This document shows, piece by piece, positions 1 to 64,000 of a stretch of DNA of 64,000 nt; the stretch's first letter is position 1, and the number at the start of each line of letters is the position of its first letter. The position numbers were made by a program, and so were the translations under genes. This stretch comes from Lentisphaerales bacterium. Lineage in GTDB: Bacteria > Verrucomicrobiota > Lentisphaeria > Lentisphaerales > Lentisphaeraceae. The notes beneath the pieces were generated by a model. It was not told the origin of the DNA and ran no database searches. It was given only the letters and a program-made list of their open reading frames with translations. The stretch covers positions 62,001-126,000 of the forward strand of contig JAKVBD010000006.1 of the NCBI GenBank assembly GCA_022446985.1, in the 5' to 3' direction.

Positions 1-674
1 GACTGTAATTCATCTACGACTCTACTAATATCGCCTGTAGTTGATGATCCATCTGATATCAAAACTATACGTCCATTGCGCTCTTCGGGAATCATCGCCG
101 AAGCAAGTGAAAGCGCTTTTTCGACATCTGTGCCATCTTTGGGAAGACTGGTTAGTGAAGTAATTCTTTCGAAAGCAAATGCCTTTCTGGGAGGAAGCTC
201 AACTGACGCATCGTTACCAAACACCAATAAGCCCGCTTCATCTTTGGGTGGTCGGTCAGCCACTGTGTGAGCCATATATTGCAAAGCTTCATCGCGCATT
301 TCAGGGCCAATTGAGTCAGATAAGTCGACGGCATACATAACTGTCAGACCTTCATTTTCCTGAAGGGTACGAGGATCAGCTAATAAAGTGATGAAACAAC
401 CAGCCAAAAGAAGGCGGGTAAAAATAGCTGTTTGCAGGCGTTTTCCTAAAAGGCCCGAATAGCCTTGAATCCCCATCCACCAAAACCATGGTGTTATGAT
501 CGTTAACCAGAAAGCTTTTGGGTTAGAAAAAATAACTATTTTTGAAAAATAGAGCCAGAGAATAAATACTAAAAATAATGTCAAAAATAAAATTAATGAG
601 CCAAGCGAAGACCATGAAAAATCCTTCCTCTTAGGAAGAATGATCTGTTCTCCAAATTGTCGTAGTTTCTGCAT
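1..674 (-). CDS. VWA-domain membrane protein, C-terminus cut by window edge
   Basis: An open frame runs from an ATG at 674 off the left edge of the window, so only the first 224 residues are visible. The N-terminus has about two to three hydrophobic segments (a strong one near residues 25-45, another near 50-65 and a third around 90). These are followed by a von Willebrand A domain beginning near residue 112 with the metal-binding DLSDS (MIDAS) motif and a later ISDGSS strand. This layout, membrane helices followed by a VWA domain, is typical of BatA/BatB-like aerotolerance proteins and related envelope proteins. A GAGGG lies just upstream of the ATG. The exact family cannot be decided from the fragment. 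It faces the same way as the PepSY gene but is separated from it by about 120 bp. Confidence 0.75.
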   Translation of the reverse strand, partial: MQKLRQFGEQIILPKRKDFSWSSLGSLILFLTLFLVFILWLYFSKIVIFSNPKAFWLTIITPWFWWMGIQGYSGLLGKRLQTAIFTRLLLAGCFITLLADPRTLQENEGLTVMYAVDLSDSIGPEMRDEALQYMAHTVADRPPKDEAGLLVFGNDASVELPPRKAFAFERITSLTSLPKDGTDVEKALSLASAMIPEERNGRIVLISDGSSTTGDISRVVDELQ

Positions 675-792
675 GTAGCCCTCAAATTATGACATTCGAA
701 AATACTATAGCTTAACCCATATTAATTTCCCGTAGAATTGAGCATTATTAAAGCTGCTGTTTGAGGGCTAGCAAAAGCCCTCAAATAAAAGT

Positions 793-2211
793 TTAAGCTC
801 GGCGTTTCATCATGTTTCCGGTTACGGCAACAAAACCAATCAATACACAGAAAAGCATAAGGACAATATTCCTGCCATCCTTGCCCAGGAAATCGAGGAA
901 ATGGGCCTTGTGAAAGTAAGCGAAAGAAAAACCTTCTGCACTTTTTAAAGGGGTTACCTTCAAAGCCAGTTTCTGGCTGGAGGTTTCGACATAGACTCTT
1001 TCTGGAAAGTCTTTGAATGTCGCTTTCCAGACCTGGAGCCGTTTATTTACAAAACCATACTCACCAGCAAAACGGGTAATGAGCTTTAAGTCTTGAAGGT
1101 CTTCTGCTTTCTTACCCATAAATTCACTGGCCAGTAATGCAGCTGCGTCTGTTTCTGAAAGCTTTTTATCTTCTGTTAAGCTTAAGTAGTCAATAGTTTG
1201 TCGCACAGGAGAGCGTCGCTCCCGGCTATTAGCTCCTTCTCCTTTAGATTTTACCGGCGAGGCGTTGATGCTCCTGACAACTCGCAAATATTGCTCTCCA
1301 TTGATTATGGCTGTTGAGGCACCTCTTAAGCCTGACTTATTCTTTAACAGATCTGCAAAATTATTCTGCCACTTATCGAGATTCAAAGTAGGGGCTTTGG
1401 CAAAACCTTTTTTCATATTGACTGTCTTAACTGCCATATGAAACAAGCCACTGAAAGTCAGGCTGAAAATAACTATTGAAGAAGCTAAGCCTATGTAACG
1501 GTGCCACTGACGCATGCCGGTTCTTTTTTTCTTCCATGTTTTAAAGAAGAAAAGCAAACCTGTACTCGTTACAAATGCCAGGATCAACATAAAGACAGTC
1601 GTCACAATTAACTTAAAAACTGGATAATTATCCAAAACACTTAAATTGTGAAACAATTTAAAAGTCAAAGACATGCCATCTTTTAATTGATTGCCAACAG
1701 TTCCCAACCGCGAAGATCTTGTGTGAATGTAATAATCTTCGCCGTCAGCAAAACTTACCTTTTGAACGGGTAATAATCTATTAATAAACGGGTAACGATA
1801 ATTGAAAGAGTTCACTTGGCTGACACTTTCAACACCAATATCTTTCTGACTAAAATGCTTCGCCAAATAAGTGGCGTATTTATGATCTCCATCAGTCAAC
1901 TCTACTCCAGTCTTCGAATCTAGATATAGAGTTTGCTTACCAGAAGAAATTTGGTAATACTGACCTTCAGTAAAATTTACTAAACGAATAGCTTGAGCTT
2001 CTAATCCTTGAAGTTTTTTCAATATTTCCTCTACTGCAATCAGTTCCTCTCCTGAGATATTATTTACAGGAGGACGGAACTGAGCTGCCGATGGCCTCAC
2101 CCACCCCATAATGGGATGCATAAAGCCGGAAACAATCCAAAACAGACAAAGAATCAAAGCCGTCATACTTAACATTTTATGAAGCTTTAATAATTTCCCA
2201 GTATTCATCAT
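793..2211 (-). CDS. PepSY-associated transmembrane protein
   Basis: The 472-residue protein belongs to the PepSY_TM type. It has an N-terminal helix (HKMLSMTALILCLFW), a periplasmic PepSY-like region, a pair of central helices with RQWHRYIGLASS between them, a second periplasmic region, and a C-terminal helix (NIVLMLFCVLIGFVAVTGN) followed by KRRA. In this family the helix histidines are thought to bind haem, and several members are ferric-siderophore reductases. The gene starts 6 bp after the TonB receptor stop, so the two are almost certainly one operon. Residues about 317-339 (NASPVK...RRSPVRQ) look like an in-frame insertion of the genome's dispersed palindromic repeat. The transported metal or ligand is not known. 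Confidence 0.85.
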   Translation of the reverse strand: MMNTGKLLKLHKMLSMTALILCLFWIVSGFMHPIMGWVRPSAAQFRPPVNNISGEELIAVEEILKKLQGLEAQAIRLVNFTEGQYYQISSGKQTLYLDSKTGVELTDGDHKYATYLAKHFSQKDIGVESVSQVNSFNYRYPFINRLLPVQKVSFADGEDYYIHTRSSRLGTVGNQLKDGMSLTFKLFHNLSVLDNYPVFKLIVTTVFMLILAFVTSTGLLFFFKTWKKKRTGMRQWHRYIGLASSIVIFSLTFSGLFHMAVKTVNMKKGFAKAPTLNLDKWQNNFADLLKNKSGLRGASTAIINGEQYLRVVRSINASPVKSKGEGANSRERRSPVRQTIDYLSLTEDKKLSETDAAALLASEFMGKKAEDLQDLKLITRFAGEYGFVNKRLQVWKATFKDFPERVYVETSSQKLALKVTPLKSAEGFSFAYFHKAHFLDFLGKDGRNIVLMLFCVLIGFVAVTGNMMKRRA

Positions 2212-2217
2212 CTAACC

Positions 2218-4290
2218 CTAAAAACTGTATTCAAAACCAAGGTACATACTCTGTGGTTCCCCTGGACGATACGGTGTCGTTGAGCTGCTGGATGTGTAAG
2301 ACGTGTTGTGGCGATCTAAAATATTAATGAATCGGCCATAAACATTGAGCTTATCAGTAATTGGATATTGAGCACGAATATTCACCAGCTCATAACCTTT
2401 GTACTTGTCATCATTTTGAGAGTTTGTGTAGTAACTACCCATATTGATGACTTCAAGCTCAATGCTGCCACCTTTCATCCACTGTGGGTGATAATCTAAA
2501 ATGTAAGTTTGATAATACTTAGGAGCTCTTTCCAGTTCATTACCTTCCAATTCAGTCCCTTCTGGTGCACCAAAATAAGCCGATCTTCCAAGATCCCACT
2601 CTTCATATTTATGTTCTGACCAGCTTGAGCTGATCTTCAAATCCAACTCATCCGTTATCTCATACATCAAAGCCAGCTCAATCCCCTTGTGTGACGTCTC
2701 ACCATTATTACTGGCAAAGTCTCGGTCCGGGTTATCTGGATCCCGATAGGTAATGATGTCGTCTTTCTTCTCCATGTAATAAGCAGTTAAATTATAAAAA
2801 AGTTTATCCGTTAACTGGCCGCGAAGCCCGAGGTCAAAACTATCAATAGTAGTCGGTTCTAAGTCAACTGATTTCTCTGAAGCCGGTGCAGCAAAAAGTG
2901 AGCCAACAGATGGCGCTCTAAAACCCCTGCGGTAAGAACCGTAAAGCTGGTGCTTTTCTGCGTAGTCATAGATAAAACCAAACTTTGGAGAAAGTTGATC
3001 AAAGCTCACAGTGTCATCAGATATAGCATCTGGATCATTGAGCTCCTGATCAATTTCAAATTCGGCATAATCAAAGCGCAAGCCGAAATCTAAACGTAAC
3101 TTTTCATGAGGACTGGTTTCGAAGTGAACATAAGGTGAGTAACTTGTGTAAGACGACTCAAAGTCATATATCATATTTCCTGTTCGTGAGTAATCTACAA
3201 AGAAAACTCGACCATCAGAAAACTCACGATCCACGAAGGTTTCTTCAACTTCATATTCTCCAGGAGAATAATCAAAGTCAAAACCAACTACCAATAGAGA
3301 GTCCCATTTAGCAAAGTTCTTAGTATAATTCATCAAGGCTCCATAAGACTGAAAACCGCTGTCTCTAATTTCACCGGCACTCGACCATGGCGAGAGTTTC
3401 CAACTTGGAATTAGCCCATCGGTATAACTTTGACGGAAGTAAGGTGTAAAATTGATTTCCGATTCATCATTTAGATACTTAGTCATTTTGGCTGATAGTC
3501 GGAAAGACTCAACATCGCGACCTGGAATTTGATAATAGTTTTCTCTTGGATCGTGTTTCCAGTCTTCTTTTGATAATCCAGAAACTGATGATTGATCTAC
3601 GAAGTTATAAGAAGCTACAGTTTTCATCTCAAAATCTGCAGAAGGAGTCCACAACCACTGTCCAACAAAACTATGTCTAGTGTAATCTGAATAATCTCTC
3701 CAACCTTCAGAAAAAGTCTGATTTAGGTCAAATCTAAATGCGTGCTCTTTATTTAGGCGATCACCATAAGTAATCAGATGACGATACCATTCTGTTGTGC
3801 CGTATTCTGCACCTATTTTTAGCAGTTGTTCCTCCGGAATTTCTCCAGAAAGAACATTAATCACACCGTGCATCGCATCACTTCCATAAAGAGCCGAACC
3901 TGGGCCTCTGATAACTTCTATAGCACTTGCTTGTGGAACATTTATTTCACGTAAAGCATTGTGATTAAAGTAACCAGTAGAGCGTGTCGGAACGCCATTC
4001 TCTAGAAACAGATAATTTGCTCCTGTTGAGAGGTTATTGCGAATAGATGTAAAGTGAGACTCGCCGCCCAGGTTATTTATAATCACACCTGAAATGCGAT
4101 TAGTAACTTCAGAAGGGTGCGCCGGGCGGACCGTCTCTATTTCTTCACCTTCGATTTTTCCAATAGCAATACTGGAATCTGTTATCTTTTTTTCTTGACC
4201 TGTTGTAGTAATAACGAAAGTTTCGTTTTCGACTTTTTCTGCAATAGCAAATATGCACAGTAATAGCCATGCAAGGATAATTTTATTCAT
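2218..4290 (-). CDS. TonB-dependent outer-membrane receptor
   Basis: The 690-residue protein has a short signal peptide (residues 1-17). A plug domain follows at about residues 60-155 with the classic EVIRGPGSALYGSDAMHGVI signature, then a 22-strand-type barrel ending in an aromatic residue (GFEYSF), as outer-membrane proteins do. No clear TonB box can be named, but FVITTTGQ near residue 25 is in the right place. An AGGA sits 8 nt before the ATG. It would import a scarce ligand (siderophore, haem, vitamin or metal) using TonB energy. The downstream PepSY partner points to ferric-siderophore or metal uptake, which is inference. No Fur-like operator was recognised in the upstream 250 bp, which is filled with dispersed repeats. 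Confidence 0.93.
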   Translation of the reverse strand: MNKIILAWLLLCIFAIAEKVENETFVITTTGQEKKITDSSIAIGKIEGEEIETVRPAHPSEVTNRISGVIINNLGGESHFTSIRNNLSTGANYLFLENGVPTRSTGYFNHNALREINVPQASAIEVIRGPGSALYGSDAMHGVINVLSGEIPEEQLLKIGAEYGTTEWYRHLITYGDRLNKEHAFRFDLNQTFSEGWRDYSDYTRHSFVGQWLWTPSADFEMKTVASYNFVDQSSVSGLSKEDWKHDPRENYYQIPGRDVESFRLSAKMTKYLNDESEINFTPYFRQSYTDGLIPSWKLSPWSSAGEIRDSGFQSYGALMNYTKNFAKWDSLLVVGFDFDYSPGEYEVEETFVDREFSDGRVFFVDYSRTGNMIYDFESSYTSYSPYVHFETSPHEKLRLDFGLRFDYAEFEIDQELNDPDAISDDTVSFDQLSPKFGFIYDYAEKHQLYGSYRRGFRAPSVGSLFAAPASEKSVDLEPTTIDSFDLGLRGQLTDKLFYNLTAYYMEKKDDIITYRDPDNPDRDFASNNGETSHKGIELALMYEITDELDLKISSSWSEHKYEEWDLGRSAYFGAPEGTELEGNELERAPKYYQTYILDYHPQWMKGGSIELEVINMGSYYTNSQNDDKYKGYELVNIRAQYPITDKLNVYGRFINILDRHNTSYTSSSSTTPYRPGEPQSMYLGFEYSF

Positions 4291-4361
4291 TAATTTTCCT
4301 GAAAATAATAAATTTTGTTTTGAGAAAGGTATAAAAATATTAAGCGGTCTTAATTCTTAGT

Positions 4362-4460
4362 TATGCCGATTAACGATCGGCGCTCCCAGTAGCTATGGAA
4401 CTCCAAGCACCAGCTCGGCTAACACTACAGGTTAACGGCAAGTCATCGGCGCTCCCAGGG
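4362..4460. repeat. Dispersed palindromic repeat, two adjacent partial units
   Basis: This stretch contains GCCGATTAACGATCGGCGC followed by TCCCAG, and about 60 bp later a second TCATCGGCGCTCCCAG. The same core occurs at 6210-6239 (GCCGATTAACAATCGGCGC plus TCCCAG). The unit can fold on itself and lies between the cysteine-rich gene and the TonB receptor. It is probably a REP/MITE-like element of this genome. Confidence 0.7.
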
Positions 4461-4541
4461 ATTAGGGAAACCAAAGGATGCAAAGTCATTCATACCCAAA
4501 GATTCGCCTCATTTTTGTTGAGGCTATGTTAATGAAAAATA

Positions 4542-5093
4542 TTATCCCAGGATGGGAACTTTCAGGAGGTCTTCTGTAACAGTTTGAGGTGTGAACTTCT
4601 CTAAAGAGAACCACTCAGTTTCAGATAGATATTCTGAGCTGTATTCACAATCCTGCATTATATCCATAAGAAAACCTTGAGAAACCTGGAAACTGAAGAA
4701 CTCTTCAGATGAACAACGCCCTGGTAATAATAACTTTGAAGCGTTGCCTATATTCTTAGAAATAATCTCATCAACATTTTCTGCAAATATTTTAGGTTCC
4801 GGTTCTGAACTACAGCAACTTTTTACTTCAGGCTCAATCGCCATAACCGGATTGCAAATAATGGCCACGACCTGTGCTTCATCGACTTCACAACAGCAAT
4901 CTGTTAAACACTTAAAAGCAGTATCACACCCACAACCACTGCCTTTACATTTATAATCGTCAATAGTAATGCCAATTACAATTTTAGCAGCTTCAGTCAG
5001 TAAGTGGTCGCCATAAGTATTTGAAGATAGGATAAATAAGCCCAAAAAGTAAAGTGAAATCAGTTTTCGGTTTCGACTGAGAAAAAGTAACAT
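4542..5093 (-). CDS. Cysteine-rich secreted protein of unknown function
   Basis: The 183-residue protein has an N-terminal hydrophobic stretch (about residues 11-28) acting as signal peptide or anchor. A short cysteine cluster follows: CKGSGCGC, then CLTDCCC, a single C in IICNP, then KSCCSS. The C-terminal half has only two more cysteines (GRCSS and MQDCEY). The ATG immediately follows the rlmN stop (TAAATG), so it is translationally coupled to rlmN. No family was recognised. The cysteine spacing would suit metal binding or disulfide bonding outside the cytoplasm, and the next gene downstream is a TonB receptor, so a role in metal handling is possible but unproven. Confidence 0.7.
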   Translation of the reverse strand: MLLFLSRNRKLISLYFLGLFILSSNTYGDHLLTEAAKIVIGITIDDYKCKGSGCGCDTAFKCLTDCCCEVDEAQVVAIICNPVMAIEPEVKSCCSSEPEPKIFAENVDEIISKNIGNASKLLLPGRCSSEEFFSFQVSQGFLMDIMQDCEYSSEYLSETEWFSLEKFTPQTVTEDLLKVPILG

Positions 5094-6128
5094 TTACTTC
5101 TGATCCAAAACCGCCAACTGACCACAGGCGCCATCGATGTCGCGACCGAGGTTTTTACGGATTGTCGTACTTACGCCGTTTTTAATCAGATAATCTTTGA
5201 ACTTAACAGCATTTTCACGCGATGCTTGACGGTGAGCGGAATCTGTCTGATTGTAAACAATCAGGTTCACATGCAGAAGCTTACTTGGTTTAATTTTGTG
5301 GATAAGATCTACTAATTCGTCAGCATTCTTCAGAGAGTCATTTTCATCATCCAGAAGAATGTACTCTAAGAAAATCTTACGTTTCGTTTTAGCCAAATAG
5401 TGGGTTAGAGCTTCAGCTAATTTATCGAGCGGGAAATTGTCATTTACCGGCATCATACCGGATCTAAGGACATCGTTAGCTGCATGTAAAGAGATCGCCA
5501 GATTGACTTGCGGGAAGCGTTCTGCCATTTCATAGATTGGTTTTAGTAGCCCAGATGTCGAAATAGATATGTGCCTGGAACCCATATTAAAAGTTTCTGG
5601 GTTCTTTAATTCATCGACACTTTTAAAAACTTTTGTTTTGTTATGGAAAGGTTCTCCCATACCCATGTAAACGACGTTATTCAGACGGGCATCGATGCCA
5701 TTCTTCTTGATAAATTGACGCCAAAAAAGAACCTGATCAGAAATCTCTTCACTACTTAAATTTCTAAGCAATCCCATGGTACCAGTCGCACAAAATGTAC
5801 AAGCCATGGCACATCCGACTTGCGAACTGATACAAGCTGTCCAATGGTCCGGTTTAGGGCTCATAAGAACACTTTCGATAATGCGGCCATCCTCAAGCTT
5901 CAGAAGAGCTTTATAAGTTCTTTTATCTGATGACTTATATATTTTGTGTTCTTCGAGACAAAGAATTGGTTGTTCTTCTTTGAGCTTTTCGCGCAGATCT
6001 TTTTTGAGAGTACTGACTTCATCATATGAAGAAACATGTTTATTGAATATCGCATCTTTCAGCTGGTTCGCACGGAACTTCTGAAGTCCGTAGTCGCTGA
6101 TGATTTTTTCTATTCTTTCACTATCCAT
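5094..6128 (-). CDS. rlmN: Dual-specificity RNA methyltransferase RlmN
   Basis: This is a radical-SAM enzyme that makes 2-methyladenosine at A2503 of 23S rRNA and A37 of some tRNAs. The radical-SAM cluster motif CAMACTFC is present in the middle of the protein, preceded by SSQVGC. MGMGEPFHN and SISTSG follow, and the C-terminal CGQLA carries the second catalytic cysteine. The ATG at 6128 gives MDSERIEKI, a normal RlmN beginning, with a purine-rich GAAGAAAGAA just upstream. A longer open frame to 6206 exists, but its extra 26 residues (including RGTGVSPVI) are translated dispersed repeat and should not be annotated. The stop overlaps the start region of the cysteine-rich gene as TAAATG. Confidence 0.95.
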   Translation of the reverse strand: MDSERIEKIISDYGLQKFRANQLKDAIFNKHVSSYDEVSTLKKDLREKLKEEQPILCLEEHKIYKSSDKRTYKALLKLEDGRIIESVLMSPKPDHWTACISSQVGCAMACTFCATGTMGLLRNLSSEEISDQVLFWRQFIKKNGIDARLNNVVYMGMGEPFHNKTKVFKSVDELKNPETFNMGSRHISISTSGLLKPIYEMAERFPQVNLAISLHAANDVLRSGMMPVNDNFPLDKLAEALTHYLAKTKRKIFLEYILLDDENDSLKNADELVDLIHKIKPSKLLHVNLIVYNQTDSAHRQASRENAVKFKDYLIKNGVSTTIRKNLGRDIDGACGQLAVLDQK

Positions 6129-6152
6129 GTTTCTTCTTTCTTCACAATATTT

Positions 6153-6242
6153 AATTACCGGCGAGACGCCGGTACCTCTATGGAACGCTGAGCTCCAGCT
6201 CGGCATACATTATTGCCGATTAACAATCGGCGCTCCCAGCAC
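6153..6242. repeat. Dispersed palindromic repeat upstream of rlmN
   Basis: It contains TTACCGGCGAGACGCCGG, then GAGCTCCAGCTCGGCAT, then GCCGATTAACAATCGGCGC followed by TCCCAG. The first part, read on the minus strand, encodes the GTGVSPVI peptide seen at many PVC-type repeat loci. Related fragments occur at 4362-4460, 45305-45385 and inside the PepSY gene (1207-1262). Confidence 0.75.
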
Positions 6243-6277
6243 GCAAAGAGTACCTTAGATTTAAAGGAGGGCAAGAG

Positions 6278-7078
6278 CTAAAGAGCTAAAACTCTACTGG
6301 TTTCCTCACCTCTTCCTTCAATCGATATTTTATCCCGGGCAATCTCCATAATGGCATAGGCATTTGTTTTACTCTCAACCATGCCTTTATAAGTTACATA
6401 GTGCTTTCCATTTTCGACTAAATAAGCCCCTTCATGGTGATGACCATTCATCCAAAAGCGAACATTTTCAAACCTGCTAATCAACTGGTGCACTTCAAAG
6501 GCATTCCATAAAGTAAAACGGCTTTCAGGAATGATTGGGAAATGACAAAAAATACCGATATCCTTGCCCTCTTCTTCCGCAGCGATTAAACGTTTTTCAA
6601 ACCATGAAAGTTGTTTTTCTGAGATAGCTCCATTCCACCATTCCGATAAACCATACAATGAATCGAAAAATTCCTGGCTTTGTTTATGAGCCATGGAATT
6701 TTCAGGATGGGAATTCAGACTGAGATCATTGCCATCGAGAAAGATAAGTTCCCAGCCATTTTGATAAAAACTATAGTACCTCGAAGGCATTTTGAGTTTA
6801 AGAGGAATTTCTGCTTTCTCAGAATCATCGACGATGTAGTCATGATTCCCCAATACACTATGAATCGGTGGTTTCAGTTCTTCTAAGATATCCAGAACGG
6901 GTTTGTATGATCGCATGTCTTTATTTATCAAATCTCCAAGCTGCACAACAAAATCAACAGCCTCTGAATTAAAATAACGAACTGCTTCTTCTAACTTTTT
7001 GAGGGAGTCACGATAGCGGCATTTATTGTAGTTATCTTCATCGCCATACTGGATGTCTGCTAAAATTCCGATTCTCAA
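6278..7078 (-). CDS. Metallophosphoesterase, ADPRibase-Mn-like
   Basis: The 266-residue protein is a calcineurin-like phosphoesterase. It has all the metal-ligand blocks: ADIQYGD at the N-terminus, LGDL, GNHD, a later HFP, and NGHHH near the C-terminus. The ADIQYGD opening and the length are characteristic of the Mn-dependent ADP-ribose/CDP-alcohol diphosphatase branch, so hydrolysis of ADP-ribose-like nucleotides is the best guess. It has no signal peptide and is cytoplasmic. It stands alone: the repeat at 6153-6242 separates it from rlmN, and the next gene upstream is on the other strand. Confidence 0.85.
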   Translation of the reverse strand: MRIGILADIQYGDEDNYNKCRYRDSLKKLEEAVRYFNSEAVDFVVQLGDLINKDMRSYKPVLDILEELKPPIHSVLGNHDYIVDDSEKAEIPLKLKMPSRYYSFYQNGWELIFLDGNDLSLNSHPENSMAHKQSQEFFDSLYGLSEWWNGAISEKQLSWFEKRLIAAEEEGKDIGIFCHFPIIPESRFTLWNAFEVHQLISRFENVRFWMNGHHHEGAYLVENGKHYVTYKGMVESKTNAYAIMEIARDKISIEGRGEETSRVLAL

Positions 7079-7168
7079 AGTGTTTTCCTATACAAGTATG
7101 CTTATAATAATATATGCCTCAGTGAGCTGGGCAATAATTTTACTTAAGAAAGATATAGATTCGGGGTT

Positions 7169-7507
7169 ATGAGTAAAGCGACACTACCACTTTTAATTAT
7201 CGCTACTGGCATAGGTTGGCTTCTTAGTACGAACAATGTTATGCCTGGAGTTGACTGGGCCTGGGTGCTTGTTTTTGCAACTGTAGGAATACTGGCTTTA
7301 GTTACCAAAATCTCACGCTTTTCTGTAGTCTTTGGCCCTATGATGCTTCTTTCTTCAGTTCTTATGGTTCTTATGCAATCTAAACGAATAGCTGTGGATC
7401 AGGCACTGCCTGTATTAGTCATCGCTCTTGGAGTTTTTATGCTCGTTGCCAGATCTATGAAGTTTGGTAATGAAAAAATTGAAGAAAACCAGGAAACTGA
7501 AAACTGA
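7169..7507 (+). CDS. Small four-helix membrane protein, unknown
   Basis: The 112-residue protein is mostly hydrophobic, with helices near residues 5-22, 30-45, 50-67 and 80-97, and a charged C-terminal tail (GNEKIEENQETEN). It resembles the LiaI/LiaF-type or DUF5668-like small membrane domains only in layout. The gene is a single plus-strand unit between minus-strand genes. No function can be given. Confidence 0.6.
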   Translation: MSKATLPLLIIATGIGWLLSTNNVMPGVDWAWVLVFATVGILALVTKISRFSVVFGPMMLLSSVLMVLMQSKRIAVDQALPVLVIALGVFMLVARSMKFGNEKIEENQETEN

Positions 7508-7542
7508 CTGCTATCCACTAATTACTGATTACAAACTTCTAA

Positions 7543-8505
7543 CTACTGAGTCCTCGGCCCGTAAGTAATTTCTGAAATTTTAATTTCTGGCTCAGGTAAT
7601 GACTCACCTGCCAAAAAGGTTTTTAAGAGACTTTCTGCTTCTGGCAACTTATCTTCACCATCAAGCCAATGAATATCGGTCCCTGCTTTCTCTATTTTTC
7701 GAAACCAGATATCCTGACGCTTAGCAAACTTTCGAATGCGAATAAGCAATTCATCAAAGGCTTGTTCTTTAGTAATTTCACCTAAAAGAAAACGGCTTAC
7801 AGCACGGTATTCCAAACCGAACCATTGAAGTCTTTGATGTGAAACACCTTCAGAAAGAAGTCTTTCACACTCATCAATCATTGGTAACCAACGGGCTTCT
7901 AAACGTGACTCTATGCGCTGATGAACAACTTTGCGGTGCCAATATGGGCCAATTACTAAAAACTCGGATTCAGGTAAAGCTTCTTGAGGTTTAGAGTCCT
8001 GAGCTTCGGCAATCTGAATACCGCGGATGACCCTCTCTTTTTGAGTGAGGTCTGTCGTCTCATAGATTTCAGGTGACTTCTTCTTGAGAGCAGCAACAAG
8101 TTCTTCTATCGGCTTCTTGAGAAGTTCTTCTTCTCGAGCTTTGTCACGTTTCTCTCCAGCAAGCTCATAATCGCGTAAAAGCATATCGAGATAAAGTGCA
8201 GTGCCACCACAGACAATTGGCAGCTTATTTCTCGAAATAATATCTTTAAAAGCCTTTATGTAGTCTTCTCTCCAGGTAAAAAGGCTATAGTCATCATTTG
8301 GATCCACAACATCGATGATATGGTGAGGAACTGGCTCGCCACCTTTATGGTATTCATCTAAATCTTTACCCGTGCCATAATCAAGTCCGCGGTAAAGCTG
8401 ACGAGAATCTGCACTGATTATCTCACCATCAAACTTTCGAGCCAACTGAACGGCTAACTTAGTTTTACCAGTAGCTGTTGGGGCGGTGATGATAAGGGCT
8501 TTCAT
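7543..8505 (-). CDS. miaA: tRNA dimethylallyltransferase
   Basis: The enzyme transfers a dimethylallyl group to the N6 of A37 in tRNAs reading codons that start with U. The P-loop APTATGKT sits at the N-terminus, followed by SADSRQLYRGLDYGTGKD, the variant of the family's DSxQVYRGMDIGT block. GGTALYLDMLL follows, and the arginine/lysine-rich C-terminal part (RIRKFAKRQDIWFRK) matches the RQxxWF tRNA-binding block. At 320 residues it is of usual length. It lies about 100 bp downstream of ppiC on the same strand. Confidence 0.94.
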   Translation of the reverse strand: MKALIITAPTATGKTKLAVQLARKFDGEIISADSRQLYRGLDYGTGKDLDEYHKGGEPVPHHIIDVVDPNDDYSLFTWREDYIKAFKDIISRNKLPIVCGGTALYLDMLLRDYELAGEKRDKAREEELLKKPIEELVAALKKKSPEIYETTDLTQKERVIRGIQIAEAQDSKPQEALPESEFLVIGPYWHRKVVHQRIESRLEARWLPMIDECERLLSEGVSHQRLQWFGLEYRAVSRFLLGEITKEQAFDELLIRIRKFAKRQDIWFRKIEKAGTDIHWLDGEDKLPEAESLLKTFLAGESLPEPEIKISEITYGPRTQ

Positions 8506-8520
8506 AAAGAGACGTTTCAG

Positions 8521-8600
8521 GAAAAAGGTTGGAGGTTACAGGTTGGGGGGGCAAGGATCAGTGATCAGTTACTGATAACTAAAAACTGACCACTAATAAG
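8521..8600. repeat. Short low-complexity/stuttering repeat
   Basis: The stretch holds GGTTGGAGGTTACAGGTTGG and then stuttering ATCAGTGATCAGTTACTGAT. It lies between ppiC and miaA, contains no open frame and looks like an intergenic simple repeat. A related CTAATTACTGATTAC lies at 7516-7532 on the other side of miaA. Confidence 0.45.
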
Positions 8601-8607
8601 TCACCAA

Positions 8608-8886
8608 TTAAGAACGGCTAGTTACTTCAAGTAGGTGATAACCGAACTGAGTCTTAACTGGACCTAGAACTTTACCGACTTCACCATTAAAAACGACCTG
8701 ATCGAATTCTTTAACCATTTGACCCGGGCCAAATGTACCCAGTTCACCACCCTGAGCACCGGATGGACATAGAGAGTTACCTTTGGCAACTTCAGCGAAG
8801 TCAACACCACCCTCAATTTCTTTTTTAAGCTCAAGACAAACTTCTTCGTTGTCAACTAGAATGTGACGTGCACTTGCTTGTGGCAT
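8608..8886 (-). CDS. ppiC: Parvulin-type peptidyl-prolyl isomerase
   Basis: The 92-residue single-domain parvulin catalyses cis-trans isomerisation of prolyl bonds. ARHILV at the N-terminus, the FAEVAKGNSLCPSG block, GGELGTFGPGQMV and the C-terminal TQFGYHLLEV are the parvulin signatures. The ATG at 8886 is chosen because an AAGGAG lies 6 nt before it; the upstream TTG two codons earlier would abut that ribosome site. It has no signal peptide, so it is cytoplasmic like E. coli PpiC. It follows secG after a terminator. Confidence 0.93.
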   Translation of the reverse strand: MPQASARHILVDNEEVCLELKKEIEGGVDFAEVAKGNSLCPSGAQGGELGTFGPGQMVKEFDQVVFNGEVGKVLGPVKTQFGYHLLEVTSRS

Positions 8887-8906
8887 ATTCAACTCCTTAT
8901 TTTTGC

Positions 8907-8933
8907 AAAAAAAAAGCCGGACTGAGCCGGCTT
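8907..8933 (-). terminator. Rho-independent terminator of secG
   Basis: The stem AAGCCGG/CCGGCTT (7 bp, 6-nt loop) is followed on the minus strand by a run of nine T. It lies directly after the secG stop and before ppiC. Confidence 0.85.
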
Positions 8934-8947
8934 AGAAAGTGTAAGAC

Positions 8948-9400
8948 TTATTTATCAGTCGCAGGCGGTTCAACCTTCGGAGCTTCCTCTTTGGCTTTTT
9001 CCGCTTCAGGCTTAGCTACAGGAGCAACCTCTTCTATTTTCTCTTCGACTTTAGGGGCAACATTTTCACCAGTTGATTCGATTGCAGACTTAGGCTCAGC
9101 TGTTATATCATCACCCAGGTCGATCTCTTCGGCAGCAGATTTTTTATTGACTTCGCTTTCTTTAGCAAGTCTCTGACTGGTTTCCATCTTAGCTAAAGCA
9201 AGACTTCCCGCCAGGAAAACTACCATAAGAACCCAAGTTGCTTTAGTGAGGAATTCGTTACGGCCTGCACCGAAAACTGAATCTGTCACACCGCCACTGG
9301 CAAGACCACCAAGTCCACCATCTTTTGATGGCTGCATGATGACTGCGATAACAATCACGATGGAAACTATTACTAAAACAAAAGTTAAAAAACCGCTCAT
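8948..9400 (-). CDS. secG: Preprotein translocase subunit SecG
   Basis: SecG is the small third subunit of the SecYEG channel. The N-terminal helix (TFVLVIVSIVIVIAVIMQ), then the conserved loop DGGLGGLASGG and GAGRNEFLTKATWVLMVVF, are diagnostic. The 150-residue form carries a long Ala/Pro/Glu/Lys-rich tail after about residue 75, longer than in enterobacteria but common in other phyla. A CGGAG ribosome site lies 6 nt before the ATG. It is next to tpiA, an arrangement found in many bacteria. Confidence 0.95.
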   Translation of the reverse strand: MSGFLTFVLVIVSIVIVIAVIMQPSKDGGLGGLASGGVTDSVFGAGRNEFLTKATWVLMVVFLAGSLALAKMETSQRLAKESEVNKKSAAEEIDLGDDITAEPKSAIESTGENVAPKVEEKIEEVAPVAKPEAEKAKEEAPKVEPPATDK

Positions 9401-9476
9401 ATAAACTCCGATAAATTGTGCATCCTAAAAATTCGTCAAGAATAATAAGACCGCTGCGACTGATTACAAGCTTAAA

Positions 9477-10244
9477 TTAGCAAACTGCGCTGGCATTTTT
9501 AAGCAGGGCTGAGAAATCCTCAACCTTAAGGCTCGCGCCACCAACAAGAGCACCATCGATGTCCTTCTGACCCATTAGTTCAGCAACGTTACCTGCCTTA
9601 ACAGAACCACCGTACTGAATGATCACTTTTTCAGCTGTGTCAGCACCAAACATATCAGTCAGAGTTGCACGGATAAAAGCGTGAGCACCCTGTGCCTGTT
9701 CTGGAGATGCAGTAACACCAGTACCGATTGCCCAAACTGGCTCATATGCTAGGATTGTTTTTTCCATCTGCTCAGCAGTTAGACCTGCTAGACATTCACG
9801 AAGTTGCTCTTCAAGAACTTTTTCCATGTTACCAGATTCTCTTTCTTCAAGAGTTTCACCGATACAAGTGAAAGGAGTGATACCAGCTTCCAGAGCAGCA
9901 AGAGTTCTTTTGTTAACAGTTTCGTTTGTTTCACCAAAGTACTGACGTCTTTCACTGTGACCGATAACAGCATGAGAAATACCATGCTCTTTAAGCATAG
10001 CAGCAGAAACTTCACCAGTGTATGCACCGCTTTCAGCAAAGTGAATGTTCTGAGTGCCAACGTTAATGTTTGTACCTTTTGCTGCTTCTACAGCGGCTAG
10101 AACAGATAGGAATGTCGGGAATACTGCGATGTCAACGTTAGTGATGTCAGCTACTTCTGCAGCAAGACCTTTAACTGTTTCAACAGCTTCTGCAGCTGTT
10201 TTGTTCATCTTCCAGTTACCAGCGATAAAAAGTTTTCTACTCAT
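9477..10244 (-). CDS. tpiA: Triosephosphate isomerase
   Basis: The enzyme interconverts dihydroxyacetone phosphate and glyceraldehyde 3-phosphate. The N-terminal lysine is in AGNWKMN, the catalytic histidine in IGHSERR, the catalytic glutamate in AYEPVWAIGTG, and the phosphate loop is YGGSV. The ATG at 10244 gives the standard MSRKLFIAGNWKMN start with AAGGA upstream. The open frame extends to 10322 but those 26 extra residues are unlike the family. At 255 residues it is of normal length. Confidence 0.97.
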   Translation of the reverse strand: MSRKLFIAGNWKMNKTAAEAVETVKGLAAEVADITNVDIAVFPTFLSVLAAVEAAKGTNINVGTQNIHFAESGAYTGEVSAAMLKEHGISHAVIGHSERRQYFGETNETVNKRTLAALEAGITPFTCIGETLEERESGNMEKVLEEQLRECLAGLTAEQMEKTILAYEPVWAIGTGVTASPEQAQGAHAFIRATLTDMFGADTAEKVIIQYGGSVKAGNVAELMGQKDIDGALVGGASLKVEDFSALLKNASAVC

Positions 10245-10341
10245 AGTGTGTGATCCTTTAATATTGAATTTATTAAAAAGCTTCGGCGAATATAGGGCCT
10301 CGAACCCTTTTTTAAAGCCCACAAAAAAAGAGTGACACGCT

Positions 10342-11037
10342 TTAACTTTTATTACAGATAACGGCTTGTAGACCTTTCAATGTCAAAAGCTCTTCAGTGT
10401 TAAATTTTGATGAAATAAACTTGCTGTAAAAAGGCGCATCTCCACCAGTTAAAACAACAGATATTTCTTCATAAGTCTTTGAAAGTTCTTCGGTATATTT
10501 CTGAATAGCCAAACCACTCATACTGTCTACACCAGATTGAATCGCCTCTTCGGTATTTTTACCCAGTAAAATATAGTGATCGGATAAAGGAACTTCGGGT
10601 AGTTGACTGGTAAAAGAGTTCAACGCCTTTCTGGATAAACTGCGACCGGGCATGATAAAGCCCCCATCGAAAGAACCGCATTGGCTAATAAACTCTGCTG
10701 TAACACAAGTACCACAATCAAGGATCAGAATATTTTGTTTAAGCTTTACTACGGCAGCTATATTTGCCAATCTATCTGCGCCAATCGTTTCTGGAGACAC
10801 TCTAGAAAAATTGATATTCAGATGAGAGTAATTCAGAAACTCGACATTTAGATCCAACTGCTCTAAAGGCTCTCGCAACTTTTTAACTACACAGGCTATG
10901 TAAAGAGTATCCTCTTCCCTAAAGCTCTGTTGTGCATACTCAACAAAATCTACTGACTTCAAAGTTTGTAATTCACTTAAATCTTCGCGACAAACCTGAG
11001 TATGAGTATTACCAATATTGACTAAAAAGACTGACAT
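10342..11037 (-). CDS. coaX: Type III pantothenate kinase
   Basis: CoaX phosphorylates pantothenate in the first step of CoA synthesis. It is an ASKHA-fold enzyme: phosphate-1 motif VNIGNTHT at the N-terminus, GADRLAN in the middle, ILDCGTCVTAE as phosphate-2, GGFIMPG, and a C-terminal LTGGDA. At 231 residues it is slightly short but complete. It begins 1 bp after the hrpB stop, so it is co-transcribed with hrpB. No BirA domain is attached. Confidence 0.92.
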   Translation of the reverse strand: MSVFLVNIGNTHTQVCREDLSELQTLKSVDFVEYAQQSFREEDTLYIACVVKKLREPLEQLDLNVEFLNYSHLNINFSRVSPETIGADRLANIAAVVKLKQNILILDCGTCVTAEFISQCGSFDGGFIMPGRSLSRKALNSFTSQLPEVPLSDHYILLGKNTEEAIQSGVDSMSGLAIQKYTEELSKTYEEISVVLTGGDAPFYSKFISSKFNTEELLTLKGLQAVICNKS

Positions 11038-11038
11038 T

Positions 11039-13507
11039 CTAAATCCAATTGTGTTTTGGGTAACGACCTGCTAACTGTGACTTTATATCTTTATAAACAC
11101 CATCCCAAAAGCCTTCGAGGTCATTAGTTATATGAATCGTACGGCGATTAGGAGCCAACATATCCAATAAAACCTTAACTCTGCCACCAGCAACACTTGG
11201 CGTTTCGGTCATACCATAAAAGTCCTGAATAAAACCACTCCCCTTCACAGTCCCATCCTCTTCATAAGATAGCTTCATATTCCTTCCTGAAGGAAGCTTC
11301 ACTTTCTCTGGAGTCATTTCTTGAACAAAATTTTGTTCATCCCAACTCATGGCATTTTTAAAGTAATCTAAGACAGGTAAATTTTTGACATCCTTATACG
11401 AACGACAGCCTGAACACATTTCCAGTAAAATGATCTTCTGTTCATCTTCATTGTATTCAAGCAATTCTTTCTCTGGATAAAGACCACTCACCCAGCGCAC
11501 TTTCTTAATCCACTTATCGACGTCCTTATTCCAGTTATTGAGCTTCAATTCTCCAGAGACGATTTTGTCGACAAGAATTTCTTCTGCTGCTAAAGACTCA
11601 GGGGTTTCTGAAAGGCTCTTCTCACGCAAAACAAAATCACCAAGAGTCACAATCTCTTGAACTTCTACACTACGAGTCTTTTCGTTCCATATAGCCGTTT
11701 TCTTTGCTTCGATGTATTCGCCGTATAATTCTTCAAGTGTTTTATAGTCCACTTCTAAAGCGAGAGATAACAGTGTTTTACTGGAGCCACTATTATTGAT
11801 TTCTGACACTCCAAGAGGAACTATAAATTCAGCATCGCGCACTGCTGAATTACGGGTTAATTCACCGACTTTACCATTCGCAAATCGATAACGCAGAGTA
11901 CCACGATCCAGTCTTCTTGCCAGCTTGTCCGGAAAACCCGATAAAACAGCTTGAATCAAACGCTTTTCGTCATCGACAAAATTATCTTCTACTTTCAGTA
12001 AGGCACCAAACTGCCTGAAAACCTGATCCAAGGTTTTCATGGCACCGCGATGGATTTTATAGCGACGGCAAAGAGCCTCTTTATTTGATGTTTTTTGATA
12101 CTCCACCCAGATATTGCTAATAGCTCTTAAATCAGATGGCACTTTAGAGTCATCGATTAACTTGGTATTTTTATCGATTGGCGATCTTTCTGAAACTATG
12201 GCAGCCCAACGGCAGGCTTCTTCATAACATGAATTCTGAGCTGCAGCTAAAAGCATAGTTGCGATTCTTGGGTGAGCAGGAAATTGTGCCATTAACTTGC
12301 CGAGACCGGATATTTTTTGATCTTCCACTGCACCGAGACTTTTCAATAAAGAAAGTCCTTCCTTTAAAGCATTTTGATCAGGAGATTCGAACCAATCAAA
12401 CTCTTCCAGCTTATGCCCCATTGCCAATATCGCTAAAAGTACTTCTGTTGTATCTACTCTCTGAATTTCAGGAGTTGTATCAATTGGCTTTCTGGAATGC
12501 TCTTCCTTACTCCAGAGTCTATATGCCGTTCCTGGTCCTAAACGCCCTGCACGACCGGAGCGTTGTTCTGCCGAAAAAACTGAAATTGCCTGAAGTGATA
12601 AAGTATCTAAACCTCGAGATGCATCAAAAATGTTTTCGCGGGAAAAGCCAGCATCGACGACTGTATCAACTCCTTCAACTGTAAGTGATGTCTCAGCAAT
12701 ATTTGTCGAAATAATAATTTTGCGCTTTTCTCTTTTCTGTAAAGCATAATCCTGCTTATCTGGCGGCAAACTGCCATGCAATTGGCAAACTTCGATTCCT
12801 TTCAAACCTGAAAGCAAGTCTGCGGTTTTGCGGATCTCAAATTGACCGGGCATAAATACCAATATATCGCCAGTCTGCTGCTGATTTTTCAGATGTTCCC
12901 TAACAACTTCCGAGGCTCGCTCCCACAAAGGCTTCTGGCGAGAAAAGTGTCGATAGTACATTTCAATAGGGTACGGCTTATTATCAGACTCCAGGTGTGG
13001 GCAATTATCCAAAAACTGACAGACTTTTCCGGCTTCCATAGTAGCCGACATGACGACCAGGTAGAGATCGTCTCTTCGCTCAAGGAGTTCTTTGACCAGA
13101 CTCAGAATAACATCTGATTGCCAACTGCGTTCATGGAATTCATCGATAACTATAGCACTGACATTTTTTAACTCAGGATCATTACCCAATTGCCTTAGAA
13201 GTAAGCCGACTGTTCTAAAGCTGATTTGGGTTTTAGAAGACATCCTGGAATCACCGCGAACCTGATAACCAATTTCTTCACCGACGACTGTCCCGGTCAT
13301 TTTCGCAACAGAGTTAGCTAAAGAGCGAGCTGCCAATCTACGTGGCTGGAGAACAACTACCTGTCCCGGGATATTTAAATCTTTCGCAAGGAAACGGGGA
13401 ATAAGCGTCGACTTTCCCGACCCTGGAGGTGACGTAAAAACCAATCGTCTATTCGACTTGACCTGATCGATAATTTTGTGCCGCAGTTTTTCTACGGGTA
13501 ATTCCAT
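11039..13507 (-). CDS. hrpB: ATP-dependent helicase HrpB
   Basis: A DEAH-family helicase. Walker A (PPGSGKS, about residues 27-33), IDEFHERS as the DEAH-type box, MSAT, ISTNIAETSLT and QRSGRAGRLGPG are the ordered helicase motifs. The C-terminus ends in the HrpB-specific GRYPKHNWI. The ATG at 13507 is preceded by CAGGAG at 5-6 nt, giving 822 residues, close to the family norm. The extra 21 codons to 13570 are not needed. The gene heads an operon with coaX, and is divergent from the HDOD gene with about 115 bp between the two starts. Confidence 0.95.
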   Translation of the reverse strand: MELPVEKLRHKIIDQVKSNRRLVFTSPPGSGKSTLIPRFLAKDLNIPGQVVVLQPRRLAARSLANSVAKMTGTVVGEEIGYQVRGDSRMSSKTQISFRTVGLLLRQLGNDPELKNVSAIVIDEFHERSWQSDVILSLVKELLERRDDLYLVVMSATMEAGKVCQFLDNCPHLESDNKPYPIEMYYRHFSRQKPLWERASEVVREHLKNQQQTGDILVFMPGQFEIRKTADLLSGLKGIEVCQLHGSLPPDKQDYALQKREKRKIIISTNIAETSLTVEGVDTVVDAGFSRENIFDASRGLDTLSLQAISVFSAEQRSGRAGRLGPGTAYRLWSKEEHSRKPIDTTPEIQRVDTTEVLLAILAMGHKLEEFDWFESPDQNALKEGLSLLKSLGAVEDQKISGLGKLMAQFPAHPRIATMLLAAAQNSCYEEACRWAAIVSERSPIDKNTKLIDDSKVPSDLRAISNIWVEYQKTSNKEALCRRYKIHRGAMKTLDQVFRQFGALLKVEDNFVDDEKRLIQAVLSGFPDKLARRLDRGTLRYRFANGKVGELTRNSAVRDAEFIVPLGVSEINNSGSSKTLLSLALEVDYKTLEELYGEYIEAKKTAIWNEKTRSVEVQEIVTLGDFVLREKSLSETPESLAAEEILVDKIVSGELKLNNWNKDVDKWIKKVRWVSGLYPEKELLEYNEDEQKIILLEMCSGCRSYKDVKNLPVLDYFKNAMSWDEQNFVQEMTPEKVKLPSGRNMKLSYEEDGTVKGSGFIQDFYGMTETPSVAGGRVKVLLDMLAPNRRTIHITNDLEGFWDGVYKDIKSQLAGRYPKHNWI

Positions 13508-13623
13508 AAAAACTCCTGAATTTGGGGCAATATATTCCAACTTAAAGCTTTTAGCAGATCTTCGGCCCAAAATATGCGATTTTTGAACTCAAGAAAGCGT
13601 CAAAATAAAAGTTTGAAAGAAAT

Positions 13624-14748
13624 ATGATCAAAATCAGCGAAATAATTAAAGAGCTCGAAGATATACCGCCAGTCCCAAAAACTGCTTTGGATCTGCTGGA
13701 ACTGACTAACGATATAATGGCCAATGCTGGCAAGGCGACAGAGATCCTCTCTAAAGATCCTGCTTTATCAATGAAAGTACTCAAAGCTGCCAACTCAGCA
13801 AAATATGGCTATGCTCGTCATATAGCAACGGTTAGTCAAGCTGTTGTCATTCTGGGGTTTAAAGGATTAAGAAATCTCATACTTGGCTTAGCTGTCTATA
13901 AATTTTTAAATGAAAAAGGTTCTGAAGAAGGAAAACATCTTTGGCGTCACCTGATCACAACTGCCAGTCTTTCAAAAATGCTAACAGACAAACTCGGCCA
14001 GGAAGATCCTGAGCTTGGATTTCTTTGTGGCCTGATCCACGATATAGGCAAAGCAGTTCTTATGAATAGAAGAACTGAAATCTACAATGAACTTTTTCAA
14101 AGGTCTGAAGCTGAAAATATTCCAATCAATGAACTCGAAGAAACATTTCTCGGTTTTACACATGCAGACTTAGGACGTGACGTCTGCCGCTCCTGGCTTT
14201 TACCAGGAGTCTTAGTTAAAGTTGTTTCTCTTCATCATAAGCATTGCATCACTGACATTGGTGATGAAGGCAGTAGCGAGCTACTAAAATCAACGATCAT
14301 TGCTGATAACCTCTCAAAGCTTTTCAATGTAGTAAGTGAACACTCTGTTAATTTCAAGCCTGAAGTTCTCAAACTCTATGAACATCGAGGTGTTGATCAG
14401 AAAATGCTTGAAGAATGCTTTATTAAACTTCCTGAAGAAATCGCCAAGCTTGAAGGAATCTTTCCTGAGATTTTCGCTGTTGAAAAACTTGAAGTCAAAG
14501 TAAAAGTCAAACTAAGTAATGATGCTCATGAAAAGACAATTCGACTTTTCCTACTTGGTAAAGGCATAGAGTTGACTCGTTCATTAGCTGACTGCGATAT
14601 ACTTCTGACAGATGATGAAAAAGCAATGGAATCTTCGAAAGCAATTCTTTGTGATTTCTTTACTGATGACATACACCATGAGAATCAACTCATATGTACC
14701 AACCATCTTAATGAATGGTTAAAACAGAAAAAGATTATTACTGACTAG
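13624..14748 (+). CDS. HDOD-domain signalling protein
   Basis: The 374-residue protein opens with an HDOD domain at about residues 1-200: IPPVPKTALDLLEL, DPALSMKVLKAANSA, VSQAVVILGFKGLRNL, and an intact LIHDIGK near residue 140. HDOD proteins act in regulatory or stress signalling, and many have lost the HD metal motif. Here HD is retained, so phosphohydrolase activity is possible. The C-terminal 100 residues match nothing obvious and contain a repeated-looking VKVKVKL stretch. The gene is alone on the plus strand. Confidence 0.82.
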   Translation: MIKISEIIKELEDIPPVPKTALDLLELTNDIMANAGKATEILSKDPALSMKVLKAANSAKYGYARHIATVSQAVVILGFKGLRNLILGLAVYKFLNEKGSEEGKHLWRHLITTASLSKMLTDKLGQEDPELGFLCGLIHDIGKAVLMNRRTEIYNELFQRSEAENIPINELEETFLGFTHADLGRDVCRSWLLPGVLVKVVSLHHKHCITDIGDEGSSELLKSTIIADNLSKLFNVVSEHSVNFKPEVLKLYEHRGVDQKMLEECFIKLPEEIAKLEGIFPEIFAVEKLEVKVKVKLSNDAHEKTIRLFLLGKGIELTRSLADCDILLTDDEKAMESSKAILCDFFTDDIHHENQLICTNHLNEWLKQKKIITD

Positions 14749-14757
14749 GTGAATTTA

Positions 14758-16278
14758 TTACTTAAGTAAAGATTCGATGTGTTTGATAAACGGCACTTTC
14801 TGAATTGATGTCTTATTACCAACAATTGCCACAGCTTCTGCACCTGCAGCATTACCAACAAAGCCAACTATTGACATAGGAGCTTTCTTGCAGAGAGCCA
14901 AAGAAATTAACGAGAGCACTGCATCTCCTGCACCAACTCGGTCAACTATCTTGGGCGCAATTGCGGGAATCTGGACTATATCCTCATCCTGAGAGAAGCA
15001 CATCGTGCCATATTTACCTCGAGTCAAGATAACATTTTTATAGTCTTGTTCTGCAGAAATCTTCCTAACCATTTCCTCTGGCTCAAGATGCTGATTTCTG
15101 AACTCCAGTACCAATTCATGCTGAGCAATAGAGATACAATCCGCTTTCGAGTATTTAGAAATTGGGTTATGCCCCCTATTCCCCGCATTGCCCTGAGCAT
15201 TAACACATAAAAATGGCGCATCCTCACATAATTTATTGACTATTTTTGGTGTCATCATTCCATGACCATAATCAGCAACTACAACCAAATCGTAATTCTG
15301 GAGATTTTCATCCAGCCAATTAAGAACTTTCTTTTCTCTTTTCTCTGTGAGAAGTTCGTCATTGATTTCATAAACTTCAAAAAGTTTTTGAAGGAGTTCC
15401 TTTTCGATAAAGCGACGCTTAACTATTGTAGGAGAATCTTTTTTATAAAAAATATGTGGCTCAACATTTTCACTCAAAGCACTGCGAACAAAGCCTTCCT
15501 GAGGCTGTTTGTCCCCTAAAAGAGTCAAGACTCCAACGTCCTTAGTGAAAGCTGCTATGTGATTAGCGATGGCCAAAATACCACCTGCATGCTTTTCTTC
15601 GCCAAGTAGCTTGGCTGCAAGTATTGGTTCTTTCATAGACTTACCCATAGCATTCACATAGTGATATTCATCAATAATTGTCTCACAAACAACAAGGACT
15701 TTAAGATCCTTAAAGGAATAAATACCTTCAACAATATTTTCGTGTGGATTAGCAGCCTTGAATATCTTTAAAAAATTAGTTACTTCTGGTGAAAAAACCG
15801 GTAAATAACTATTTATCAGCTTAGATGAACTGAAGGTCATATCATCTGTCGTAAACGCCATACGGCCACCGTGAGATTCAACAGCATTTCGCTCAATTGA
15901 GATAAAGTCATTATCACCAGGAACAGAGTCTTTGTACTCCGGGCCTTTGCAATAAATATCCGGTTTAATTATATCAATTGCTTGTACAGCGGTCTGATAT
16001 TCATTCAAAGCAACGTAATCAACGCTATCAAGAGATGCAATTGCTTCCAGCCTCAAGTACTCCTTAAATGCAGGGCGGCCTGGGCCCTTATTGACAAAGC
16101 AGTCAGGAGTTACGGTAACTACGAGAATATCACCAAAAGATTTCGCCTCTGAAAAATGGCGCATATGACCGACATGTAGAAGGTCAAAGCAACCGTGACA
16201 CTGAACCACATTCTTCCCAGCCCTGGCTGTGTCTAGGACTTCAGATAATTCCTTTAATGGCAGAATCTTTAAACTCAC
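14758..16278 (-). CDS. Nucleotidyltransferase-PfkB kinase fusion (HldE-like, domains swapped)
   Basis: The 506-residue protein joins an N-terminal RfaE2/HldE-type nucleotidyltransferase (GCFDLLHVGHMRH, with HxGH at residues 35-38) to a C-terminal PfkB/ribokinase-fold kinase (VKRRFIEKELLQKLFEVYE in the middle, DRVGAGDAVLSL near residue 447). In classical HldE the kinase comes first. The expected chemistry is phosphorylation of a sugar phosphate and its activation as a nucleotide sugar for surface polysaccharide or LPS. Whether the substrate is a heptose cannot be told. It follows efpL by 60 bp at the end of the map-ffh operon. Confidence 0.85.
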   Translation of the reverse strand: MSLKILPLKELSEVLDTARAGKNVVQCHGCFDLLHVGHMRHFSEAKSFGDILVVTVTPDCFVNKGPGRPAFKEYLRLEAIASLDSVDYVALNEYQTAVQAIDIIKPDIYCKGPEYKDSVPGDNDFISIERNAVESHGGRMAFTTDDMTFSSSKLINSYLPVFSPEVTNFLKIFKAANPHENIVEGIYSFKDLKVLVVCETIIDEYHYVNAMGKSMKEPILAAKLLGEEKHAGGILAIANHIAAFTKDVGVLTLLGDKQPQEGFVRSALSENVEPHIFYKKDSPTIVKRRFIEKELLQKLFEVYEINDELLTEKREKKVLNWLDENLQNYDLVVVADYGHGMMTPKIVNKLCEDAPFLCVNAQGNAGNRGHNPISKYSKADCISIAQHELVLEFRNQHLEPEEMVRKISAEQDYKNVILTRGKYGTMCFSQDEDIVQIPAIAPKIVDRVGAGDAVLSLISLALCKKAPMSIVGFVGNAAGAEAVAIVGNKTSIQKVPFIKHIESLLK

Positions 16279-16338
16279 CGCTTTTCCATATCTAGTTTAA
16301 ACTTTAACAATTTTACGCAAAGACTATTCCTAGGGCAA

Positions 16339-16905
16339 TTACTTAGCGCGAGAAATATACTCTCCAGTACGAGTGTCTACTTTTATCACTTCTTCAGACT
16401 CAAGATACTCTGGAACCTGAAGCTCAAAACCTGTCTCAAGCTTGGCATTTTTAGTTCTTGCTGTGGCAGAGGCTGATTTCATTGAAGGGTCGCACTCAAC
16501 AACCTTCAAGTTGACTGTATCTGGAAGTTGTAAACCTTTGACAGCACCATCAATAATCAATGCCGTACACTCCATATCTTCAAGTAGAAAGTTTATGTCA
16601 TCACCAATAAACTCTTTGCGAAGTTCAAACTGCGAGTAATCTTCGATATCCATGAAAACGTAACTCTCGCCATCGATGTAAGAAAACTGAACCACTTTCT
16701 TTTCATAATCAGCTTCTTTAAAAACATCATCGCCTTTGAAACTGTGGTCAGCTTTCTGGCCGGTAATCAAATTGCGGCTGCGAACTTTATAAAGAGTATT
16801 TCCGCCACGAGCAGAAGGGCTTTTGACCTGAATATGTTCGATAATGTGAGCAGCACTATTCAATTCTAAAACCATACCCTTTTTCATTTTAGATACCTCA
16901 ATCAT
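16339..16905 (-). CDS. efpL: Elongation factor P-like protein EfpL (YeiP)
   Basis: The 188-residue protein has the three-domain EF-P length and matches the YeiP branch: MKKGMVLELN at the start, SPSARGGNTLYK at residues 29-40, FKGDDVF, FSYIDGESYVFMD and the C-terminal FELQVPEYL. The domain-I loop has Arg at position 33 where true EF-P carries the modified lysine or arginine loop. YeiP/EfpL rescues ribosomes stalled at proline and other hard motifs. No second EF-P paralogue is seen here. It is 19 bp downstream of pdxJ in the same operon. Confidence 0.9.
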   Translation of the reverse strand: MIEVSKMKKGMVLELNSAAHIIEHIQVKSPSARGGNTLYKVRSRNLITGQKADHSFKGDDVFKEADYEKKVVQFSYIDGESYVFMDIEDYSQFELRKEFIGDDINFLLEDMECTALIIDGAVKGLQLPDTVNLKVVECDPSMKSASATARTKNAKLETGFELQVPEYLESEEVIKVDTRTGEYISRAK

Positions 16906-16924
16906 GAGAGCTCTCCTGTTAAAA

Positions 16925-17641
16925 TTACGAAAGAATGGAGATGTATTCTAAAATGGTCTGATCCATGCCTTTATAAAGCATTTCCACAACCAGGGCATGT
17001 CCAATCGATACTTCCAGTAAGCCGTCGATATTTTCATCGAAGAACTTTAAGTTCTCCAAACTCAAATCGTGACCGGCATTTACGCCTAAACCATGCTCAA
17101 CTGCAGCAGCTGCAGTGGTCTTGTACTTGGCGATAACTTCATTTTGTTTATCAGTTCCATAACTGGTAGCAAAAAACTCAGTATAGAGTTCAATACGATC
17201 AGTACCTGTTTGAGCAGCAAATGGAACCTGCGATGGATCTGGATCTAAAAAGATACTGGAACGAATTCCATTTTCTTTCAAACGGGCAATAATCGGTTTA
17301 AGATAATCAAGGTTGTTTTTACAGTCCCAACCGGCATTCGAAGTTATCGCATCGGGAGCATCGGGAACGAGTGTGCACTGATTCGGTTTCACTTCACAAA
17401 CCATATCCAGAAAACGCTCATTTGGATTACCTTCAATATTCAGCTCAACATCGATATTTTCTTTAAGAGTGTAAGCATCTGCATACTTAGCATGACGTTC
17501 ATCTGGACGCGGGTGAATCGTTATACCATGAGCTCCACACTTGATCAAATCCTGTGAGACTTTTAGGACATTGGGAAAATCAGCTCCACGTGAATTTCTA
17601 AGCAGAGCAATTTTATTTACATTGACGCTGAGTAAGGCCAT
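16925..17641 (-). CDS. pdxJ: Pyridoxine 5'-phosphate synthase
   Basis: PdxJ condenses 3-amino-2-oxopropyl phosphate with deoxyxylulose 5-phosphate to give pyridoxine phosphate. The 238-residue TIM barrel shows VNVNKIALLRNSRG at the N-terminus, the GAHGITIHPRPDERH block, LNIEGNP, TLVPD, the RIELYTE block and the phosphate-binding GHDL with VSIGHALV. It lies 8 bp from the ligase gene and 19 bp from efpL. Confidence 0.96.
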   Translation of the reverse strand: MALLSVNVNKIALLRNSRGADFPNVLKVSQDLIKCGAHGITIHPRPDERHAKYADAYTLKENIDVELNIEGNPNERFLDMVCEVKPNQCTLVPDAPDAITSNAGWDCKNNLDYLKPIIARLKENGIRSSIFLDPDPSQVPFAAQTGTDRIELYTEFFATSYGTDKQNEVIAKYKTTAAAAVEHGLGVNAGHDLSLENLKFFDENIDGLLEVSIGHALVVEMLYKGMDQTILEYISILS

Positions 17642-17649
17642 TCGTTTTC

Positions 17650-19341
17650 CTATGATACTTCTTCGCCATTGGCGATTAAAAATTCTTTAATCTGGTCAGC
17701 ATATTTAGCCCAGACATTTTTTCTTCTGATCTTTAGTGTGGGTGTAAGTGTTCCATCATCAGTATTGAAAGTAGGCAAGACCAGAACATTCTTTGGTTTT
17801 TGAAAAGGAGCCAATCCAGCTATTGCATCTGCCATCTGTTTGCGAACTGCTGTTGTCACGTCTTCAAGCTCATTCTCTTCGACATTGACGATCACATAAA
17901 CATTTTTACATTTCTCGCCAATAAGCATGACTTCACTGACAAGTTCACACTTTTTAACAAGATCTTCAACGTGTTCAGGGTGAACCTTTTCTCCACCACG
18001 AAGAACTAAAAGATATGAAGCGCGACCGGTGATGTAGATATAGTCATCTTTCATACAAGCAATATCGCCTGTATGCAGCCAACCATTTTGAATGGACTTA
18101 GCACTGGCGTCTTTATGTCCCCAGTAGCCCTGCATAACACAATCACCCTTAACAAGAAGTTCACCTTCGATATCTTTACTGCGATTACCGTCACTGTCCA
18201 TGAATTCAAAATCACCGCCATTTTCAGGCAGCAACCATGTCATAATTTTACCTGAACTACCAACTCGGTTACTTTCTGCTGTATTACAACTGATAACCGG
18301 TGACGTTTCAGTGAGACCATAACCTTGCAGAACCGGTAGATCTATATCCTTAAAGAAACTATGTAAGTCTGGTGAAAGCGGAGCACCACCACCGATGAAA
18401 TATTTAAAATTCGGCCCAAAAGCTTTTTTAAGATTGCCTAGAAATTTAGTTTTCAGAACATCTCTTTGTGCTCTGACTGCCAGATCTTGAGTCAGGTCAC
18501 CTTTCTCTGTATATAGTTTCGCTGCATTTACCAAAGAGGCTTCAAGCATATGGCTAACGCCATTTTTCTCACATTCTTTTTCGAGCATGAGTTTAAATTG
18601 CTGCAACATTCTTGGAACTGCCAACATGAAATTCGCGTTAAATCTTGCAAGATTCTTAGCAAAATCTCTTCTGTCTTTTGGGAAAATCGTTGTACCGCCG
18701 ACATAAAGCATCATGACTAATTCAGCAATCAAAGCAAAGCTGTGCCAGTAAGGAAGTAAAGATAGAATTCTTTCTTCACCTTGTAAATTTAGAGTATCAC
18801 CAGCAGAACGAGCATTCACCATAAGGTTTCTGTGACTGAGCATAACACCTTTAGGCTTACCAGTTGAACCACTGGTATAAATAAGGACTGCAGTGTCATC
18901 GGCTTTAAGTTTACAATCTCCAGCTTCACCAACAGCCTCAGCCTGTAAATCTTCAAAAACTATGACTTTGCGATTACCTGAAAGAGCATCTTTTCTTGGC
19001 AATAAGGACTCATGAAGGATTATCAGAGACGGATCTGCATCGTTGATAATGAAAGATACCTCATCGTCACCCATGCTTTCTGAAACCGGTACAGCCATAG
19101 CATCCAGACGCCAAATCGCATAAAATACGTAGACCTGTGCAGCTGATTTTGGAGTAAGGAAAGCAACGCGATCTCCAGCTTTAACACCGTGAGATTTAAG
19201 TACAAGAGCCTGCTCTTCTACTTTTGCCGCAAATTCTCTGTAAGTAACTTTTTCAAAGTCTGCCCCTGTCGAACATTCCAGAAAAGTTTTGCTGCCGAAA
19301 AGTTCGACAGTCTGCTGGAGAAGCTCATATAAGTTATTCAT
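17650..19341 (-). CDS. AMP-dependent acyl-CoA synthetase (long-chain type)
   Basis: The 563-residue enzyme activates a carboxylic acid as an acyl-adenylate and then usually as acyl-CoA. The AMP-binding P-loop YTSGSTGKPKG is at residues 155-165. LQGYGLTETSPVIS, GDIACMKDDYIYITGR and the C-terminal PTLKIRR catalytic-lysine region are present. The fold and the motif order resemble FadD/long-chain synthetases. The gene begins 1 bp after the CDC123-like gene. Its natural acid substrate is unknown, and it may equally charge a carrier protein. Confidence 0.9.
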   Translation of the reverse strand: MNNLYELLQQTVELFGSKTFLECSTGADFEKVTYREFAAKVEEQALVLKSHGVKAGDRVAFLTPKSAAQVYVFYAIWRLDAMAVPVSESMGDDEVSFIINDADPSLIILHESLLPRKDALSGNRKVIVFEDLQAEAVGEAGDCKLKADDTAVLIYTSGSTGKPKGVMLSHRNLMVNARSAGDTLNLQGEERILSLLPYWHSFALIAELVMMLYVGGTTIFPKDRRDFAKNLARFNANFMLAVPRMLQQFKLMLEKECEKNGVSHMLEASLVNAAKLYTEKGDLTQDLAVRAQRDVLKTKFLGNLKKAFGPNFKYFIGGGAPLSPDLHSFFKDIDLPVLQGYGLTETSPVISCNTAESNRVGSSGKIMTWLLPENGGDFEFMDSDGNRSKDIEGELLVKGDCVMQGYWGHKDASAKSIQNGWLHTGDIACMKDDYIYITGRASYLLVLRGGEKVHPEHVEDLVKKCELVSEVMLIGEKCKNVYVIVNVEENELEDVTTAVRKQMADAIAGLAPFQKPKNVLVLPTFNTDDGTLTPTLKIRRKNVWAKYADQIKEFLIANGEEVS

Positions 19342-19342
19342 T

Positions 19343-20038
19343 TTAGAATGAAACCTTTACGTCACCTTTCATTTTAATGGGCTCTGCCATCAATTTAAGC
19401 CCGGTCTTTTCACTCCAATCTCTGTCCCAGTCACGGAACAAGAGCGGATCGCATTTACCCCATTCATTCATATCAACAATCAAAGTATTGCCGTCAGAAG
19501 TAAAATAGATATCCACAACAGCATTTTCTTGATCCAGGAATGGGATTATTTCTTTGCTAAAATCAACTGCTCGCTGCCAAAGCTCATCACGTCGCCCTTC
19601 CAGTCTGCGGAAGTGACGCTCAAGATTGCGCTGAGACATACACGACAATTCTTTATTGAATATAAATAAACGAAATTCGCGAGTCTTATCCATACGACGA
19701 TAAGGACGAATACTGAGACGATCTGAACTTCCCTCTATGAGAGCCGTTTTCACCTTGGAACTAGCCAGTAGAGTAGAAATCGCAGTTTTTCCATTTGAAT
19801 GAGATTTTTTACGTGTAAATGAAGGAGCATCGTCAGGACTGACGGTATCCGCTCCGACAAAACATGAACCGGGAAGAGCTGCAATAGTACGGTCAATTCT
19901 TTTTTTCAAAGAGTCTGCCACACCATTCTTATCTTCTCCAGAAACTAAAAAAGTCTTCTCATCTTCTCGAAGACGGACAAACATCGTCGGGAACGTAAAA
20001 TCCGCTAACGATGAGTACCAATCTGATAAAGCCGACAT
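19343..20038 (-). CDS. CDC123/D123-like ATP-grasp protein
   Basis: The 231-residue protein carries the order of blocks seen in eukaryotic CDC123: FVGADTVSPDDAP (compare FVKLNxSSPKDA), a LSIRPYRRM strand, EFRLFIFNKELSCMSQRN, VVDIYF and LIVDMNEWGKCDPLLFRDW near the C-terminus. CDC123 is an ATP-grasp clade that in eukaryotes chaperones eIF2 assembly; bacterial relatives are rare and of unknown function. The gene is 3 bp after ffh and 1 bp before the acyl-CoA ligase, inside a translation/secretion operon. Protein modification or a ribosome-linked role is inference. Confidence 0.75.
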   Translation of the reverse strand: MSALSDWYSSLADFTFPTMFVRLREDEKTFLVSGEDKNGVADSLKKRIDRTIAALPGSCFVGADTVSPDDAPSFTRKKSHSNGKTAISTLLASSKVKTALIEGSSDRLSIRPYRRMDKTREFRLFIFNKELSCMSQRNLERHFRRLEGRRDELWQRAVDFSKEIIPFLDQENAVVDIYFTSDGNTLIVDMNEWGKCDPLLFRDWDRDWSEKTGLKLMAEPIKMKGDVKVSF

Positions 20039-20041
20039 GTT

Positions 20042-21457
20042 TTATTTCTTGCGGTTTTTCTTTTTAGAAGCTCTGGCCAGCTTCTTCTTTCTTTTCTTCT
20101 CTTCTTTGCTCGGACCTTTAGCCTTAGTTGCTCCCATTCCAGGCATTCCCGGAATATTCGGAGTCTCTTTTCTGGCAATTTTACCGACCATCGTACGAGC
20201 CATTTCAAAGCGTTTTAGAAGCTGACTGACTTCATCCATCTTAACACCGGAACCTTTGGCTATACGTTCACGGCGAGAAAGATTTAACGACTCTGGATGC
20301 TCTCTTTCGTAAGGAGTCATTGAACGGATAATACCTTCAACGCGATTAATCTGCTTGTCATTCATTGCCATGCCGATCTGATCTCTAAGAGCACGACCAC
20401 CTGGTAGAAGGTTAAGAATTTTAGCAAATCCCCCCATCTTACGCATCTGGTGAATCTGACCGAGGAAGTCATTCAGATCGAATGTCTCGCTCTTCATCTT
20501 ATCTTCAAGACGCTTCGCCTCATTTTGGTCGATGTGCTTCTCTGCTTCTTCTACTAGAGAAACGATGTCACCCATACCTAAGATACGAGAGGCCATACCC
20601 TCCGGTCTGAAACGCTCGAAGTCCTGAGGTTTCTCACCAGTGGTAATGAACTTAATCGGCTTACCGGTAACTTTGCGCATGGAAAGTGCAGCACCACCAC
20701 GGGCATCACCGTCCATTTTAGTCAGGATAATACCAGAAATACTTAGTGCAACATTGAAGTGTGAAGCAACAGATACAGCTTCCTGACCAAGTGCAGAGTC
20801 TGCAGTAAGAAGGATTTCACTTGGATTGATGACGCTCTTGACTCTGACAAGTTCTTGAACCATGTCTTCGTCAATCTGTAGACGACCGGCCATGTCCAGA
20901 ACTAGAACGTTGGCACCTTGAGATTTTGCAAGATTGTAGGCATTTTGAGCAATTTGAACGACATCTGGAGTTGAGCGATCTGAGAAAACTTCTACACCAA
21001 TGCTTTGACCTACAGCTTCCAGCTGATCAATCGCTGCGGGACGGTAAACGTCACAAGCTGCAACCAACACTTTCTTATTTTGCTGCTTGAAGTGGTAAGC
21101 AAGTTTACCAGTCGTAGTCGTTTTACCAGCACCATGCAATCCAACCATCATGATGACTGAAGGAGTCTTATCCAGGTTTAACGGAGCCTCTTCTTGCCCC
21201 ATAAGCTCAACAAGTAGATCGTGAACAATCTTTACAACCTGCTGACCAGGTTTAACACTTTTGATAACGTCTTCACCAAGACAAGCTTGAGTTGCTTCGT
21301 CGATAAAATCTTGAACGATACCGTAACTAACATCAGCAGAAAGTAAGGCAAGACGGACTTCTTCCATCGCTTCCTTGATATTACTTTCTGACAGGGTACC
21401 GCGACCGGTGATATTTTTGAATGCACTTTGAAGTGAATCTTGTAAATTTTCAAACAT
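20042..21457 (-). CDS. ffh: Signal recognition particle protein Ffh
   Basis: Ffh targets nascent membrane and secreted proteins to FtsY and SecYEG. The N domain opens MFENLQDSLQSAF. The G domain carries GLHGAGKTTTTGKLA as G1, DVYRPAAIDQL and LTKMDGDARGGAALS. The M domain shows IHQMRKMGG, SRRERIAKGSG and LLKRFEMARTMVGK. The tail is very basic (KKRKKKLARASKKKNRKK). At 471 residues it is of normal length. It is 19 bp after map and 3 bp before the CDC123-like gene. No 4.5S RNA gene is seen in the window. Confidence 0.97.
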   Translation of the reverse strand: MFENLQDSLQSAFKNITGRGTLSESNIKEAMEEVRLALLSADVSYGIVQDFIDEATQACLGEDVIKSVKPGQQVVKIVHDLLVELMGQEEAPLNLDKTPSVIMMVGLHGAGKTTTTGKLAYHFKQQNKKVLVAACDVYRPAAIDQLEAVGQSIGVEVFSDRSTPDVVQIAQNAYNLAKSQGANVLVLDMAGRLQIDEDMVQELVRVKSVINPSEILLTADSALGQEAVSVASHFNVALSISGIILTKMDGDARGGAALSMRKVTGKPIKFITTGEKPQDFERFRPEGMASRILGMGDIVSLVEEAEKHIDQNEAKRLEDKMKSETFDLNDFLGQIHQMRKMGGFAKILNLLPGGRALRDQIGMAMNDKQINRVEGIIRSMTPYEREHPESLNLSRRERIAKGSGVKMDEVSQLLKRFEMARTMVGKIARKETPNIPGMPGMGATKAKGPSKEEKKRKKKLARASKKKNRKK

Positions 21458-21476
21458 CTCTATCTTTCCTGAAATA

Positions 21477-22253
21477 TTACCAAGCGGTCAGTATCTCGTA
21501 ACCGTTTTTCTTAACTAAAATCGTGTGCTCGAACTGAGCTGAAGGAGTCCCATCAATTGTCTTGTAGTAACAAATTGAAGAATTTGGAACTTTAAATTCA
21601 ATAAAGTCTTCTGAGGTTTCATTCACCATAGGTTCAACGGTGATACAAGTATTCTCTCTTAGAAGTTCACCACGACCTGGGCGTCCATGAGCCGGAACAA
21701 ATGGATCTTTGTGGAACTCATCGCCAATACCATGGCCGCCAATAGATTTAACTGTGTGATAACCTAGACCCGAGACAACTTTGTTAGTTGCATAACCAAT
21801 ATCCTCGGTCCTATTACCTACTCTGACCTGCTCTATGCCTGCCATCATTCCTTTTTTGGCAGCATCGGTAACCTTCTTGACATTATCTGCTACATCGCCT
21901 ACAAAAACAGTCGTTGAGGTATCTCCAAAAAAGCCGGCTTTTTTAAGAGTAACGTCAATGTTCAGAGCATCACCAGGCATTAAAACTTCATCGTCACGTG
22001 GCAAGCCATGGCATGCGACATCGTTAACACTGGTACAAACTGATTTAGGGAAGCCATGGTAGTTAAGTGGTGCTGATTGGGCACCGAGTGAAAGAGTATA
22101 TTCGTGAACGGCATCATTAATGTAGCCGGTAGTTACCCCAGGAGCTACAAGTTTAACTGCATATTGCAGTGTCTGAGCTGCAAGCTGACAGACTGTTTCC
22201 ATCTTCTTGATTTCAGCCAGACTCATGCCAGTGTTTTTGCGTTTGCGATTCAT
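21477..22253 (-). CDS. map: Methionine aminopeptidase type I
   Basis: Map removes the N-terminal methionine from new proteins. The metal ligands lie in the expected blocks: NIDVTLKKAGFFGDTSTT (two Asp), GHGIGDEFHKDP (His), a Glu in TVEPMV and a Glu in FEHTILV. A type-I length of 258 residues includes a short basic N-terminal extension (MNRKRKNTG). It heads the tight operon map-ffh-CDC123-like-ligase-pdxJ-efpL, with all gaps 19 bp or less. Confidence 0.96.
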   Translation of the reverse strand: MNRKRKNTGMSLAEIKKMETVCQLAAQTLQYAVKLVAPGVTTGYINDAVHEYTLSLGAQSAPLNYHGFPKSVCTSVNDVACHGLPRDDEVLMPGDALNIDVTLKKAGFFGDTSTTVFVGDVADNVKKVTDAAKKGMMAGIEQVRVGNRTEDIGYATNKVVSGLGYHTVKSIGGHGIGDEFHKDPFVPAHGRPGRGELLRENTCITVEPMVNETSEDFIEFKVPNSSICYYKTIDGTPSAQFEHTILVKKNGYEILTAW

Positions 22254-22551
22254 ATTTTTTAAAAACTATAAATTATTCAGTTAATAGAGAGTTGTTACAA
22301 AATCGCATACTATACATCGGAGTCAGCTTTTGACCACCCTCTAACAGTGAACTTTAAAGATTCATATTCTCTGACCTGTTCATAATCATTTATCCCGGGC
22401 ATTTCTCACTCAAAAATAGCCACAAAAACGCGCTCTTTTCCTAAATCAGTGTACTACTTAAACCCTAAGGTATTATCTTAAAAGAAGTTTACTGGCATTA
22501 TACCACTTATGTAAATGAGGGCATTATCTGTGCACCCTAACATAACAAAAC

Positions 22552-24162
22552 TTATTTTTGTCTAAGAATGAGAATTCTTCCAGGATGAGTTAAGCCTTCC
22601 GCAATACTGCGTCCACGGCAATATTCTGCAATTATAATAGCGGCCTCCCCATCGATATTCATCGTATCGACATCAATTGGACGGGCAAGATTAGAAACCA
22701 GCTTTTTAGAAGTGATCGTGTTATCTTCGTTGTATTTGATCTGTAAGATATCAAAACCAGTAGTAATACCGTTCACCGGCCAAAAGCCACCAAAACGAGC
22801 CATGAGCATAGTATTTTTCATATCTTTTGGAAAACGATCATCGAGGTAAGTCATACCAACTGGAACACAATGAGCCGTAAAAGAACTCATAGGCTTCTGA
22901 TTTCCTTCAAGAGGCACAATTCCATCCGGCCCCATATTTAATAGAGGTTTAACAAATGTTTCATTCCCTTCATACTTTGGTGACTCTTCATGAGGATTCT
23001 CTGTGAGGTCTGCGAACATATAGGGAAATCCATAATGCTTCCCCTGCTCTACCAAATTCAGTTCTGTAACGATATCCTTGTCTGGGCCATTTTCTGATGC
23101 AAACATACGACCTTGTTTATCAAAGCAAAAACCATAAGGGTTTCTGAAACCACGAGCATAAACTTCAAATTTCGGTTTTTCATCATTATTATCTTTCAAA
23201 CGCCAAATCGCTGCACTCAATTCATGCTCTCTTGACTTAGCTCTTCTTGACATATTGCCAGTTTCACCAGCATTCGTTCGTGAGCCAAATGAAACATACA
23301 TCCACCCATCCGGACCTTGCTCAATATGCGAGATGCCGTGATTATATGGCCCGACTCCAGCAGGAATCGCCACTTCAAACCAGCGTTCTGGCTTTGGTAG
23401 ATCTGTAATAACTTCCGGCAATGGTGCTGTCCGATAAATTCTAACTCGATCTATGTCATAAGGGAGACTTCTGTCTTTAACTATGTAATCATTCGTAATG
23501 TATAAACGACGTTTATTATCGAGCCCAATTCCCTTTGTCACCCCAACATACTTACTACCTCGCGATAGGTAATCTTTACCGACAAGAAGCTTTTTGAGTT
23601 CTCTAGTTTTCACATTGAGTAAATGAATATCACCAAAACGTGAAATCATCAGTAACTGGTTGTTACCAGCATTAGCAATCCTGGTTGGACTAAAGTCCAA
23701 TTCTGCAGACAACTCTATCTCCCAGCCTTCAGGAGCTTGAGGTAGACCAATATTTAAAACGGCTTTTACCTGTTGCATAAATGTTGGGTACTTAGTAGTC
23801 ATGCGAATTTTTGCTACTTCGGGCTCGGTTATATCCCCTGGAAGTTTATTAAATGTCTTGCGAACATAATTGAGGACTTTAACGACATTTGCATCATCTA
23901 ACGGGATGGCCGGCATGATTGCATTGTATTCTTTGCCATTTACATGAATTTTACCGGATAGTCCTTCTAAAACTGCACGAATGGACGTTTCCCGATTTTT
24001 AGCCAGAAAATCAGAATTCTTCAATGGTGGGATAGCTGGAGGAATGCCCTCTCCATTTATCCCATGGCAATTCTTACAATTAGTTTGATAAAGCTCTGCC
24101 GGGCTTTGTGCCATAGCTGAAATCAACAAAGAAAGAAATATACAAAATCGAATCACACTCAT
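22552..24162 (-). CDS. Secreted cytochrome c-PQQ-type sugar dehydrogenase fusion
   Basis: The 536-residue protein has a signal peptide (residues 1-18, cleaved near SAMA/QSP). An N-terminal class-I cytochrome c follows with CKNCH at residues 29-33 and MPAIPLDD as the probable axial methionine region, then a glucose/sorbosone dehydrogenase-like beta-propeller from about residue 120. Propeller features include HGISHIEQGPDGWMYVSFGSR, GFRNPYGFCFDKQGRMFASENG and HPGRILILRQK. It probably oxidises a sugar or alcohol in the periplasm and passes electrons through its own haem. It is monocistronic, with about 300 bp of gene-free DNA after it (22254-22551) in which I see nothing. Confidence 0.85.
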   Translation of the reverse strand: MSVIRFCIFLSLLISAMAQSPAELYQTNCKNCHGINGEGIPPAIPPLKNSDFLAKNRETSIRAVLEGLSGKIHVNGKEYNAIMPAIPLDDANVVKVLNYVRKTFNKLPGDITEPEVAKIRMTTKYPTFMQQVKAVLNIGLPQAPEGWEIELSAELDFSPTRIANAGNNQLLMISRFGDIHLLNVKTRELKKLLVGKDYLSRGSKYVGVTKGIGLDNKRRLYITNDYIVKDRSLPYDIDRVRIYRTAPLPEVITDLPKPERWFEVAIPAGVGPYNHGISHIEQGPDGWMYVSFGSRTNAGETGNMSRRAKSREHELSAAIWRLKDNNDEKPKFEVYARGFRNPYGFCFDKQGRMFASENGPDKDIVTELNLVEQGKHYGFPYMFADLTENPHEESPKYEGNETFVKPLLNMGPDGIVPLEGNQKPMSSFTAHCVPVGMTYLDDRFPKDMKNTMLMARFGGFWPVNGITTGFDILQIKYNEDNTITSKKLVSNLARPIDVDTMNIDGEAAIIIAEYCRGRSIAEGLTHPGRILILRQK

Positions 24163-24362
24163 ACTATCCTAAAATTCTATAAAAATACTCGCTTTGTAAA
24201 CTCAGTCAATCACCTCACCCTTAACAACAATAGTTCAAGAATAATTAAAAAAATAAAAACTGCTGCAAATAAGCTTCTCGGAAAAAACTAATAAAATCTA
24301 AGATCGCTGTACTAATGTAGGCAATAGCTGTCGTATAATAAATGAATAAGGATGTGTGTGCT

Positions 24363-25067
24363 ATGAAGCTTATTATTATAATACTTATTTGTACAGCCTT
24401 AAATATGGCTGCTCAGGATTATGGCGATTTAATTTTTGAAGATAACTTCAACAGGAACGATTCTTCTGAAACCAAAGAAACTCTGGGAAATGGCTGGACA
24501 AGCAACAGCGACAAGAGAGCCAAAGGTAACAAGCAATTGTTTCTGAAAGATGGAGCTCTGTTTATCTCAACACATTCGGAAGCTGATCATGCTGCTATTG
24601 CTTTCCACGATTGTGGCTTCGAAGATGGTACTATTTCAATGAAGGTTAAATTCACAAACTCTAAGCAAGCGATCAATTTTAACATTGCTGACTTTAAAGA
24701 AAAAAGCGTTTGGGCCGGTCACTTAATGGCACTAGAAGTCCGCCCCTACAGAATAGGTTTTAAAGATTTAAAAACTGGCAGCATGAATTTAACTCTCAGA
24801 GAAGCCCGTAAAAGTGGAGTTCTAACACATGAACAGAAGAAGCTCTTGGCATCTAAGAACAAAAAAATCAAAAATGAACTGGCCTTGAGCCAATGGCACG
24901 AGGTCGTTGCGACAATTAATGGAGATGAACTATCTTGCACAGTTAATGGTAATTATGTCGGATCTTTTAAATCTCCTGGCATAAATCATCCAAAAAAGGC
25001 AACTCTACGCCTAATTGTCTCAAATGATATAACAGTAGACGATCTCAAGATTTGGAAAAAGAATTAA
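24363..25067 (+). CDS. Secreted DUF1080/LamG-like protein
   Basis: The protein has a signal peptide (MKLIIIILICTALNMAAQ) and then a concanavalin-like beta-sandwich: GDLIFEDNFNRNDS, LGNGWTSNS, ALEVRPYRIGFKD, LSQWHEVVATINGDELSCTVNGN and a C-terminal VDDLKIWKK. This resembles DUF1080 (3-keto-disaccharide hydrolase) or related carbohydrate-binding domains that are abundant in Planctomycetes and Lentisphaerae. The ATG at 24363 has AAGGA about 10 nt before it and gives a clean signal peptide. The upstream ATG at 24342 has none. It is divergent from the dehydrogenase. Confidence 0.7.
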   Translation: MKLIIIILICTALNMAAQDYGDLIFEDNFNRNDSSETKETLGNGWTSNSDKRAKGNKQLFLKDGALFISTHSEADHAAIAFHDCGFEDGTISMKVKFTNSKQAINFNIADFKEKSVWAGHLMALEVRPYRIGFKDLKTGSMNLTLREARKSGVLTHEQKKLLASKNKKIKNELALSQWHEVVATINGDELSCTVNGNYVGSFKSPGINHPKKATLRLIVSNDITVDDLKIWKKN

Positions 25068-25219
25068 ACATTTTGAATCCGGCATAATCAAGATTCCTCT
25101 CAAACCAAAAAAGTACCGGCTCACAAAAACCGACACTTTTGCAAATTAAGTGGTTAGACGAATTAACCGCAATTCATATTTAAAATCCACAAAATTGAAA
25201 ACCTTGACTGGCTTCAAAA

Positions 25220-25666
25220 CTATGATAAGGCAGCTTTAACTAAACCTGAGAGTTTGCCACCATTTGCCAAGTAACCGGCATCCTCAACTTTGGCTTTAAC
25301 TGCTGCAATTGTCTTGCCCATACTCTTCATAGATTTTTCTTCTAAAGTCGCCACAAATTCTTCAATCATTGCTTTGAGTTTAACTTCGTCCATTTCTTTT
25401 GGAAGGTAAGATGTAGCTATTTCAATTCTGGCTTTCATCTCGGCAACCTGCTCTTCATTTCCAGCAGTCTCAAATGCCTCTAATGACTCGGTTGTATCCT
25501 TCTGGATTTTCTGGATAACTGTGATAATCTGAGCATCATCCAACTCGATACTTTCATTGATTTCTTTCAGCTTAATAGCAGCACGAATCTCCGCTACTAC
25601 AGTCTTCTTGATCGCATCTTTATTTCTCATTGCTTCCTTGAAGTCATTCATCAAACGCGCTTTCAT
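25220..25666 (-). CDS. yqeY: GatB/YqeY domain protein
   Basis: The protein matches YqeY, a free-standing relative of the tail domain of GatB. MNDFKEAMRNKD at the start, EIRAAIKLKEI, IQKIQKDTTESLEAFE, SYLPKEMDE and MGKTIAAVKAK are the family blocks. Its role is unknown, although a tRNA-dependent function is suspected for the family. The start is uncertain: 25666 gives the usual YqeY beginning, but ATG 25675 and TTG 25696 are in frame and no clear ribosome site decides. Confidence 0.9.
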   Translation of the reverse strand: MKARLMNDFKEAMRNKDAIKKTVVAEIRAAIKLKEINESIELDDAQIITVIQKIQKDTTESLEAFETAGNEEQVAEMKARIEIATSYLPKEMDEVKLKAMIEEFVATLEEKSMKSMGKTIAAVKAKVEDAGYLANGGKLSGLVKAALS

Positions 25667-25831
25667 AAAAAACATACCATATTTTATTGTTAACAATCAT
25701 TAGCTACGATCACATAAAGTGCTTAAGAGGCCTTTGCAAACATTCTCACCATACTTAGAACAAAAAAGATTGAGGAATCGGATATAATCCGGCTAGACCA
25801 AGAGGCTTAATTCTTCTTATCATCGAGACAC

Positions 25832-25866
25832 AAAAAGCTGCCTTAAAATAAATCCAAGACAGCTTT
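25832..25866 (-). terminator. Terminator of the FKBP gene
   Basis: On the minus strand, after the FKBP stop, AAAGCTGTCTT and AAGGCAGCTTT pair (11 bp with one mismatch), and T-rich sequence follows. Confidence 0.65.
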
Positions 25867-25889
25867 AAAGCTTTAGCTGAACTGTAAAC

Positions 25890-26504
25890 TTAGACGATTT
25901 TGATAAGCTCAACAGTAAATACAAGAGCTGAGAATGGGCCAATTTTTGGAGGGCTACCAGCTTCGCCATAGGCTAAGTTAAATGGAATATACACTTCCCA
26001 TTTAGAGCCAACTGGCATAAGTTGAAGAGCTTCCTGCCAACCTTTGATCACACCGCTAACCGGGAATGAAACAGTCTGACCTCTTTTAATAGAACTATCA
26101 AAAATTTCACCATTAATCAAAGTACCTTCGTAGTGAGTTTCTACAGTATCTGTTGCTGTTGGAATAACTCCGTCACCTTCAGTAATAACTTTGTACTGAA
26201 GTCCAGATTCAGTTGTTGTAACACCTTCTTTCTTAGCATTCTCTGCAAGGAACTCTTCACCAGCTGTTCTGTTAGCCATAGCAGCTTCCATACGCTGTTT
26301 TTGAAGTTTTTCTTTAATTCCAGCTTCGAGCTTTTGAAGTAATGCATTGGCTTCTTCTGGTGGAATTTCACAAGCTTCCTGATTCAATCCACCGGTAATG
26401 CCTTTGGAAAAACAGTCAATATCAAGATCTACACCCTGAGCTAAAAGATTTCCTGCAACCTGCAAGCCAATCAAGTAACTGGTTTTTTCTTTATCTGTAT
26501 TCAT
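25890..26504 (-). CDS. FKBP-type peptidyl-prolyl isomerase (FklB-like)
   Basis: The 204-residue protein has an N-terminal dimerisation helix region (SYLIGLQVAGNLLAQG) and a C-terminal FKBP domain from about residue 95. Domain blocks are SGLQYKVITEGDG, VETHYEGTLINGEIFDSS, GVIKGWQEALQLMPVGSKWEVYIP, LAYGEAG and FTVELIKI. The lack of a signal peptide and the length match cytoplasmic FklB rather than periplasmic FkpA. It isomerises prolyl bonds and acts as a chaperone. Confidence 0.93.
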   Translation of the reverse strand: MNTDKEKTSYLIGLQVAGNLLAQGVDLDIDCFSKGITGGLNQEACEIPPEEANALLQKLEAGIKEKLQKQRMEAAMANRTAGEEFLAENAKKEGVTTTESGLQYKVITEGDGVIPTATDTVETHYEGTLINGEIFDSSIKRGQTVSFPVSGVIKGWQEALQLMPVGSKWEVYIPFNLAYGEAGSPPKIGPFSALVFTVELIKIV

Positions 26505-26585
26505 TCTAACTCACTTATTTTAAAACGTTGCGCCAGTATAAATGGTTTATAAAGAAATACAATTTATCTCCTGTAAATGAGAACT

Positions 26586-27365
26586 TTATTCACCAAATTC
26601 CTCCAAAAACTTTTGATGCATCCAGACGTCATCCCAACGCGACTTTTTTTCTCCTGAAAGAGTCTCTTGATCATAGCCTGACTTAACTTCGTTCAAGAAC
26701 AACTTGCGATCCGTTATTTGATAAATGAGGCGCCAGGTTTTCATCGCCATTTTATAACTGCCATCAGACTGCTGTTTTATGCGATTATTAGGCCTGGGTA
26801 GAGGGCTTGTTCTTAAGTTGACTTCTGCAAGCCCGAGTAAATCATAACCACAGCTGTCTTTTAAAAACTGCAGCCTTTCTCTAACTTTTTCACTCGGCTG
26901 CAGCTCATAAGGAACTGTTGCTTCAACTTCTGATAACCAGCCCATTTCTGAATTCTCATAACTATCCACTTCGGGGATATAAGGTTTTATATCCAATATA
27001 GGTGTTCCATCCAGTAAATCGTGATTCTTAATCCACAGCTTACGACCTTCTACTTTTAAGAGTTCAACTGCGGAAATTCCAACTGGATTCGGACGGTGAG
27101 GACTTCGACAGGCAAAAACACCGACTTTCTTATTCCCTCTGGGAGGCTGAATCAGAGGCTTCCAGGTATTAGCTTTATCAAAAACAAATACAATCCAAAT
27201 ACGTTGAAAGCCTTCAAGATCCTTAAGAGCGGCTTCGTAATTGCAACCATTTTCGAATTCAACGACCGAAGTCATTTCAGGGAGAATACCGACTTGATAG
27301 GGTACCTGATAAAATTCCCGGCAATCATTCCTTATGTAAGCGACTGGCTTAAAACTGTATTCCAT
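26586..27365 (-). CDS. trmO: tRNA (N6-threonylcarbamoyl-A37) methyltransferase TrmO
   Basis: TrmO (formerly TsaA/YaeB) methylates t6A37 of tRNA-Thr. The N-terminal beta-barrel domain shows FQRIWIVFVFDKA, GVFACRSPHRPNPVGIS and LDGTPILDIKPYIPEVD, all typical. The C-terminal domain from about residue 165 contains the SGEKK-like tail. At 259 residues it is of usual length for the two-domain form. It is oriented away from the nucleotidyltransferase gene. Confidence 0.93.
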   Translation of the reverse strand: MEYSFKPVAYIRNDCREFYQVPYQVGILPEMTSVVEFENGCNYEAALKDLEGFQRIWIVFVFDKANTWKPLIQPPRGNKKVGVFACRSPHRPNPVGISAVELLKVEGRKLWIKNHDLLDGTPILDIKPYIPEVDSYENSEMGWLSEVEATVPYELQPSEKVRERLQFLKDSCGYDLLGLAEVNLRTSPLPRPNNRIKQQSDGSYKMAMKTWRLIYQITDRKLFLNEVKSGYDQETLSGEKKSRWDDVWMHQKFLEEFGE

Positions 27366-27462
27366 ATTTTCCTATTCAGCTAATTAATACTCATAGTAGC
27401 TGGCAGGCCTTTTGACTGCCACTATAATTAGAAAGCTAAAGTTAATTTATTCAGAGATTTTC

Positions 27463-28344
27463 ATGAAAGACTTAACACTTCTCGTTATGGCCGCTGGCAT
27501 GGGCTCACGCTATGGCGGCCTTAAACAGCTGGACCAGGTTGGTCCTGCAGGCGAAACAATTATCGATTATTCTGTTTACGATGCTATTCGCGCAGGATTC
27601 ACGAAAATTGTTTTCGTCATTCGTAAAGACTTTGAAGATGAATTCAAAGCAAACGTCAGCTCTAAGTATGAAGGCAAAATTCAGGTAGAATATGCTTTCC
27701 AGGACCTCAACGACCTTCCGCAAGACTTCAGCTGTCCAGAAGGAAGAGTAAAACCCTGGGGGACCGGCCACGCTATACTAACTGCTGATGGTTTAATCAA
27801 TGAACCATTTTTTGTTATTAATGGTGATGACTTCTACGGCGAACAAACATTTAGAGTTGCTGCAAATTACTACAAGAGTGATAAAGATGACTTTAGCATC
27901 GTTGCTTTCCGTCTCGACAAAACTCTCTCCGAATTTGGTGGAGTGACGCGTGGACTTTGTGAAGTTAAGGATAACTGCCTAACAACGATTGTTGAGACTG
28001 GTAACCTTCTGAAGGAAGGGGATAAAGTTTCTTCTGATCGTGATATAGAGCTCGATGGCAGTGAACCTGTCTCTATGAATATGTGGGGTTACACGCCTCG
28101 CCTATTCTCTTATCTTAAAGAAATGTTTGTTGATTTCCTCAAGGAAGAAGGAACTGAGCTAAAAAGTGAATTCCTCATACCTACAGTAATTAATAATCTT
28201 ATTCAATCCGACAGAGAACATGTAACTGTTCTTAACAGCGATGCCCGCTGGTTTGGTGTAACTTACAAAGATGATAAACCGTATGTTGTAGAACAACTTC
28301 AAAAGTTAACAAATTCCGGAACTTACCCGAATCCACTTTTCTAA
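27463..28344 (+). CDS. Sugar-phosphate nucleotidyltransferase
   Basis: The 293-residue protein begins LTLLVMAAGMGSRYGGLKQLD, the nucleotide-binding signature GxGxRxGGxKQ. KPWGTGHAILTA and FFVINGDDFYG (the metal-binding NGDD) follow. The family makes nucleotide-activated sugars or alditols. The substrate cannot be named. The start at 27463 is chosen because the signature must lie near the N-terminus; ribosome-site support is weak (CAGAGA). A terminator follows at 28368. Confidence 0.85.
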   Translation: MKDLTLLVMAAGMGSRYGGLKQLDQVGPAGETIIDYSVYDAIRAGFTKIVFVIRKDFEDEFKANVSSKYEGKIQVEYAFQDLNDLPQDFSCPEGRVKPWGTGHAILTADGLINEPFFVINGDDFYGEQTFRVAANYYKSDKDDFSIVAFRLDKTLSEFGGVTRGLCEVKDNCLTTIVETGNLLKEGDKVSSDRDIELDGSEPVSMNMWGYTPRLFSYLKEMFVDFLKEEGTELKSEFLIPTVINNLIQSDREHVTVLNSDARWFGVTYKDDKPYVVEQLQKLTNSGTYPNPLF

Positions 28345-28367
28345 GTTATGAGATAAATCTATTGAGA

Positions 28368-28393
28368 GGTCAGTTGAAAAACTGGCCTTTTTT
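28368..28393 (+). terminator. Terminator of the nucleotidyltransferase gene
   Basis: GGTCAGTT and AACTGGCC pair (8 bp with one G-T) around a GAAA tetraloop, followed by six T. It overlaps the stop codon of the convergent zinc-ribbon gene. Confidence 0.85.
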
Positions 28394-28958
28394 AGTTGCC
28401 TTTGGTTATGGCAATGATCATACCAATAAACAGAATGATCAACGCTGCAATTGTTATATTGCGAATCAACTTTTCTTTGGGTGATGCCACTGGAGGCTTA
28501 GCCATCTCGCCATACTTGATGACTTTCTTCAAAGAAATTTTCTTCTTGTCAGATTTAGACCCCTTAGAACCATCCTGCATCTCTTCAAGAAATTTGGCCG
28601 GATCAAAAGTTAACTGAATCACCTGAGTATTGGCAGTTTTATTACCAAACTCGTCTTCATCAACTGCTGCTTTAGGCGCTTCCACCTTATCTGCAGGTGA
28701 TACTGAAGATCCCGATGATAATTTAGAGAAGGTTAGTTGCAGGCCAGCATCCATAAGTGCAGAACTGCCTTTAATGGGAGCTTCAGAGAAGTCAAGATCC
28801 TCAACTTCACCACTCTTAAATTTCGCCAACATATTCTGCGCATCGTTTATCTTTATAATAAATTCGCAACGCGAACAAGAATACTCATGCTTGCCAATAT
28901 GAATATCGACTGCAGTTTCACACCTGGGACAGGCTATTCTGAATACAAAAGATGACAT
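28392..28958 (-). CDS. Zinc-ribbon protein with C-terminal membrane anchor
   Basis: The 188-residue protein has CPRC at residues 10-13 and CSRC at 28-31, a four-cysteine zinc ribbon. A low-complexity acidic and serine-rich middle, then a single C-terminal helix (ITIAALIILFIGMIIAI), complete it. The tail anchor would place the ribbon in the cytoplasm. Such proteins are common in Planctomycetes and Lentisphaerae with no assigned role. It is convergent with the nucleotidyltransferase gene, overlapping its terminator. Confidence 0.65.
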   Translation of the reverse strand: MSSFVFRIACPRCETAVDIHIGKHEYSCSRCEFIIKINDAQNMLAKFKSGEVEDLDFSEAPIKGSSALMDAGLQLTFSKLSSGSSVSPADKVEAPKAAVDEDEFGNKTANTQVIQLTFDPAKFLEEMQDGSKGSKSDKKKISLKKVIKYGEMAKPPVASPKEKLIRNITIAALIILFIGMIIAITKGN

Positions 28959-29621
28959 TTTTCAAGAGCTATTTTTAATAGTTTATGTATAGTGAATTCA
29001 ATGCTAGAATAAACAAGTGCATAAATTCATTTTTAATGACTAAAATAATGTTTATTTCTCCCCAAATGAAAAATAAGTTCTTAAGATAATATACTCCTTT
29101 TTATTGCGAAGAGAACTGTTGGCAGCTGGTCAACTCATTTTCCACAAAGGTTTAAAGTCCTTTTTCTAAAGTACAGCTCTCATGCAACAAAAATTACCCC
29201 CTGAGGGAGAATATATTATTGGGGATTACCATGTCATCTTGTATGACGAAAAAAAATAAACAAATCTATGATTTTGATTCCCGGCTGCCCTTCCCCCTGT
29301 CGTGCACAAGTTAGCTCCAGCAAACTTTTGGAGATCAAGTCTCACGTCCTCCTCAGTACCATACCCATATACCTGCAATTGATTCAGAAACATACATTAA
29401 ATACTTTCACTCTGATCGGTCTCATATGCTGGGGAAAATGGCGTTCCTCTTCAAAAATTCCCTGCTTGGCCTACAATTCAAAATAATACATTGCCTCTTT
29501 CTCAAATTCTCGATTTTTCTTCAGCCAACAAACATATGACGGACTATATATCTGCTGTTACCTTTTTTGGCAAAAATTAACAGTCCTTTGATCTTGTCAC
29601 GGCTCAAACTCGTTACAAGTT
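28959..29621 (+). other. Gene-poor 660-bp gap with a shattered open frame
   Basis: No intact gene is recognisable. From 29231 a short frame opens (MSSCMTKKNKQIYDFDSRLP) with a stop near 29312. The next continuous stretch (DQVSRPPQYHTHIPAIDSET and onward) is open to about 29540. Together these could be the remains of one frameshifted gene, but no family was recognised. The rest is AT-rich and may hold the ubiD promoter. Confidence 0.35.
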
Positions 29622-31490
29622 ATGGAAAATCGTAATAAAAGTTTGGAACGAATGGGATACAGAAGTACTAAAGAATGTGTAGATGACCTCGAAAAAAATG
29701 GTCACCTTATCAGAATCAAAGAAGAAATTGATCCAAATCTGGAAATCGCTGAAATTCAAAGACGCATTTACCAGAAAAAGGGACCGGCAATTCTCTTTGA
29801 AAATGTCAAAGGCACACCTTTTCCCTGTGTAACTAACCTATTTGGAACTCCAGAACGAACCAAATTTATTTTCAGAGACACATACGATGGTCTTTGCAAA
29901 TTGCTCGCAGCTAAAGCCGATCCCACTGCAATCGTCAAAAATCCTGGCGCCTTATTCAAAGCTGCTCTAACCGGTTGGAAAGGCCTTCCTAAAAAAGTCT
30001 CCAACTCCAATGCTGCTGTCATGGAATGTGAAACCCAGATCGACCAACTTCCAGCTATTAAGGGTTGGCCAGATGATGGCGGCCCGTTTATTACACTTCC
30101 ACAAGTCTATTCTGAGCCCCCTGATCATCAGGGTAAACCTCTAAAGTCAAATCTTGGAATGTACCGGATACAATTATCCGGGAATAACTACGACATAAAC
30201 CGAGAAATTGGCCTGCATTATCAGATTCATCGGGGTATTGGCGTTCACCACAAACTTCACAATGATGAATCAAAACCATTTAGAGTGGCTATTTTTGTTG
30301 GTGGTCCTCCAGCTAACACTTTTTCCGCCGTCATGCCCCTACCAGAAGGCATGCCTGAAGTCGCATTTGGTGGACTATTAAGCGGTAACCGTTTCCGCCA
30401 TACAAGATATAAAGACTGGACCATTGCTGCCGATGCTGATTTTTGTATTATCGGTACAGTTGCTGATGAAACCAAACCAGAAGGACCGTTTGGAGACCAC
30501 CTTGGCTACTACAGCCTCGAGCACCAGTTCCCTTACTTAAAAGTGGAAAAAGTTTTTCACCGCAAAGATGCCATATGGCCATTTACAATTGTCGGTCGTC
30601 CGCCTCAAGAAGATACATCATTTGGTGAAGTCATTCACGATATGACAGCACCTGTTCTGCCAACTGAGATTAACGGCCTCAAAGGCGTTCACGCAGTAGA
30701 TGCCACTGGCGTCCACCCTCTTCTTTTGGCTATAGGCGAAGAGCGCTATACACCCTACAGCAAGACTAAACGTCCACAGGAACTCTTGACGATTGCCAAT
30801 GCCATTCTCGGTAAAGGCCAATTATCTTTAGCAAAGTACCTCTTTATAGTTGATGAGGCTGATGACAAGCAATTGAGTTTACATCATATAGATGAATACT
30901 TACTTCACCTTCTAAAACGCATTGATTTCAGAAGAGACCTGCATTTCCAGACTCAAACCACTATAGATACTTTGGACTACTCCGGATCAGACGTAAACAG
31001 CGGTTCGAAAGTCATCTTTAGCGCTTGTGGGGAAGAAATCCGTGCTTTATCGACTCAACAACCTACTTTAAACCTCACTGAAGAATTTAGTTCTGTGAAG
31101 CTGGTTCTACCGGGCATACTGGCCATTAACTCTCCAAAATTCACATCTCATGAAAAAGCCCGTGAAGAAATAGACCAATTAAGTTCTGAACTGAGTAAGC
31201 AAATCTCTGTAGATGACTACCCACTTATCATTTTGGTTGACGACAGTGGCTTTTGTCAAAAACACCTTAATAATTTCCTGTGGGTCGCTTTTACACGCTC
31301 AAATCCTTCCCATGACATTTATGGCGTGGAAGAATTCACCAAACATAAGCACTGGGGCTGTAACGGGTCTTTGGTTATAGATGCACGCATAAAACCACAC
31401 CATGCTCCGCCTCTGATTGAAGACGATTCTGTCAGCTTAAAAGTCGAAGAGCTCTTCAAGTCTATAGACAGCTTAAAAGCCTATAGCTGA
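29622..31490 (+). CDS. UbiD-family prenyl-FMN-dependent decarboxylase
   Basis: The 622-residue protein is a large-type UbiD. Blocks include GPAILFENVKG, QVYSEPPDHQG, NNYDINREIGLHYQIHRGIG, FVGGPPANTFSAVMPLPEG, EGPFGDHLGYYS (containing a glutamate of the active-site triad) and GLKGVHAVDATGVHPLL. It would use prenylated FMN to decarboxylate an aromatic or unsaturated acid, as in menaquinone or ubiquinone synthesis or catabolism. No ubiX lies in the window, so the pathway is open. The start is uncertain: GAAC before ATG 29655 is as plausible as 29622. Confidence 0.9.
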   Translation: MENRNKSLERMGYRSTKECVDDLEKNGHLIRIKEEIDPNLEIAEIQRRIYQKKGPAILFENVKGTPFPCVTNLFGTPERTKFIFRDTYDGLCKLLAAKADPTAIVKNPGALFKAALTGWKGLPKKVSNSNAAVMECETQIDQLPAIKGWPDDGGPFITLPQVYSEPPDHQGKPLKSNLGMYRIQLSGNNYDINREIGLHYQIHRGIGVHHKLHNDESKPFRVAIFVGGPPANTFSAVMPLPEGMPEVAFGGLLSGNRFRHTRYKDWTIAADADFCIIGTVADETKPEGPFGDHLGYYSLEHQFPYLKVEKVFHRKDAIWPFTIVGRPPQEDTSFGEVIHDMTAPVLPTEINGLKGVHAVDATGVHPLLLAIGEERYTPYSKTKRPQELLTIANAILGKGQLSLAKYLFIVDEADDKQLSLHHIDEYLLHLLKRIDFRRDLHFQTQTTIDTLDYSGSDVNSGSKVIFSACGEEIRALSTQQPTLNLTEEFSSVKLVLPGILAINSPKFTSHEKAREEIDQLSSELSKQISVDDYPLIILVDDSGFCQKHLNNFLWVAFTRSNPSHDIYGVEEFTKHKHWGCNGSLVIDARIKPHHAPPLIEDDSVSLKVEELFKSIDSLKAYS

Positions 31491-31560
31491 TTCCCCAACA
31501 AAACTTTGACATACGCTCTTCAACCTTTAACTTATGCTAAACAATTTCAGGAAGGATGAG

Positions 31561-32019
31561 ATGGAATCGTACGAAATACTTAAAAAAGCAATCACTCCGG
31601 TTGGCGCTAAATCAATAGCGGCTGACATGAACCTCTCTACATCGCTTATTTATAAGTGGTGTCAAAGCAAAAGCTACAATGCCGGAGCTGCCGACAATCC
31701 ACTTGACAGACTAGCCCATTTATATGAGTTGACTGAAGACGATAACATCATTCGTTGGATGTGTGCCCAGGGAGACGGTTATTTTGTCAAAAATGTCCAC
31801 CCTGAAGAAACTGATGAAACAACTCTTTTTGCTGCAACTCAGAAAATTTTAACCGAATTCTCTGAGATGCTGCAGGCCATTTCAAAAAGTACTGCCGATG
31901 ATGGCTGCATAAGCAAAAGAGAAGCTGAAAGTATCCGTGCAGAATGGGAAGATTTGAAGTCAATTGCCGAAAACTTCGTTTCTTCCTGTGAAAAAGGCCA
32001 GTTCAGACCGAAAAAATAG
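31561..32019 (+). CDS. Phage CII-like regulator
   Basis: The 152-residue protein has an N-terminal helix-turn-helix (GAKSIAADMNLSTSLIYKWCQ) and the CII/CP76-like tail (ILTEFSEMLQAISKST, AEWEDLKSIAENFVSSCEKGQF). Such single CII-like genes occur in Lentisphaerae and related genomes away from prophages, and are thought to be DNA-binding regulators. The ATG at 31561 has an AGGAAGG a few nt upstream and is preferred to 31534. It lies 71 bp after the UbiD gene and just before the tRNA-Lys pair. Confidence 0.7.
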   Translation: MESYEILKKAITPVGAKSIAADMNLSTSLIYKWCQSKSYNAGAADNPLDRLAHLYELTEDDNIIRWMCAQGDGYFVKNVHPEETDETTLFAATQKILTEFSEMLQAISKSTADDGCISKREAESIRAEWEDLKSIAENFVSSCEKGQFRPKK

Positions 32020-32106
32020 CTTTTTTTAGTGATTCTTAATTTTTTATGATTGACACAATCGCAAACAAGATTATTATCCTCTCCGTCAGCACAAAAAGCT
32101 GTAAGT

Positions 32107-32182
32107 GAGTTGTTAGCTCAGTCGGTAGAGCAACGCCCTTTTAAGGCGTGGGTCCAGGGTTCGAGCCCCTGACAACTCACCA
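32107..32182 (+). tRNA. tRNA-Lys (UUU), copy 1
   Basis: Cloverleaf read by eye: acceptor GAGTTGT/ACAACTC, D arm GCTC...GAGC, anticodon arm ACGCC/GGCGT with loop CTTTTAA (anticodon TTT), and T arm CAGGG/CCCTG with loop TTCGAGC. The discriminator is A32179. The genomic sequence continues CCA at 32180-32182, so the 3' CCA appears to be encoded. Confidence 0.95.
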
Positions 32183-32221
32183 CTTACTTCAAGACTTTTT
32201 TATGCTGAATATACTCAATAT

Positions 32222-32294
32222 GAGTTGTTAGCTCAGTCGGTAGAGCAACGCCCTTTTAAGGCGTGGGTCCAGGGTTCGAGCCCCTGACAACTCA
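32222..32294 (+). tRNA. tRNA-Lys (UUU), copy 2
   Basis: The 73-nt body is identical to copy 1, with the same CTTTTAA anticodon loop. Here the sequence after the discriminator is TCT, so no CCA is encoded. The 42 bp between the two copies are unlike each other's flanks. Confidence 0.94.
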
Positions 32295-32477
32295 TCTTCT
32301 TTTTCCCTTTTAAGAAATCATTCACAAATCTTCATCTAAAGTTTGTTTACAGATGTTATTTTGGATGTTTTTTTATTGAATCTTCAATTATGCAACAAGC
32401 AGACTTGCGCTCTGAAAATCTCACAGTAAGTTACTGGCATTTTACAGCATCTAATAGAGAATTTTGCGGAGATAATT

Positions 32478-32678
32478 TTGAATAATTCATATGTCGAAAA
32501 AGCTTTAGAAGTTATCAGCGATAAAAACATCCTGGTTAACCTCGCTTCGAAGAGAGCAAGTGAACTAAGCCGCGGTTCCAAGCCACTTGTTGAAGTTCCT
32601 CTGAACACAACATCTCTCGACACAGCTTTACTAGAGATCGCTGAAGGTAAAGTTCGCTACGAACTTCCTGAAGAGTAA
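32478..32678 (+). CDS. rpoZ: RNA polymerase omega subunit
   Basis: The 66-residue protein has the omega layout: an N-terminal YVEKALEVI helix, the LVNLASKRASELSRGSKPLVE block and an acidic tail ending ELPEE. Omega helps assemble RNA polymerase. It starts with TTG at 32478, supported by GCGGAG about 6 nt upstream; no ATG fits. A terminator follows at 32704. Confidence 0.88.
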   Translation: MNNSYVEKALEVISDKNILVNLASKRASELSRGSKPLVEVPLNTTSLDTALLEIAEGKVRYELPEE

Positions 32679-32703
32679 ATCTCAGACAGCTAAGTAAATT
32701 TTT

Positions 32704-32730
32704 AAAACCGCCTACGGGCGGTTTTTTTTT
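32704..32730 (+). terminator. Terminator of rpoZ
   Basis: AAAACCGCC/GGCGGTTTT pair (9 bp) with a TACG loop, followed by a run of T to 32730. Confidence 0.92.
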
Positions 32731-32745
32731 AACCGGGAAGATGAT

Positions 32746-33861
32746 TTGTTAGTCACCAGCCAAACAGAAGCCGATCAGATTTTTCAGAAACTGGCCCAAA
32801 AACCTTATGTCGCTATCGACACTGAATTTCACTGGACTCGTACTTACGCACCTATTCCAGCCTTAATTCAGGTTGGAACAGAAGATGAACACTATTTAAT
32901 AGATGTTACGGAGATCAAAGACTTCAGTTCTCTAGGGGATTTTTTGGAAAATGAAGACTGCGCCAAAATCATTCACTCCTGTTCTCAAGACTTAATATTG
33001 TTCTACTTGATGACCGGTAAAGTCACTAAGAACTTGTTTGATTCCCAAATCGCTTACGCTTTTCTGAATGATTACCACCAGATAAGCTTTGGAAAAATGG
33101 TCGAAGACATCACTGACGAAGCACTGAGTAAAGGTTCACAGAGATCTAACTGGCTCAAACGTCCACTAAGCCCGACTCAGTTACAATATGCGGCAAATGA
33201 CGTCATCTGGCTTATGAAATGCTTTCCCTCACTTCAAGAAAAGCTGGCCAAACTCAAACGGAATGACTGGCACCGCGCCGAGTGTCAAAACTATGAAACA
33301 GACGCTTTCTATGAAGTCACTCCTGAGCACAAACTTTACCGCCAGATTAAAGGAGCCGGACGACTCAATCGCGATCAACTGTCAATTCTTCGAGAGCTTT
33401 GCGCCTGGCGTGAGAAAATTTCCCAAAAGCTCAATCTAAGACCAAGAGTTTTCCTGTCACCAGAAGCGTTATTCTCCATTGTCTATAACAAACCAAGAAA
33501 TACCAAAGACCTTAAACGTTGTCGCGACATTTCTCCAAATGTTATGCGCTTCAACAGTCGCGACATCGTGGAATGTGTAGATATAGGACTAAGTCTGGAA
33601 GAAGATCAAAAGCCGCCTATTATTGAAAAGAGAATCCCTTCAAAGCGTGAAGAAAAGTTTGCTGACTCTCTCTACAAAATGGTGCAAGACAAAGCAGCTG
33701 CTTTACAGATGTCTGCCAATTTGCTCCTGACAAAGTCAACATGTAAAAAAATTGCCTCCTGGAACTTCAAAGAGCTAGCTTTCGATTTCGGGACTCTTGC
33801 CTCCTGGCGCCAGGATTTACTCAAAGAAGATATACTTAAGATTGCCAATAATTTCTCATGA
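32746..33861 (+). CDS. rnd: Ribonuclease D
   Basis: RNase D trims tRNA 3' ends. The DEDD exonuclease motifs are in VAIDTEFHW (ExoI), HSCSQDLILFY (ExoII) and LQYAANDVIWL (ExoIII, YxxxD type). An HRDC-like region (REKISQKLNLRPRVFLSPEAL) follows at about residue 215. The start is a TTG at 32746 with GGGAAG upstream. The last codon overlaps trmH by 4 nt (ATGA). Confidence 0.92.
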   Translation: MLVTSQTEADQIFQKLAQKPYVAIDTEFHWTRTYAPIPALIQVGTEDEHYLIDVTEIKDFSSLGDFLENEDCAKIIHSCSQDLILFYLMTGKVTKNLFDSQIAYAFLNDYHQISFGKMVEDITDEALSKGSQRSNWLKRPLSPTQLQYAANDVIWLMKCFPSLQEKLAKLKRNDWHRAECQNYETDAFYEVTPEHKLYRQIKGAGRLNRDQLSILRELCAWREKISQKLNLRPRVFLSPEALFSIVYNKPRNTKDLKRCRDISPNVMRFNSRDIVECVDIGLSLEEDQKPPIIEKRIPSKREEKFADSLYKMVQDKAAALQMSANLLLTKSTCKKIASWNFKELAFDFGTLASWRQDLLKEDILKIANNFS

Positions 33862-34670
33862 TCATTACCAGTACTAAAAACGACCGCATAAAAAATATCG
33901 TCAAACTCAGAAACAGACGAGACCGTGACCGTCAAAAATTGATGATTATCGAAGGTTATAGAAGTCTATTCCGTGCTTCAAACAACATGACGCAAGTCAC
34001 CGAATTCTACTATTGCCCAGACTTCTTCATCGGCAGCAACGAACAGGCTCTGATCGACCTGTATGAAGAACGCGGGGCTAAAATAATCGAAGTCACCAAA
34101 CCGGTATTTGAGAAAATAAGCTATCGCGATCGTCCTGAAGGACTCCTTGGTATTGCTCCTTACTTTACCAAAGAGCTCGATGAACTGGAACTTGAAGAGT
34201 CGCCATTTTTAGTTGTTGCACAGGCCATTGAAAAGCCAGGTAACCTTGGAACTATTATTCGTTCTACAGATGGTACTGGGGCCGATGGCCTTATCCTATG
34301 CGACAAATGTACTGACCTATTTAATCCGAATGTTATAACCGCCAGTACAGGTATCCTATTTGCCCTGCCTGTTGTCGAGACTTCAACTGAAGAGTGCTTG
34401 AAGTACCTTAAAGAAAATAATATCAGCATCCTTTCTGCGACACCATCTGCTGAAACTTTATATACAGATGTTGATATGACTGGCCCAGTGGCCGTCATTG
34501 TCGGTACTGAGCAATATGGTCTGACCGATGAATGGCTTAAAGAGTCGACAATTAATGTTAAGATTCCAATGCTCGGACAAGCTGATTCTCTAAACGTCGC
34601 AACTGCTACAACCCTCCTCCTGTATGAAGCAGTACGCCAAAGACAAAAGAAAGCCCGCAAAAATGGATGA
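33858..34670 (+). CDS. TrmH/SpoU-family RNA methyltransferase
   Basis: The 270-residue protein has an N-terminal RNA-binding domain (MIITSTKNDRIKNIVKLRNRRDRDRQ is the usual opening of the L30e-like substrate-binding part, residues 1-90). A C-terminal SPOUT knot follows: AIEKPGNLGTIIRSTDGTGADG, VIVGTEQYGLTDEW and IPMLGQADSLNVATATTLLLYE. It 2'-O-methylates a ribose of tRNA or rRNA; the position is unknown. It overlaps rnd at ATGA and recD2 by 8 bp. Confidence 0.93.
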   Translation: MIITSTKNDRIKNIVKLRNRRDRDRQKLMIIEGYRSLFRASNNMTQVTEFYYCPDFFIGSNEQALIDLYEERGAKIIEVTKPVFEKISYRDRPEGLLGIAPYFTKELDELELEESPFLVVAQAIEKPGNLGTIIRSTDGTGADGLILCDKCTDLFNPNVITASTGILFALPVVETSTEECLKYLKENNISILSATPSAETLYTDVDMTGPVAVIVGTEQYGLTDEWLKESTINVKIPMLGQADSLNVATATTLLLYEAVRQRQKKARKNG

Positions 34671-36885
34671 ACTCTTTGAGCAGTCTCACGAACACGAAGA
34701 GAATACTTCGCTTTCTGAACAGACTGTTCGCGGCGAAATTCTGAAAGTCGTTTTTTGTAATCCAGATACTAACTATGCAGTCCTCATGCTTCTCACTGAA
34801 GAGAAAAAAGAAGTTTGTGTTGTTGGCAATGGCTCACTGGTAAACGTTTCTCCCGGTGAAATTATCGAAGCTAAAGGTAACTGGACTACTCACAAAGACT
34901 GGGGCAAGCAATTTAAAGCCAATCGCTTCAAAGCTATTTTACCGACAAATACCGATGGACTTGTACGCTATCTTTCTTCTGGAAACTTCCCGGGAATAGG
35001 TCCCAAAACCGCCGAGCGCATAGTCGATACTTTTGGCTCTGAGACAATTCACATAATGGACAACTACATCAGTCGTCTCAGTGAGGTCCCTGGCCTTGGC
35101 AAGAAGAAAATTAATGAGATAGCTGAAGTCTGGAAAGAAAAAGCTGACCGACGTGAAATGGACGTCTTCCTCCGCAGCCAGGGAGTCCCCGGCAGTTACT
35201 GTGACCGTATTTATAACCAATATGGCGAAAGAACTGCCGATGTTCTGAAGAATAACCCTTACCAGTTAGCCAGAGATATTAGCGGAATTGGCTTTACAAT
35301 TGCCGATAAAATTGCCCGCGAGATGGGCGTCGAGCTGACTAACACATTCCGTTTAGCTTCTGGAATCGACCATAGCTTACGCATGATTTCTGACAGAGGC
35401 CATACTTGCTTGCCGGAAAACTACCTCATCGATCAAGCAGCTGAAATTCTTGGAGTTGATCGGTCTTATGCAGAGTCCGGACTACAGCGTGCCATACTGG
35501 ATGGTGCCGTCATGGCTACTGAAATTGAAGGTCAAAAAGAAAAGTTTATCTATAAGCTCAACTTCTACCGGGAAGAAACAAAACTCGCTGAAAAAATTGT
35601 CGTTCTGCTCAATACTCCCAAAATAGATACCAACAAAGAACCTCTGCGTTTTGTAAATGACAATCTAAATGACGATCAAAAGCGCGCTGTTGAAAATTCT
35701 CTTCTCTACCGCATGAGTATCATTACCGGTGGTCCAGGTGTAGGTAAAACCACGACTATCGATGAGATAGTCCAACAAGCCAAACTTAAAAAGCTCAGAA
35801 CTTACCTTGCCGCTCCTACAGGCAGAGCCGCCAGACGTATGAGTGAAGCAACCGGCCACAAAGCCAAAACCATCCACCGCATGTTGATCATGAGTGAAGA
35901 TGATGACAGCACAGTCTTCAATGAAGACAAACAACTCAAGTGTGACATGCTTATAGTAGACGAAGTTTCCATGCTCGATATTTCTCTGGCCTATCGCCTC
36001 TTCTCAGCTGTTCCGACAGATGCGACCATTGTCTTAGTGGGAGATAAAGATCAGTTGCCATCAGTTGGACCAGGAAATGTTCTTCACGACTTCCTGGCTT
36101 CTGGCCAAATTCCAGTGACAACTCTTTCACAGGTTTACCGTCAGACAGAAGGCAGTAAAATTATCAGTAATGCCCACTACATCAATCATGGTCATATGCC
36201 GGATATTAAAAATCCGCCTAAAGACCAACCAGGCGATTTTTACTGGATAGCAAAACAAAATCCACAACAAATTGAAGACATGATTGTCTTCATGATGAAT
36301 GAGCGAATTCCGGAAACTTTTGGATTTGGCGCAAAAGAGATCCAGGTTTTAACACCTATGAATCGTGGTCTTTGTGGACGTGAATCTCTTAATGAAAAGC
36401 TGCAACTATCTCTAAATAGCATCCACAAGAATCAATTTAAATTTGGAGAAAAGCGTTTCATTGTTGGTGATCGAGTCATGCAAATCACCAATAACTATGA
36501 TAAAAATGTCTTCAATGGTGACCTTGGCTATATACTCGATATAGACTCCAAAGCTAAATCCTTTACCGTTATGTTTGAGGCCATGACTGTTCAATACTCA
36601 TTTGACGATGCCGGGCAGCTCACTCTAGCTTATGCTTCTACCATTCACAAATCTCAAGGAAGTGAATTCCCTGTAGTCATTATTCCTCTAGTCAATCAAC
36701 ACCATGTCATGCTGCAAAGAAACCTCCTTTACACAGGAGTCACGAGAGCCAGAAAGTTGATCATATTAGTAGGTCACAAAGAAGCTTTACAAAGATGTGT
36801 AGAAAATAACCGACAAGCACGGCGTTGCACCCAGCTCAGCTATAGGCTTAACTTAGAAGCCTCAAAAAATCTTAGATCCCAGTAA
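34663..36885 (+). CDS. recD2: RecD2-type DNA helicase
   Basis: This is a stand-alone RecD-like superfamily-1 helicase. An N-terminal OB-like region (VRGEILKVVFCNPDTNYAVL) is followed by helix-hairpin-helix repeats (FPGIGPKTAERI, VPGLGKKKINEI). The helicase motifs are TGGPGVGKTTTIDEI (Walker A), VDEVSMLD (Walker B), LVGDKDQLPSVGPG and the C-terminal TIHKSQGSEFPVV. The chosen ATG at 34663 overlaps the trmH end (ATGGATGA); ATG 34624 is an alternative. It should act in repair or fork handling without RecBC. Confidence 0.95.
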   Translation: MDELFEQSHEHEENTSLSEQTVRGEILKVVFCNPDTNYAVLMLLTEEKKEVCVVGNGSLVNVSPGEIIEAKGNWTTHKDWGKQFKANRFKAILPTNTDGLVRYLSSGNFPGIGPKTAERIVDTFGSETIHIMDNYISRLSEVPGLGKKKINEIAEVWKEKADRREMDVFLRSQGVPGSYCDRIYNQYGERTADVLKNNPYQLARDISGIGFTIADKIAREMGVELTNTFRLASGIDHSLRMISDRGHTCLPENYLIDQAAEILGVDRSYAESGLQRAILDGAVMATEIEGQKEKFIYKLNFYREETKLAEKIVVLLNTPKIDTNKEPLRFVNDNLNDDQKRAVENSLLYRMSIITGGPGVGKTTTIDEIVQQAKLKKLRTYLAAPTGRAARRMSEATGHKAKTIHRMLIMSEDDDSTVFNEDKQLKCDMLIVDEVSMLDISLAYRLFSAVPTDATIVLVGDKDQLPSVGPGNVLHDFLASGQIPVTTLSQVYRQTEGSKIISNAHYINHGHMPDIKNPPKDQPGDFYWIAKQNPQQIEDMIVFMMNERIPETFGFGAKEIQVLTPMNRGLCGRESLNEKLQLSLNSIHKNQFKFGEKRFIVGDRVMQITNNYDKNVFNGDLGYILDIDSKAKSFTVMFEAMTVQYSFDDAGQLTLAYASTIHKSQGSEFPVVIIPLVNQHHVMLQRNLLYTGVTRARKLIILVGHKEALQRCVENNRQARRCTQLSYRLNLEASKNLRSQ

Positions 36886-37423
36886 TTTCAGGATGATTTA
36901 AACGCTGACCTATCTTTTGCCAGATCTGAAGATCTTCCTCGCTCCGTATATCAGGTCTAAAACCAAAAGATAAATAAAGGCAGATAGCTGGGGTCCGAAC
37001 AGATAACGTTCTTAGGTAACACTTCTCATGGCCTAGGCCTTTAAGTCTTTGCAATACATTTGAAATAAGCGGCTTGGCCAGTCCCATGCCTTGATACTCC
37101 GGGTGAACTGCCACCCAATGAACTCTACCAAGGTTTTCGCCATGATAATCTTCATTGTACCAGGATGTCGCAGTCGCTACTGTCTCGTCATCTGCATTAC
37201 AGATATAAAACTGGCGTCGGCCTAACTTCTCTTCATCAGCGCCAAAATATTCCTTAAACATCGCCGAATAAATCTTGTTATATTGATCTGCAGCTTTGTA
37301 GATTTGGAACCAATTTTCTTCATCACCGACATGATAATTCCGCAACTTGAAAGGTTTCTGCAGCTCAAATACTGGTATGTCATCCAAATTGGGACGCAAC
37401 ATAAATATTTCTTGAAGTTCCAT
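36872..37423 (-). CDS. GNAT acetyltransferase
   Basis: The 183-residue protein is a GNAT N-acetyltransferase: VHWVAVHPEYQGMGLAKPLISNVLQRL is the acetyl-CoA-binding motif A, and CLYLSFGFRP is motif B. The start codon overlaps the stop of the unknown gene upstream (TGATG), so it is translationally coupled to it. Its 3' end overlaps that of recD2 by 14 bp, tail to tail. The substrate is unknown. Confidence 0.88.
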   Translation of the reverse strand: MELQEIFMLRPNLDDIPVFELQKPFKLRNYHVGDEENWFQIYKAADQYNKIYSAMFKEYFGADEEKLGRRQFYICNADDETVATATSWYNEDYHGENLGRVHWVAVHPEYQGMGLAKPLISNVLQRLKGLGHEKCYLRTLSVRTPAICLYLSFGFRPDIRSEEDLQIWQKIGQRLNHPEITGI

Positions 37424-38055
37424 CAGCAACGAATCCCAGTTATATTTTGTGACAAATGAACTCGTTCAATATCATTTAATAACTCAGGAAGCTCCTCAAG
37501 CTTTTCTACTGAAGGAAGGTAAAAGTACTGCCCTCTTTGAATCTTAGACTTGTTGTTGGACAGTATTTCCTCTAACTGGTAAATCTCTTCTGTCAGATAA
37601 AGCTGAACTTTGTTATCTGTACTTATCATTTTGGTACCAGAAACATAAGCCAACAAATCAGCCTTAGCGACAGCCACTGCTAAGTAACGGCCATCTATAA
37701 AATCCTCTTCGACAAAAGAAACCGGGGCTAAATCTCCTGAGAGGTTCGGAGTACTCAAACTTATAATATCGATAGAAAACTGTAGATCTTTAACTGAATT
37801 CAGCTGTTCTTCCAAACCATCTCCAGCAATAAAAAAGGTCAACTCAGAAATTCTCAAGTTCATATCATAAAGTTGTGGCGGAACAAAACCACTGCTGAAT
37901 TTTGCCCACAGACTTCGATCAAAACCAACAAGGTTACCAACCTTTTGCAAACCAAGGATAGCTGTAAGAGTACTTTCTAAGTCAGCATCTGTATTTAACT
38001 GACAAAGAGCTATTTGATTAAATAAGGGGTCCGAGAAATTTGTCTGCGCACTCAT
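37423..38055 (-). CDS. Unknown soluble protein between STAS and GNAT genes
   Basis: The 210-residue protein has no signal peptide or membrane segment and no family was recognised. It is acidic, with a predicted mix of helices and strands. It is 5 bp after the STAS gene and overlaps the GNAT gene, so the three form one operon. A role in the STAS signalling pathway is possible only from context. Confidence 0.6.
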   Translation of the reverse strand: MSAQTNFSDPLFNQIALCQLNTDADLESTLTAILGLQKVGNLVGFDRSLWAKFSSGFVPPQLYDMNLRISELTFFIAGDGLEEQLNSVKDLQFSIDIISLSTPNLSGDLAPVSFVEEDFIDGRYLAVAVAKADLLAYVSGTKMISTDNKVQLYLTEEIYQLEEILSNNKSKIQRGQYFYLPSVEKLEELPELLNDIERVHLSQNITGIRC

Positions 38056-38060
38056 AATAA

Positions 38061-38411
38061 TTAAGCGTTGTGGCTGCCTTCTGCTTTTAGCTGAGCACTT
38101 GTCTTATTTAAGCCAATAGGGAATTTAGTGTGCAGCCTAAAAAGTTGCAGGTAACACAAAAGATCTTCACGGACATTAATCAACATGAATTTCTTACCTA
38201 CATCGCGTGTCACTTTATAAAATTCTGTAATAAGCTGAATACCTCTTACATCCACACTGTGAACATTGGTCAAATCGACAACCAGTAGTTCCCATTCTTG
38301 CGGAGCACTATCAATCCCAGACATCACTTCCTGACGAACTCTGTCAATATTACGAAAGACCAGATTTTGCTCAGGCATAGAAAAAAGTTCTGCGGCACCT
38401 ATTTGAAACAT
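38061..38411 (-). CDS. STAS-domain protein (anti-sigma-antagonist-like)
   Basis: The 116-residue protein is a single STAS domain: LVVDLTNVHSVDVRGIQLITEFYK corresponds to the DSSG region of SpoIIAA-type antagonists. The serine that is phosphorylated in SpoIIAA is replaced: the motif reads SVDVRG in place of xxDSSG. It may bind a partner constitutively. It heads an operon with an unknown gene and a GNAT gene. Confidence 0.78.
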   Translation of the reverse strand: MFQIGAAELFSMPEQNLVFRNIDRVRQEVMSGIDSAPQEWELLVVDLTNVHSVDVRGIQLITEFYKVTRDVGKKFMLINVREDLLCYLQLFRLHTKFPIGLNKTSAQLKAEGSHNA

Positions 38412-38599
38412 GAAATAATCCTAAAAATATATATAAATTTAATATTCACCTTCTAGAAGTCTCAGTCAAGCGTCAGAAGTTCATCTCGCACGAATTCAGC
38501 TCATTTTCTCCTAAATTCATGACATTCAGTTAACATCTTCAAACTAATTTTTTAAATACTGAAAAAGATTCATCTTTTTTACAAAACTACTGACAGTTT

Positions 38600-38734
38600 C
38601 TTTTGAGCCCTCCGTTTAGCAAGTGTGTGAGTTATGTTGTCTAGCTCCCACCATACAAATTTATCCTAGAAGATAAACAACTCTTCCACACACACCCCGT
38701 AGCGGACCGGCTTGCCGGTTCGCTACCTTTTTTT
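38600..38734 (+). ncRNA. Candidate small RNA ending in an orphan terminator
   Basis: No protein gene is open on the plus strand here, yet a strong terminator closes the stretch. Upstream, GTGTGTGAGTT (near 38622) can pair with AACTCTTCCACACAC (near 38680-38694), giving a long, partly interrupted hairpin. No known RNA family (4.5S, 6S, tmRNA, RNase P) was recognised. The extent is a guess. Confidence 0.35.
38699..38734 (+). terminator. Strong terminator with no protein gene upstream
   Basis: GTAGCGGACCGG/CCGGTTCGCTAC is a 12-bp stem (one G-T) with a CTTG loop and a following run of seven T. It may also be a copy of a dispersed palindrome that happens to end in T. Confidence 0.75.
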
Positions 38735-38799
38735 AAAGAAAGCCTTCTTGAGTTGGTCTCAAAGCATGATACTTTTCTGAAAAATTGCGGAGTAAAATT

Positions 38800-39429
38800 T
38801 TGACCAAGAAACAACAAAAGGCTAATGCTATTCTGGAAATTCTGGAAAAGCTTTACCCAGAAACACCTATCCCACTCGATCATACCGATCCTTACACACT
38901 TTTAGTCGCAGTCCTCTTATCTGCTCAGTGTACAGATGAACGCGTCAACAAAATTACTCCTGCACTTTTCGAATTGGCCGATAATCCAAAAGATATGGCC
39001 ATGAAAGATGTTGAAGAAATAAAGGCAATTATCAAACCCTGTGGATTATCTCCAAGAAAATCCAAAGCGATTTCTGAACTCTCAGAAATAATCATCAACA
39101 AACATCGCGGCGAAGTCCCGCAATGTTTTGATGCCCTAGAAGCCCTACCCGGAGTTGGTCACAAGACTGCCTCGGTTGTTATGGCTCAAGCTTTTGGAGT
39201 TCCGGCCTTCCCTGTTGATACCCATATTCACCGTTTGGCTCGTCGTTGGGGATTATCTTCCGGCAAAAATGTCGACCAAACCGAAAAAGACCTAAAAAGA
39301 CTCTACCCAGAAGATAAATGGAACAAACTTCACCTGCAGATCATTTTCTATGGCCGAGAGTACTGCCCGGCTCGGGGCCACATTAAGGAAAACTGCCCTA
39401 TCTGTACTGACTATGGTGTGAAAGAGTAA
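38800..39429 (+). CDS. nth: Endonuclease III (DNA glycosylase/AP lyase)
   Basis: Nth removes oxidised pyrimidines from DNA. The helix-hairpin-helix ALPGVGHKTASVV supplies the catalytic lysine, and PVDTHIHRLARRWG the catalytic aspartate. LLSAQCTDERVN is also typical. The C-terminal cysteines are YCPARGHIKENCPIC, giving three cysteines with C-x9-C-x2-C and no fourth, so the usual C-x6-C-x2-C-x5-C iron-sulphur loop is not met. The TTG at 38800 is preferred because GCGGAG lies 8 nt upstream. Confidence 0.93.
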   Translation: MTKKQQKANAILEILEKLYPETPIPLDHTDPYTLLVAVLLSAQCTDERVNKITPALFELADNPKDMAMKDVEEIKAIIKPCGLSPRKSKAISELSEIIINKHRGEVPQCFDALEALPGVGHKTASVVMAQAFGVPAFPVDTHIHRLARRWGLSSGKNVDQTEKDLKRLYPEDKWNKLHLQIIFYGREYCPARGHIKENCPICTDYGVKE

Positions 39430-39678
39430 ATGAACATCCTGACGGAAATACTCGGCTGGATTGCCATGATTTGCATCCTCACGGCATTTTACCTTTTGTG
39501 TAACGAGAAGGTTACTGCAAAAAGTAAGCTCTACCAGTACCTCAACATTACAGGTTCAAGCCTCTTTGTGTTTACTCTTAGTTTGGCTAAGGCGTGGCCA
39601 GCAGTAGCATTGAATGCAATTTATGCACTGATTGCTCTTTCAGCATTATTCAAAATATTTAAGGCAGAAAAAAGCTGA
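39430..39678 (+). CDS. CBU_0592-like small membrane protein
   Basis: The 82-residue protein has three hydrophobic helices and the family pattern: EILGWIAMICILTAFYLL, SKLYQYLNITGSSLFVF and AWPAVALNAIYALIAL. The function is unknown. The ATG directly follows the nth stop (TAAATG), so it is translationally coupled to nth. Confidence 0.8.
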   Translation: MNILTEILGWIAMICILTAFYLLCNEKVTAKSKLYQYLNITGSSLFVFTLSLAKAWPAVALNAIYALIALSALFKIFKAEKS

Positions 39679-39679
39679 T

Positions 39680-40039
39680 TTACGCCAGCAAATTTATATG
39701 CTGTCTTGGTGCCGATTGCTGACCAAAAAGGTTACTCACCTTTTTCTGTGCCATCGACATATCTGCCATTTTTGAATTGTGTTCTTTCTTTTCGTCAATC
39801 ATTGACTGCTGCAATTTACTGAAGGTTTCAGTATCGCTATTCGTGTGCGACTTTTGAAACTCTGTACGATCCTGTTTGTGCATCTGCACTTTCATCGCAC
39901 CCAGCTCAAAAACAATATTTGTATTGTTTTCCTTCACCATTGCTTTATTCTCTTCAGAGTGCACAACGTGCTGCGCCATCTTCGAAGAATCATCACTTCT
40001 ATGTACAAAGTGATTATTGTCTACCTGACCTACCTGCAT
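39680..40039 (-). CDS. Orphan hydrophilic protein 2 of a pair
   Basis: The 119-residue protein is hydrophilic and predicted helical (long MAQHVVHSEENKAM and KMADMSMAQKKV helices). It has no signal peptide and no family was recognised. AAGGTGG lies before the ATG. It is 33 bp after the companion gene, so the two are likely co-transcribed. Its role is unknown. Confidence 0.5.
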   Translation of the reverse strand: MQVGQVDNNHFVHRSDDSSKMAQHVVHSEENKAMVKENNTNIVFELGAMKVQMHKQDRTEFQKSHTNSDTETFSKLQQSMIDEKKEHNSKMADMSMAQKKVSNLFGQQSAPRQHINLLA

Positions 40040-40072
40040 TCTGTTCCACCTTTCTACAAGTTGTCGTTTTAC

Positions 40073-40714
40073 TTAAGCAAAAGTATTCACCAGTAAACCC
40101 GAAAGTCGACTGGTCGTCCTGAATCCCATTGTCACTGAATCCGTATGAGCATTGGCCGCGACATTATCTGTCCCCATATTCATGGAGAAATCGGTTCCTC
40201 TTGATCCAAAAGTACGAGGTATACCGAAAGCTTCGTTTTTAACTTCTTTGTTCATTTGATTCCTGGCATCTGTCATGATTGCCATCGCCATCATATTTAC
40301 GGCAATATCCTTCTTCGTAGAAGAAGCGATAGAACTGTTAGCGGTAAGAATATTGCGCATTTTACGAATTGTTGCTTCCGGACTGCCTTCACGAGTCAGA
40401 TCAACATCGATACTGATATCCACGGCAAATTGATGATTGGCAACTTCAGTCATGAAAGTTGTTGCGCTATTGATAGCTCCACCACTTAAAAAAAACTGAG
40501 CATCGCGGCGATTTCGGACATCTTTATCCATCTTGCGAAGCTCGTCCATAGTCATGTAATCTGTAGATTTTTTCCCACTACCTGCGGCTTCAGGAACATG
40601 CACAAGGGGCAACCCGTTTGTATCAACTGCCATGTTCATATTCTTTATTACATCTGGCTCTTCGCTCACGCTAGCATTAAACGTTGCCACTGCTGCCAAG
40701 CCTGAAACCGTCAT
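40073..40714 (-). CDS. Orphan protein 1 of a pair
   Basis: The 213-residue protein starts MTVSGLAAVATF after an AAGGA ribosome site. It includes a polar central region (REGSPEATIRKMRNILTANS) and a Gly/Ser/Thr/Asn-rich tail. No signal peptide or membrane segment is visible and no family was recognised. It is the first gene of a two-gene minus-strand unit, convergent with nth and its partner. Confidence 0.55.
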   Translation of the reverse strand: MTVSGLAAVATFNASVSEEPDVIKNMNMAVDTNGLPLVHVPEAAGSGKKSTDYMTMDELRKMDKDVRNRRDAQFFLSGGAINSATTFMTEVANHQFAVDISIDVDLTREGSPEATIRKMRNILTANSSIASSTKKDIAVNMMAMAIMTDARNQMNKEVKNEAFGIPRTFGSRGTDFSMNMGTDNVAANAHTDSVTMGFRTTSRLSGLLVNTFA

Positions 40715-40947
40715 ACAATTCCTTAAACTGTTCTGCTCTTACCTAATAAAATAGGCCTGGATCTATTCAGATCCAAGAGTTAAATAAATAACTTTTAAAC
40801 ATTTATTACTTTATTTACAAAAGACTTACAAAAACAAGAAAGTTTTCTAAAAGCTTACAGAATGGCACCAATCTTTCCACGCTAAGAATTCCATTTTTAT
40901 GCTAATAAAATATAGCCACCTTAAGATTCACGAACTAATATAGGACT

Positions 40948-43900
40948 ATGACATTTCATCCGATTATAGACTCCTGGTTTAAAGAACGCTTTGAAGAACC
41001 TACAGAGGTTCAGCAAAAAGCCTGGCCACACATCACGACGCGAAACAACGTTCTATTATCTGCACCAACCGGTTCTGGTAAAACCCTGGCGGCATTCCTG
41101 CCTGGAATCAACCAGCTTCTGAGCGATTCTCTAAGTGGTAGCCTTTCAAATGAAATCAAGATCTTATATGTCTCTCCTCTCAAAGCGTTGAGCAATGATA
41201 TACGACGTAACCTCGAAAATCCTCTGTCTGAAATCAATCAGGCAGCTCAAAGTGAAGGGACATTTTTCAATCCACTGACAGTCATGTTGCGAACTGGCGA
41301 TACCTCAGCCAAAGACAGAACTAAAATAGTCAAATCGCCGCCTCATATACTGGTGACAACTCCAGAATCTCTTTTTCTCATGCTGACGGCTGAGAAAGGC
41401 CGTAAAGTACTCGAGAGCATTGAAACAGTAATTGTCGATGAAATCCACTCACTGGCCCGCGATAAACGAGGCAGTCACTTATCTTTATCCCTGGCTCGAC
41501 TGGATCGACTTTGTAAGAGGAAACCAATTCGCATCGGTATATCAGCCACTCAAAAACCGATGACGACCATTGCTGAATTTCTCTGTGGCAAAACAGATGA
41601 AGAGCTTTTGAGTTTTGCCAACTGCGAAATTATCGATACCGGTCACCTTAAAGATTTGGATTTGGGAATCGATACTCCCAAAGATGAATTGAGCACTCTT
41701 TGCTCTCATGAACAATGGGAAGACATATATAATCAACTGGCCGACAAGATTAAAGAGCACCGAAGCACGCTTATTTTTGTCAATACCCGGCGTATGGCTG
41801 AACGTTTGAGTTACCAACTCGCGGAATTACTAGGAGAAGATGGCGTCACCAGTCATCACGGTTCACTCTCTAAAGACATTCGACTGAAAGCAGAAGAAAG
41901 ACTTAAAAATGGCGAACTGAAAGCCATAGTAGCTACAGCTTCACTGGAGTTGGGTATCGACATCGGTTATATCGACCTTGTCTGCCAAATAGGTTCGCCG
42001 CGAAATATCGCCGTTTTCCTGCAAAGAATTGGTCGTTCCGGCCACGCCGTTGGCGCCCTTCCTAAAGGTCGTATTTTCCCCGTGACCCGCGATGAATTAC
42101 TGGAAGCCATGTCACTTATTAGAGCCGTGAATAATAGGAACCTCGATCAAATCATCATTCCTGAGACTCCTCTGGATATTCTCGCTCAACAGATTGTCGC
42201 GATAGCAGCCTGTGAAGAAATTTCGGCCGATGAGCTTTATAAACTTTGCCGCAACTCATGGTCTTTCAGAGAACTCTCACGGGAGCAATTCGATGCCACA
42301 CTCCTTATGTTGGCGGAAGGAGTGAATCCGCAAAATAGACAAGGCGCCTACATTCACTATGATAGAATTAATAATCTTATTCGAGCTCGAAAACACGCTA
42401 GATTAGCAGCTTTAACTTCTGGTGGCGCAATTCCTGAAAATGCCGATTACCGGGTTGTCACTGAAGACGGTACTTTCGTTGGCGCCGTCAATGAAGACTT
42501 TGCCATAGAATCGCTGCGTGGCGATGTCTTTATACTGGGAACGACTTCCTGGCGCATTATGCATGTCCGCGGTACAACGATGACCGTACAAGATGCTCAA
42601 GGAGCCGCCGCTACCATTCCCTTCTGGTTTGGTGAAGCACCCGGAAGAACTATGGAACTCAGCCAAGAACTCTGTGATGTTCGTGAAGACATCGCCGAAA
42701 GACTAAATGAACAACTCAAACCAAAGCTCATAGCAGGACTTGCCAAAGATTATCAAATGAGTGAAGATGCTGCCGAGCAGGCTTCCATTTACATCGACAG
42801 CCAGGTAAATGCCACGGGGATCGTCCCAACTCTAAAGCACATCATTTTCGAACGATTCTTCGATGAGTCAGGCGGCATGCAGCTGGTAGTCCACTCTCCT
42901 TTTGGCAGTCGCGTCAATCGCGCCTGGGGACTGGCTATGCGTAAGCGTTTTTGCCGTGGCTTCAATTTCGAGTTGCAGGCCAGTGCTGATGAAAATGGTT
43001 TCTTACTTTCTCTTGGTCCACAGCAAAGCTTCCCTCTGGAAGATATGTTCTCTCTGGTTCCAAAAAATGTCGCTCAAAAGACACTTGAACAAGCCTTACT
43101 AGCAGTTCCTGTTTTCCAAATCCGCTGGCGCTGGAATGCTACACGAGCTTTAGCAGTCCTCCGTCAAAGAGGTGGAAAACGCGTTCCGCCTGCATTGCAA
43201 AGATTCAAAGCCGATGACCTTCTGACTTCTGTATTCCCACAGTCAACTGCCTGTCTGGAGCACATCACTGGCGATATAGAAATACCTACAGAGCATCCAC
43301 TTGTCTTTCAAACTCTTAAAGACTGCTTACATGAAGCCAATGATCTCGATATGTGGCTCGATGTCCTCGGCAAAATCGAGAGCGGCGATATAAAACTCTA
43401 TGCCTGCGATACAACTGAGCCCTCGCCTTTTAGCTATCAGCTCATTCATGCAAATGTCTATGCCTTCCTGGACGATGCTCCTGCCGAAGAGCGACGTACC
43501 AGAGCTATTGGAACTCGTCGTTCATTAAACCCGGATGATGTCAAAGACCTTGGTTGGCTCGATAAAGAAGCGATTCGTAGAGTGATCGAAGATGCCTCTC
43601 CAGTTGTCAGAAATGCCGATGAATTACACGACACATTACTAATACAGAAACTTCACTTTCTTGAAGACAATCAGGAATGGCAAAGCCGGTATGAAAAACT
43701 CGAGGAATCCGGACGTGCGTCAAAAATAACCGTTGCAGGCAGAACTCTGATCTTTGCTGTTGAAAGATGGACAATGATCAAGGCAATCTGGCCAAACGCC
43801 ATTCCTACTGCAACATTCACTTTGCCAGCAGCGCTTGATATCCCTTTTACTTTTGAGGATGCCGTAAAATCAGTCGTTCGCGGTCGCCTCGAAATTTCAG

Positions 43901-45297
43901 GCCCTATCACTGGACTCGAACTAAGCAAAGTTCTTTCTCTTAAGTTTTCAGATGTCTTCCAAGCTCTCCTAGCTCTCGAAGTTGAAGGTTTCATATTGCG
44001 CGGCAACTACAGTCAAGAAGTCAGAGACCCCCAGGAAATTTTAGCCGATTTAGAAAAGGAAATACCCGATGAAAATATCCAATGGTGTGAACGTCGACTT
44101 CTTTCCAGAATTCATCGCTTAACTCTCGATAGTTTGCGTCGCCAAATTCAGGCTGTAGAACCTGAGATTTTTCAAAAATACTTACTCGACCGACATCAAC
44201 TCAATGGCGAAAGACAATTACGCGGTAAGCAAGGCTTCAATAATGTCATTGATCAATTGGAAGGCTTTGAAATTCCATCAGCCAGTTGGGAGGAAGATAT
44301 TTTCCCTGCTCGAGTCACCGACTACAAATCATACTGGCTCGATGAGAGCTCCATGTATGGTGAAACTCTTTGGTGTCGTCTGAAATTAATAACCAACAAT
44401 GAAGAAAGTCAGACTGCAAAACTTAACTCCGCCACACCGGTAGCGATCTGTTTACGTGAAAATATTCCATGGTTACTTAACCCGGCACATGCTAAGGAAC
44501 AACCTTCATTAAGAAGTGATGCCGCTAAAGTTTACCAAGCCCTGCAAAAATCCGGAGCATTATTCACCGAAGACATCCGCATCAAAGCCGGATTACTCAA
44601 AACGCAAACCGAAGACATCTTGTGGGAATTGGCCGGCCGCGGTCTGGTTATAGCCGATGGCTTTGCTTCTTTGAGAAAACCCATATCTAAAAAGAAAGCG
44701 ACTCGTTCTCGACGCGGACAACGCACCTCCAGTCCAACCGGTCGCTGGAATCTCTTCCCTGGAGTTTTGGGTGAAGAAGTTCCTGAGAATCGCCGTCAGC
44801 AATGGGCCGAACTCCTACTCCACCGATATGGCATTCTTTTCCGCGATCTTTTAGAAAGAGAAAACTGTGCTCCTGCCTGGGGGATTCTCGTTCCTGTCTT
44901 AAGAAGAATGGAAGCCAGAGGCGAAATTCGTGGTGGTAGATTTGTCAAAGGCGTTGGCGGTGAGCAGTACGCTCTACCCGGAGCAGTTGAAAAGTTACGT
45001 AAGTTCAAAGACTCTTCAGAACAACATTACTCTTTTATTTCTGCCATCGAACCCTCTAACCTTGAAGGCATAATCAACACTCAATCAAAAGTACCTGCAC
45101 GCCGCGGCAATAAGCTTTGTTATTTAAATGGTAAGTGCGTCGCCAGTTATGAAGCTGCTAAAATCAGCTGGCATTCCGAAGTTCCGCAATCCACTCGACT
45201 GCAAATCGAATCTGCCCTCAAGATGGATGGCAAAACCAGAGCTGCCAAGAAAATTAAAATAGCCGTTGAAGATGATCGACAATTAATGCTCTTTTGA
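40948..45297 (+). CDS. lhr: Large helicase-related protein Lhr
   Basis: The 1449-residue protein is a full-length Lhr. The superfamily-2 helicase core covers about residues 1-450: APTGSGKT (Walker A), ATTPESLFLML, VDEIHSL (Walker B), GISATQ, TLIFVNTRRMAERL, VATASLELGID and QRIGRSGHAVG. The winged-helix and Lhr-core follow, then a long C-terminal part (to residue 1449) as in bacterial Lhr, which is thought to act in DNA repair and RNA/DNA unwinding. It is slightly shorter than E. coli Lhr. It is monocistronic. Confidence 0.96.
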   Translation: MTFHPIIDSWFKERFEEPTEVQQKAWPHITTRNNVLLSAPTGSGKTLAAFLPGINQLLSDSLSGSLSNEIKILYVSPLKALSNDIRRNLENPLSEINQAAQSEGTFFNPLTVMLRTGDTSAKDRTKIVKSPPHILVTTPESLFLMLTAEKGRKVLESIETVIVDEIHSLARDKRGSHLSLSLARLDRLCKRKPIRIGISATQKPMTTIAEFLCGKTDEELLSFANCEIIDTGHLKDLDLGIDTPKDELSTLCSHEQWEDIYNQLADKIKEHRSTLIFVNTRRMAERLSYQLAELLGEDGVTSHHGSLSKDIRLKAEERLKNGELKAIVATASLELGIDIGYIDLVCQIGSPRNIAVFLQRIGRSGHAVGALPKGRIFPVTRDELLEAMSLIRAVNNRNLDQIIIPETPLDILAQQIVAIAACEEISADELYKLCRNSWSFRELSREQFDATLLMLAEGVNPQNRQGAYIHYDRINNLIRARKHARLAALTSGGAIPENADYRVVTEDGTFVGAVNEDFAIESLRGDVFILGTTSWRIMHVRGTTMTVQDAQGAAATIPFWFGEAPGRTMELSQELCDVREDIAERLNEQLKPKLIAGLAKDYQMSEDAAEQASIYIDSQVNATGIVPTLKHIIFERFFDESGGMQLVVHSPFGSRVNRAWGLAMRKRFCRGFNFELQASADENGFLLSLGPQQSFPLEDMFSLVPKNVAQKTLEQALLAVPVFQIRWRWNATRALAVLRQRGGKRVPPALQRFKADDLLTSVFPQSTACLEHITGDIEIPTEHPLVFQTLKDCLHEANDLDMWLDVLGKIESGDIKLYACDTTEPSPFSYQLIHANVYAFLDDAPAEERRTRAIGTRRSLNPDDVKDLGWLDKEAIRRVIEDASPVVRNADELHDTLLIQKLHFLEDNQEWQSRYEKLEESGRASKITVAGRTLIFAVERWTMIKAIWPNAIPTATFTLPAALDIPFTFEDAVKSVVRGRLEISGPITGLELSKVLSLKFSDVFQALLALEVEGFILRGNYSQEVRDPQEILADLEKEIPDENIQWCERRLLSRIHRLTLDSLRRQIQAVEPEIFQKYLLDRHQLNGERQLRGKQGFNNVIDQLEGFEIPSASWEEDIFPARVTDYKSYWLDESSMYGETLWCRLKLITNNEESQTAKLNSATPVAICLRENIPWLLNPAHAKEQPSLRSDAAKVYQALQKSGALFTEDIRIKAGLLKTQTEDILWELAGRGLVIADGFASLRKPISKKKATRSRRGQRTSSPTGRWNLFPGVLGEEVPENRRQQWAELLLHRYGILFRDLLERENCAPAWGILVPVLRRMEARGEIRGGRFVKGVGGEQYALPGAVEKLRKFKDSSEQHYSFISAIEPSNLEGIINTQSKVPARRGNKLCYLNGKCVASYEAAKISWHSEVPQSTRLQIESALKMDGKTRAAKKIKIAVEDDRQLMLF

Positions 45298-45304
45298 AGA
45301 TTCC

Positions 45305-45385
45305 CTTTCTCAGGAGCGCCGCTCTCCAATGCGGCATAATCAAGTATTCTTGCGGTGCTCCAATACAGCCGAAATTAGGTAAGAC
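45305..45385. repeat. Dispersed palindromic repeat after lhr
   Basis: It contains CAGGAGCGCCGCTCTCCAAT, then GCGGCATAATCAAGTATTC and GGTGCTCCAATACAGC. It shares AGCGCCG/CTC and GGCATAATC elements with 4362-4460, 6153-6242 and 25078-25090. Confidence 0.6.
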
Positions 45386-45415
45386 TTTTTGCGAAAAAGA
45401 CGCTTTATTTGATCT

Positions 45416-46471
45416 ATGAACGAAGAAGAAACTATAACTAGAGCAATCATTGGTGCAAGCCTGCGTGTCTTTGCACTAACATTTTTTATTTTAAGCCTAA
45501 TTGCTATGTCTCTGAAAGCTCTCCATTTCACTATATTGGGCCTTAGTTCAGCGACTTTATTCACTTGTCTTTCTTTTATACTTAAGTCTACAAATAACCA
45601 GAGACCATTACTCTTAATCTCGCTATGCTGTCTCTATCCATACACATGGTTACTTCCGATAACAGGCTCTCAAAATGCAAATGGATTATTAACTTCTGAA
45701 TTTCTTGAGACTCCTTCTACTCCATGGTTCCAAGGAATTCCAGAAGGTGAAATTTTGAATATCGGAGAACAACTTGGCTACACCAAAGCCGAAAAAGAGT
45801 CTCTGCAAGAAGTTGGTATATTAGCTCAACAATACCATGAAATAGAAGCCTCAAATTTATTTAAAGAAAACTATTCCATACTTATGGATTCATGGCTAAC
45901 AGATAGAAAACACTATTGGTATTTAGATGGTAAAAAAGACGCCCCGTTATTAATATTCCTCCATGGTTCAGGTGGTAATTTCAAATCATATCAGTACTGG
46001 TTTTCACAAGAAGCAAAAACGCTCGGTATTCATATGGCTTTCCCAACTTGGGGTCTGGGGACCTGGTCACCGAATAAACTTGAAACAAGACTACTAAAGC
46101 TCATTCAGCACTTAAAACAAAATAAGAATTTTAATCATGACAGTATATACATTTGCGGTTTATCGAAAGGAAGTATGACTGGCTCAAAAGCTTTAGCATT
46201 AGGTAAGATCAAAATAAATGGCTTTATTTCTTTATCTGGCGTATCTCTCCTTTCTGACAAACAAATATTCAGCCTGAGTGCTACGCCAATTTATTTCATA
46301 CATGGCTCTAAAGATGAACGGTCTAATTCTCATTATTGTCAAAATATTGCCACTTCATTAATAGAGCTGAATCAACACACAAAATTTGAAGAATATTCTG
46401 GTAATCACACGATTATTAAAGTTCATACAAAACCAATTGTCAGAAGCATATTAAACTGGATTAATAACTAA
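45416..46471 (+). CDS. Membrane-anchored alpha/beta hydrolase
   Basis: The 351-residue protein has two to three N-terminal hydrophobic segments (FALTFFILSLIAMSL, TILGLSSATLFTCLSFIL, LLLISLCCLYPYTWLL). A C-terminal alpha/beta hydrolase domain from about residue 175 shows FLHGSGGNFKSY (oxyanion region), the nucleophile elbow ICGLSKGSM, HGSKDERS and the histidine in SGNHTII. It probably hydrolyses an ester or peptide outside the cytoplasm. The base usage is more AT-rich than its neighbours. Confidence 0.78.
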   Translation: MNEEETITRAIIGASLRVFALTFFILSLIAMSLKALHFTILGLSSATLFTCLSFILKSTNNQRPLLLISLCCLYPYTWLLPITGSQNANGLLTSEFLETPSTPWFQGIPEGEILNIGEQLGYTKAEKESLQEVGILAQQYHEIEASNLFKENYSILMDSWLTDRKHYWYLDGKKDAPLLIFLHGSGGNFKSYQYWFSQEAKTLGIHMAFPTWGLGTWSPNKLETRLLKLIQHLKQNKNFNHDSIYICGLSKGSMTGSKALALGKIKINGFISLSGVSLLSDKQIFSLSATPIYFIHGSKDERSNSHYCQNIATSLIELNQHTKFEEYSGNHTIIKVHTKPIVRSILNWINN

Positions 46472-46587
46472 ATTCTCCAGCGCCACAAACCAATCATCGA
46501 TTTTGACAAATCTTTATTTTAAAAAATCTGTAGCGACCTCCAACAGAATTTGGATTATTACTATAAATAACGTCAAAGGAAATCTAA

Positions 46588-47970
46588 ATGAAGTTAAAAT
46601 TGACTCTCCTGCTTTTGCTCTTTCAGCAAATACTAACTGCTGCCGATAAGCCAAATATAATTTTTATCTTTGCTGATGACTGGGGATGGGGTGACTTGAG
46701 TTGTCATGGTCATCCATACATAAAAACTCCAAATATTGACCGTCTAGCCAAAGAAGGTACAGATTTTTATCGATTCACTGTTGCCAGTGGTGTTTGTTCT
46801 CCAAGCCGAGCTGCTGTCATGACCGGCCACTTCCCGGCCCGATACAGTATTGATGGTCACTTTGCCTGGGTTCCAAGCAATGCAAAACGCGGTATGCCGG
46901 ACTGGCTCGACACAGAAGCACCAATGATGCAAAAGTTCCTACAGCAAGCGGGCTACAGAACTGCACACTATGGAAAATGGCACTTGGCGAACAACATGAT
47001 TCCTGACTCACCGCTTCCTTCTGAGTACGGTTACGACGAGTATGGAGCCTTCAATTGTGCAGGCGAACAAATGCCTTATCATGAAGACTCCATGCACACA
47101 GTAAAATTCATTGAGAAAAGTCACAAAGAAGGTAAACCTTTCTTTGTAAACCTTTGGATTCACGAGCCGCACACTCCTTTTCACACACAGCCAAAGTATG
47201 AGTGGCGTTTTAGAGACCTTCCTAGAAAAGATAACATATATGCTTCTGTTCTTTCACATGCCGATGACAGAATTGGCGAAGTTCTAGACGCTCTTGATAG
47301 ACTTAAAATTGCTGACAATACACTGGTCATTTTCAGTTCAGATAATGGTCCGGCAAGAAACCCTAAAGGTGGCGATCTGAAACTGCAATACGACACCGCA
47401 TCGGGTGCTGGCTGGGGAGTCAATGCCGCTATGGGCATCACTGGCGGACGTAAAGGTTTTAAAGCTTCTCTTATGGAAGGCGGTATAGGTGTTCCTTTTC
47501 TTGTCAGATGGCCAGAAAAAGTAGCAGCTGGTAAAGTTAATGATGTTTCACCTATCTCTGCAGTTGATCTTCTTCCTACATTCTGTGAAATAGCAGGAAT
47601 CAAGCTTCCATCAAACTATATACCGGACGGCATAAGCCAGGTTAAAGCTCTTAAAGGAGAAGATAAAAGCACAGACAGAACAAAACCTCTTTTCTGGAAA
47701 ATAGCTGCACCCTGGCCGGCGTATAAAGACAAACCGGAGCACTGGGCCTCTTATGTTATCGCCTACAAAAACTGGAAGCTTCTTAGTAGTAAAAAAGGCG
47801 AATACTACGAACTCTACGACATAGTCGCCGATCCATTTGAAAAGAATGACCTAATGGCAACTAAAAAAGACGTTTCTAAAGAACTTATAGGCATGTTGGA
47901 TGCCTGGAAGAAATCACTTCCAGATGGCCCTTCAGGAAAGGTCTTCTCGAAGGAGAGAAGACTGAAGTGA
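46588..47970 (+). CDS. Secreted type-I sulfatase
   Basis: The 460-residue protein has a signal peptide (residues 1-18). The metal-binding block NIIFIFADDWGWGDLS and the CSPSR maturation motif (Cys at residue 70, oxidised to formylglycine) follow. HYGKWHL, FSSDNGPAR and a C-terminal region typical of N-acetylgalactosamine-6-sulfatase-like enzymes complete it. It would remove sulfate from polysaccharides. AAAGGAAA precedes the ATG. A hairpin terminator shared with the TRAP operon lies at 47989. Confidence 0.95.
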   Translation: MKLKLTLLLLLFQQILTAADKPNIIFIFADDWGWGDLSCHGHPYIKTPNIDRLAKEGTDFYRFTVASGVCSPSRAAVMTGHFPARYSIDGHFAWVPSNAKRGMPDWLDTEAPMMQKFLQQAGYRTAHYGKWHLANNMIPDSPLPSEYGYDEYGAFNCAGEQMPYHEDSMHTVKFIEKSHKEGKPFFVNLWIHEPHTPFHTQPKYEWRFRDLPRKDNIYASVLSHADDRIGEVLDALDRLKIADNTLVIFSSDNGPARNPKGGDLKLQYDTASGAGWGVNAAMGITGGRKGFKASLMEGGIGVPFLVRWPEKVAAGKVNDVSPISAVDLLPTFCEIAGIKLPSNYIPDGISQVKALKGEDKSTDRTKPLFWKIAAPWPAYKDKPEHWASYVIAYKNWKLLSSKKGEYYELYDIVADPFEKNDLMATKKDVSKELIGMLDAWKKSLPDGPSGKVFSKERRLK

Positions 47971-47988
47971 TTATTTAAACCTTGAATT

Positions 47989-48024
47989 AAAGCCTGCTGT
48001 CCACCTAACTGCAGGCTTTATTAT
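47989..48024 (+). terminator. Convergent terminator between sulfatase and dctM
   Basis: AAAGCCTGC/GCAGGCTTT pair (9 bp) around a 13-nt loop. Because the arms end in A/T it may serve both strands. Confidence 0.7.
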
Positions 48025-49298
48025 TAATCAAATAATGCTGGTAGCCATAAAGATAACTGTGGAATATATGAAACTAATAAGAGAACTGTCAAGTTACATA
48101 TAAGGTAAGGGAACAAAGCTTTAATCACATTTTTGAGTGGAGTCTCGGCTATTTCCGACGCTACAAATAAACAGACGCCAACCGGTGGAGTCGTCAAACC
48201 AATCATCAAGTTCAATACTGCCATAACGCCAAAGTGAACCGGATCCATTCCAACTCCCTCAGCCACTTTTAGCAGAGCTGGAAAGAGAATAATCAGGGCC
48301 GCGATTGTCTCCATAAAGCTACCAACAAATAACAAGAGGATATTGATAAATAAGATGACCAGAATTGGGTTATCTGTTATGGATAAAATGCCGTTGGCTA
48401 ACATTTGCGGAATATTCTCACTGGCAAGGATCCAGGCGAAAACATTGGCCATTCCAACCAAAGTCATAAGCGCTGCTGTCCCAAGAACTGTATCCAGCAA
48501 AATAGCCGGCAGTTTTTTAAAGTTCAGAGTTTTATAAATGAATGCACCGGCAATCAAAGCATAAACCGAAGCAACAATGGATGCCTCAGTCGGCGTAAAT
48601 ATCCCTCCAATAATGCCGTACAAAACAACCGCAACCAAAAGCAAAGCCCAGAAGGCAGTCTTACTTTCACCAAATAGTCTCTTAATACAAAACTTGTCGC
48701 CTTTGGGGTAATCTTTGACCTTGGAAAGGATATAGGTTGTCAAGAGCATAGCACCGCCTAAAAGCAATCCCGGAACTGCACCCGCAAGGAACATCTTCCC
48801 TACGGAAATACTGGTTAAAGAGCCAACGATAATCATTGGAACACTTGGTGGAATTATCGGTCCAACTGTCGATGAAGCTGCCGTAACTGCAGCGGCAAAA
48901 GGTTTATCGTAACCGCGTTTTGACATACCCGGAATCATCACTGCACCAATACTCGTTGTATCGGCAATAGCCGTTCCTGAAATGCCGCCAAAGATCATCG
49001 AACCGCCAACATTAGCTAAGCCAAGTCCTCCACGTATATGACCAAACATGGCATCACTGAATTTTATAATATGATGAGTGATATTACCGGCATTCATTAA
49101 ATTGCCGGCAAGGATAAATCCGGGTATACAAAGCAGTATAAAAGAATCCATGCCGGCAAAAAATCTTTGTGGTAAAATTGTTAGTGGTATATCGGCTATA
49201 AACAGATAACTGACAGTCGATATCCCCAATGAAAAGGCAATCGGTAAACCGGCAAAAAGCAGAACTACAAATACTCCAAGGAGTACAGTAATCTCCAT
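48024..49298 (-). CDS. dctM: TRAP transporter large permease
   Basis: The DctM-type permease has about twelve membrane helices, with GLPIAFSLGISTVSYL at the start and the GGISGTAIADTTSIGAVMIPGM and TPPVGVCLF motifs. It co-operates with DctQ and the solute-binding DctP. The ATG at 49298 (GGGAG 4-5 nt upstream) is preferred over the TTG at 49319. One nt separates it from the dctQ stop. Confidence 0.95.
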   Translation of the reverse strand: MEITVLLGVFVVLLFAGLPIAFSLGISTVSYLFIADIPLTILPQRFFAGMDSFILLCIPGFILAGNLMNAGNITHHIIKFSDAMFGHIRGGLGLANVGGSMIFGGISGTAIADTTSIGAVMIPGMSKRGYDKPFAAAVTAASSTVGPIIPPSVPMIIVGSLTSISVGKMFLAGAVPGLLLGGAMLLTTYILSKVKDYPKGDKFCIKRLFGESKTAFWALLLVAVVLYGIIGGIFTPTEASIVASVYALIAGAFIYKTLNFKKLPAILLDTVLGTAALMTLVGMANVFAWILASENIPQMLANGILSITDNPILVILFINILLLFVGSFMETIAALIILFPALLKVAEGVGMDPVHFGVMAVLNLMIGLTTPPVGVCLFVASEIAETPLKNVIKALFPYLICNLTVLLLVSYIPQLSLWLPALFD

Positions 49299-49299
49299 G

Positions 49300-49812
49300 T
49301 CACTCTCCCCTCTTTTCAATAAGCGTCAAACTGTCTTTAATAGCCAGTAAAACAGTACTCAGCGAGACCAAAACAAAGAAAACAAAACTGGAACCAAATA
49401 TCCAACTCATCTTCAGCCCCATAGCAGGAGAAGTCTGGCGCTTGCCTATCAAAGCGTACTTCCAGGCATATTGCAGTAAGACCACACTAAAAACTGCTAC
49501 CAGTAAGTGAAAGAATATCTTGTAACGCAAACTCCACTTTTCAGATAAGCGGTGCTGAAATAGCTCAAGATTGACATGTCGCTCCTGAATAATCACCGAT
49601 GCCGATGCAAAAATGATTGTGTAAATAAACAAAAAGCGCGATAACTCTTCTGTCCAAACCGGAGCTTTTGGTAAAGCATAACGGGCAAAGATCTGAAAAA
49701 GGACGACAAAAACAATTCCCAGCAAAAAGACAATTGCTGCTGTATTAAAGATCTTTTGCAACCAGTCTAACAGGAAATTAACGCCACTTTTCAGTTTCTC
49801 AGTTCTGGGCAT
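49300..49812 (-). CDS. dctQ: TRAP transporter small permease
   Basis: The 170-residue DctQ-type protein has four helices (around residues 21-43, 55-75, 96-114 and 140-160) with the VWTEELSRFLFIYTIIFASA block typical of the family. It overlaps the end of dctP by 14 bp. Confidence 0.93.
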   Translation of the reverse strand: MPRTEKLKSGVNFLLDWLQKIFNTAAIVFLLGIVFVVLFQIFARYALPKAPVWTEELSRFLFIYTIIFASASVIIQERHVNLELFQHRLSEKWSLRYKIFFHLLVAVFSVVLLQYAWKYALIGKRQTSPAMGLKMSWIFGSSFVFFVLVSLSTVLLAIKDSLTLIEKRGE

Positions 49813-50779
49813 TAATCTTCTCTAGAAGAGTTCTTTGTTCTTCATTTAAAGATTTCAAAACTGCAACACGAGCCTTGGCTGCAAAAGCTTCCTGATCTGC
49901 ATCCACCATAGTCATGCCAGACTTTTCCAGCTTTGCTCTAAGGTTTTTCTCTTCTTCTATGAAAAGCTTATTTTCATAATCTTGCATATCTTTTGCTGCC
50001 TGTAGAACAATTGCCTGTAAATCTGCTGGCATACTGCTCAACTTTTCTTCACCGATAACTACATAAATCCAGCTTCGAACATGGGCAGTAAGGTTGACAT
50101 GCTTTTGAACCTCAGAAAAACTAGCGCTGTCAATCAAATCAAGAGGATTCTCCTGAGCTTCGATAGTGTTTTGTTGAAGAGACGTAAAGACTTCGCTAAA
50201 GGCCATTGGAGTTGGTTTCGCTCCAAGCTCTTCCCAGACTTTAACAAAAATCGGTACATTTGGAACACGGATTTTAAGACCTTTTAAATCTTCAGGGCTT
50301 TTTACCGGGCGATTTGTTGTTAGGTGACGCGGTCCACGTTCGAACCAAGCCAGAGGTACCAGTCCAGTTTTAGCAGTGATTTCCTGACAAATCTCCTGAC
50401 CTGCAGGCCCTGAGGCCGCTGCACGCATTTCAGATGAACTTTGGAAAGCATAAGGGACTGCCATAAGAGCTGCTTTGGGAGCCCAGTTTTGCAGACTTTC
50501 ACCGGTAATCGTCATATCCGCTGTTCCCAGCTGAATACTGTTTATAAGATCCATTTCTTTACCCAACTGGGAATTGGGATAAACTTTGACTTCAATCTTG
50601 CCCTGAGATCTTTCCTCAACGAGCTCTTTAAATTTCAAAGCCGCCTTATGCCAAGTGTTGCTTTCACTAGCTAAGTGACCAAACTTTAGAGTAAAATTGT
50701 CTGTAGCACCATTTTTAGAGTCACAAGAACTCATAATAAGACAGAGCACCAATAAAAATATAACTTTCCCACACTTCAT
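49799..50779 (-). CDS. dctP: TRAP solute-binding lipoprotein
   Basis: The 326-residue protein starts with a lipoprotein signal (lipobox LIMSSC). It is DctP-type: LKFGHLASESNTWHKAALKFKELVEE, GTADMTITG, LKGLKIRVPNVPI and EVFTSLQQNTIEAQENP. The ligand is probably an organic acid. The upstream 380 bp should hold the operon promoter. Confidence 0.94.
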   Translation of the reverse strand: MKCGKVIFLLVLCLIMSSCDSKNGATDNFTLKFGHLASESNTWHKAALKFKELVEERSQGKIEVKVYPNSQLGKEMDLINSIQLGTADMTITGESLQNWAPKAALMAVPYAFQSSSEMRAAASGPAGQEICQEITAKTGLVPLAWFERGPRHLTTNRPVKSPEDLKGLKIRVPNVPIFVKVWEELGAKPTPMAFSEVFTSLQQNTIEAQENPLDLIDSASFSEVQKHVNLTAHVRSWIYVVIGEEKLSSMPADLQAIVLQAAKDMQDYENKLFIEEEKNLRAKLEKSGMTMVDADQEAFAAKARVAVLKSLNEEQRTLLEKINAQN

Positions 50780-51156
50780 CTTTCGAACCTTATTTAAGCA
50801 ATTATTAGCACTTTAACGACAGTTGTACGCAGAGAACTATCAAAACCTACAAGTGCTAATAACAGATTTAAAAGGTTGCTTACGGCCAAGTTTTAAAAGA
50901 ACTTTTAGAAATAGATTTTACCTTGATCTAATTGTCTGACATTTGTATCTCAAAGTGTCCAATTAGTGCTTGTCCGAAAATAGGCTAAATGAACTATTGA
51001 GCTACTTCTTGCTTTTGATTTCCTATTTTTGAGGACCTGATTTTGCCCTTTTGAATAATTTTTAAGAGTGCTTTTAACTTTTTTCTTCCAGCAGCTCTTC
51101 AGATAGATAGGCGATACCCTCCGAGTACTTCGGACTTGATTATATTTTAATTTAAC
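50780..51156. other. Gene-free stretch upstream of the TRAP operon
   Basis: No gene is visible in these 377 bp. The left part should contain the dctP promoter. The right part reads as the non-coding tail of the degraded insertion sequence that follows. Confidence 0.5.
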
Positions 51157-51783
51157 TCAGGCGGCCTTTCTTTCGATTTCTAATTCTCTCGCCATGATGA
51201 TAGCACCAATTCGGTGAACATTACTGGAAACTAAAGCCATTGATACGTATCGTTCAAAATGTTCTTCTCCCTTATCAGGGCACCTATCCAGCCCATGACT
51301 TTCCAATGTATTGATTACCGACTATTGATTACCGACTCAACTGCGGGGTGCTGCTTTCGTACGGTTTTGAATTCTTCTGAAGTCTCACGTTCAAGATCCA
51401 TTTTATTGGGCCGGCCTTTGACGGGAAGATACCCTTGAATTCCCAGTTGATTCTCAATATTTGCCCGATTGTTGTTACCGTCTTGAATGAAAGCCCTTAT
51501 AAAAACTAATTGAGTTCATTTGAGGGAAAAGAGCCTTACTGTCTGCAGCCAAAACAAAGGCGACCTAAGAATCCTGTTCTTTTTTCATGATCCGGTGATT
51601 GATCAAACACACCTTTAAGAAGATTTTCTCCACTTTCGTTAAAATGAGTAAGTATCCGATTTTGAAAATTAAAAAGAGTCGCTGGACAAAAAAGGACTCC
51701 TTCTAAATCATAAATACCAAGAGCTAGACGAATCAGTATATGAAAGTCAAGATTACTAAATAATTCAGCAAACTGTTCTTAAC
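51157..51783 (-). pseudogene. ISNCY-like transposase relic
   Basis: Three reading frames on the minus strand give successive transposase pieces: IRLALGIYDLEGVLF and NRILTHFNESGENLLKGVFDQ, then GYLPVKGRPNKMDLERE and VRKQHPAVESVIN, then LESHGLDRCPDKGEEHFERY and NVHRIGAIIMARELEIE with a stop at 51157. KGRP and RKQHPAVES...GLDRCPD resemble ISNCY-family transposases. A 14-bp tandem duplication (GTCGGTAATCAATA twice, at about 51318-51345) breaks the frame between the second and third pieces, and the central part is deleted. Confidence 0.8.
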
Positions 51784-52124
51784 AAAAACCCATTAACTCT
51801 CAATTTTAAAGTAACTAAAATATAAAAGCTAATATAAGTTTTCATATAAATATTTCTTCAATAAAATCTAGAGGCATGCAGAATTCTTATTGGATGGGAC
51901 CTTTTTAGAGCGAACTCATATAATAATTATCCCACATGTTTTTCATATACAGAATTGAATGCAAAAATGCAAACTCTACAATAATCAATTGTATGGATTA
52001 TGATTCAGCAAATCTAAAAGATCTAATGGTAAAGTACTTTCTCGGCAGGTAAGATACTAATTTTTGGAGGGGTTTACGACTGGTAAGCTGAGGACGGGCT
52101 TTTATTTCTTTTAAGGATATCAGA
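51784..52124. other. Gene-free AT-rich stretch after the transposase relic
   Basis: No gene or known RNA is recognised. It is AT-rich, with a GGAGGGG near 52063 and no convincing downstream frame. It may be part of the decayed insertion sequence. Confidence 0.4.
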
Positions 52125-52254
52125 AAAATGATAGCTTCTGGGAGAAACTTAACAGCATTGCATGGGACGGGCTATTTATTTCTATTGATGATCCGGCAAA
52201 TACATCGCCTGTGGCACCCGCCGTTTTCAGCATTGTGTCTGGCACAATTTCGCC
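52125..52254. repeat. Direct repeat, left copy
   Basis: It shares CTGGGAGAAACTTAACAGCA, then GCATTGCATGGGACGGG, then CCGGCAAATACATCGCCTG and TCTGGCACAATTTCGCC with the right copy at 53943, at roughly 80% identity by eye. A minus-strand frame 52120-52281 (54 codons, from an ATG at 52281) spans it. Confidence 0.75.
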
Positions 52255-52516
52255 ATTCATTTTCTGACGTGCCTTGCGCATGATAAATCTCCCTTACTTG
52301 CGTCTAAGCCAATGTACTAGAAAAAACTAACGAAGTACTGTAGTTTACATGGTTCCACTTCGGGCTACTATCCTTGCCCATAGAGACATTATAGCCGCAT
52401 AAAAATTCAAACTTAATCAAAAAATAACCCCATAAAAATTCAAAATCAACAATCCAAATCTTGTATTAATACAAATTCTATCTTGGATTTTGTTTAATAA
52501 CATACGAGGCGATTTT

Positions 52517-53887
52517 ATGCAGCGTGAAGCAATAGTGTACCTTCAAGAGTGGCGGCAGCGAAGTTCACGGCGGCCCCTGATTATCCGCGGTGCCCGGCAA
52601 GTCGGTAAATCCTGGTTGGCAAAGCAGTTCGGTCGTGAAAATTTTCAGAATTTTATCGAAACAAATTTTGATGAAAAACAACAACTTGACCGGATTTTTG
52701 AAAAAGATATTAACGAATGTCTTAATTTACTTGAAATCGAATTCGATACTGAGATCAAAGATGGCGACACCTTAATTTTTCTTGATGAAGTTCAAGCTGC
52801 TCCTGAGGTATTTGCCCGTTTACGCTACTTTTATGAAAATCGTCCGGGCCTTCATATTATTGCTACAGGTTCTCTTTTAGAGTTTCTTTTAGCCAATCAT
52901 AGTTTTTCTATGCCCGTCGTACGTATTGAGTATATGTATCTCTTACCTTTCAACTTCCGCGAATTTCTTATGGCTGCAAACCAGCAACGCTTACTTAATT
53001 TCATGCTGAAATACCAGCTCGGCGATGAATTACCTGAAAGCATTCATCAAAAAATCCGCCGTTATTTTCTTAAGTTTCTTTATCTCGGGGCCATGCCGGA
53101 AAGTATAAAAAGCTGGATTGAAAGTGGCAATTTCCGCCAAAGTGAAATAATTAGTCAATCCTTAAAATTTACCGCGACGATTTTAGTAAATACTGCGATC
53201 GCTTTGATTTACTGTTACTTCAGTAAGTTTATGATCAGTTACCATTTTGTGTCGCTCAAAAATTCAAATATTCGCAACTATTTCCTGATCAACGTCCCTA
53301 CAAAATCAAGCAAGCTTATGACCTTCTCTGTCAGGCTGGGCTGGCAACAGCCATTACTCACTCTTCCAGTAACGGTGTGCCTCTAGCAGCAGAAAGAAAG
53401 GCAAAAATATTTAAGAACCTTTTCCTGGATTGTGGTTTGATGCTAATTGCGAATGGGCTGAAATTAACCGACCTTGATGATGATCTAATTTTGATCAATA
53501 AGGAAACACTGGCAGAACAAGTTGTCGGTCAGCACCTACTTTATATGGGTGATTTTTTTTGAGCGTCCGCAATTGCATTATTGGGTCAGAGAAAAAAGTG
53601 GCTCGGCGGCAGAAATTGACTACGTTATTGAACTCAAAGGTAGAGTTATTCCTGTTGAAGTAAAAGCTGGCAAAAGTGGTCGTCTTAGATCTCTACAGCA
53701 GTTTGCCAAGGAAAAAAAATGTTCTGTAGTTTTGCGCTTTAATGACGACCTGTCTTTCATACTGACAATCGACCAGAACGACAGTTCCTTTCAACTCATT
53801 TCGCTACCTTATACATGGCTGGAGAAATTCCGCGTTTGTTTGACAACTACCCACTTTAAAGTGATGTCTGAGTCAGTCAACATTTGA
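52517..53887 (+). pseudogene. DUF4143-type AAA ATPase pseudogene
   Basis: The N-terminal half is intact: GARQVGKSWLAKQFG (Walker A), LIFLDEVQAAPEVFARL (Walker B), ATGSLLEFLL and LYLGAMPESI. After about 53169 a frameshift gives another frame with YRDDFSKYCDRFDLLLLQ, which hits a TAA near 53230. VYDQLPFCVAQKFKYSQ follows in the same frame. Then a run of eight T (53553-53560, one too many for the frame) shifts to FERPQLHYWVREKSGSAAEI, the C-terminal nuclease-like DUF4143 block. Three lesions show decay. The first ATG (52517) has GAGG upstream. Confidence 0.85.
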
Positions 53888-53942
53888 CTGAGTCCAGTAT
53901 TTTCGACATTTTCAATATACCTCACCGGTACCGAGGCGTATA

Positions 53943-54073
53943 GAAATGAGAGATACTGGGAGAAACTTAATAGCATTGCATGGGACGGGCCATACTTTTA
54001 ATGATTCGGCAAATACACCGCCTGTGGCACTATTTCGCCATTTTCAACAGTATGGCTGGCACTATTTCGCCCT
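53943..54073. repeat. Direct repeat, right copy
   Basis: See the left copy at 52125. The copies flank the ATPase pseudogene with the same orientation. CTGGGAGAAACTTAATAGCA, GCATTGCATGGGACGGG, CGGCAAATACACCGCCTG and GCTGGCACTATTTCGCC are the shared blocks. Confidence 0.75.
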
Positions 54074-54174
54074 TCGCGTGATGCCTTAAAAAACTTTGGA
54101 TACTCTATATCACACTAAGGCGATAATTTGGAACATTAGCAATTAATTAAAAATTGGAGAAAATATATTTTTTT

Positions 54175-54202
54175 TGTAACAATTCTTAGGGTGCGGGAAC
54201 TT
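54175..54202 (+). promoter_or_regulatory. Candidate ECF sigma promoter, site 1
   Basis: TGTAAC (54175-54180), then 16 nt, then GAACTT (54197-54202) preceded by GG. It lies 25 bp before the start of the sigma gene itself. The same arrangement occurs at sites 2 and 3. Confidence 0.6.
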
Positions 54203-54227
54203 CCTTAGAATAAGAGAGGAATTTTTG

Positions 54228-54752
54228 ATGACGCCACCAGAAGAATTACACCGGGAATTTTTGCGTTTGTATACCCCAACGCAAAATTCATTGTTTCGCT
54301 ATATTTGCAGCCAGCATCCAAATATAAGTGAAGCTGAAGATATTCTACAGGACGTGGTGACCGTCGCCTGGGAGAAATTTGCAAGTTTTAATTCAGAAGA
54401 CTCTAAATTCACCGCTTGGCTCATCACCATAGCCCGCAATAAAATACTTCATTCGAAACGGCAGTTTCTGCGCAAGCGCAAATTTCTAGATAAGAACCAG
54501 GACAGCTTGGCGGAAGATTATTTTGCTCCATATGACTTTTCCAAATACAAAGAAAAGGAAAAAGCGCTGTCTTCTTGTCTGAATGAATTACCAAGAGATC
54601 ATAAATCGCTGCTGCTACTGCGCTATTACGAAAACTACAGCTGCCTCGATTTAGCCAAGCGCTTCAAGCGAACACACAATCAGGTGCGCACTCAACTTCA
54701 CCGCCTGCGATCAGCACTGAAAACCTGTATAAAACAAAGTCACTTTACATGA
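54228..54752 (+). CDS. ECF RNA polymerase sigma factor
   Basis: The 174-residue sigma-70 family protein has region 2 (LFRYICSQHPNISEAEDILQDVVTVAWE, then FTAWLITIARNKILHSKR) and region 4 (LPRDHKSLLLLRYYENYSCLDLAKRF). It resembles the Rhodopirellula/Verrucomicrobium ECF subfamily. ATG 54228 has GAGAGGA 7 nt upstream; the TTG one codon earlier is not needed. Its stop overlaps the anti-sigma start (ATGA). A candidate self-promoter lies at 54175. Confidence 0.93.
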   Translation: MTPPEELHREFLRLYTPTQNSLFRYICSQHPNISEAEDILQDVVTVAWEKFASFNSEDSKFTAWLITIARNKILHSKRQFLRKRKFLDKNQDSLAEDYFAPYDFSKYKEKEKALSSCLNELPRDHKSLLLLRYYENYSCLDLAKRFKRTHNQVRTQLHRLRSALKTCIKQSHFT

Positions 54753-56089
54753 ATAAAAAAATGGAAATACTTTTAGATAAGTGTCTCTACGATAAGGCCA
54801 GTGAGCAAGAGCGCTTGCAGCTTAAAGAGTATATTGACAGTTCGCCGGAGGCCTACCAGCAGTATTTGGCTCATGTTGATTTTCAATTGGATTTGAAAAC
54901 CTATATAGAACCGGGATTTATGGAGAGCCTGAAGAAGAATAATACTCCGCCAACTAAATTCATAAGCTTTAAAAAAATAGTCCTGAGCTTAGCGGCTCTT
55001 TTAGTTGTCGCCGGAATTCTGTTGTTGCCGCAGAATGAACAAAGTAGTTTTATACTTACTGCAGGACATGAAAACCTCAAAATCATGCGCGCCGGTGAAA
55101 CTGTCGGCGAATTAAATGAGTTACGCCCCGGAGATGAACTACTGGTAGGCGATACGGGACCGGTGAAGTTAAGATTCTCAAATGATAAGAGTCTGGTGGT
55201 CATGGAGCGCAATAGTCGACTCGCAGTTCTGCCGGGCAAAGGAAAAAGTCTAAGTCTGGAAGTCGGCGAAATTTCGGCAGAAGTAACTCCCCAAAAGAAC
55301 CCCTTCACCATAACTACAGACGACGCAAAAATTACCGTGCTGGGAACTGCCTTTAGCTTTTCCTACGATAAGCGGTCGAGTCGCTTAAGGGTTACACAAG
55401 GAAAGGTAAAAATGAGTACTGCCAATGGGCAAAGTAAAACTGTTACTGCAGGGCAATCATTGGATTCGTTGGAATTGCAAGAGTGGCAAAAGGTCAACGC
55501 TGCTGTGGTGGCTGGAGTCTGGCGGACTTCTTATGGCGAAATGACCATTAAGAACAAAGTCGACAATATATTTATTGGTTATTATGGCAAAGGCTCAAAA
55601 TATTCCGGCAGGTTTGAAGCGGAGTTTAAAGATAATGTGTTACAGGGCAAATGGAACAGCGATAGAGGCAATAGTGGTGACATGTCCTTCGCATTCTCAA
55701 AAGATGCTGCCACCTTTGACGGTATGTGGAATTCAACACCAAATGGACGCCCTATCGTCTGGCTGGGTAAGCGTGTCGAACATAAGCAACAAAGCTTTGG
55801 CGGTTATTGGCAGACAACTTACGGTTATACCTGGATTCAAAAAGTGAAAGAAAACCTCTACAAAGGAACGTATAACGGTGGACAGTCTCGTGGCTCTTTG
55901 GAAGGTGTCTTAAAAGATAATATTTTGCAAGGTTCCTGGACACATATTGGCGGCAGAAGCGGCCCCTTTAAATTTACTTTATCTGACGATGAACAAAGCT
56001 TTGACGGTGTCTGGGGCAACGCAATAGAAAAAATGACTCAAAACTGGGACGGGAAGCGGTATAATGAACAAATACCGGCAAAAAAGTAA
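54749..56089 (+). CDS. FecR-like anti-sigma factor with duplicated C-terminal domain
   Basis: The 446-residue protein has a cytoplasmic N-terminal helical zone (MEILLDKCLYDKASEQERLQ), one membrane helix (about residues 71-93) and a FecR domain (about 100-225, with ITTDDAKITVLGTAFSFSYD). Two repeats of about 85 residues then follow: residues 255-352 (GVWRTSYGEMTIK ... WLGKR) and 360-437 (GGYWQTTYGYTWIQ ... WDGKR). It probably binds and inhibits the sigma factor; the repeats would be periplasmic sensors or binding modules. It overlaps the sigma gene at ATGA. Confidence 0.85.
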   Translation: MNKKMEILLDKCLYDKASEQERLQLKEYIDSSPEAYQQYLAHVDFQLDLKTYIEPGFMESLKKNNTPPTKFISFKKIVLSLAALLVVAGILLLPQNEQSSFILTAGHENLKIMRAGETVGELNELRPGDELLVGDTGPVKLRFSNDKSLVVMERNSRLAVLPGKGKSLSLEVGEISAEVTPQKNPFTITTDDAKITVLGTAFSFSYDKRSSRLRVTQGKVKMSTANGQSKTVTAGQSLDSLELQEWQKVNAAVVAGVWRTSYGEMTIKNKVDNIFIGYYGKGSKYSGRFEAEFKDNVLQGKWNSDRGNSGDMSFAFSKDAATFDGMWNSTPNGRPIVWLGKRVEHKQQSFGGYWQTTYGYTWIQKVKENLYKGTYNGGQSRGSLEGVLKDNILQGSWTHIGGRSGPFKFTLSDDEQSFDGVWGNAIEKMTQNWDGKRYNEQIPAKK

Positions 56090-56096
56090 CTCTTCA

Positions 56097-56124
56097 TGTA
56101 ACACTTGGGACTTTGTGGGAACTA
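56097..56124 (+). promoter_or_regulatory. Candidate ECF sigma promoter, site 2
   Basis: TGTAAC (56097-56102), then 16 nt, then GAACTA (56119-56124), preceded by GTGG. It lies 112 bp before the PQQ-propeller start codon, inside the gap after the anti-sigma gene. Confidence 0.6.
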
Positions 56125-56236
56125 CTGGACGTTAGTTACTTTGATAGAAAGACCTCTTTTAGGCAGCAAGCTTTCCTCCATAAGTGCTCTAACAAGAAAT
56201 TTTATTAAAAAAAATAGGAATACTTTCAGAAGCACG

Positions 56237-59200
56237 ATGATACGATTCTTTACATGTTTATTTATATTGTTTCAGTTTGCGGTCTATACACAGGCAGCCC
56301 CTACTGAAAAGATGAGCCTCACCACCAATAAGATAAGTTATTTCCCGGGTGAGCCAATCACAGTTTCTTTTAAAGCTACTTCAGGCACATCGGGCAACTG
56401 GGTAGGCATATACCCCCGAAACAAAGTTCCAAAGAAAGGGAAACCGATTCTATGGTGGTCTTGGGCTAAAGCAGTTGAGGGCTCGAGCATAAATGAAAAG
56501 GGTCTCGATAAGGCCGGAGAATACACTGCGCACTTACTTACTAAAGAATATAAAGTACTCATTTCACAAGACTTTAAGGTGGAGGAGCAGAAGCTCAATA
56601 TTATTGCAGGCACAGCTGACTGGCCGACTTATTTGTCGGATAGCAGTCGTTCAGGAGGAACTTCAACTAAGGTGAATTTCCCCTTGAAGGTCAATTGGTG
56701 TTACACTGCAGCCCACCCACCTGAACCTGCCTGGCCGGCACCCGCTGTCAAAAATGTCTATAAAGGCAAAACTCTAAAGGCGCGAGTCGTTTATGATCGA
56801 GCCTATCATGTAGTTTCTATCGATAAAAAAGTTTATTTTGCCTCGTCTGCAGATGGTTCAGTTACCTGTGTGGATTTAGACAGCGGAAAAATGAAATGGA
56901 AGTTTTTTAGTGAAGGACCGGTTCGTCTGGCTCCGACCTGCACGGGCAAGCAGATCATTTTTGGTTCTGATGATGGCATGATCTACAGCCTCCATAAAGA
57001 TACCGGCAAGCTACTATGGAAGACCCGTCCGGTCGAAGATAAAACACAAGTCGGCGGCAATGGACACTTAATCAGTTTATTCCCTATTCGCTCGAGCATT
57101 CTCATTGCAAAAGATTTTGAAACAGATGAGCTTAAAGGCTTTTTCTGTGCCGGAATATTCCCCATACAAGGTGTTTTTTATGGGAAACTTGATCTCGAAT
57201 CCGGCAAGGTCGAAAGTATTCAAGCTCTTAAACGCTCTGCTCAAGGCTACCTGCAGGAGAACGCTGGCCGCATTTATACTCCTACCGGCAGAGTTCCGAA
57301 AGGAGAATGGCTCGACACCCTGGTGCGACGCGGCGGAGTTGCCACGACAGTACGCACTTCAATTAATGATGACTACCCCTATTCTTCTATCAATAATCTT
57401 GAATATTCTTTTCGAGGCGGCAGAAATACAGTCACTGCCTTTGAACTCAAGACGGCAAAAAAAGTATGGGAAGCAAAAGTCGATGGCGACGCCTACTCAT
57501 TGGCAATTGTCAGAGGTCAACTTTTAGTCAGTACCGATAAAGGTAAAATCTATTGCTTTAGCAGTGGGAGTGTCTCTCCCAGATTCACTGCGGTGAAACG
57601 ACAAGTAAGTAAACCCATCAGCCAATCGGCAATACGCTCTGCACAGAAGTTACTTGCTAAACACGGTACAAAAAAAGGCTACTGCCTTATACTCGGCGCC
57701 AAGCGCGGCCTTAAGCTTGCCAAAGCTTTGGCGTCCACCAGTCAGTTTACTGTTATCATTCGGGAAGCCGATCAAAAATTAGCCCAGGCAGCGATTCAGG
57801 AAGTGTTCAACTCAGGCCTGGAGCGACGCATTAAAATTCAGCACGGTTCAACCATGCAATTGCCCTACAGTGATTACTTCTTCAATATGGTCTTTGACCT
57901 GAGAGTGCCACCACATACTAATGACAGCGAAGCCAAGCGCGTCCTGCGTCCTGAAGGCGGAACTTATATAACCCTCAACGGTAATACTTTTAAACGCCCT
58001 GCTCTAAAAGGGACTGGAGATTGGACACACTTTTATGGGAATTCCGCCAATAGCGCCTGTAGTGAGGATGAAACGAACGGCACTAAGCTTGTCATGCAAT
58101 GGTTTGGAAAACCCGGCCCGCGCAACATGATTGACCGGCATAATCGAACTTGTGCACCGCTATACAAACAAGGTCGCATGTTTGTTACCGGCAATAACTG
58201 GTTCTGTGGAGTGGATGCTTATAATGGCACCATCCTCTGGGAACGGGACATTCCTGATTCACGCCGCTTCAGTGCCTTAAAAGGTAGCAGTAATATGGCC
58301 GCTTTTGAAAATAAATTGCTGACAGCCAGCGCTAAGACCTGCTTACTGCTCGATGGTCAAACAGGAAAAACCGAACATGTCTTCAAAGTTCCCGGGCAAA
58401 AGGGCGATTGGTGTTATACAGCAGTTCATAAAGGACTGTTATTTGGCAGTGAAACAAAAGTGGGCGCCAATAGCTGGGATTATGATAAGTACTCCTACTC
58501 CATTTCCTGGCAGCCGAGGCAATCATTTATCTGCTCAAAAAAACTCTTCAATTATGATTTAAAGACTAAGAAACTACGCGGATTGTATAACGCCGGCCAG
58601 GGCGTCATCATCACTCCCAGTATAGCTATTATTGATGATTCAGTCTTTTTTGTTGAAAACCGGACAGCCCGAATTGGTGCTATCTACGAAAACTCCAAAA
58701 AAGAGTACGGCGATGCCTATGAGCATGGCAAGAATTATAAATATCGGGCCTGGGCCGATGGACATGTAAAACTCGTAGATATGACCGGCGATGACCTATA
58801 CCTGGTAGCCTTAAATGCTAGTAACCTAAAGGTCAAATGGCGGGTCTCACTGAAGGAGTTGAAACTACAGCATACACTTTATACGACTGCTAAGAATAAG
58901 CGACTTCTGGTATACGGTTCGCGTACTGAAGGGAAATACCATTACTTTGATGTAGAGGCTTATGATACCGATACCGGTAAAAAAGTATGGACCCAAAGTT
59001 TTAAACCGCGGGATCAAGACAAAAATGGCACCCATGGCGAAATCACTCTACACGGTGCGGCTTCTGGAGATTACTTTTATCTCGCAGAAAAAGCCTATAA
59101 CATAAAAACAGGTGTGCAAAAAGAATCCTGGGTTTGGAACCGCGGAGGATCAAAGTGCGGCACCATTTCCACCTCAAAAAATATGATGTTCTGGCGTGGT

Positions 59201-59386
59201 TGGCACCCCCGCTTCGCGATCATCAAGGATAAATTTTCGGCCACTAACTTTACTACCTCAAATCGCCCCAGCTGTTGGCTGAATACCATCCCGGCCGGTG
59301 GTTTAGTCATGATGCCAGAAGGCAGCTCAGGATGCTCCTGTAATTTGGAGATTCAATCAAGCTTAGTCTTCCGTCCCGTACCCTGA
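56237..59386 (+). CDS. Secreted PQQ-propeller protein with methyltransferase-like insert
   Basis: The 1049-residue protein has a signal peptide (residues 1-21), an Ig-like region (about 22-115) and a PQQ-type beta-propeller (120-455; YFASSADGSVTCVDLDSGKMKWKF, GSDDGMIYSLHKDTGKLLWKT). A Rossmann, SAM-methyltransferase-like domain follows (about 470-585; LILGAKRG, QLPYSDYFFNMVFDL, EAKRVLRPEGGTYI), then a second propeller (590-1049). LILGAKRG lacks the acidic/glycine residues of motif I, so methyltransferase activity is doubtful. ATG 56237 gives a clean signal peptide. The longer frame from 56105 would overlap the candidate promoter. Confidence 0.85.
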   Translation: MIRFFTCLFILFQFAVYTQAAPTEKMSLTTNKISYFPGEPITVSFKATSGTSGNWVGIYPRNKVPKKGKPILWWSWAKAVEGSSINEKGLDKAGEYTAHLLTKEYKVLISQDFKVEEQKLNIIAGTADWPTYLSDSSRSGGTSTKVNFPLKVNWCYTAAHPPEPAWPAPAVKNVYKGKTLKARVVYDRAYHVVSIDKKVYFASSADGSVTCVDLDSGKMKWKFFSEGPVRLAPTCTGKQIIFGSDDGMIYSLHKDTGKLLWKTRPVEDKTQVGGNGHLISLFPIRSSILIAKDFETDELKGFFCAGIFPIQGVFYGKLDLESGKVESIQALKRSAQGYLQENAGRIYTPTGRVPKGEWLDTLVRRGGVATTVRTSINDDYPYSSINNLEYSFRGGRNTVTAFELKTAKKVWEAKVDGDAYSLAIVRGQLLVSTDKGKIYCFSSGSVSPRFTAVKRQVSKPISQSAIRSAQKLLAKHGTKKGYCLILGAKRGLKLAKALASTSQFTVIIREADQKLAQAAIQEVFNSGLERRIKIQHGSTMQLPYSDYFFNMVFDLRVPPHTNDSEAKRVLRPEGGTYITLNGNTFKRPALKGTGDWTHFYGNSANSACSEDETNGTKLVMQWFGKPGPRNMIDRHNRTCAPLYKQGRMFVTGNNWFCGVDAYNGTILWERDIPDSRRFSALKGSSNMAAFENKLLTASAKTCLLLDGQTGKTEHVFKVPGQKGDWCYTAVHKGLLFGSETKVGANSWDYDKYSYSISWQPRQSFICSKKLFNYDLKTKKLRGLYNAGQGVIITPSIAIIDDSVFFVENRTARIGAIYENSKKEYGDAYEHGKNYKYRAWADGHVKLVDMTGDDLYLVALNASNLKVKWRVSLKELKLQHTLYTTAKNKRLLVYGSRTEGKYHYFDVEAYDTDTGKKVWTQSFKPRDQDKNGTHGEITLHGAASGDYFYLAEKAYNIKTGVQKESWVWNRGGSKCGTISTSKNMMFWRGWHPRFAIIKDKFSATNFTTSNRPSCWLNTIPAGGLVMMPEGSSGCSCNLEIQSSLVFRPVP

Positions 59387-59404
59387 ATTTAAGGAAATAA
59401 GCTT

Positions 59405-60361
59405 ATGAGAAAAATACTTTTTATACTGCCTCTGATTTTTGGCGGATTCACTGCCGCGACTTGTGAAACCCCTGTATTTCGTTATGCCTTAGAGCGCTGG
59501 ACGGCGGACAATTATACTCTGGAACTGCCCGCGTCTTTATCACTTAATGAATTAAATGAAAAGAGCAATATTGAGATAAAAGCAGGGTCTGCAGAAGAGG
59601 TGAAGATCTACTATCCGCATAGCAAGTCTCCTTTCTTTACTGAGGCTGTCGAAAACTTCTCATATAGCGAACTGATCAACTCCCCTGCCCGTGACGAAAT
59701 TGTTAAAAGAATAATAGCTGGCGATTCTGTAGTCTGGGTGGTATTGACCACAGGCGATGAACTGCCCGAAGAAAAGATTCTCGAGGAGTCTCTTCGTGCG
59801 GCCGAAAAGTCTCTTGCTTCAGAAAAAGTTGAACTGAAATTCTCGTATTTACAGATCCCGCGACACTCAAAAAAAGAACGTTATTTCATTGCAAGTCTAC
59901 TGGCGATAGAAGCTGACTTAACGGACATAAAAGAAACTATTGTCTTCCCGGTATTTGGCCGCGGGCGCTTTTTGGCACCTCTAGTGGGTAAAGGTATTAA
60001 TTCCGAAAACATTAAGGATCAGGGGACTTATTTAACCGGCGCTTGTTCATGTGAAATTAAAAGTCAAAACCCGGGTTTGGATCTGCTCATTAAATTTGAC
60101 TGGGAAAAGGCTCTTAAAAACCAATCAACTGTAGAAGACAAAATGCTGCCACCATTAATTGGAACCGGTGCCTTCTTACAAGGTCCGTATGTGGAGAAAG
60201 ATAATTCCCACCGAGAAAAGATAATCGAGGAACCAAGTGAAGTCTGCGCTGAGCAAAAGAGCTCTCAACGGAATACTTCTTTACAGAGCTTAGGAATCAT
60301 CCTATCGTTCGGTCTGTTATTCATAGTCATACTAAAAAAATTAAAGCCACATTTACAATAA
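59405..60361 (+). CDS. Secreted CSC-motif protein with C-terminal membrane helix
   Basis: The 318-residue protein has a signal peptide (residues 1-20), the block PVFRYALERWTADNY, then IVFPVFGRGRFLAPLVGKGI and LTGACSCEIKSQNPGLDLLIKFDW, and a C-terminal hydrophobic helix (LGIILSFGLLFIVILKKL). The CSC pair and the conserved VFGRGR and NPG.DLL blocks look like those of a Planctomycete-type envelope family I cannot name with certainty. It is 18 bp after the propeller gene and so is probably co-transcribed with it. The function is unknown. Confidence 0.65.
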   Translation: MRKILFILPLIFGGFTAATCETPVFRYALERWTADNYTLELPASLSLNELNEKSNIEIKAGSAEEVKIYYPHSKSPFFTEAVENFSYSELINSPARDEIVKRIIAGDSVVWVVLTTGDELPEEKILEESLRAAEKSLASEKVELKFSYLQIPRHSKKERYFIASLLAIEADLTDIKETIVFPVFGRGRFLAPLVGKGINSENIKDQGTYLTGACSCEIKSQNPGLDLLIKFDWEKALKNQSTVEDKMLPPLIGTGAFLQGPYVEKDNSHREKIIEEPSEVCAEQKSSQRNTSLQSLGIILSFGLLFIVILKKLKPHLQ

Positions 60362-60399
60362 TGGGCGAAACGGTTAACTCGATCAAAAATTTTGTTCTA

Positions 60400-60428
60400 T
60401 GAAATGAGATATTTACTTGGGGGAACTA
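60400..60428 (+). promoter_or_regulatory. Weak ECF-like half site
   Basis: TGAAAT (60400-60405), then 17 nt, then GAACTA (60423-60428) with GGGGG before it. Only the GAACTA half matches the other sites well. What it would transcribe is unclear. Confidence 0.3.
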
Positions 60429-60604
60429 CAGCATTTTCTGTGTGACTTTGTCATGTTAAGCACAGTGAACTATAATTCTTCCCGCTATAGCAGAATCTTT
60501 TTAAAGTTATAGATTAACTCTTCTAGAACTTAGATTATCCAAAGGCTGTTTTAGATCGCACGCGGACAAGATGAATTGCGCAGCAAGAACAGGTACCTGA
60601 GGTA

Positions 60605-60729
60605 GGCGCGAAGACGCGGGAATTCACAATAAAGAATGGTAATCATCTCTTTATTCATGTAGTCTCAAATATATTTAAGTAAATAGCTTACATAAGAATA
60701 ATCTCTGCGCTTTCGCGCCTCTGCGTGAG
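60605..60729. repeat. Imperfect inverted repeat with GCGC blocks
   Basis: GGCGCGAAGACGCGGGAATTC (60605-60625) and, about 80 bp later, CTCTGCGCTTTCGCGCCTCT (60703-60722) are imperfectly inverted. CTCTGCG...TCTGCGTGAGA is a type of dispersed element seen in many bacterial genomes. It fills the gap 60362-60945 between the CSC gene and the prepilin. Confidence 0.45.
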
Positions 60730-60873
60730 AATTTCAAATAATTAATTTTCCTTTCAAGTAGAGATCTCACATAGTTGCAATATCTGGTAATTGTCATTTA
60801 CAGATTGAAGAAGAATCTGCATAAGATGATTACACAGATATTCCTGAAGAAATCTGTTTTTTTAGAAAAATCC

Positions 60874-60901
60874 CGTAACAGTTTACTCATCGCGGGAACT
60901 A
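60874..60901 (+). promoter_or_regulatory. Candidate ECF sigma promoter, site 3
   Basis: CGTAAC (60874-60879), then 16 nt, then GAACTA (60896-60901), preceded by CGCGG. It lies 44 bp before the prepilin start and has the same spacing as sites 1 and 2. Confidence 0.6.
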
Positions 60902-60945
60902 CAAAGTGAGCATTGGAACTAAAATGAAACTTGTAGAGAATGATG

Positions 60946-61593
60946 ATGAAACGAAAATTTACACTTCTTGAATTATTAGTTGTTATTGCCATAATGGGCA
61001 TTTTAATGACCATATTGTTGCCAAAATTACGGCAAGCCAGAGAAACTGCCCGCATCGCTGTCTGTGGCAGCAATATGAAACAGATGAATGTCGCCTTGAG
61101 TCTATACGTCAAAGATAACAAAGGACGCGTCCCGCCCAGGTGGAGCAGCGTATGTTCATGGGTGGGCAATCCGGGTACTCATAATTACTATAAGAAATAT
61201 ACCGTATCCAAAAAATATCTCAACAAGTATCTTGGCTATCACAATGATACAGAAAATGTCGCAATGGCCACGTGCCCTTCGGCAAATTTCGGCGGTGTGT
61301 GGTCCAAAACTTACGGAACTGACTATTATGCTAACAATGGCTTTTCAGCTAATAATTTAACCTCTACCGCTTTTATGGCGAAAGTTAAAGATCCCACTAG
61401 AATGATTTCCTTGTATGAAGGAGGAGCTTGGTACCAGTTCCTGTCCAAGACACCTTGGTCAAACCTTGAGCATCACGATCAAAAATTAGGACGTTATAAT
61501 ATTGCCTTTACGGACGGCCATGTCAGCTTTATGCACAGTATCTTAAGAGGCTCAAAACACGGAGAAAGCTATACTTTCAACAATGAGTTGTAA
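60946..61593 (+). CDS. Prepilin-like protein with TDGHVSF C-terminus
   Basis: The 215-residue protein opens [20 protein letters not shown], a type IV prepilin leader and N-terminal helix as in general secretion pseudopilins. A beta-rich, secreted region follows and ends with [14 protein letters not shown], the H-x9-DG-like C-terminal motif common in Lentisphaerae/Planctomycetes. It probably assembles in a pseudopilus or is displayed on the surface. Of three ATGs in a row (60940, 60943, 60946), the third is best spaced from the AGAG upstream. A candidate ECF promoter is at 60874. Confidence 0.85.
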
Positions 61594-61872
61594 AATAGGC
61601 TGAAGCAAAGCTATTATCTTCGTACAGGTTTGAGAATACTGTCCTCCCACCCCCTTGATTCAACAATTAATCACTAACCCTCAAAGATTTAAGAAAAACT
61701 ACACTCACAGCAAGCTAAGAGATATTAGTTACACGTTCACCTACTCGTTAATCGTACACCTACACGAATATCGAGAACGGGAGACGGGAACGTTTTTTAT
61801 ATCACGACGCTAGCTTGGAGTGTTAAACCCGGAAGCGAATAAAAACAATTCATCTGGAGAGTAATGATCCAT
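61594..61872. other. Short gap after the prepilin gene
   Basis: I see no gene here. GTTAATCGTACACCTACACG and GGGAGACGGGAACG are present but do not match the ECF sites. Confidence 0.4.
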
Positions 61873-61902
61873 AAAAAACCCGAAAGAACATGTTCTTCCG
61901 GG
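61873..61902 (-). terminator. Terminator of the alpha-toroid gene
   Basis: CCCGAAAGAA/TTCTTCCGGG pair (10 positions, one mismatch) around CATG. On the minus strand six T follow. It lies just after the stop of the toroid gene. Confidence 0.85.
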
Positions 61903-61932
61903 CCTCGGTTTTGTGCGTGTGCGGAAAATTTA

Positions 61933-63498
61933 TTAATCAATGAGGTTAAGTCCCTCATCCTCTTCTAAAGTGACCTGCGGTTTCTTCTTAGTCGCTTTGC
62001 CGCCAATCGCGCCTTTCGTCGAAGGCAGGTAACGATAATAAACAGTCAGCATAAGCGCACAGAGAGTTGTTGCGTAAATCCTGCCATCCAATGACTGCGG
62101 ATTAGCACCAGGTCCAGAACCACGACCTTTCGGGTACTCCCAATAACCTTCTGGGTTTTGGTTGTTGCCAAGCTCTTTTTGAAATTTACGATTCCAGGCT
62201 TTCCATTTAGTACCACCTTTCTGAAACATGCACTGTGTGGCATAGTACCATCCGTAAAGACTTCCTTTGATGCCTTTGGCCCAACTCAAGTTCTCTAAGT
62301 CAGTTGTCGCAATAGTCTCAATTTCATCGCGTATTTCCGAAGTCTGTCCTTCACCAAATAACTGCAGACAAAGAACACCAACGGCTCGCATCGTATGCTT
62401 CCCCTTTTTTGATGCTGCACCATTCTTTATTGCATAAGGAAAACCATTACCATCATCATTTGAGCCGCCCTGGACTTTCAGCCACTCTACACTTTTAGAG
62501 ATGGCTTGAGCTAAGCCCTCTTCTGCACAGCCCGCTCCATAAGCAGCTTTTAGAGCCTGATAATTCCAACCTGCAAATGACAGGTCAGAACGATCGCTTT
62601 TTTTATAATTGTAATCATAAGAGCCTTTAGCATTCTGACCATCAATGATCACTCGAATGCTTTTATTCATCGCATCTTCAAGAATTGAGACTCCACTCAT
62701 CGCATAGGCTTCCGCCAGAGCATAAGCTTTTATGGCGTGTGGATAGGCATGAGAACTGCCCGTATTTAAGCGGCTATTTGCCAGCCACTCCATAGCTTTA
62801 CGGACTGTCACACCAAACTCTTTTGACGTTTGCGTCTCACCATGGGCCAGGAAAGTCAACAATGCCAAACCGGTCATAGCCTGCTTAAAACCGCCATTTT
62901 CAGCCCATGAGCCATCCGGGTTTTGAACTTTCTTCAACCAGTAAAGAGCCTTTAAAAGTTTTTCCTGACCGACTTTACTACCGCCAAACTTTGAAACTGC
63001 AGAGGCTCGACCACCTGCACTACGACCGCCAAAAACTGTTGGTGAGGCGAAAGCAGAAGGCGATACGACTATATCTGAGACTGCATCAACGGCGGAGTCA
63101 TCATCTGTCGAAGGCGGTTCATCATTGACATCCTCAAGGGCGGCATCATTGGTTTCGGCGGTTTCAATCGTCACCGTAGTTAAAACCGGTTCTGTAGCAT
63201 CTGTTGGTTCTATTTCATCTAGAACAGGCTCTTCAATCGGCGGTGGATCTTCAATTTTAACTTCTTCAACTTCAGCCAATTGCACTTCAATTTCATGAGC
63301 TTCTGCCTTGTACTTATCTTTAAATAAAAAGGCAAGGATAATGATTAAAGCCATATGAAAAACCGTAGATGACACCGGTCCGACCAAGGATTCAATTAAG
63401 CGACAACGACGGTACTCTTCTTGTATTTCTAAAAGGGAGTTTTCGCTTATCTCTATGTCACCTTCTTCGTGAAACTCATCTTCAAATACTTCAGACAT
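61933..63498 (-). CDS. TonB-like anchor fused to a squalene-cyclase-like alpha-toroid
   Basis: The 521-residue protein has a short cytoplasmic head, one helix (about residues 41-59), and an acidic, proline-rich linker (63-140; DPPPIEEPVLDEIEP), as in TonB. From about residue 179 an alpha/alpha-toroid with prenyltransferase/squalene-oxidase-type repeats follows (ALYWLKKVQNPDGSWAENGG, GWNYQALKAAYGAG, NNQNPEGYWEYPKGRG). Such fusions are frequent in Planctomycetes and Lentisphaerae, with unknown role. The toroid may bind protein or glycan in the periplasm. It is monocistronic. Confidence 0.82.
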   Translation of the reverse strand: MSEVFEDEFHEEGDIEISENSLLEIQEEYRRCRLIESLVGPVSSTVFHMALIIILAFLFKDKYKAEAHEIEVQLAEVEEVKIEDPPPIEEPVLDEIEPTDATEPVLTTVTIETAETNDAALEDVNDEPPSTDDDSAVDAVSDIVVSPSAFASPTVFGGRSAGGRASAVSKFGGSKVGQEKLLKALYWLKKVQNPDGSWAENGGFKQAMTGLALLTFLAHGETQTSKEFGVTVRKAMEWLANSRLNTGSSHAYPHAIKAYALAEAYAMSGVSILEDAMNKSIRVIIDGQNAKGSYDYNYKKSDRSDLSFAGWNYQALKAAYGAGCAEEGLAQAISKSVEWLKVQGGSNDDGNGFPYAIKNGAASKKGKHTMRAVGVLCLQLFGEGQTSEIRDEIETIATTDLENLSWAKGIKGSLYGWYYATQCMFQKGGTKWKAWNRKFQKELGNNQNPEGYWEYPKGRGSGPGANPQSLDGRIYATTLCALMLTVYYRYLPSTKGAIGGKATKKKPQVTLEEDEGLNLID

Positions 63499-64000
63499 GA
63501 ATACTCCTCATTATCTAAAATTATATAATTAACTAATATGTTATTTGTATAATTAATCGTAAATACTGCGGTCTTCAATAATCGATAATACTAAAGAGAT
63601 AATCGATAATACTGTTTTTGATGACAGTTTTAAAAATCTGATTACAAAGAATTAACTCAGCGGCACAGATCAAGCTTTTTCTCCACTGAAAGACTGAGTT
63701 TTTCTAGTGATGTATAATACATATACTTAGTCGAAATAAAAGAGAGTAAAAATCCACGCCCAGAGGACGTGGCTTAGCTCCTGCATGGGTAACAGCTCCT
63801 GATCTTGAACGTGGCCCATAGCCATTGATCTGTGTAGAAAATGACATGAATACAGTACTGATTTGTTTAAGATTACTGAGACAAACAATCTATCTGGTTT
63901 TTAGTCTAGAATTTCTTAATGAAGGTAAAAGTATACTCATCAGTATACCTATTATTGTAATGACTACGATTAGTTCGATTAAAGTCAAGCTTCTCCTAGC
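63499..64000. other. Gene-free end of the window with a hairpin
   Basis: No gene is visible. At 63754-63772 CCACG and CGTGG flank CCCAGAGGA, and CATGGG...CCCATAG follows (63784-63820), giving two possible RNA hairpins. The layout recalls the terminal hairpins of IS200/IS605 elements, but no transposase is seen within the window. Confidence 0.35.

Follow-up and report, generated by a model that had tools for sequence, protein, structure and literature searches.

A GTAACA/GGGAA element as the probable promoter of a putatively self-regulating ECF sigma factor with a FecR-type partner in a Lentisphaerales bacterium

The window analysed here is a 64 000-nucleotide stretch of the 6.34-Mb draft genome of a marine Lentisphaerales bacterium (G000), and it carries a cluster of five genes on the + strand. 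The first gene (54228..54752) encodes a sigma factor of 174 aa, designated sigmaA, with the SD sequence GAGAGG 5′ of its ATG. SigmaA contains the Pfam domains Sigma70_r2 and Sigma70_r4_2 only, which is the sigma2-plus-sigma4 composition that marks an ECF sigma factor. Its match to the Rhodopirellula/Verrucomicrobium-type profile TIGR02989 is borderline, reaching 124.6 bits in a protein search, just above the cut-off of 124.55, and 124.3 bits, just below it, in a genome search. Many paralogues of this type are found in these genomes, and the six-member clade containing sigmaA is a diverged one. The complement of G000 is very large, with 109 TIGR02989-profile matches (many of them weak), 23 FecR-like and 94 PSCyt1 matches. 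Just upstream of sigmaA, positions 52490-53887 hold fragments of an AAA_14 ATPase and of DUF4143 in different frames, the remains of a broken AAA/DUF4143 gene.

The second gene (54749..56089, + strand) encodes a FecR-type anti-sigma protein of 446 aa (PF04773), and its start overlaps the sigma stop codon in the sequence ATGA. The protein consists of an N-terminal anti-sigma-like segment, where residues 18-92 weakly match the anti-sigma family LIMLP_03685, a single hydrophobic stretch at about residues 75-93, the FecR domain at residues 133-221 and two related C-terminal repeats of about 95 aa each. The FecR domain is C-terminal to the hydrophobic stretch, and a membrane/periplasmic topology is predicted. 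The repeats belong to no known family and gave no significant match among the sequences of solved structures; an AlphaFold2 model made without an alignment was uninformative (pLDDT 34). The FecR-domain gene directly adjoins sigmaA, as expected of a cognate anti-sigma gene, and the pair is conserved in three genomes (G003, G004 and G005) of one other genus of the family, Lentisphaera. Each of these encodes a sigma factor with 40-44% identity to sigmaA, followed by a FecR gene. The same arrangement, an ECF sigma gene next to a gene for a FecR-domain membrane anti-sigma, is found in FecI-FecR of Escherichia coli and in the LIC_12757-LIC_12756 pair of Leptospira. Unlike FecI/FecR/FecA, the window system has no TonB-dependent or other outer-membrane transporter gene among its five cluster genes, as judged with Pfam.

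The third gene (56237..59386, + strand) encodes an exported PQQ-type beta-propeller of 1049 aa (PQQ_2) with a methyltransferase-like insertion, seen as a weak MenG/UbiE match at residues 510-582. It is followed by a gene (59405..60361, + strand) for an exported protein of 318 aa with a CSC motif, which matches no Pfam or NCBIfam family. These two genes were treated as one unit because they also adjoin in other genomes, and the CSC-motif gene is likely co-transcribed with the propeller gene. The fifth gene (60940..61593, + strand) encodes a prepilin-like protein with an N-terminal methylation motif and a DUF1559-like start (N_methyl, SBP_bac_10 and TIGR02532 matches). In G003 (L291, G003:C1:1088304) a divergent prepilin gene adjoins CSC and propeller genes, the same three that neighbour each other in the window.

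Three intergenic sites on the + strand share an exact motif, YGTAAC-N14-GGGAACTW, which can also be written YGTAAC-N16-GAACTW. They are located ahead of the sigma/FecR unit (54175..54202, TGTAAC-N14-GGGAACTT), ahead of the propeller/CSC unit (56097..56124, TGTAAC-N14-GGGAACTA) and ahead of the prepilin gene (60874..60901, CGTAAC-N14-GGGAACTA). The first-pass annotation had described these sites as YGTAAC, exactly 16 nt and GAACTW with GG before it, and this reading was confirmed. No other position in the window matches without mismatch. The spacer from GTAAC to GGGAACT is 14 nt at all three sites, and its letters are otherwise unrelated. From the third site to the ATG there are 40 nt, and from the second site to the likely propeller ATG about 113 nt, an unusually long leader that exceeds those of all other sites. 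A fourth, partial site near 60400 had also been proposed. The sequence in question, GGGAACTAC (60421..60429, + strand), is a right half only, with TGAAAT one base too far out in place of a correctly spaced GTAAC, and the next gene start is about 500 nt away. This candidate was dropped, and it is probably not a promoter. Ahead of the third site, in the gap that follows the CSC gene, positions 60430-60870 comprise about 440 nt of non-coding DNA in which a ctctgcgctttcgcgcctctgcgtgag-like sequence resembles common intergenic repeats. An Rfam search of the window from 52 to 64 kb returned no match.

A chance resemblance of three intergenic sequences would agree with the behaviour of looser versions of the motif. 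With three mismatches allowed, the window contains 15 matches against 12.3 expected, a chance frequency; counts for motifs relaxed to KTAAC and GGGAAMK fall back to background. The shorter GTAAC-N16-GAACT is matched exactly 17 times in the whole of G000, counting both strands. Against a chance origin stands the uniqueness of the full form, since GTAAC-N{12,16}-GGGAACT occurs only three times in the 6.34-Mb genome, each time at one of the cluster sites. In 60 relatives the same pattern was not above a reversed-pattern control, and the GGGAACT form is therefore essentially private to the window cluster. The two boxes also recur independently, in five genomes, with the same spacing and position, as detailed below, so that chance is effectively refuted. 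The first-pass annotation had likewise judged chance an unlikely source of the identical spacing, which is strongly enriched genome-wide.

The spacing was examined by scanning five whole genomes for GTAACA-Nk-GGGAAM with k from 8 to 18, after removal of recurrent 16S copies. The scan returned 18 sites at k=13 and six at k=14; the remaining nine spacings together gave 26 (about 2.9 per spacing). The excess at k=13 has a Poisson probability of 2e-9, which becomes 4e-7 when the window sites are left out. At k=13/14, 14 of 23 sites were classed as intergenic, each followed by an open frame that begins 21-35 nt further on, and the window prepilin site, at 40 nt, comes in addition. That site and the window propeller site had been classed as coding only through spurious overlapping or extended frames. 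All 14 inspected sites at other spacings lie inside coding frames, none of them being intergenic at promoter distance. In an alignment of 16 sites GTAACA is invariant and GGGAA near-invariant, and the stretch from GGGAA to the start codon contains SD-like sequences. In G003 (L214, G003:C1:52261) and G005 (L209, G005:C18:28109), GTAACA-N13-GGGAA is located about 265 nt ahead of PSCyt1/cytochrome c genes that are orthologous to each other, a longer leader than elsewhere.

This geometry bears on which box is which. In E. coli the sigmaE -35 element is GGAACTT. The close likeness of GGGAACTT to it would allow the right-hand box to be a -35, with GTAAC as an upstream or activator element and a -10 about 16 nt downstream. 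However, GGGAAM ends only 21-35 nt ahead of most start codons, with the SD between them, and a -10 placed 16 nt further on would put the transcription start at or after the start codon. Also, the 16-site alignment contains no conserved block downstream of GGGAA, and in another sigma clade (L138-L140) two similarly separated blocks are conserved, with TATA in the downstream one. This arrangement is accordingly very improbable. The -10 can thus only be GGGAA, since one placed 16 nt further down would leave no leader, and GTAACA is read as the -35.

The sigma factors that carry the element ahead of their own gene were identified among 94 distinct sigma genes with upstream DNA, mainly from loci of G000, G001 (a same-genus MAG named 'Lentisphaeraceae bacterium') and G003-G005. 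Six of the 94 have GTAAC-N14/15-GGGAA upstream: sigmaA, one sigma in each of G003, G004 and G005, and a close pair termed sigmaB, which consists of G000:C2:89793, a paralogue of sigmaA in its own genome, and its ortholog G001:C145:51422. In a maximum-likelihood tree of 69 rows these six, and no others, form one clade (support 100/98), in which sigmaA is the deepest branch, on a long stem, with 40-44% identity to the other members. GTAACA-N13/14-GGGAA precedes all five other clade members and none of 88 genes outside the clade (Fisher p 2e-8, a value to be read with the 15-nt spacing having been accepted after inspection of the sequences, the spacing being exactly 14 in three of the five). G003, G004 and G005 all have GGTAACA-N13-GGGAAATAG ahead of the sigma start. 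Sigma relatives that are more distant (identity of about 26-32%, most of them in Planctomycetes-group MAGs) have a few scattered matches nearby, none of which resembles a self-promoter. The proposal of a self-regulated ECF regulon with the motif as its promoter is upheld by this distribution, by the genome-wide enrichment of the spacing and by the intergenic sites at promoter distance. In the L138, L139 and L140 clade the conserved upstream pair is a different one, GGGCAATTTC followed by GGAGTATA, with similar separation, and sigmas L158-L160 have in common an upstream GGCATATTT-like / ACGATA pair. It seems that every sigma clade has a self-promoter of its own. The element could instead serve as the operator of some other DNA-binding regulator, with its gene elsewhere, since such regulators can likewise have two-part sites. 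Its boxes, however, are asymmetric, always oriented to the gene and at a fixed distance from starts, and of the 94 sigma genes they accompany exactly the members of one clade, which leaves an operator without a sigma promoter a highly improbable reading.

Apart from sigma genes, the element is shared by surface-enzyme operons of the PSCyt1/PSCyt2/PSD1-DUF1501 type, its predicted targets. In G003-G005 the motif copies are paired and divergent, one ahead of the sigma gene and the other, YGTAACA-N13-GGGAAA on the other strand, ahead of a gene for a PSCyt1/PSCyt2/PSD1 protein that is followed by a DUF1501 gene. G003 has a second motif-bearing operon of this kind at C1:2098991. In the orthologous PSCyt promoter pairs G000:C36/G001:C7 and G000:C13/G001:C25 the boxes are kept and the spacer has diverged; the latter pair also shows a one-base difference in spacing. 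The prepilin gene and the propeller-CSC unit are predicted targets in the window genome only. Relatives of the propeller and CSC genes in other genomes do not have the element beside them; the propeller-CSC targets thus appear private to sigmaA in G000, and conservation therefore gives these two targets no individual support. The enrichment at envelope or prepilin genes that the first-pass annotation had anticipated must be corrected: the prepilin and propeller sites occur in the window genome only, and the shared targets elsewhere are the PSCyt1/PSCyt2/PSD1-DUF1501 operons.

The three window sites could also serve the paralogue sigmaB as promoters, either in place of sigmaA or alongside it, since both boxes are common to sigmaB promoters and GGGAAA-type sites are present at C36 and C13 of the same genome. 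In G000, however, GGGAAAG is found at the PSCyt sites and at the site ahead of sigmaB itself, whereas all three window sites read GGGAACT, and G001, which does have sigmaB, lacks both the window propeller-CSC unit and a comparable GGGAACT cluster. Use of the window sites by sigmaB is thus considered unlikely, though less so than the operator or shifted-box arrangements.

The preferred reading, to which a probability of roughly 0.83 is assigned, is that the motif is a promoter recognised by sigmaA, which would, with its FecR-type partner, form a self-regulating unit and also drive the prepilin gene and the propeller-CSC unit. The signature is very likely the real on-signal of this switch. Points that weigh against this reading are the long leader at the propeller site, the long branch of sigmaA, the departure of GGGAA from the classical CGT -10 and the absence of the element beside propeller and CSC relatives in other genomes. 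SigmaA would bind a -35 GTAACA and a -10 GGGAAC(T), GTAAC and GGGAA being 14 nt apart. Its gene is predicted to be translationally coupled to that of the membrane FecR-type anti-sigma with periplasmic C-terminal repeats, and the FecR-domain protein would hold sigmaA until it perceives a putative periplasmic signal. The freed sigmaA would then transcribe its own operon, as positive feedback, along with these two targets. Sister sigmas would use the near-identical GTAACA-N13/14-GGGAAA for their own genes and the PSCyt1/PSCyt2/PSD1-DUF1501 operons. The C-terminal part of the FecR protein varies among orthologs, from the two ~95-aa repeats in the window to laminin-G-type domains in G003 and G004, which suggests that the sensor domain has been swapped. 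Tentatively, and at somewhat below even odds, the Lentisphaeraceae ECF clade may have moved to a GGGAA -10 and duplicated into two regulons, sigmaB using GGGAAA for PSCyt/PSD1-DUF1501 and sigmaA using GGGAACT, with a repeat sensor replacing laminin-G, for propeller-CSC and prepilin.

Classical ECF promoters have an AAC -35 and a CGT -10 (PMC8103513). The window element resembles them in its two boxes, in the AAC contained in its GTAACA -35 and in its position ahead of the own gene of all six clade members. It is not filed as a promoter of the classical type because its predicted -10 is GGGAA and not CGT. FecI-like systems are listed as exceptions to autoregulation (PMC8103513). The Leptospira LIC_12757-LIC_12756 pair is reported to be autoregulated, from a promoter with a CGT -10 (PMC12155086); the window system would share the autoregulation, predicted here from the motif ahead of its own gene, but differs in its GGGAA -10. 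It also differs from known FecR pairs in the C-terminal part of the FecR protein, which is a repeat in the window and a laminin-G domain in two of the three Lentisphaera-genus genomes. The literature searched contained no description of the six-member clade's promoter, and a GGGAA -10 may already be reported for some ECF group. ECF/FecR pairs are known, and the window system is claimed as a further member, not as a new class.

These genomes encode dozens of ECF/FecR pairs, and the PSCyt1 cytochrome domain has roughly 50-95 matches in each of them. The link of one sigma clade to a concrete promoter and to target operons gives the PSCyt-DUF1501 systems, which are poorly understood, a regulon that can be tested. 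It also offers a case in which ECF promoter recognition has apparently shifted off the CGT -10. The features of note are this predicted non-CGT -10, the putative autoregulation with a FecR-type partner, the apparently swapped sensor domain and the concreteness of the regulon. If the division into two regulons is true, the family would provide a readable example of regulon splitting via a one-base promoter change and a sensor swap.
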